Source of the DNA: a virus
Virus record (IMG/VR): IMGVR_UViG_3300045135_002783
Span: 1 to 22,082 of that record
Length of the DNA stretch: 22,082 nt
Strand: one strand, 5' to 3'
Shown here piece by piece: positions 1 through 22,082 of the stretch; position 1 is the stretch's first letter; each line of letters starts with the position of its first letter. The position numbers and the translations under genes were made by a program. Under the pieces are notes generated by a model. It searched no databases. It was not told where the DNA came from and saw nothing but the letters and a program-made list of their open reading frames with translations.

Positions 1-620
1 GATATGTAACAAACGTTCAGACCAGCCTGTGCCCAGTTCACCGCAAGATTCTGCAAGAACAAACTCTTACCTGCGCCTGATCCACCTGCAAAGATGTTTA
101 GTTCTCCACGGTTGAAACCGCCAAACAGTTTCTTGTCGAGGTTCTGCCAGCCTGTGCTGATCTGCCCGTTGTTTGCCTTGAGTGCCTCTAGTCTTCCTTT
201 AGGATCCTCAAAGTAGTCTGTACCGAGATCACGTGTCAGTCCCACGTTCACTGCGTCCTTGACCATGTCCTCCACAGGAGCATAGTCGCCCTTTTCCAAT
301 AAGTCTGCTGACTGTAGTATCGCACGTTCCAGTGCCTTGTGTCTCGAGAATGTTTCAAATTCGTCTAGTAGCCAATTGAAATGGCTCGGGTCTAGGTCTT
401 TTGCTGATTTCAACTTTATGTCATGCTTTGCGTTCACTTGTTCAACCTCTGGCATGACTTTGTATTCGTCCATGTAGTCTTTGACGAACTTGGCAATTGG
501 TTGCAGTTTTCGATCAAAAGATTCCGGTTTGAATATATTCTGCGCTCTAGCAAATGATTCCGCATCTGCCAAAAGCATTTCTATATAAAGTTTTTGTACA
601 TCAAATGTGTATTCAGCCAT
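1..620 (-). CDS. 41: T4 gp41-like replicative DNA helicase (DnaB family), C-terminus cut by window edge
   Basis: This is the N-terminal 206 residues of a RecA/DnaB-fold replicative helicase; the rest lies beyond base 1. The first ~150 residues are a helical N-terminal domain. Next come a GGFNRGELNIFAGG segment and a Walker A motif, GGSGAGKS, at residues ~179-186, which is the T4 gp41 arrangement. In T4, gp41 forms the hexamer that unwinds the fork and works with primase gp61. The ATG at 618-620 follows a GGAG ribosome binding site about six bases upstream and overlaps the end of the radical SAM gene by 8 bases, so the two are probably translationally coupled. Primase gp61 lies two genes upstream, which supports the assignment. 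I am confident of the helicase family; Walker B and the hexamer motifs are outside the window and cannot be checked. Confidence 0.9.
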   Translation of the reverse strand, partial: MAEYTFDVQKLYIEMLLADAESFARAQNIFKPESFDRKLQPIAKFVKDYMDEYKVMPEVEQVNAKHDIKLKSAKDLDPSHFNWLLDEFETFSRHKALERAILQSADLLEKGDYAPVEDMVKDAVNVGLTRDLGTDYFEDPKGRLEALKANNGQISTGWQNLDKKLFGGFNRGELNIFAGGSGAGKSLFLQNLAVNWAQAGLNVCYI

Positions 621-1521
621 TTTTTACTCCGCATTGTATTTTACAACAATCGTGTGCAGATGTAAATTGTTTTGTTGAATTAAAAAATTCAACCACATCC
701 GACCTTTGCAAAATATCTTGTAGTGTGTTGTTTCTAATATTGAAATTTGCTTGTTTTGGTGAAAAAATGTTCTTGTACTTGTATCTATAGGTGCCCATCC
801 AACAGCAAGGATAAAAGTCGCCTTCTGCGTCTATATAAAGGTCAGAACTTGGTTTGTCATTTACCAAACAAGCAGGACTCATTTGGGTTCGGTAGTCTTT
901 GTCAATCAAAACTGACTCCTGATGCTTGTAGTATTTGTCAACATATTCGTCGTCAGGCATCAGGTCCTTTTGTCCTAACCATCTATCGCTCTGCTCTAAT
1001 CTGAAATGATCAAAACCCAAAATCTTTGAAAAATCCTGTGCTTGTTCTATCTGATGTTGATTGTGTTTGAATACAATGAACTTCCAAATCAATTTACATT
1101 TACTAAACGACATGACATTTACAGCCTCTATTATTGTGTGCCATTTAGAATTTTTACGATAGATGTGATTGGTATCCTCTAGACCGTCTATGCTAAATGT
1201 AATTGAATCTTTTTCTGTCAGTAGGACAGATAAACTTGTCCACCAAGTTTTACTTCTCGATGAACCGTTTGTTATAATGCTTATCCTACAGTTGTTATCT
1301 TTTAATTTACGAATAAGTTCTAAGAACTTAGAATGATATATAGGATCTCCGTTGTTGCCACACAGTTCGATGTTAGCATTGGCACCCACAAAAGATACAA
1401 GATTGTCTACATCAATTTCATGTATAGATCGAGTCTTGAACTTTTCATAGAACCAAGTCCTATCACATAGGCTACACGCCAGGGTGCATTTACTTGTAGG
1501 TTCAACGTGGAAACTAACCAT
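613..1521 (-). CDS. Radical SAM/SPASM-type enzyme, substrate unknown
   Basis: The 302-aa protein carries the radical SAM cluster motif Cx3Cx2C at C12, C16 and C19 (KCTLACSLC), a GGEP-like strand-2 segment (ELCGNNGDP, residues 53-60) and an ITNGSS strand (~83-88). The C-terminal third has further cysteines at 218, 239, 240, 292, 293 and 297, which fits an auxiliary Fe-S site of the SPASM/twitch type. Such enzymes cleave S-adenosylmethionine to a 5'-deoxyadenosyl radical and often modify peptides or small molecules. It overlaps the primase stop and the gp41 start by 8 bases each, so it is wired into the priming/helicase operon. No precursor peptide gene is visible next to it. The family is clear; the substrate is not. 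A link to replication is only positional inference. Confidence 0.85.
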   Translation of the reverse strand: MVSFHVEPTSKCTLACSLCDRTWFYEKFKTRSIHEIDVDNLVSFVGANANIELCGNNGDPIYHSKFLELIRKLKDNNCRISIITNGSSRSKTWWTSLSVLLTEKDSITFSIDGLEDTNHIYRKNSKWHTIIEAVNVMSFSKCKLIWKFIVFKHNQHQIEQAQDFSKILGFDHFRLEQSDRWLGQKDLMPDDEYVDKYYKHQESVLIDKDYRTQMSPACLVNDKPSSDLYIDAEGDFYPCCWMGTYRYKYKNIFSPKQANFNIRNNTLQDILQRSDVVEFFNSTKQFTSAHDCCKIQCGVKNG

Positions 1522-2527
1522 ACATCTTCCTCTTCAGGTCAATTTTAAGTTTGGTACTTTCTGCTGTTTTCAAAATAGATTGTATCGTGTACAGCCTCCC
1601 ATAATTCTTTACTGCATCTGCAACATCATTGATACTGTTATCCCATTCAGGAAACGCCACGCTCCATCCAAACTCTGTCGCCTGATCAATCAATTTTTCT
1701 CCAGGTGCATCTCTGTCCGGTACAACAATAACTCTTCTTCCAAGATTATTAATTAACTCTCTTTGTGTGTCATTTATCTCTGACCCCAGTATGCTGACTC
1801 CAGAAACGGCAATGGCATCAAAAGGCCCCTCAGTGACTATAACAAATTTCCTTGCCCAATCCTGTGCGTCCATGTTAAACACGTACCCTGGCCATACGTC
1901 GGTGTAATATTTTACACCACGCGATTCTTCAAATATTCTTCCTGTGTAACCAACAATGTCACCCCTCCAATAGAATGGTATCAACAGACGTTGGTGTATG
2001 TCCCACATCTTGTCTGGAGAGTACATGAAATCATACCAATCAGGACCGATGCCTCTATCTCCTAGGTATTTCAGTAGTCCATCAATTTTTTTCCATTGCG
2101 GTTCTGTCAAGTCGTTTCCGATATATTTCTCTAGCCAAATATCAAGTTTGTGTGTGTTTTTTGGCAGTGCTTTGTTTTTAAAGTTTACAAATTTCTTTTT
2201 CTCATACTTGATGTCGTTCTCTTCTTCACGCATAGCCTCTATGGCCATCTTCTTTATTGTGTCGTCGGGTATGCCGATGTAGCCCATGAACTGCCTCATC
2301 TTGTACGTGAGCTTCCTGCCGATCACGTAACTGGCCTTGAATCCACAATTGAAGCAGTGATAACTTACTGTTCCGTCTGCACTGGTCATTATGCCACCAC
2401 GTTTCTTTTTGTCTGCCGTCTCGCCGTTGTGTACGCAACAAGGCGCATTGAAAGATATCCAGCCACTTGGAGTTTTTTTCCTAGCCGCAGGTAGACTTGT
2501 CAGAATAGTAGATTGGATCAGGTTCAT
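1514..2527 (-). CDS. 61: T4 gp61-like DNA primase
   Basis: At 337 aa it is close to T4 gp61 (about 340 aa). An N-terminal zinc-binding module is visible at C30/C31, H33, C58 and C61 (APCCVHNG ... YHCFNCGF). A TOPRIM domain follows with the glutamate in VTEGPFDAIAV (E233, D237) and the DxD motif VVPDRDAPGEK (D271, D273). Gp61 synthesises the short RNA primers for lagging-strand DNA and binds gp41. The gene is followed by a radical SAM gene and then gp41, overlapping the former by 8 bases. The start at 2527 is forced: a TAG lies in frame two codons upstream and no other ATG precedes the zinc module. There is no Shine-Dalgarno at normal distance, and the -10 of a strong promoter ends only eight bases before the ATG, so the mRNA may be nearly leaderless. 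Confidence 0.92.
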   Translation of the reverse strand: MNLIQSTILTSLPAARKKTPSGWISFNAPCCVHNGETADKKKRGGIMTSADGTVSYHCFNCGFKASYVIGRKLTYKMRQFMGYIGIPDDTIKKMAIEAMREEENDIKYEKKKFVNFKNKALPKNTHKLDIWLEKYIGNDLTEPQWKKIDGLLKYLGDRGIGPDWYDFMYSPDKMWDIHQRLLIPFYWRGDIVGYTGRIFEESRGVKYYTDVWPGYVFNMDAQDWARKFVIVTEGPFDAIAVSGVSILGSEINDTQRELINNLGRRVIVVPDRDAPGEKLIDQATEFGWSVAFPEWDNSINDVADAVKNYGRLYTIQSILKTAESTKLKIDLKRKMYG

Positions 2528-2534
2528 ACCCTAT

Positions 2535-2563
2535 ATTTTACTGTCTATAAAGTATTTTGTCAA
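2535..2563 (-). promoter_or_regulatory. Sigma70-type promoter for primase-radical SAM-helicase
   Basis: On the minus strand a perfect -35 TTGACA (2563-2558) is followed by a 17-bp spacer and a -10 TAAAAT (2540-2535, 5 of 6). Transcription should start near base 2528, directly before the primase ATG at 2527. The promoter lies inside the 3' end of the structural gene, so the priming and helicase genes can be expressed early, independent of the late gene in front of them. It is a sequence match only. Confidence 0.65.
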
Positions 2564-3332
2564 TCTTGCCAGTGTTACCAGATGTTCTGGTGGCCTTGAA
2601 ACGCACATTTTGGAAAACACCCGTGAAGTTTAAACTTGTAACACTTGACGAGTCGGTCATTGTAGTACTGGTAATTGTAAAATAGTCATTCGCAGACGGA
2701 ACAGTTTCCATGGTACCTTGTACTTCCACTGTGCCCGAAAAGTTATTTGGATAAATGGCAACAGTGTGTAGTGCCTTGTTGTTGTTGATACCCGGACGTC
2801 CCTTAACAGCACCGGATGTGAAAATATCGCTGGACAACGTGAAACTGCTCACGGTCAAACTAGGTGTGAACTGTGGATATGCTGTGTCTAATATTTCTAT
2901 GCTACCCCCCGCCACGTAACTTGTATCTGCATAAGTGACCAGCGTACTGCCGTCTGATTTGATTTCCTGAATTGAATACTCGTAAAATTTTGCATCTAAA
3001 GCCAAAAGGTCTCCGTCTGATATCTCACATTTTGCTTGTCCTTTAGTTGTAATTGTGCTTCCGTCGTCTAAAATAGTCAAATTTTTTGTTATAACCGCTT
3101 TCTTTGATTCGGTATCAACAATCACCAATTGGTAGTAGTTTCCACTGGCCACTGTCTTCGATGACACATCTTGGGCTTTCTGATCCTCATTTTTGAACGT
3201 AAAAGTAAGTGGATTTGTAACTCCTCTATGAATTGTAAGTCTTCTATCGTACACCTTTGAGTTCCTTCCATGATAACCATTTTGGTAAACAATTACCACA
3301 TTGTTGAGTAAATACCTTGATACTGTTTGCAT
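2538..3332 (-). CDS. Probable virion structural protein (beta-rich, marine T4-like conserved family)
   Basis: The 264-aa protein has no signal peptide, no transmembrane segment and a single cysteine, and is rich in Thr, Ser, Val and Gly in alternating patterns typical of beta-sandwich virion proteins. Visible features are a YDRRLTIHRGVTNPLTF stretch near the N-terminus, an FKNEDQKAQD segment, and a C-terminal ~90 residues (TVEVQGTMETVPSAND, then VRFKATRTSGNTGKIDKI) that read like a repeated strand-loop-strand domain. It resembles, from memory, structural or hypothetical proteins conserved in marine T4-like phages; I cannot run the comparison. Support for a late role is direct: a TATAAATA late-type promoter lies 16 bases before the ATG. 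No enzyme motif is present. It sits within replication genes, which is odd for a structural gene. Confidence 0.6.
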   Translation of the reverse strand: MQTVSRYLLNNVVIVYQNGYHGRNSKVYDRRLTIHRGVTNPLTFTFKNEDQKAQDVSSKTVASGNYYQLVIVDTESKKAVITKNLTILDDGSTITTKGQAKCEISDGDLLALDAKFYEYSIQEIKSDGSTLVTYADTSYVAGGSIEILDTAYPQFTPSLTVSSFTLSSDIFTSGAVKGRPGINNNKALHTVAIYPNNFSGTVEVQGTMETVPSANDYFTITSTTMTDSSSVTSLNFTGVFQNVRFKATRTSGNTGKIDKILYRQ

Positions 3333-3348
3333 AATACATATTTAACAG

Positions 3349-3356
3349 TATTTATA
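3349..3356 (-). promoter_or_regulatory. T4-type late promoter (TATAAATA) for the structural gene
   Basis: The minus strand reads CTATAAATACTG, an exact TATAAATA, the element recognised by gp55-programmed RNA polymerase in T4 late transcription. Transcription would begin about six bases downstream, giving a leader of roughly ten bases before the ATG at 3332. I saw no other exact TATAAATA appropriately placed before a gene in this window, so it marks this gene out from its early neighbours. Confidence 0.65.
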
Positions 3357-3364
3357 GATAGAGC

Positions 3365-3739
3365 ATGAACGAAATTTTTTACACCTTAAGGGATAAATTT
3401 CCCTTTTTAAGCCTGATCAGAAAGGGCGATTTGGAATACGTTGGCATTGTGCAGAATGAAGATGCAAATGTTATAAGTTTTTACGATTATGGAAGGCTTA
3501 TGATGCCAGCGGACAAGATGCGTTTTTTAAAGTGTGGAGAGACCTGGTGGCATGAGTCTAATAGAAAATTACCAATCAACATCTTTTTGAAAGGACAATT
3601 TAGGTATTTCAGATCGACGTTAGTAAGTTTAAATTCCAAAGATGTAGAGATAGTGCATGGACCTACCGTAAAACTGTCTCAAATTTCAAAGAAACGGGTG
3701 AAGAGAAGGACAATCCAACTAGTTCGTAAACCTACCTAA
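3365..3739 (+). CDS. Conserved hypothetical protein, 124 aa
   Basis: A small basic soluble protein read against the surrounding minus-strand genes. It begins MNEIFYTLRDKFPFLSL and ends in a strongly basic stretch (SKKRVKRRTIQLVRK, ~residues 107-121) that could bind nucleic acid. A WWHESNRKLPINIFLK segment (~60-75) is the most distinctive part. I recall similar proteins in marine T4-like phages but no function. No catalytic motif, cysteine cluster or membrane segment is visible. It diverges from the structural gene with a 32-base gap and converges on the 92-aa gene, overlapping its stop by 8 bases. The ATG at 3365 follows a weak purine run (GATAGAG). Confidence 0.7.
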   Translation: MNEIFYTLRDKFPFLSLIRKGDLEYVGIVQNEDANVISFYDYGRLMMPADKMRFLKCGETWWHESNRKLPINIFLKGQFRYFRSTLVSLNSKDVEIVHGPTVKLSQISKKRVKRRTIQLVRKPT

Positions 3740-4010
3740 TCACAGTCAAAAAAAAAGATCGCTGTCTGCGATCATATCTAATCTTTATTCCCCTCGGAGC
3801 CCAAATTTCCTGCCAGTATGGCAGTTCAACATCGACAAAATGTTGATCTAGTTGTCCTTCTTTGTTAAGCACCTTTACGTTGTACTTGTTGCCTGCCTTT
3901 ACTTGAGCCGATAAGAATGCAGACAAGTCGACCACTGCTTGGGTATCACCTAGGTCTTTGATCTGTATTGGAAGTTTTTTTCTAAGTCTTTTAGTTTTTT
4001 GATGTTGCAT
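3732..4010 (-). CDS. Hypothetical protein, 92 aa
   Basis: A small protein with a very basic N-terminus (KTKRLRKKLPIQIKDLG) and a basic C-terminus ending RRQRSFFLTVIR. The middle contains short beta-like segments. I do not recognise the family. The ATG at 4010 is preferred over an in-frame TTG one codon earlier; it overlaps the end of the mini-DnaE gene by 20 bases, so the two are probably co-transcribed and coupled. The oddity is at the 3' end: a strong intrinsic terminator for this strand lies inside the last codons, with its U-tract ending about 14 bases before the stop codon. Terminated transcripts would therefore lack a stop codon. Confidence 0.6.
   Translation of the reverse strand: MQHQKTKRLRKKLPIQIKDLGDTQAVVDLSAFLSAQVKAGNKYNVKVLNKEGQLDQHFVDVELPYWQEIWAPRGIKIRYDRRQRSFFLTVIR
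3748..3773 (-). terminator. Rho-independent terminator, minus strand
   Basis: On the minus strand a perfect 6-bp stem GATCGC/GCGATC with a 5-base loop (AGACA) is followed directly by nine T residues. In the plus direction there is no comparable T-run after the hairpin, so it mainly ends transcription coming from the replication operon at 9412. It lies inside the last codons of the 92-aa gene. Confidence 0.75.
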
Positions 4011-4581
4011 CAAAACTATATTTAGCTCTGCTCAGTAAATTCATTTGGACAACTATGGCCTGTGCATATGCTATGGCGTGGGACTTCTTGAAAAAATAAG
4101 ATCCATCGGTTGGACGAATCCATACTTCGTTCAATATATCTTTCCAGTCCTTGTACATTAGATGCCTTTTTGCAGGACGTATGATTGCTAGTACAGCCGC
4201 AAGTTGTTCAATATTTCGTGGCTCCAACTTTGAAACGATGTTGTAATGGCCGTTTAGGTGGAAAAGTTTCTCAACAGTCTTTGGATTTTTAAGCATGTCC
4301 CAATCTGGTTCCTGTATCATCAACTCTACCAATTCTTGTTCAGATTTGACATCTTTATAGATGTTCACATTCAACATGTCTATTTTAAAATATCCTCTGT
4401 CCTCGGCCTTTTTGTAGTCCAGAGTGCTGTGTCCCGTAACAGGGTGTTCCGGACAAGCATGAAAGTAAACACCTGTTTTATGTTTTTCTGCCTTGTTGTC
4501 TTTTATGATTGTTGCTGGTGTGTGTTTGAACAGTTTCAGCACACCGTCTCTGTCATAGAAGTCTATGTCTACGTCAGGCAT
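3991..4581 (-). CDS. Miniature DnaE-related protein (DNA polymerase III alpha palm/thumb remnant)
   Basis: At 196 aa it is about a sixth of bacterial DnaE, yet several DnaE landmarks follow in the right order. PDVDIDF at residues 2-8 matches the DnaE PDFDVDF motif, whose first two aspartates are catalytic. KHKTGV (33-38) and HPVTG (46-50) match KHAAGV and HPVT. GYFKIDML (63-70) matches VKFDFLG, which holds the third catalytic aspartate (here D68). LFHLNGHYNIVSKLEPRNIE (106-125) matches FQLESRGM...LKPDCFED, LAAVLAIIRP (127-136) matches IVALVALFRPGP, and KKSHAIAYA (165-173) matches NKSHSAAYA. The PHP domain, most of the fingers, the beta-clamp motif and the OB fold are absent. Activity cannot be inferred; it may be an inactive remnant or a repurposed factor. 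It sits in the replication operon, sharing one base with the gene before it (TAATG). Confidence 0.75.
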   Translation of the reverse strand: MPDVDIDFYDRDGVLKLFKHTPATIIKDNKAEKHKTGVYFHACPEHPVTGHSTLDYKKAEDRGYFKIDMLNVNIYKDVKSEQELVELMIQEPDWDMLKNPKTVEKLFHLNGHYNIVSKLEPRNIEQLAAVLAIIRPAKRHLMYKDWKDILNEVWIRPTDGSYFFKKSHAIAYAQAIVVQMNLLSRAKYSFDATSKN

Positions 4582-4814
4582 TAGTGTACACTCCCTTTGT
4601 TTTTCTCATTGTATTTGATGAACTGTTCTTTGCTTCCTGGATCCAACACCTCAATGACGTCAAGCAGTTTTCTGTAACCTTCTGTATTCAAGTAGTCTTT
4701 GTCCATATCCGGCATTATCACTCTTCCTATAGATCCGTCATCCTTGATAATCACAGCACAGTCGCCATCTTCAAATTTCAAATCGTCATTTATTTCTAAT
4801 TTGATCTTAGACAA
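4581..4814 (-). CDS. Conserved hypothetical acidic protein, 77 aa
   Basis: A small acidic protein (SKIKLEINDDLKFEDGD start; CAVIIKDDGSIGRVIMPDM at ~19-37) with no cysteine cluster or membrane segment. The IIKDDGSIGRVIMP stretch looks like a beta-hairpin and is the best landmark for searches. I recall comparable short proteins in marine T4-like phages without known function. It overlaps the zinc-finger gene by 8 bases and abuts the mini-DnaE gene through a TAATG junction, so it is a firm operon member and could act with the mini-DnaE protein; this is inference from position only. Confidence 0.65.
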   Translation of the reverse strand: MSKIKLEINDDLKFEDGDCAVIIKDDGSIGRVIMPDMDKDYLNTEGYRKLLDVIEVLDPGSKEQFIKYNEKNKGSVH

Positions 4815-5493
4815 TTTTGGCCTCTCTTGCTGTGTCTTGCACCAGCATGTGATCTGCTGGATAACTTTTCAACTTGCTTGGCCAGAAACTTGGATTTATA
4901 AATTTTTCTATCATTTGTAATTGTTCGTCGTTGAATGATTTTAACATCCTTTTGCCTGCATTGCAACCGAGCAACAACCACGGACTTATTTTTCCCTGTT
5001 GTATATGAGCTACCGCTCTGTTAGTGTTAACCAATCTGAAATAGTCTGACCACTGTGCGTTTTGTTCGTTTGCCCAATCCATCATTGTTGTGATGCTCCT
5101 TTGGAGGGCCGCCTCAACTGGTTCAGTTTTTAATGTTTCAATCAAGTATACTTCGTATAAATCATCTCTTGCCCAATGATCTAATTTAATTTTTGAGCGA
5201 AGCACATAGTCGATATATTTTTCTGGATACAACGGATTTATGTGCATGATGTACCTGCCAAATTTTACAAATGCATTATAGTATGCACTTTTGACAAAAT
5301 CATCATAGGTTTTAAGTTTTGAACCGTGTTGATGAATTTGATAGAACCTTTGGAATACCATGAAAGCATTCACTACCCATTTTTCATCACGTTGTAAATA
5401 TCTGCGTTTTGGTTCACATAAGTGTACTTGAAGTGTCCTTGCCTTTGCAAAGTTCTTGCCACAGTACGTGCATTTATTTTGACTCGATGCCAT
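4807..5493 (-). CDS. Zinc-finger protein of the marine T4-like replication operon, 228 aa
   Basis: The N-terminus has a single C2HC-type zinc finger: C8, C11, H24 and C26 (CTYCGKNFAKARTLQVHLC), followed by a basic EPKRRYLQRDEKW segment. The remaining ~190 residues are mainly alpha-helical and aromatic-rich (FVKFGRYIMHINPLYPEKYI; KLDHWARDDLYEVYL), with no catalytic signature. A finger plus helical body suggests nucleic-acid binding. From memory, proteins with this layout are widespread in marine T4-like phages but uncharacterised. The start at 5493 is supported by an excellent ribosome binding site (GGAGGAAC before ATG). It overlaps the gp62-like gene by 20 bases and the 77-aa gene by 8. Confidence 0.75.
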   Translation of the reverse strand: MASSQNKCTYCGKNFAKARTLQVHLCEPKRRYLQRDEKWVVNAFMVFQRFYQIHQHGSKLKTYDDFVKSAYYNAFVKFGRYIMHINPLYPEKYIDYVLRSKIKLDHWARDDLYEVYLIETLKTEPVEAALQRSITTMMDWANEQNAQWSDYFRLVNTNRAVAHIQQGKISPWLLLGCNAGKRMLKSFNDEQLQMIEKFINPSFWPSKLKSYPADHMLVQDTAREAKIV

Positions 5494-5941
5494 GTTCCTC
5501 CAACAACTCCTCTAGTTCTTTGTCGGTCAGTACTTTGTCTAAAGCCTCGAGGTCATCTGTGTGCCATGTGGGGTATATTGACTTCAATTGATCTAGGCTT
5601 TTATTTGTTACACGTTTCATTGGTTTTATCCATGGGTGAAACTGCTGTTGTAGTGCACCGCACATAGAAGTTAAAATCCATGCTAATTTTTTGTGTGCTT
5701 TGTACCACTGTAAATTTTTCATGTTTTTGTTTACACATTCATTCACCATTTCAACATAGTGTTCTGTATAAAATCTGTCCTTTGACGACACCGTTGACAC
5801 GTATCTCATTAACATGAAAGGTGAATACAAATTTTTTTCTTCGTCGTCGACCCTGTCGTAGTAGTTTTTATTTCTAAAATCAACAGCCTTAAGGCCGTTC
5901 CTTAGGTCAAAAAACTTTTTTTTGTTTGTCTTTCCCGGCAT
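5474..5941 (-). CDS. 62: Probable clamp-loader small subunit (gp62-like)
   Basis: The 155-aa protein matches, from memory, the short gp62 of marine T4-like phages. It has a Y-x-PF motif followed by a helix (LYSPFMLMRYVS, ~39-50), a YTEHYVEMVNECVNKN helix, a HKKLAWILTSM helix, a QFHPWIKPMKR segment (~101-111) and a C-terminal run (DDLEALDKVLTDKELEELLEE) that corresponds to the terminal helices. In T4, gp62 joins four gp44 ATPases to load the gp45 sliding clamp. Gp44 and gp45 are not in this window. The level of resemblance is modest, so this could be another small helical replication protein. It overlaps the 81-aa gene by 35 bases and the zinc-finger gene by 20. Confidence 0.55.
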   Translation of the reverse strand: MPGKTNKKKFFDLRNGLKAVDFRNKNYYDRVDDEEKNLYSPFMLMRYVSTVSSKDRFYTEHYVEMVNECVNKNMKNLQWYKAHKKLAWILTSMCGALQQQFHPWIKPMKRVTNKSLDQLKSIYPTWHTDDLEALDKVLTDKELEELLEEHGIESK

Positions 5942-6152
5942 ATTTTAATCCAAAAATTGTACAGTCCTTTGCTGTTTTAAATGTTAATTTTAGTTTCTTG
6001 TTCATGTGTTGTAAACCTGTAATGCGGAAATTATTTTGGTTAAGCCAACCCATAAAATCTTTTATCCATTCTTCCTCCATCCACACATATTTGTTTTGGA
6101 TTTTTAATATAGGTGCTTCTATATGGATTGATTTTTTACCATACCGAGCCAT
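5907..6152 (-). CDS. Hypothetical protein, 81 aa
   Basis: A small basic protein (MARYGKKSIHIEAPILKIQ start, GKDKQKKVF end) with tryptophans in a WMEEEWIKDFMGWL helix. I do not recognise the family. The ATG at 6152 is preferred to an in-frame one at 6167 because ACAGG lies six bases before it while the upstream ATG has no ribosome binding site. It overlaps the 167-aa gene upstream by 17 bases and the gp62-like gene downstream by 35. The fixed position between UvsW and gp62-like genes suggests a replication or recombination accessory, which is inference. Confidence 0.6.
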   Translation of the reverse strand: MARYGKKSIHIEAPILKIQNKYVWMEEEWIKDFMGWLNQNNFRITGLQHMNKKLKLTFKTAKDCTIFGLKYAGKDKQKKVF

Positions 6153-6639
6153 AGTCGACCTGTTCACATTGTCTGGAAATATCTTTTACAAAGTAGGCAC
6201 ATAGAGGTTTTGCACCATCAGTTAGTGGCACGGCCAACATCTGCCCTGACTTTATTTTTGGGAAGTACCATTTGACCTCGGTGTATATATCAACTATGTC
6301 TATTGGTAGGAATTCTGGTTTTGCACTTGATAAAGGATTAAACGTGAATGCATCGAATCCTCTATCGTTCAAACTCGTGATAGGTAAGAGATGCATTTCC
6401 TGTTGTCCTGCTTCACCTATCAGCATCTTCCAGTCAAGAGGCATTTTGATTCTGTGTTCACCAATTTCGAGAACCGCCGCGGGCGCATTGAAACTTTCTA
6501 AGAAGATCAACGGAATGTAAAAGAAATCTGGATTGCTTGGGTCCGAGTTGTCCAAAACTGCAAATCTCAAGTTTTCATCTACCCATTCTGGTATTTTTTC
6601 TAATTTGTAGGTCCTGTCCTCAAGTGTAAGAATTTTCAT
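6136..6639 (-). CDS. Conserved hypothetical protein next to UvsW, 167 aa
   Basis: A soluble alpha/beta protein starting MKILTLEDRTYKLEKIPEW. Landmarks are FAVLDNSDPSNPDFFYIPLI (~26-45), a MPLDWKMLIGE segment (~70-80), TSLNDRGFDAF (~88-98) and an LCAYFVKDISRQCE segment near the C-terminus. From memory, very similar proteins occur directly after uvsW in marine T4-like phages, without a known function. No nuclease, ATPase or zinc motif is visible. The gene overlaps uvsW by 20 bases and the 81-aa gene by 17, so it is probably translationally coupled to UvsW and may support recombination-dependent replication; that role is inferred from position only. Confidence 0.7.
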   Translation of the reverse strand: MKILTLEDRTYKLEKIPEWVDENLRFAVLDNSDPSNPDFFYIPLIFLESFNAPAAVLEIGEHRIKMPLDWKMLIGEAGQQEMHLLPITSLNDRGFDAFTFNPLSSAKPEFLPIDIVDIYTEVKWYFPKIKSGQMLAVPLTDGAKPLCAYFVKDISRQCEQVDYGSVW

Positions 6640-8083
6640 AATCTATCTTTTCTATATTATACGGATAATTTGCTTCTTTGTAAAACTTTTTTCTTTGGCC
6701 GAGGTGTCTTTTTGCAAACTTGCAACTGCTTGTGATATCCCAAATCTGCACACTGTCTTTATCTTCTGCCTTTCTGATCCCTCTTCCTATGCTTTGAATC
6801 ACCCTAACAAACGACTTACCTGGCTCTATTAGGACAAGATTAAAAATCCTAGGAATATTAATGCCAACAGCGGCAACTCCATATGTGGCAATAATAATTT
6901 TATTTTGGCTAGTAGATACTTCATCGTACTGCTCCTTTCTATCTGTGTTTTTTGTTGACCCAGACACAAACACTGAGTCCTTTAATTTCTTCTCTAGTAT
7001 TTCACCTGCACTTATTCTATCTACTAGTATCAAAGTATTTCCTGATGTTGCGATACTTTGTATTGTCTGTGCTACCCAAGTCATTCTTGTTTGGTCTGTG
7101 GTTAACCATTTCAATTCTTCTCCATATGTTTTGAACTGTGGATGGTCCTGTGTCTGCAACACATTCACGTGGCAGTTTGCCAACACACCTTTGTCTTGCA
7201 ATTCACTCGCCTGTATTCTATTTGCAACCTCACCAATGCTACATTTCAGGCCCATGAATTCATAATCTGCCTTTGGTACAGTACCTGTGAGACCCCAACG
7301 TATTCCACAGTGTGCAAATGGACCAGTCAATAATCTCTTCAACACGTCTGCTTTTGCCATGTGCACCTCATCAATTATTATTGTGTTGATGCCTTGTATT
7401 GCTTCAAGGAACTCTGTTGTGTGTTCGTCTTTGGCTTTCTTTTCCAGAACGTTCAAGCTCTGCCATGTCGCGATTGTATTGTACCTACCAAGTTCCTTCC
7501 TGTCACCATAGTAGACGCCAGTATCTAAATTACACGTGAGAAAGTCTTCCTCGGTCTGAGTCACTAAACTTTTGTTTGGAACAATAGTTAATGTACGTCC
7601 GTATGGTTCAACCAATTGACACAATGCCGCAGTAATAATTGTTTTACCTGCTCCCGTGGCAATCTCCTGTATGCACTGAGGATTCTCTATAAACTTGTTT
7701 ATGGTTTCAACTTGGTAGTCACGAAGTTGTAATTTCTGTCCTGCACACGGATGATTGTCTGGCCACGTGATGTGCGACAAGTAGTCCTTATCTACTTTTT
7801 TAAATTCATAATTGTGTTGTTGACGTCTGTCTTCGAAGTCCACATATACGCCGCCTTCTTCTAGTATAGGAAGTATTTGGTCAACTAGGTTGAGGTACGT
7901 GGTGCCTCCCAATCCAAAGAAACTTACCTTACCATCCCATCTGCCCAATTTCACTGCTGGGAGATGCCTTGCATATGGTATCTCATATTTGAATTTGTTT
8001 GACAGTCTTTTGCGCCATTCGAGAGATAGATTCTCAAACTTCACATTTACTTCGTCTTTTATCACTAATTTACAACTACTCAT
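6620..8083 (-). CDS. uvsW: UvsW-type SF2 DNA/RNA helicase
   Basis: At 487 aa it is close to T4 UvsW (503 aa). Superfamily 2 motifs are all visible: a Q-like LQLRDYQVE (118-126), Walker A ATGAGKT (142-148), DEVH box (238-241), LTGT motif III (265-268), a TYGVAAVGINIP motif V region (400-411) and the arginine-finger motif VI QSIGRGIRK (430-438). The N-terminal ~100 residues form the small UvsW DNA-binding domain (LPAVKLGRWDGKVSFF). UvsW unwinds R-loops, remodels branched DNA and switches T4 from origin- to recombination-dependent replication. The gene abuts the HARP-like gene (stop at 8084) and overlaps the 167-aa gene by 20 bases. Confidence 0.93.
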   Translation of the reverse strand: MSSCKLVIKDEVNVKFENLSLEWRKRLSNKFKYEIPYARHLPAVKLGRWDGKVSFFGLGGTTYLNLVDQILPILEEGGVYVDFEDRRQQHNYEFKKVDKDYLSHITWPDNHPCAGQKLQLRDYQVETINKFIENPQCIQEIATGAGKTIITAALCQLVEPYGRTLTIVPNKSLVTQTEEDFLTCNLDTGVYYGDRKELGRYNTIATWQSLNVLEKKAKDEHTTEFLEAIQGINTIIIDEVHMAKADVLKRLLTGPFAHCGIRWGLTGTVPKADYEFMGLKCSIGEVANRIQASELQDKGVLANCHVNVLQTQDHPQFKTYGEELKWLTTDQTRMTWVAQTIQSIATSGNTLILVDRISAGEILEKKLKDSVFVSGSTKNTDRKEQYDEVSTSQNKIIIATYGVAAVGINIPRIFNLVLIEPGKSFVRVIQSIGRGIRKAEDKDSVQIWDITSSCKFAKRHLGQRKKFYKEANYPYNIEKIDYENSYT

Positions 8084-9412
8084 TTAAATTTTTTGTATAA
8101 TGCGATCATTCCAGTCCCAACTACTCGGTTGGTGATCACTATAATACAACTTTTTTGGAAGATTTTCAAGCAGTCTTTTCAGATTCTCTGTGCCACTAGC
8201 ATAATAACCACCACCTAACGCTATTAGAGATGTTTTTGGTTGTATCTTGCTCTTGATTAATGCACGTGGTATCCTGTTCCTTACAAAAAGTATTTTGGTT
8301 TTTTTATCGATGAATTTAAATTGTTTGCTCATCTGGTGCAGTTCATACAAGTTTTCGAAAAACTGTCTCGACTTTGTGCTGTCAATCAGATAAGTTCTTT
8401 CATTGTACCTTTCCACATCTTTCCTATATATAGGTTCGCGGAGGTCAAATCCCCAAGAACAATCTTTGAGTATGTCGATCCCGTTCATTTTGAATACGTT
8501 AAGCCAATCCCAAAATTCTTCTACTTCATTTTCTTCCTGTAAATCACTATGGCAAGGCATTACCAAAGGAAAGGCATCCAATTCAAACAAACTCCTCACC
8601 ACTTCTTGTTTGGAGTATGTTTTCGAATCTATCCATAACTTATGGTGGTTATTATTGGCAATTTTTAAGGCCAGTTGATTCTCAGCACTGCAAACAAGTT
8701 GTGTGGCATCAACTCGGATATTTTTTAACGCATCTATTTGATGCAACAAAGGTTTGTCTTGCTGAGTATCTTGCCAGTAAGACAGCATGGATTCCGGAGC
8801 GTGGAACAAGCAAACTTGTTCGCCAACAATGGTGGCAGTAGGTATTTTATGATTTTTAATAGATTTATTGATGTTGTCGTAGTCTTTAATTATTTTTTTA
8901 TCTAAAAATTCAAAATCATATCGTGCCGCAATTAATGTAAGGTAGTATGTTGTCACATCTGTTTTTTTGAACAACCATTTTTTTGAGTCACCGTCATACG
9001 AGGAATAGCCTGCAGGGAGGTCTCTTTTATCTTTGAGGCATCGTATCAGTTGGATGACTTTTTTGTGATAAGGAAATCGTACTTCTACCAATTCTTCATC
9101 TTCTATTGAGATGTATTGTATTGTTTTTTTAAAATTGATTTCACGGAATTGTTCGTCATACTTGGGATTATCAAGCAAAGATTTTATATCCATGCCATGT
9201 GCTTGAAACTTCGTGAGATATCTTTTCAGTATTACTAGTGCCAGCCTTGCCTGTTTTTCAGTCCACGCATATTGTGATTCTGCTAATGATGACACAGTTG
9301 CTCTGTCCTTAGGATGGGCATTTATTGCCTTTTTTGTGGGGTCACCCCATAGATAATCATTATATGCTAATATTTTAAGGGCTTCGTTAATTGTTTTTGG
9401 CATATCTGACAT
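8084..9412 (-). CDS. Conserved marine T4-like protein with a possible HARP-like domain, 442 aa
   Basis: The first gene of the operon under the strong promoter at 9449-9476. The N-terminal ~100 residues are helical. Residues ~108-165 (LVEVRFPYHKKVIQLIR, then SYDGDSKKWLFKKTD) fit the HARP pattern of SMARCAL1-type annealing helicases: hydrophobic strand, helix, an aromatic-D-x-D-x-K-x-W strand and a closing helix. No Walker A, DEAD box or nuclease motif is visible, so it is not a helicase itself. The C-terminal half is a large domain I do not recognise (KILFVRNRIPRALIKSK; SLIALGGGYYASG). Because it lies immediately before UvsW, it may supply a fork-DNA-binding module to that helicase; this is inference. 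A similar gene is, from memory, widespread in marine T4-like phages. Confidence 0.7.
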   Translation of the reverse strand: MSDMPKTINEALKILAYNDYLWGDPTKKAINAHPKDRATVSSLAESQYAWTEKQARLALVILKRYLTKFQAHGMDIKSLLDNPKYDEQFREINFKKTIQYISIEDEELVEVRFPYHKKVIQLIRCLKDKRDLPAGYSSYDGDSKKWLFKKTDVTTYYLTLIAARYDFEFLDKKIIKDYDNINKSIKNHKIPTATIVGEQVCLFHAPESMLSYWQDTQQDKPLLHQIDALKNIRVDATQLVCSAENQLALKIANNNHHKLWIDSKTYSKQEVVRSLFELDAFPLVMPCHSDLQEENEVEEFWDWLNVFKMNGIDILKDCSWGFDLREPIYRKDVERYNERTYLIDSTKSRQFFENLYELHQMSKQFKFIDKKTKILFVRNRIPRALIKSKIQPKTSLIALGGGYYASGTENLKRLLENLPKKLYYSDHQPSSWDWNDRIIQKI

Positions 9413-9429
9413 TTTTATAAACCTGGTAA

Positions 9430-9458
9430 TTTAGATAATTATTAGTATATTATACAAT
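9430..9458 (+). promoter_or_regulatory. Weak divergent sigma70-like promoter for the SprT-like gene
   Basis: On the plus strand TTTAGA (9430-9435, 4 of 6), 17 bases, then TACAAT (9453-9458, 5 of 6) lead to a predicted start near 9465, about 14 bases before the ATG at 9479. Its -10 region overlaps the -10 of the stronger minus-strand promoter, through the palindrome-like GTATATTATAC at 9445-9455. The two promoters may therefore compete. The match is modest. Confidence 0.35.
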
Positions 9459-9476
9459 AATTGGTAATTTTGTCAA
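9449..9476 (-). promoter_or_regulatory. Consensus sigma70-type promoter for the replication operon
   Basis: On the minus strand a perfect -35 TTGACA (9476-9471), a 16-bp spacer and a perfect -10 TATAAT (9454-9449) lie before the HARP-like gene at 9412. Transcription should begin near 9442, leaving a leader of about 30 bases with a weak AGGT ribosome binding site. Both hexamers match the consensus exactly, as expected of an early phage promoter that uses unmodified host RNA polymerase. Confidence 0.8.
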
Positions 9477-9478
9477 CC

Positions 9479-9946
9479 ATGCAAAGAAAGAAAACACATA
9501 GTAGAATAAAAAGTTTTAGAAAACAACTGCAACGGAACCTTGAGACCAGGGGCGACGTCCGAGAGTATAAACCTACAGGGATGGCAGTTGCACATTGGTT
9601 TACCAAATTAAACACAGTGCTTTTTGGTAATAGATTAGGGCGTGTTCATATTGAAATCAAAAAGTTACACAAGGACTGGGGCAGATGTGTGGCTCATTGG
9701 GATGGCAGACATGCACCAGCAGGAAGATTTAATCAACGGAAATTGCCACATCATATTGTTGAAGGATATTACATACAACTACATTGTAAATTTCCTACAT
9801 GGAAAGACTTTATCGAAACACTTGCTCATGAGATGGTGCATCTGTATCAGATGACTGTATTGAAGGATCCTTATTCAAATCACAATCAAAACTTCTATGC
9901 TTTTAGACCTAAGTTTCGGTCTGCTGGTTTAAAACTTTATCGTTAA
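9479..9946 (+). CDS. SprT-like zinc metalloprotease, 155 aa
   Basis: The protein has the zincin motif HEMVH (H117, E118, H121) within TLAHEMVHLYQM and a downstream histidine in SNHNQNFYAF (H135) as the probable third zinc ligand, the SprT/Spartan arrangement. A DWGRCVAHWDGR segment (~66-77) corresponds to the strand region before the catalytic helix. SprT-family proteases in eukaryotes cut DNA-protein crosslinks; phage members are uncharacterised. The N-terminus is very basic (RKKTHSRIKSFRKQLQRN). ATG 9479 is chosen over a TTG at 9461, which lies in the promoter region. It is on the opposite strand to all neighbours: divergent from the replication operon, and overlapping the end of the glycan operon by 38 bases in convergent orientation. 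Confidence 0.85.
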   Translation: MQRKKTHSRIKSFRKQLQRNLETRGDVREYKPTGMAVAHWFTKLNTVLFGNRLGRVHIEIKKLHKDWGRCVAHWDGRHAPAGRFNQRKLPHHIVEGYYIQLHCKFPTWKDFIETLAHEMVHLYQMTVLKDPYSNHNQNFYAFRPKFRSAGLKLYR

Positions 9947-10670
9947 ATTCCTTGTAAGTCATTAGACTGGAATTTCCAAGATCTGTTCCTGTCTGCAAGT
10001 AGTTAAGGAAATCCGGTGGGTTGTCGTGAACAATAGTGAAATGGCAGTAAGGTCTCATCTTCAGGTGATCCCTAAATTGTTTCAACCACTGTTCAAATAT
10101 GGCATCACTATGCCTCTCGCCGTAGTTTTCCGTGTCCTGGTAGATATTGTTCAGTTCGCCCTTGCCGTATTCTCTGAAATCAAAACCTATTAGGTAAATG
10201 TTTCTGTGCCCATGCACACATGCAGTCCAGAACGCGGCGTTGCCTGATATCCAGTGAGGATTGTTTGGTATGAGGTGTAGCATGCCTTTTGATTGTTTCC
10301 TGTTGACTTCGAGAGCAGGTGCATAATGATTTGTCTTGAGACCCACCTCGTCCTCTACCATTTTCATTGTGATTTTTGTATCCACGCTAAAGATAAAATC
10401 TGGCAAGAAGTCTCTGTACAGGGCATTGCATCCGTAAGTTTGTCCTGTGGCTTTGAGTGTGTTGAGGTCGAAACCTTTCCTCGATGGACCGTTACCTATC
10501 ACGTAGGCATTGCCTCTCGGCTTGTTTTTGACTTTGTCTTCGTAGTATCCTGTTTCCTGTATTTTTTTACCGCCCCTTATGATTGTCTTAACAACAATGG
10601 TCTCGCCTTTGTACGTTTCAAATTCTATCGGTAGTATTTCATTCTTTTTTCCTAAGTTTATTATTGTCAT
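9909..10670 (-). CDS. GNGPS-motif (GT42/DUF115-like) putative glycosyltransferase
   Basis: Residues ~54-63 read RGNAYVIGNGPS, the nucleotide-binding opening of GT42 sialyltransferase-like and DUF115/MptE-like proteins. It is followed by GCNALYRDFLPDFIFSVDT and by an SGNAAFWTACVHGHRNIYLI-GFDF block (~142-165). The latter matches the SG...A...G...IYL.G.DF signature of that group. Such enzymes transfer sugars or build sugar-nucleotide-like products; the substrate here is unknown. The ATG at 10670 is chosen because it forms the ATGA overlap with the preceding stop that most genes in this operon use, with AGGAG eleven bases upstream. An in-frame ATG at 10712 with AGGG is an alternative and adds 14 residues. 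It is the last gene of the operon and overlaps the SprT-like gene in convergent orientation. Confidence 0.7.
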   Translation of the reverse strand: MTIINLGKKNEILPIEFETYKGETIVVKTIIRGGKKIQETGYYEDKVKNKPRGNAYVIGNGPSRKGFDLNTLKATGQTYGCNALYRDFLPDFIFSVDTKITMKMVEDEVGLKTNHYAPALEVNRKQSKGMLHLIPNNPHWISGNAAFWTACVHGHRNIYLIGFDFREYGKGELNNIYQDTENYGERHSDAIFEQWLKQFRDHLKMRPYCHFTIVHDNPPDFLNYLQTGTDLGNSSLMTYKEFNDKVLNQQTET

Positions 10671-11539
10671 TTGAGGTATTTCTCCTGCAGTCGTTTTTTG
10701 ATTCTTTGCCATGGCAATCCCTGTCTAATCTCGTCTTCGAACCATTCAGTGTAGGCAAGCCTGTTGGCCCACTGCATTCTATTTGGCATAGCAGGTGTGT
10801 TTATGTCTGAAATTGACAAGTTACCCACATCATGGCATAAACTAGATTCTGATACAAACACCGGAATTCCGTTTATCACTGACTCTATGGCAGGATTAGA
10901 ACTATGGTTGATGATTGCCCACGCACGGCCTAGCACAGCCTTGAAGTCTGTGTCGTCGTATGTTTTGTAGTCTCGCTTAGGCAGACGTACTTTGACGTTC
11001 TTGAAATCACTTTCCTTAAATGGGATCTGATTTCGTGGATGTGGCCTCACTAGTATTGGACGAGATGTGTATTTTCTGATTTCTGCAATTTGGTTTTTGA
11101 TCCAGGTGCCCATTCTAGGTAATCCCTTCCATTGTTCCGATTGGTCATGTTGTCCACATATTACTATCATCTCTCCTGTTGGATTCCACGGCTTAAATTC
11201 GTGTCTAAACAATGGCCAACGTTTGTCATCAAACTCTTGATTGGCAAAATCTGCATCTCTGTTTATGCCATTGATTCCTATCTTGAAACTTTGATTGCGT
11301 CTTAGACCGCCCACTTCTATGACAACGACCGGTTTGCCTTCTGTCCTGTACTTTTCCCAGATTGGTCTGTAAGATTGCATCCTGCCTCGCCATAACACAC
11401 TCCATATTACAGCCACGTCGGCGTTGGTCGACCTATTTTCGTAAACTTGGTCTCCGGCGTCACGAACGCTTTGGATAAATGCGTCAAAAATTGGTTTTGA
11501 ATTCAATGGACCGTAGTCCGTCCATATTTCTAGTTTCAT
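10667..11539 (-). CDS. RPHP/HSS-type glycosyltransferase-like protein, paralogue A
   Basis: A 290-aa protein of the type annotated as capsular polysaccharide biosynthesis or GT-B-like transferase. Landmarks are KPWNPTGEMIVICGQ (~116-130), ILVRPHPRN (162-170), WAIINHSSNPAIESVINGIP (207-226) and a C-terminal LAYTEWFEDEIRQGLPW. The RPHP and HSS-x-x-x-ES patterns sit where GT-B enzymes bind the donor nucleotide sugar. Three relatives occur in this window (15372-16355, 16345-17160, 19656-20468) with the same ordered blocks. It begins with an ATGA overlap with the SDR gene and ends with one into the GNGPS gene. Donor and acceptor are unknown; the family-level call is firmer than the reaction. Confidence 0.7.
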   Translation of the reverse strand: MKLEIWTDYGPLNSKPIFDAFIQSVRDAGDQVYENRSTNADVAVIWSVLWRGRMQSYRPIWEKYRTEGKPVVVIEVGGLRRNQSFKIGINGINRDADFANQEFDDKRWPLFRHEFKPWNPTGEMIVICGQHDQSEQWKGLPRMGTWIKNQIAEIRKYTSRPILVRPHPRNQIPFKESDFKNVKVRLPKRDYKTYDDTDFKAVLGRAWAIINHSSNPAIESVINGIPVFVSESSLCHDVGNLSISDINTPAMPNRMQWANRLAYTEWFEDEIRQGLPWQRIKKRLQEKYLK

Positions 11540-12477
11540 TTTACTACTGTCTGTACGTATTCGTATGTTTTTTTCAGTCCTTCTAGGAGTGGATAGTTTG
11601 GCTTCCAGCCTGTCAATTTTTTAATTTTCGTATTGTCAGAATTTCTTCGCATACAACCAGCCGGTCCGGATGGAAGGTATGTCTTTTTTATTTTTTTCCC
11701 TGATATGTCGATCAGCATGTCTGCTAATTGGTTCATAGTGATCGCTTCATCTGATCCCATGTTGATTGGTATTTGCACGTCATTTTCAATTAATTTGTCA
11801 AGCCCTATCATCAAGTCATCAATGTAGCAGAAGGATCTAATTTGCGTTCCGTCACCCCAAATTTCAATTTCTCCAGGATCATTGGCTTTGATTATTTTTA
11901 GGCAAGTTGCCGCTACAACTTTAGAATTTTCAAGCACATCACAGTGTGGACCGTACATGGCGTGGAATATAGGTAACGAAATTTTCATGCCATAACTTTT
12001 TGCGTATTCTTGTGCCAATTGCATGTTGTATAATTTTTCCATTCCGTATATATTGCCAGCCGGCTGTGCAGGCCATATGTGTTCATCTTCATTAAGGTCA
12101 GGTCCGTTATGACCTTGAAAACTAGTGTTGTATATCATGGCAGACACAGCATATATAAAATGTGATTTATTTTTAGCCGCAAAATCCATTGCTTGTATTG
12201 TCTGAATAGGGTTACTTCTGCCAGTGCCAAGTTGAGCTGATCCAACATTTTTTGAATTTGGCACGTCAGCACTCAGGTGATATATCCTGTCAAAGTCGTT
12301 GTCTATTGTAATTCTTGACTCCATGTCGTGTCCTACAAAATCATCAACAAAAACAGGATCACCCACTTTTAGTTTTTTATCGATTCCGGTGACATGATGT
12401 CCTTGTTTTTTTAGATGCTGTGCTAGATTTTTGCCTATGAAACCTTGGCAACCTGTTATAAGTGATCTCATAGCCAT
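11536..12477 (-). CDS. NAD-dependent sugar epimerase/dehydratase (SDR), GDP-mannose 3,5-epimerase-like
   Basis: An extended SDR of 313 aa. The Rossmann nucleotide-binding motif is TGCQGFIG (8-15) and the catalytic pair is Y144 and K148 (YGMEK) with S112. Residues ~205-219 (EIWGDGTQIRSFCYI) and ~238-300 (INMGSDEAITMNQLAD; a later RRNSDNTKIKKLTGWKP) closely resemble GDP-mannose 3,5-epimerase. That enzyme's catalytic cysteine in the S-A-C-I-Y motif is replaced here by methionine (VSAMIY, M114), so classical 3,5-epimerisation is doubtful. A related epimerase, reductase or dehydratase acting on an NDP-hexose is more likely. The start at 12477 follows an AGG ten bases upstream; an alternative ATG is two codons on. 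It is separated from the preceding gene by ten bases and shares ATGA with the next. Confidence 0.85.
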   Translation of the reverse strand: MAMRSLITGCQGFIGKNLAQHLKKQGHHVTGIDKKLKVGDPVFVDDFVGHDMESRITIDNDFDRIYHLSADVPNSKNVGSAQLGTGRSNPIQTIQAMDFAAKNKSHFIYAVSAMIYNTSFQGHNGPDLNEDEHIWPAQPAGNIYGMEKLYNMQLAQEYAKSYGMKISLPIFHAMYGPHCDVLENSKVVAATCLKIIKANDPGEIEIWGDGTQIRSFCYIDDLMIGLDKLIENDVQIPINMGSDEAITMNQLADMLIDISGKKIKKTYLPSGPAGCMRRNSDNTKIKKLTGWKPNYPLLEGLKKTYEYVQTVVK

Positions 12478-12487
12478 ATTTACTAAC

Positions 12488-13360
12488 CTAATCTTTTAGT
12501 GTTTGCCAATATGGATGTGTCTGTTTAGTGGTAAGGTCTCTTTTTTTAGAGCTCATTGCAGACTTTCTTGTGTAACCTTTCATGTGGTCCATGTACTGTC
12601 CCAATTCTGAATTGATAAATGGATGCCTGGCCTTTCTTTCGCCCGCCCACCTGCCGTCATTTAGGTCTTCATTTTTTATTTTACCAGCCTGTTCCATTTC
12701 GATCCTGACAGCATCAAACGTGAACGAATCTGTGTACCCCGATATTGGAAAATGGTTTAGAAAACCCTTTTGTATTTTAAAAAATAAATCTTCTGTGTAG
12801 TACTGTTCCCATCTCTCAAAAAATTCGCCTGTGTATTTGTGTGCGGTGTTAAATGCGTAGTATCCAGTCTCAGAAAAACCTTTTTTTGGTCGGCCCAGAT
12901 AAGACGTGAACGCTGTATCTGGTATTATGTGTTCTAGCCAAGACATTGGGATCTTTTCAAATGTCAGTAGATCAGCATCCAAGAACCATAGCATGTCAGG
13001 TTTGGTCCTTTGCCAAGCGTCTATACACGCAAAAACTTTATAACTAAAACGCACTGCATCGTACACATATATCGAAGTGTCTTTGTCGAATCCTTTTTGC
13101 TCCTGTGTATTTTGTCGTATTCGAGGATTCAACACCGGGTCGTCTTTATGCCTGTTAATGAACTCTTGCAGTTTTGGTTGTGCCTGTAACAGATCTATGT
13201 TTTGCACACGAGGTGATTTTATAGATTGGTTCATGTCGTCTGGATATAAAAGTATCTTGGCATGTTCGGGCCAGTTTTTGATAGTGCTTTCTACACACGG
13301 GACCACAGGGTTAGGATGGTATTTCGTGCCCCAGGTTGTTGCGATTGTTAAACTTTTCAT
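12488..13360 (-). CDS. DxD glycosyltransferase (GT-A-like), paralogue 1
   Basis: A 290-aa protein with a GT-A-like layout: a TIATTWGTKYHPN opening, a metal- and nucleotide-sugar-binding DAD motif at D128-A-D130 (MLWFLDADLLTF), and a YLGRPKKGFSETGYYAFNT acceptor-side segment. A SELGQYMDHMKG motif near the C-terminus includes a histidine typical of the second metal ligand in such enzymes. It is a clear paralogue of the gene at 14515-15375, sharing the NRHK-x-DPV, YDAVRFSYKVF / WDAVRFSHKVF, LGRP, DHMKG and C-terminal YWQT blocks. The two flank the ColD-like gene and may add two successive residues of one glycan; that is inference. It starts with an ATGA overlap. Confidence 0.78.
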   Translation of the reverse strand: MKSLTIATTWGTKYHPNPVVPCVESTIKNWPEHAKILLYPDDMNQSIKSPRVQNIDLLQAQPKLQEFINRHKDDPVLNPRIRQNTQEQKGFDKDTSIYVYDAVRFSYKVFACIDAWQRTKPDMLWFLDADLLTFEKIPMSWLEHIIPDTAFTSYLGRPKKGFSETGYYAFNTAHKYTGEFFERWEQYYTEDLFFKIQKGFLNHFPISGYTDSFTFDAVRIEMEQAGKIKNEDLNDGRWAGERKARHPFINSELGQYMDHMKGYTRKSAMSSKKRDLTTKQTHPYWQTLKD

Positions 13361-14514
13361 TTTGCTATACCACTTATTATTTCATACATCTGGCTAATCT
13401 CTTCTTTTATACCAACACTTCCGTTGCCAACAAAAAATCCGTTTTCGTGTATGTCATCAGCGGACTCCGTTGTACCAGACACCATGTAGTCTAAGTTTGG
13501 CATTACTGGTTGTTTAAGAAAATTCCTCGAGGCCAACGGTCTATTCTGTATGCCTGCCTTAGATAATGCGTCTATCACTTCTGGCCGCCTTCCTTTTAGT
13601 TCTCCATCAAGCACTATCCCAAATGTGAACCAACTGCTTTTACCGGTCTCCTGTTGTATCCTGCACCACGATTTGTTTGCGAACAACTTTAAAAAATGTT
13701 TGGCGTTGGCCAATCTAGTGGACATGATTGAATCCCATTTTGTAAGTTGGACAGAGCCAATAGCCCCACTCATTTCCAGAGGACGTAGATTGTATCCCGG
13801 AGTTGCAAATATAAAATTATCATCAAATGCATTTCCTGTTTTTTGATACAATGAAGAATTGTCAGGCAATTCTCTTACCCAACCGTGTGCCCTCATACTC
13901 CTTAGGTAGTCCGCGTCTTCCTTGTCTCGGCACAATATCATACCGCCTTCCATTGTTTGTATGTGATGACTAAAGAAGAAACTGAATGAGCCGGCCAGAC
14001 CAAAGGTGCCCGTGTGTTGCTCATTGAATTTAGCACCCATCGACTCGCAGTTGTCTTCTATAAGAACAAGGTTATGTTTATCGCAAATGCTTTTGATTGC
14101 TTGGTAGTCACAACTATTGCCCAACAAATTTACTGGCATAATTGCACAGGTGTTTGGTGTAATCGCCTGTTCTACTTTGTTCACATCTATGTTCCATGTG
14201 TTTGGATCTACATCAACAAAGTTTATCTTAAAGCCATTTTGTGCTATTGGGAAATAGGTAGTTGCCCAACCTACAACAGGAACAATAATGTCACCTGTAA
14301 GTTTGTATTTCCATTTTAAAAGGCTGAGCATCAAAAGGTTTGCGCTCGAACCAGAGTTTACCATGATGGCATTGGGAGAGTGGAAAAGTTCTGCAAATTC
14401 ATTTTCAAATTGTTTTACATGTTTGCCCATGGTGTACATGTCGGTGTCGATCACTTTTTGTATTGCATCTAATTCTTCTTTGCCCCAAGTGGAGTATGCT
14501 AGTGGGTATTTCAT
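13357..14514 (-). CDS. DegT/DnrJ/EryC1-fold PLP enzyme with Lys-to-His change, ColD-like sugar 3-dehydratase candidate
   Basis: A 385-aa fold-type-I PLP enzyme of the sugar aminotransferase family: VNSGSSANL (52-60) holds the phosphate-binding site, and IEDNCESMGA (152-161) the pyridine-binding aspartate D153. The segment that normally reads S-K-H and supplies the PLP lysine reads FFFSHHIQTMEGGM here (179-192), so H183 replaces lysine. The same change defines ColD, which removes the 3-hydroxyl of GDP-4-keto-6-deoxymannose in colitose synthesis, and also RfbH/E1. The cysteine cluster of iron-sulphur E1 enzymes is absent, favouring ColD-type chemistry. The product would be a 3-deoxy or 3,6-dideoxy sugar. 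The partners Gmd and GDP-mannose synthesis genes are not in the window and may be host-supplied. The gene abuts the GT upstream and has an ATGA junction downstream. Confidence 0.88.
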   Translation of the reverse strand: MKYPLAYSTWGKEELDAIQKVIDTDMYTMGKHVKQFENEFAELFHSPNAIMVNSGSSANLLMLSLLKWKYKLTGDIIVPVVGWATTYFPIAQNGFKINFVDVDPNTWNIDVNKVEQAITPNTCAIMPVNLLGNSCDYQAIKSICDKHNLVLIEDNCESMGAKFNEQHTGTFGLAGSFSFFFSHHIQTMEGGMILCRDKEDADYLRSMRAHGWVRELPDNSSLYQKTGNAFDDNFIFATPGYNLRPLEMSGAIGSVQLTKWDSIMSTRLANAKHFLKLFANKSWCRIQQETGKSSWFTFGIVLDGELKGRRPEVIDALSKAGIQNRPLASRNFLKQPVMPNLDYMVSGTTESADDIHENGFFVGNGSVGIKEEISQMYEIISGIAK

Positions 14515-15375
14515 TTATTTTTTGTCTCCTTGTTTTGCAAACGGATTATAGTCTTCAACCGTCTGCCAATATTGTTGATCTCTTTTTACTCTAAGGTCTG
14601 ATTTTGAACTTTTGCCCTTCAATTTCCTTTTTCCTTTCATGTGATCGACATACTCTCCTAGGACACTGTTCACGAAAACATGCAGTCCTTGTACTCCCGC
14701 ACCGTGTCCTATGTCCACGCCTTGGTCAGGAGCCACCCGCTGTAATACTTGCCAAAACAGATAACTGTCGTGCCATTCCAGCTCGTTGAATATTGTGTCA
14801 TTAGTATATAGTTTTGTCCATTGGTGTATAAACTCTTTTATTTTTGGATGTCTCCTATTGTAGCATACCCAACCACACTCGGGATATGTTGGCCTCCCTA
14901 GGTAGTTTACAAGTTTGTCATTCGGCAATAGATCCGTCACAAACTTTTTTGTTATCGGACGGAAAGTGTAGGTGTCGGCGTCAAGCCAAAGCAAGTAGTC
15001 ACTGTCGATGTCTTCAATGGCGTGTGCAACACAAAAGACTTTGTGAGAAAACCTTACTGCGTCCCAAAGAAAGGAACCTTTGCCTCTGTCTAGGTCTCCT
15101 GCATTTGGCAATCTTCTTACTCCCCCAGGTATGGGTGTGGTCTCACCATTCGCCACAGGATCATTTTTATGGCGATTTTTGAATCTTACAAGTTCAGGGT
15201 TTACCGCTTCTGTGTCTACGTATTTGACTTTTGGGTGTTCGATTGTTGGCTTGTTTTTTTCGTAGTAGGCATAAAGTGTCACGTCATCGGGCCAATTGTC
15301 GATATGACTTTGAATCATCCTATCAGCGTAGTTGTTTTTTGGCGGAAAAGTTGTAATTACTGCAAGACTCGTCAT
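14515..15375 (-). CDS. DxD glycosyltransferase (GT-A-like), paralogue 2
   Basis: Read from the ATG at 15375, which forms an ATGA overlap with the preceding stop, the protein has 286 aa; a farther upstream start would run deep into the preceding gene. Landmarks are the opening TSLAVITTFPPKNN, a metal-binding DAD at D132-A-D134 (LLWLDADTYTF), an LGRPTYPECGWVCYN segment, SVLGEYVDHMKG and a C-terminal YWQTVEDYNPF. It is the paralogue of 12488-13360, from which it differs most in the centre, suggesting a different acceptor. Glycosyltransferases of this type act on the cytoplasmic side; no signal or membrane segment is visible. The gene directly abuts the ColD-like gene. Confidence 0.78.
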   Translation of the reverse strand: MTSLAVITTFPPKNNYADRMIQSHIDNWPDDVTLYAYYEKNKPTIEHPKVKYVDTEAVNPELVRFKNRHKNDPVANGETTPIPGGVRRLPNAGDLDRGKGSFLWDAVRFSHKVFCVAHAIEDIDSDYLLWLDADTYTFRPITKKFVTDLLPNDKLVNYLGRPTYPECGWVCYNRRHPKIKEFIHQWTKLYTNDTIFNELEWHDSYLFWQVLQRVAPDQGVDIGHGAGVQGLHVFVNSVLGEYVDHMKGKRKLKGKSSKSDLRVKRDQQYWQTVEDYNPFAKQGDKK

Positions 15376-16355
15376 AGTCCTAGTTTTTCTTTGAACCTTT
15401 TGTATACTGTGCCGTCCCTGATTTCTTTGATGCTCCACATCTTGTACCCAAGGTCATGCAACCATTGTGTCCTGTCCGGATATTCGGGCGTTTCGATCCT
15501 GTTTAGATCTTTGTTTGCTACAGGCCAACAAAGCGCAAGATCTGAGGTACAAAAGGTAGGTATCCCACGAACGCAAGAGTCGACGCTGGCAGTAGAATTG
15601 TGAGTAACAACAGCATGACAATTAGTTATAGTATCTTGGAAATTGAATCTATAGTGCTTTTTTTCATCTCCGGCAAAATGTTTTTGTGTGAATTGTAGTT
15701 CTATATCGTCAGGAAATTCTTTTCGCCTGTCGTCAATTGATGCCACATTATTTGGATGTGGCCTGACTATAAATTTTCTGTCTGTTATCGGTCTAAGTTT
15801 TTCATATACGCCGTTGAACCATTCGATAGGGTCTAGCTCGTTCATGCTCCAGTTGTCTTTTGGCTGTAATACGAATATTATAGGGTCTTCTTGATTGGAT
15901 TTACGCCATGGTTCATATTTTACTTTGAATTTCTTACGCATCATTTCCCAACGATCACCTGGACTGTTGTCAGACAGGAAGTTCCCGTCATTCATCGGGG
16001 TGTACAAGGATACCCTGAAATGATGATCTGGTGACGTTGACACGTTACCAAAACTCGATAAAACACCACCGTCAAAAGTTATGAGAGGAATCTTTTTTGC
16101 CCTACAGTTGTCTGCAAGTTCTCTACGTCTGCCTTTGGTGTGGTGCATTTGTCGGTCACCGCCATAACCAAACATGGCCGCCATGGGTGCAGTCGGTGTC
16201 ATTTCTCCTGGAACTGTTGGTCCAGTCCTGTGTTCATTGACTATAACTGCTTCATCTCCCGCGGCTTCTATGCCTTCCTTTAGGTGATACAACAAGTCCC
16301 AACTGTTGCCTCTTCTCCTATCTTTTACCGTTCTTCTAAAAATTTCAACTTTCAT
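15372..16355 (-). CDS. RPHP/HSS-type glycosyltransferase-like protein, paralogue B
   Basis: At 327 aa this is the longest of the four relatives and has a distinct N-terminus (a TPTAPMAAMFGYGGDRQMHH segment near 53-72). Shared blocks are EPWRKSNQEDPIIFVLQ (~148-164), FIVRPHPNN (195-203), AVVTHNSTASVDSCVRGIP (248-266) and, near the end, LNRIETPEYPDRTQWLHDLG followed by IKEIRDG. The preserved HNS-x-x-SVDS motif corresponds to HSS-x-x-x-ES in paralogue A. Family-level function is GT-B-like sugar transfer in capsule-type polysaccharide synthesis; the substrate is unknown. It overlaps paralogue C upstream by 11 bases and gives the ATGA start to the GT-A-like gene downstream. Confidence 0.7.
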   Translation of the reverse strand: MKVEIFRRTVKDRRRGNSWDLLYHLKEGIEAAGDEAVIVNEHRTGPTVPGEMTPTAPMAAMFGYGGDRQMHHTKGRRRELADNCRAKKIPLITFDGGVLSSFGNVSTSPDHHFRVSLYTPMNDGNFLSDNSPGDRWEMMRKKFKVKYEPWRKSNQEDPIIFVLQPKDNWSMNELDPIEWFNGVYEKLRPITDRKFIVRPHPNNVASIDDRRKEFPDDIELQFTQKHFAGDEKKHYRFNFQDTITNCHAVVTHNSTASVDSCVRGIPTFCTSDLALCWPVANKDLNRIETPEYPDRTQWLHDLGYKMWSIKEIRDGTVYKRFKEKLGL

Positions 16356-17160
16356 TAATCATTCTCCATGCTGTACCATTAGCCATTTCTTCCATGTTCC
16401 AATTGTTGTAGGCCAAATTAGAAAATAAGGCAACTCTGTCACCGTATTTAGGCGATTCTATTTTACTGAAATCAGTTTCTGATATTGGTGCCGCCGCACA
16501 GTTGACCGGATCGCACAGAACGGGGACTCCGTTGGTAAGGCTCTCCACCATGGTGTTGGAATTGTACGTGACAGTGGCGAAATACTTGCTCCATTCTATT
16601 TTGCCTTGGTGGTTTGTTGGCCTGTCCACTTTGACAGTGGCCCCGACATGATCTACTTCTATAGTTGGATTGTAGGGTTTCTCTCGCACTTCTATGGGTC
16701 TGTCTGTGTTGTTCTTCAAGGTGGCCATTGTTTTGTCAAGCCAGTCCGTGACCTGGAAGAAATTGCTTATAGCATTTGTTGGCGGGAGTACCAGTATGCT
16801 CTTTCCATTTTTGTTCCATGGCTTAATATCTTTCTTGAAATATTTCTCATACCTGTCTGTCTTTGTTGTCGTGATCTTGTTTTGACAGTGTGCGTTTCGT
16901 GTGATGCGTAGCCAATGAGGTTCATCATGGCAGTTTTTGAAGTATCCATGGTCCATGAAATAGAAATCTTTTTGTTCTCTCTGGCACCACTTGTACACCT
17001 CTCCGGATCCTGCCAGTATGCCATACATTGTGAGCTTTTCTTCAGGTAACCTAGTCAGGTCCCTGAACTGGTATATCGTGTTGGGTCCTGGCGTGCCTCT
17101 AACGAATGCGTCAACATATCTCTGGGTTCGTGGTTTGGTGGTGTGTATGCCTGCTATCAT
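16345..17160 (-). CDS. RPHP/HSS-type glycosyltransferase-like protein, paralogue C
   Basis: A 271-aa relative of the family with the blocks KPWNKNGKSILVLPP (~113-127), RPIEVREKP (~144-152), FATVTYNSNTMVESLTNGVP (174-193) and ETDFSKIESPKYGDR near the end. It lacks the canonical RPHP histidine, which is replaced by REKP, as in paralogue D (RHKP). With D it also shares an F-x-F-x-D-x-x-YF segment followed by HW-x-RI-x-x-N (C: FYFMDHGYFKNC and HWLRITRNAHC; D: FWFTDTPYFGRF and HFWRICKNTIH), absent from A and B. C and D are thus a subgroup. The start at 17160 forms an ATGA overlap with the oxygenase stop. Confidence 0.7.
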   Translation of the reverse strand: MIAGIHTTKPRTQRYVDAFVRGTPGPNTIYQFRDLTRLPEEKLTMYGILAGSGEVYKWCQREQKDFYFMDHGYFKNCHDEPHWLRITRNAHCQNKITTTKTDRYEKYFKKDIKPWNKNGKSILVLPPTNAISNFFQVTDWLDKTMATLKNNTDRPIEVREKPYNPTIEVDHVGATVKVDRPTNHQGKIEWSKYFATVTYNSNTMVESLTNGVPVLCDPVNCAAAPISETDFSKIESPKYGDRVALFSNLAYNNWNMEEMANGTAWRMINES

Positions 17161-17900
17161 TTCAATTCTGTCACTTTATACATAGACTTGCCACTCTGTC
17201 TGCTGTACTCACCTATTATGTTTACACTGCGCCTGTGTAGTTGCGGATGAATACGCGGTGTAACACTGTGTATTGCGTTTGGGGTAGAATTACAAAACAT
17301 CACGAAAGTGTTTGGTTTGTAGGGAACAGTAGTGACAACGTCACCTAGGTCCTCGTCATATATTTGTCTACCTTTGGATTTGTCTACCTTTGTTATGTCG
17401 TTGATTGCTTTGTGTATCTGGAATTCACCTCCTAAACTTTTATCATCGGGGTATGGCATGTAAAGCAATCCAGCGTACATCTCCATCGGGTTGTCGATGT
17501 GGGCGGTTCTGGACGTGTAGGTGATAGGCTTATGCATCACAGTCTGGCAGTCAGTCCAAACCTGTGCATCATTTTCTGCCCAACCCCGAGCTCCCAGTTT
17601 GCCTTGTAATGGTTCTATGTAATCTTTGAATATATTTCTAACCTCATCAAAGAATTCAACCGATGTGTGATACTCACAGAAATTTCTCCATGTCTCAGAC
17701 ACTTCACCTTGTTTCAGCATAACGTCCGCTTTCAACCTGTAGCATACACCATTATCATAGGGTTTGGTAGATAGCATCTGTTCAGCAGGCCATTCATGTT
17801 CCAGTGTAGAATAAAGATCCCAAGGTAATGCGTCTTCTATTACAAAATGTGGATATGGATCAGTTACAACTGCCTTGAAATTTTTAAGTATGGAGTGCAT
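17157..17900 (-). CDS. 2-oxoglutarate/Fe(II)-dependent oxygenase (prolyl-4-hydroxylase-like fold)
   Basis: A 247-aa protein with the iron-binding triad: H-x-D near residues 134-136 (RTAHIDNPMEMYAGLLYMP) and a distal histidine near 211 (NAIHSVTPR). A 2OG-binding arginine follows in LHRRSVNI. The GGEF strand after YMPYPDDKSL fits the P4Hc-like core. Such enzymes hydroxylate or otherwise oxidise C-H bonds with 2-oxoglutarate; phage members have known or suspected roles on proteins, nucleobases or glycans, and the substrate here is open. The ATG at 17900 shares its first base with the TGA of the GT61 gene (TGATG); an in-frame TTG one codon earlier is less likely. It sits between GT61 and RPHP-type genes, suggesting it hydroxylates a sugar or a glycosylation site; this is inference. 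Confidence 0.82.
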   Translation of the reverse strand: MHSILKNFKAVVTDPYPHFVIEDALPWDLYSTLEHEWPAEQMLSTKPYDNGVCYRLKADVMLKQGEVSETWRNFCEYHTSVEFFDEVRNIFKDYIEPLQGKLGARGWAENDAQVWTDCQTVMHKPITYTSRTAHIDNPMEMYAGLLYMPYPDDKSLGGEFQIHKAINDITKVDKSKGRQIYDEDLGDVVTTVPYKPNTFVMFCNSTPNAIHSVTPRIHPQLHRRSVNIIGEYSRQSGKSMYKVTELK

Positions 17901-18988
17901 CAATCTAATATCTCCATTATTTCCGGTATGTTGATTTTAAAGTCGATCATGTCACTAAATCTTTTTATGCCCTTAGGCCTCTTTCCGTCCTGCAAATGAA
18001 TCCGTTCACTGTCTGCTATATACAATTCATGTTTCAGACCCAGGTGGTAAGACAACAACGGGTATACCTTTTTGTGTAACATGTTCCTGTCCTGTATCTC
18101 TATGACCTTGGTTCCAGGATTACACCACAGAAGATTTGTTAGTCCTGCACCGTGTGCCGCTAGTACATGAGTCGATTCCGCAAACACACGCATTTGGTCT
18201 TCTATGGACATTGTTTCTAAACTTACTGTGTGCCATCCTTTTAATTTCAATAGTAGTTCGTCCGAATTAGTGATTCTTCTAGACGTTGCGCCCGGCCTCA
18301 GAACAACAATCTTTTTGTCGGGTTTGATTTCTTTTAGTTTAGGGAGTCCTTTGAAATGCCTTAGCCATTGAGCCAATGGTGGAACAATTACACCATCATC
18401 AGAATTGCTGAGGCTAGGAACAATTAGGTGTTTGAAATGCCAAGTTTCACCCTTTGGCATTACAACAATCTTCACATCTGGAAACAACGCTTTGCAAATT
18501 TTTTCAAGATAAGGACTTTTGTTTGCAAGTATAAAACAGTAATTGGCAAAATTAGTTGACCAACGCTTTTCAACTAGCCTGAATTTTGAAATCACATCTA
18601 TCCAAATGTGCCATGGATTGCCAACGCAGTATTCGTCAACTGGTAACCAAACATACAAGTTTGACTCGTTGAAATTTTCGGTCACCTGTGGCAGTTTTAT
18701 ATCGACCGACTCGCCCCAGAATGACCATAGTTTATGTGTCTTACTGGGTTTGTGCTTGGTATTAGATCTCAGCCCCCAGATAAAGTCAGAGATTAGTTGA
18801 TTGTCTCTGGTCAGCAACACAGGACAACTATTGACTTTACAATTATAAAACTCCGAAACAAAAGTTGGTAAAGATTTAAATTTTGAGGGTACAGATGAAT
18901 GATAGTTTACATTATATTCGTGAGGTTGGTCTATTGTTTCCCAACGATCTGTAAAAAATCGTATGTCATTTATGTTTTTTGCTGGCAT
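17900..18988 (-). CDS. GT61-family (DUF563) glycosyltransferase
   Basis: A 362-aa protein with the hallmark of GT61 enzymes, LAAHGAGLTNLLWCNPGTKV (276-294), followed by an IEIQD strand. The preceding VVLRPGATSRRITNSDELL (228-246) corresponds to the conserved R...SRRI.N..EL motif of the family. The N-terminal ~200 residues are less conserved. GT61 includes plant xylosyl- and arabinosyltransferases and bacterial capsule enzymes; the sugar transferred here is unknown. It is the first gene of the ten-gene operon and starts 21 bases from the divergent SGNH-like gene region. No transmembrane segment or signal peptide is visible, so it probably acts in the cytoplasm. Confidence 0.85.
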   Translation of the reverse strand: MPAKNINDIRFFTDRWETIDQPHEYNVNYHSSVPSKFKSLPTFVSEFYNCKVNSCPVLLTRDNQLISDFIWGLRSNTKHKPSKTHKLWSFWGESVDIKLPQVTENFNESNLYVWLPVDEYCVGNPWHIWIDVISKFRLVEKRWSTNFANYCFILANKSPYLEKICKALFPDVKIVVMPKGETWHFKHLIVPSLSNSDDGVIVPPLAQWLRHFKGLPKLKEIKPDKKIVVLRPGATSRRITNSDELLLKLKGWHTVSLETMSIEDQMRVFAESTHVLAAHGAGLTNLLWCNPGTKVIEIQDRNMLHKKVYPLLSYHLGLKHELYIADSERIHLQDGKRPKGIKRFSDMIDFKINIPEIMEILD

Positions 18989-19025
18989 TCAAGTAATAAT
19001 TATGCTATAATGGCACACATGACAA
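18982..19025. promoter_or_regulatory. Possible divergent promoters between the glycan operon and the SGNH gene
   Basis: Minus strand: TTGTCA (19025-19020), a short 15-bp spacer and CATAAT (19004-18999) point to the GT61 gene. Plus strand: CTGGCA (18982-18987), 18 bases and a perfect TATAAT (19006-19011) point to the SGNH-like gene, with a predicted start near 19018, right at its ATG. The elements overlap and the spacers are not optimal, so the call is tentative. Some promoter is expected here because two gene sets diverge. Confidence 0.35.
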
Positions 19026-19681
19026 TATTCTCAAACGGTTGCAGTTTTTTGACTGATCGACCAAAAGATGGAGTAGAAACCCACACAGCAAAAATTTTAG
19101 CCGAGGAGTATCAAACAGACTTGGTTAACCTAGCGATGGGTGGTAGGGGGAATGATCGTATTAGTTTCAGCACAAAGGTTTGGTTCGAGCAAAATGATAT
19201 TAAAGATAAATTTGCAGTCATTGGTTGGTCTAGTTCTCATAGAAATGATTACGTTACAAATGATGGTTGGAAAAAAGACAGGATTCCTGGTACAGATTTG
19301 ACTTGGAGGACATGGAAAACCCTAGACAACGTAAGTTTTCTAAGATCCAACAGAGGATGGGACATCGAAAACAACCTAATTATGAATTTTCTTGACAATG
19401 TGTTTGATTTACAGAATTATTTTGAGCGCAAACGTATTCCGTACGTGATGTACAACAGCCTGCCAAATGATTTCGAAAGCGGTGTGTCGGATTTTGACGT
19501 GATAAAGAAAGCGATAAACATGCAGAGATTTTTTAATCCAGGAATAAGTCAAATGGAATTTATCGCAGAAAAAAACTTGATTGTCAGTCCCAATGATCCA
19601 CATCCATCCACGGAAGGGCATAGACAATGGGCAAACTTACTGAAAGAATTTATAGATGCTAACAATTTACGCTCCATTTAA
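19019..19681 (+). CDS. SGNH/GDSL-like hydrolase family protein, 220 aa
   Basis: From the ATG at 19019 the protein starts MTIFSNGCSFLTD, the block-I GCSF with candidate nucleophile S9. It continues with NLAMGGRGNDRI (37-48, block II/III-like G and N) and ends with PNDPHPSTEGHRQWAN (191-206), where D193 and H195 could complete the catalytic set. An AVIGWSSSHRNDY segment is characteristic of the phage version. SGNH enzymes remove acyl groups from sugars or esters; some act as glycan acetyl-esterases, which would suit this cassette. A start at 19010 adds three residues but lies within the proposed -10. It overlaps the next gene by 26 bases. The hydrolase call is at fold level; activity is unproven. 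Confidence 0.75.
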   Translation: MTIFSNGCSFLTDRPKDGVETHTAKILAEEYQTDLVNLAMGGRGNDRISFSTKVWFEQNDIKDKFAVIGWSSSHRNDYVTNDGWKKDRIPGTDLTWRTWKTLDNVSFLRSNRGWDIENNLIMNFLDNVFDLQNYFERKRIPYVMYNSLPNDFESGVSDFDVIKKAINMQRFFNPGISQMEFIAEKNLIVSPNDPHPSTEGHRQWANLLKEFIDANNLRSI

Positions 19682-20468
19682 AAATAAAAAAAGCAAGGCA
19701 TGGGAAGTTTTTAAAGGAGTTCAAAAGTCCTGGCCCGACCAAGTTACGGTTTTAGACAACGCAACACAATCACACGCCGCTGACAATTCTATGTTTTGGG
19801 GATTTGTTGCAAACAACTTACAAATGGTTAAAAGACTTGAGGCAAGGAGACAAAACTTTTGGTTTACTGATACCCCCTATTTTGGTAGGTTTGACAACGG
19901 CAACCTTAGGCCAGATAATCATTTCTGGAGGATATGTAAAAACACTATACATGCAAGGTTTATCAAAGATTGCAGGCCAGATAGATTTGATCAATTCAAA
20001 ATCAAAATTGCCGCTCCCACACTTAAAGGCAAACACATTTTAGTGTGCCCTAGCTCGGCAGGAATTCATAATTATTTGGACCAGGTCAATTGGACAACCA
20101 ATACCATAGAATCACTGAAAAGATATACAGACAGACCGATCAGACTTCGACACAAGCCTAGGGGCAGGGGCACATCAGGACCAAGTGAGGCCAAGGTGCC
20201 CCTATCCGAGGATCTGAAGGACGCTTGGGCGTGTGTGACTAGTTGCAGTATCAGTGCAGTGGAGGCAGTATGTATGGGCGTGCCTGTTTTTTGCCATAGA
20301 AAAAGTTTCGCTGAACCCATGGGCAACATGCACCTCGAGGATATTGAAGAACCATATTATGCTGACCCAGAGCCATGGTTGTACAGCCTTGCATATCAAC
20401 AATTCACTCCCGAAGAGTTTGAAAATGGCACTGCTGTTGAGATATTGATGGACAAAGGAATTTTATGA
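19656..20468 (+). CDS. RPHP/HSS-type glycosyltransferase-like protein, paralogue D
   Basis: A 270-aa member of the four-gene family, on the opposite strand to its relatives. Blocks in order are FWFTDTPYFGRFD (~68-80), HFWRICKNTIHARF (~89-102), KGKHILVCPSS (~114-124), DRPIRLRHKPRG (139-150), ACVTSCSISAVEAVCMGVP (172-190), a DIEEPYYADPEPWLYSLAY stretch and EEFENGTA. It is closest to paralogue C: both have K before P in place of the RPHP histidine and share the DRPI, NG-T-A and F-x-F-x-D elements. Here HSS-x-x-x-ES has become SCSISAVEA. It starts inside the SGNH gene and ends with an ATGA junction into the first methyltransferase. Confidence 0.68.
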   Translation: MLTIYAPFKNKKSKAWEVFKGVQKSWPDQVTVLDNATQSHAADNSMFWGFVANNLQMVKRLEARRQNFWFTDTPYFGRFDNGNLRPDNHFWRICKNTIHARFIKDCRPDRFDQFKIKIAAPTLKGKHILVCPSSAGIHNYLDQVNWTTNTIESLKRYTDRPIRLRHKPRGRGTSGPSEAKVPLSEDLKDAWACVTSCSISAVEAVCMGVPVFCHRKSFAEPMGNMHLEDIEEPYYADPEPWLYSLAYQQFTPEEFENGTAVEILMDKGIL

Positions 20469-21106
20469 AAATAGAAAAATTAAGCAAAGGGTTTTGGGTA
20501 CCTTCTACAGATGCACAAATAGAACAGTGGAGAAAAAAAGGTGAACCGTACATGCAAGACAAATGCCTGTTTCAATTTATAAAATGGTGTGAGACGCAAA
20601 CGAAAAAATTTAACACTATAGTGGATGTTGGTGCCTGGTGTGGTACGTGGACTTCGCAAATGCAAAAGTTTGCAAAGAATGTTTACTGTTTTGAACCTAA
20701 CAAGGTGCATTATGAATGTTTGTCAAGAAACACTGCAATGTTTGGACATGTGAAAACTTACAATCAAGCGATTGGCAGTGAGGACGGATTCATACAGTTA
20801 TCTGAAGAGGCATCGACCCAAAACACAAGGATACTGTTGCAACCAGGAGACACAAAAATTAGTAGATTAGATTCATTGGATATAGATGAAATTAGTATGC
20901 TTAAGATAGATGTTGAAGGACTTGAGATGGAAGTGTTGAAAGGTGCAGGCGATAAACTTAAAGATATAGAATATCTAATGATTGAGTTGAACAATAACAG
21001 CAAACGTTACGGAAGTAGTAACAGCATTATAGAAAAACATTTGAAACACATAGGTTTCAAACAACTAATAAAGACTTGGCCTGACATTGTATTTTACAAA
21101 GCATGA
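20465..21106 (+). CDS. FkbM-family SAM-dependent methyltransferase, first of two
   Basis: A 213-aa class-I methyltransferase. Motif I is VDVGAWCGTW (53-62), the ribose-binding acidic turn is CFEPN (75-79), and the FkbM signature is LKIDVEGLEMEVLKGA (146-161) followed by LMIELN. FkbM-type enzymes O-methylate sugars or macrolides, so methylation of a glycan made by the neighbouring transferases is the natural guess. The ATG at 20465 follows AAGGA with good spacing and overlaps the preceding TGA (ATGA). The next gene begins within its stop codon in the same way. Confidence 0.88.
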   Translation: MKIEKLSKGFWVPSTDAQIEQWRKKGEPYMQDKCLFQFIKWCETQTKKFNTIVDVGAWCGTWTSQMQKFAKNVYCFEPNKVHYECLSRNTAMFGHVKTYNQAIGSEDGFIQLSEEASTQNTRILLQPGDTKISRLDSLDIDEISMLKIDVEGLEMEVLKGAGDKLKDIEYLMIELNNNSKRYGSSNSIIEKHLKHIGFKQLIKTWPDIVFYKA

Positions 21107-21708
21107 TGTACGATTATCTAAAAACGCTCAGAGACAAAGAAAATTTTATGCCCTCTAGGATATTAGACGTTGGTGCGTGGAATGGATTTTGGACAAACAA
21201 TGTCAAACCTATATGGCCTGGAGCGGAGTACACCTGCATAGAAGCAGGAAGTAAACATGAAAAGAAATTGAAACTAGTGACACCGAACTATCACATAGCA
21301 GTGTTAGGAGACTCTAACAGAGAAGTTAAAATGTATCTCAGAGAAATAGATAAGGGTAATAAAAAGAAAATTACATATACTAAAGGATCGTCTTTGTTCG
21401 GAGTATTCAAAGATTATGAACTTAGACAGATGCAGACGCTTGATGAATTAGTAGGTGCTGATGCCCAGTACGATTTGATAAAACAGGACGTCCAGGGTGC
21501 CGAGATTATGGTAATGAAAGGTGCTCCTGAAATATTCAAACGTGCAAAATACGTGATACAAGAAGTCAACATAGACAAGGACAAAAGTTTTCCTGACATG
21601 CCTGATGAAAAAGAGATGGATGATTACATGTCAACCCTAGGTTTTTCAAACAGTGAAGTTATTGAGAAGAAAGAAAATGTTGATCAAATAGACAAAATCT
21701 ATTTTTGA
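21103..21708 (+). CDS. FkbM-like SAM-dependent methyltransferase, second of two
   Basis: A 201-aa methyltransferase of the same fold: motif I LDVGAWNGFW (21-30), acidic turn CIEAG (45-49) and the FkbM-type LIKQDVQGAEIMVMKGA (125-141) followed by VIQEVN. It differs from its upstream neighbour in the glutamine replacing the usual second residue before D (IKQDVQ) and in a longer basic insertion (DKGNKKKITYTKG). Two adjacent FkbM genes suggest methylation at two positions or on two sugars. The start overlaps the preceding stop (ATGA, with a second ATG one codon later). It converges on the right-hand hypothetical gene with a 10-base overlap. Confidence 0.82.
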   Translation: MMYDYLKTLRDKENFMPSRILDVGAWNGFWTNNVKPIWPGAEYTCIEAGSKHEKKLKLVTPNYHIAVLGDSNREVKMYLREIDKGNKKKITYTKGSSLFGVFKDYELRQMQTLDELVGADAQYDLIKQDVQGAEIMVMKGAPEIFKRAKYVIQEVNIDKDKSFPDMPDEKEMDDYMSTLGFSNSEVIEKKENVDQIDKIYF

Positions 21709-22082
21709 AACCTGCTTACAATACCATTGTATTGTTTTTCACTCATATCAAGTTGCACAAAAGGATTTCTAATATATTTCCTTTTTGTTTCAACAAATTT
21801 GATGTCTTTGCTCTTTGTAATTAAGAACGTGTTGGGATGATATCCTAATTGCTTCTCTGCAACTTGCACGTGCGCCAAGGTCTGGTCTGATCTTTCTTTA
21901 AAGAACCAGAAGCAAATTACTTCTTTGTTAAGTTCTAATTTTGTGAAGTCTTCCTTGAATTCAAAACCGATCTTGTACTTACTGTCAAAATCCTGCCAAC
22001 ATTTGTGATCAAGGTTGTTTTGATTTTCATACAACCTGTCATATTCTTTTGCGTCAAAGATAGAATTTGTATAAATGTGTTC
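21699..22082 (-). CDS. Hypothetical protein, N-terminus outside the window
   Basis: An open frame of 127 codons running in from the right edge and ending at 21699; no start can be assigned. Visible text includes HIYTNSIFDAKEYDRLYENQ at the left end of the fragment, KIGFEFKEDFTKLELNK, then AEKQLGYHPNTFLI and NPFVQLDMSEKQYNGIVSR. It is mixed alpha/beta, charged and soluble, with no motif I recognise. Its stop lies within the end of the second methyltransferase gene, so the two transcripts converge with no terminator hairpin between them. Confidence 0.65.
   Translation of the reverse strand, partial: EHIYTNSIFDAKEYDRLYENQNNLDHKCWQDFDSKYKIGFEFKEDFTKLELNKEVICFWFFKERSDQTLAHVQVAEKQLGYHPNTFLITKSKDIKFVETKRKYIRNPFVQLDMSEKQYNGIVSRFQK

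Follow-up and report, generated by a model that had tools for sequence, protein, structure and literature searches.

Gene organization around a Pol III fragment

The window, i.e. the whole stretch of DNA analyzed here, comprises 22,082 nucleotides of the IMG/VR virus record IMGVR_UViG_3300045135_002783. It carries an ORF for a 196-amino-acid protein, referred to as C-half in the following, surrounded by genes for a UvsW-type helicase, a gp61-type primase and a gp41-type helicase. This setting had been recognized as a T4-like replication operon in the initial annotation of the sequence, and the profile matches of the neighboring genes agree with it:

3..620, minus strand: gp41-type (DnaB-like) helicase, N-terminal part, cut by the window edge (NCBIfam, ORF)
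1514..2527, minus strand: gp61-type DNA primase, operon neighbor (phrog_47 DNA primase, E = 1.8e-37)
3365..3739, plus strand: 124-aa gene, phrog_11637, directly after C-half (PHROG, ORF)
3991..4581, minus strand: 196-aa protein, phrog_11778, predicted C-terminal (metal-binding) half of a split minimal Pol III alpha (profile, conservation, AlphaFold model)
4581..4814, minus strand: 77-aa gene upstream of C-half, its stop overlapping the C-half start (TAATG; ORF)
4807..5493, minus strand: 228-aa gene, phrog_11058, weak C2H2-like match, conserved neighbor (Pfam, PHROG)
6620..8083, minus strand: UvsW-type DNA helicase, operon neighbor (phrog_16 DNA helicase, E = 1.7e-75)

The C-half ORF starts with an ATG that overlaps the stop codon of the preceding gene, and AGGGAG lies shortly before this start. 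In RaK2, uvsW is annotated at the equivalent place, and an opposite-strand gene of ~120 aa lies at the same place in six of the eight named jumbo phages with C-half; in XacN1 and RAS14 it is displaced by one gene in the direction away from C-half. A SprT-like protein (E = 1.5e-6) is encoded at 9461-9946 (plus strand) of the window.

The lineage of the window is marine and known from metagenomes alone, and the C-half family is abundant in marine viral contigs. We listed 80 close relatives with proteins 83-100% identical to the C-half of the window. The gene order in this clade, read as far as each contig extends and with occasional insertions and missing small genes, is u442, UvsW, four to five small genes (the 228-aa and 77-aa genes among them), C-half, the opposite-strand gene, a 264-aa gene, the primase, in some contigs a radical SAM gene, and the helicase. 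C-half is a standing part of this marine T4-like replication operon. The radical SAM gene, at 613-1521 (minus strand) in the window, is inserted between primase and helicase in just part of the clade.

The 196-aa protein is related to the alpha subunit of Pol III

As a single sequence, C-half is only weakly recognizable as DnaE. DnaE was matched in NCBIfam with E = 0.2, and the finger family PF17657 in Pfam with E = 0.018 (14.8 bits, below the cut-off of 22); no Pfam match to a PHP domain was detected at E ≤ 1. This agrees with the initial annotation, according to which the PHP domain is missing and little of the fingers is left. A phmmer search of the PDB returned triosephosphate isomerases alone (E 0.63-1.9), which are chance matches, and no Pol III. 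The proposed homology to DnaE was confirmed by the PHROG match (phrog_11778 ‘DNA polymerase’, E = 1.2e-64) and by a profile of 86 homologues, which gave seven matches up to E = 10 among 177,635 distinct PDB sequences, all of them Pol III alpha (best E = 0.017).

The expected resemblance of the predicted structure to DnaE and PolC palms was found as well. With the AlphaFold model of C-half (mean pLDDT 92.2), the 14 best rows in VIA, whose lists leave room for other folds besides Pol III, were Pol III or PolC chains (Z 6.2-9.8), followed by a row with Z 3.5. Foldseek gave three matches at E ≤ 0.001, all to Pol III alpha (best 6.5e-4). In VIA, the model aligned to residues 400-781 of E. coli DnaE (2hnh, Z 8.9, 3.6 Å, 183 residues), 461-841 of Taq Pol III (3e0d, Z 9.8, 3.7 Å, 188 residues) and 971-1362 of PolC (3f2b, Z 9.4, 4.6 Å, 193 residues).

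The protein is widespread. Using the window protein alone, at least 569 IMG/VR relatives were confirmed, and tblastn retrieved 63 phage records, all with at least 80% of the protein covered. The C-half of Atu_ph07 shares 52.9% identity with the window protein.

Catalytic residues of C-half

All seven DnaE motifs quoted in the initial annotation were located in the DnaE order, beginning at residues 2, 33, 46, 64, 105, 127 and 165 of C-half, and residues 3, 5 and 68 are Asp in the window sequence. The key positions are:

4573..4575, minus strand: codon of D3, aligned with E. coli DnaE D401 (profile alignment to DnaE 400-421; DnaE numbering checked on its sequence)
4567..4569, minus strand: codon of D5, aligned with E. 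coli DnaE D403 (Asp in 216/216)
4378..4380, minus strand: codon of D68, aligned with E. coli DnaE D555 (Asp in 220/220; alignment to DnaE 539-559)
4063..4089, minus strand: KKSHAIAYA, aligned with NKSHSAAYA of the DnaE fingers (alignment to DnaE 752-767)

The C-half profile aligned, in order, to residues 400-421, 539-559, 596-641 and 752-767 of E. coli DnaE. When the segments 400-421, 539-559 and 752-767 were aligned separately, they scored -0.9, -4.2 and 2.7 bits; since single segments score little, it is their order that provides the evidence for the alignment. The conservation predicted for the three catalytic aspartates was complete: of 220 distinct homologues, four have gaps at D3, D5 and D7 and the other 216 all have Asp at these positions, and K66, D68, R135, P136, K138, H168 and Y172 do not vary in any of the 220. 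The palm part with the three catalytic aspartates is thus present in C-half by conservation, profile alignment and model.

The compressed spacing noted earlier is also real: D68 follows D5 by 63 residues, whereas in E. coli DnaE D555 follows D403 by 152, a stretch in which the thumb of DnaE lies. About 110 residues of the DnaE fingers, between 641 and 752, were not matched by the C-half profile. The GS nucleotide-binding motif is absent from the chain, which starts one residue ahead of PDVDIDF.

In relatives, the missing part of the palm is encoded by a second gene

A second short Pol III ORF was found in all eight named jumbo phages with C-half, where it matches positions 13-98 or less of a 260-position Pol III alpha model. 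In the relatives, this N-half is a separate gene for a protein of ~175 aa (phrog_11127) that ends with ‘..GRGSS...EFL(K)’ and whose active-site residues, the GxGRGSS loop, are invariant in 67 sequences. Its profile matched nine PDB sequences up to E = 1, all of them Pol III alpha (best 5e-4). The N-half model (pLDDT 90.7) aligned in VIA to residues 279-395 of DnaE (4jom, Z 11.0) and 823-966 of PolC (9qrn, Z 11.6); 16 Pol III rows preceded the next one at Z 2.4, and the first ~75 residues had no match in these rows. Foldseek returned weak E-values (best 0.035), and its 15 best matches were all Pol III.

On E. coli DnaE, the N-half profile ends at residue 392 and the C-half profile begins at residue 400. 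In chains common to both lists, the two models align to abutting stretches, 2-5 residues apart. These abutting profile limits and model alignments suggest that the two proteins tile one palm. N-half ends one residue past E-F-L in 62 of 67 sequences, and C-half starts no more than six residues ahead of DxDID in 85 of 86. Judging by sequences and predicted structures, C-half is the C-terminal, metal-binding half of a Pol III alpha palm that is cut between ‘..EFL’ and ‘PDxDIDF’. The annotated start of gp074 of Atu_ph07 (NC_042013), at 8073, omits the catalytic PDIDIDF, which an in-frame ATG at 7992 restores (L082:7992-8072).

The initial annotation had seen the 196-aa protein as a bacterial replicase trimmed to a core. 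Its homology to DnaE stands; it is, however, not a trimmed whole but a half that lacks the nucleotide-binding part of the palm. Because the chain starts at PDxDIDF and relatives encode the other half as a gene, we rejected a reading as a whole replicase, and the suggestion of a self-contained core or minimal nucleotidyltransferase could not be upheld either. Upstream genes of the window were considered as the source of the missing half and rejected on their Pfam and PHROG results, as the 77-aa gene had no match in either collection, and the 228-aa gene had weak matches to zinc-finger and unknown-function families alone.

Co-occurrence of the two halves and of family B polymerase

With the Atu_ph07 N-half as query, tblastn retrieved 123 phage records. 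Among the 60 C-half and 60 N-half records listed (of 63 and 123, respectively), 59 of the C-half records were also N-half records, the exception being the 109-kb record PP728206. IMG/VR contigs chosen for N-half (75-462 kb) had C-half in 9 of 19 cases, and those of at least 200 kb in 7 of 8; one 359-kb contig (G055) had an N-half match and no C-half match. N and C distances were correlated in a mirror-tree comparison of 17 genomes (r = 0.70, Mantel p = 0.0001), which may merely reflect shared genome history, as an interaction is not separable from it.

Matches to family B polymerase (PolB) were found in all eight named jumbo phages with C-half and in 14 of the 19 N-half contigs from IMG/VR; none was found in the 40 marine-clade contigs, all of which are fragments. 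Family A polymerase was detected in none of the eight named phages, and PolA was therefore rejected as their replicase. A pattern search detected both motif A (DxNSLYP) and motif C (DTDS) of PolB in five of these eight, so that a dead PolB with the split enzyme as sole replicase is not supported. By pattern, PolB of SCTP-2 was without motif C and PolB of PA5oct and Vibrio 2.275 without motif A, for which inteins or the search patterns themselves may be responsible; an intein-split PolB is described for MIJ3, a relative of PA5oct (PMC6892783). PolB proteins of six phages had no tblastn match in the loci searched, including the marine N-half set (L558-L632).

Evidence for a partner in the marine clade

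The N-half profile detected no separate N-half in 39 contigs of the window’s clade, all fragments of at most 91 kb, nor in the 22-kb window. A genome scan with the window protein confirmed none of 593 pattern stretches, and a profile scan of GTDB contigs confirmed C-half in 11 of 51, all on contigs of metagenome-assembled genomes (MAGs). An origin of C-half from a host gene was rejected, since the seven loci compared carry the operon of the window and are read as phage contigs binned with hosts; the comparison left out three loci of less than 4 kb and L542, which comes from the same MAG as L538.

N-half was present in 5 of the 10 MAG assemblies with C-half, and one 89.5-kb MAG contig holds both halves, about 50 kb apart. 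In one bin, C-half is 85% identical to that of the window; the N-half of this bin had 75 matches in IMG/VR, 74 at 65-93% and one a 28-residue fragment. Among the matches listed, the window’s C-half clade was also present in 23 of 66 samples with relatives of this N-half, versus 4 of 78 samples from another listing of N-halves, a few of which belong to the marine cluster. From these sequence comparisons, a partner N-half in the window’s phage is likely. One MAG assembly (G072) contains two different N-halves on two contigs (L553 and L556), perhaps from two phages.

A single-chain DnaE in the same operon

In 8 of 39 clade contigs, the match to a Pol III alpha model fell in one ORF, 565-576 aa long unless truncated by the contig end. 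The product of ~563 aa is a PHP-less DnaE, in which Pfam detected no PHP domain. It is present in 8 of the 23 marine contigs that reach the helicase end, and 12 of the 15 contigs without it extend at least 3.5 kb past this end. The gene follows the helicase directly (L029), after an endonuclease III-like gene (L001), or after the latter and one further gene (L069). The endonuclease III-like gene between helicase and single-chain DnaE in L001 (11388-12071) has an HhH-GPD match (E = 1.6e-18) and suggests a repair cassette. In a set of 80 single-chain proteins (79 marine ones and that of LR756508.1), the residues aligned to G363, S364, D401, D403, K553, D555, R709 and H760 of E. coli DnaE are the same in all 80, and that aligned to R710 in 79.

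Over 6,661 bp, the window shares 99.2% identity with a contig carrying the single-chain DnaE, in which the gp41-type helicase is followed by an endonuclease III-like gene and the 563-aa DnaE. The window’s phage therefore probably has this gene, found at L103:1441-3132 and with 310 relatives in IMG/VR, just to the left of window position 1. In L004, a contig otherwise without the gene, the helicase is immediately followed by 23 residues (11091-11159) that match the single-chain DnaE at 91% and may be what is left of a lost gene.

LR756508.1 (L276), a huge uncultured phage of 484 kb, has the single-chain DnaE and matches to PolB; neither split half and no other Pol III match was detected there at E ≤ 0.001, and clear PolB catalytic motifs were not found by pattern. 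We see even odds that some marine jumbo-type phages run two Pol III-type enzymes at the same time, the split one and the single-chain DnaE, with a replicase that is probably of family B in addition. This DnaE may have been gained alongside the split enzyme for repair or translesion synthesis, or it may be a relative, still unsplit, of the form that gave rise to the split. In the clade phages that have this complete DnaE, the split enzyme looks dispensable, which counts against the function proposed below.

Proposed function of the split polymerase and alternatives

We propose, with a probability of roughly 0.7, that C-half is one of two genes of a minimal Pol III alpha whose products together rebuild the palm and extend DNA beside a family B replicase. 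In this enzyme, C-half would supply the three metal-binding aspartates, the lysine of KxD and a short helical finger remnant (RPxK, KKxHxxxY), while the ~175-aa N-half, encoded tens to hundreds of kilobases away, would contribute the GxGRGSS nucleotide-binding loop. The halves would most likely associate without a covalent link to form the polymerase palm. The weakest link of the explanation, by itself a tentative suggestion, is what the complex would do: most likely it would extend DNA as a second polymerase working alongside the family B replicase, in gap filling, repair or one special replication step.

The two halves could also assemble into a short-range nucleotidyltransferase that adds or removes one or a few nucleotides, for instance at ends or on a primer, because the parts gripping duplex DNA are absent. 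The short spacing of D5 and D68 (63 residues, versus 152 in DnaE) and the unmatched finger residues (about 110) would fit such an enzyme; we nevertheless regard it as unlikely, as the fixed context of primase and replicative helicase and the retained RPxK and KKxH point to DNA synthesis. Less probable is a catalytically silent DNA-binding or regulatory replisome subunit derived from DnaE. Without the GS loop, C-half indeed has no complete active site alone, but a silent subunit would be expected to lose both the metal-binding residues and the loop of its partner, whereas D3, D5, D7, K66 and D68 as well as the GxGRGSS loop of N-half are invariant. The purely DNA-binding or regulatory role considered in the initial annotation leaves this invariance unexplained.

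C-half is present in each of the 36 single-chain loci that extend 2 kb or more upstream of the primase, which raises the question whether C-half of the marine clade works with the single-chain 563-aa DnaE, as its accessory or competitor subunit, instead of with N-half. We consider this quite improbable, since the single-chain protein possesses a complete active site of its own, 15 of the 23 contigs extending to the place of its gene lack it beside the helicase yet retain C-half, and clade-related N-halves exist in IMG/VR and in the bin with the 85% identical C-half. Finally, the short length of C-half and the complete DnaE in some relatives might suggest a decaying fragment of a once-complete phage DnaE. 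This is already contradicted by the at least 569 relatives in IMG/VR, by the coverage of at least 80% in 63 phage records, and by the fixed start and invariant motifs across distant phages, and we give it hardly any credence.

With its palm divided into a nucleotide-binding and a metal-binding part that are encoded by widely separated genes, the split enzyme would be a mechanistically odd polymerase. Since the ends of both halves are sharply defined, a two-component reconstitution is straightforward to attempt, and the phages with C-half include the cultured, laboratory-tractable 121Q, RaK2 and PA5oct.

Comparison with known systems

A split minimal Pol III has been described for group 2.2 jumbo phages, among which Atu_ph07 is named (Iyer et al. 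2021, PMC7824862). It consists of two proteins, of which the N-terminal one binds NTP and the C-terminal one Mg2+ and template, and the active two-chain polymerase was only predicted there. Earlier genome papers had noted a truncated alpha subunit (PMC5259590) and an alpha subunit (PMC6102473); for the relative Callisto, a ‘DNA polymerase III’ (ORF111) is listed, and the split is not commented on in the text available to us (PMC11079468). Among the papers listed in our search of later literature, PMC7824862 was the only one found to describe the split enzyme, and no biochemical test was found since 2021; the terms ‘DNA polymerase’, ‘polymerase III’ and ‘split’ are absent from the main text of a 2026 review (PMC13282480).

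C-half shares the palm fold and the metal-binding aspartates with DnaE and PolC. In contrast to them, it lacks the GS motif, the PHP domain, most of the fingers and the long insertion that separates the aspartates, and nothing follows after DnaE position ~781. The single-chain phage DnaE resembles C-half in being a phage-encoded Pol III alpha but has the full set of active-site residues, with the GS and Asp motifs in one chain and longer fingers. The DnaE of LR756508.1 is 38.6% identical to the marine 563-aa protein, and actinophage DnaE-like proteins are more distant.

The window shares with the group 2.2 system the C-terminal family, the N/C split with genes far apart and the T4-like setting. 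Unlike in group 2.2, its N-half and PolB would lie outside the fragment, and part of its clade has the single-chain DnaE in the operon, which is not mentioned for group 2.2 in the available text of PMC7824862. On sequence grounds, the window protein is the C-terminal part of the enzyme of PMC7824862, and C-half was thus already described in kind in 2021. New here are the two models tiling the same solved structures, the large conservation set, the evidence for a partner N-half in this marine clade, and the single-chain DnaE that occurs alongside C-half.
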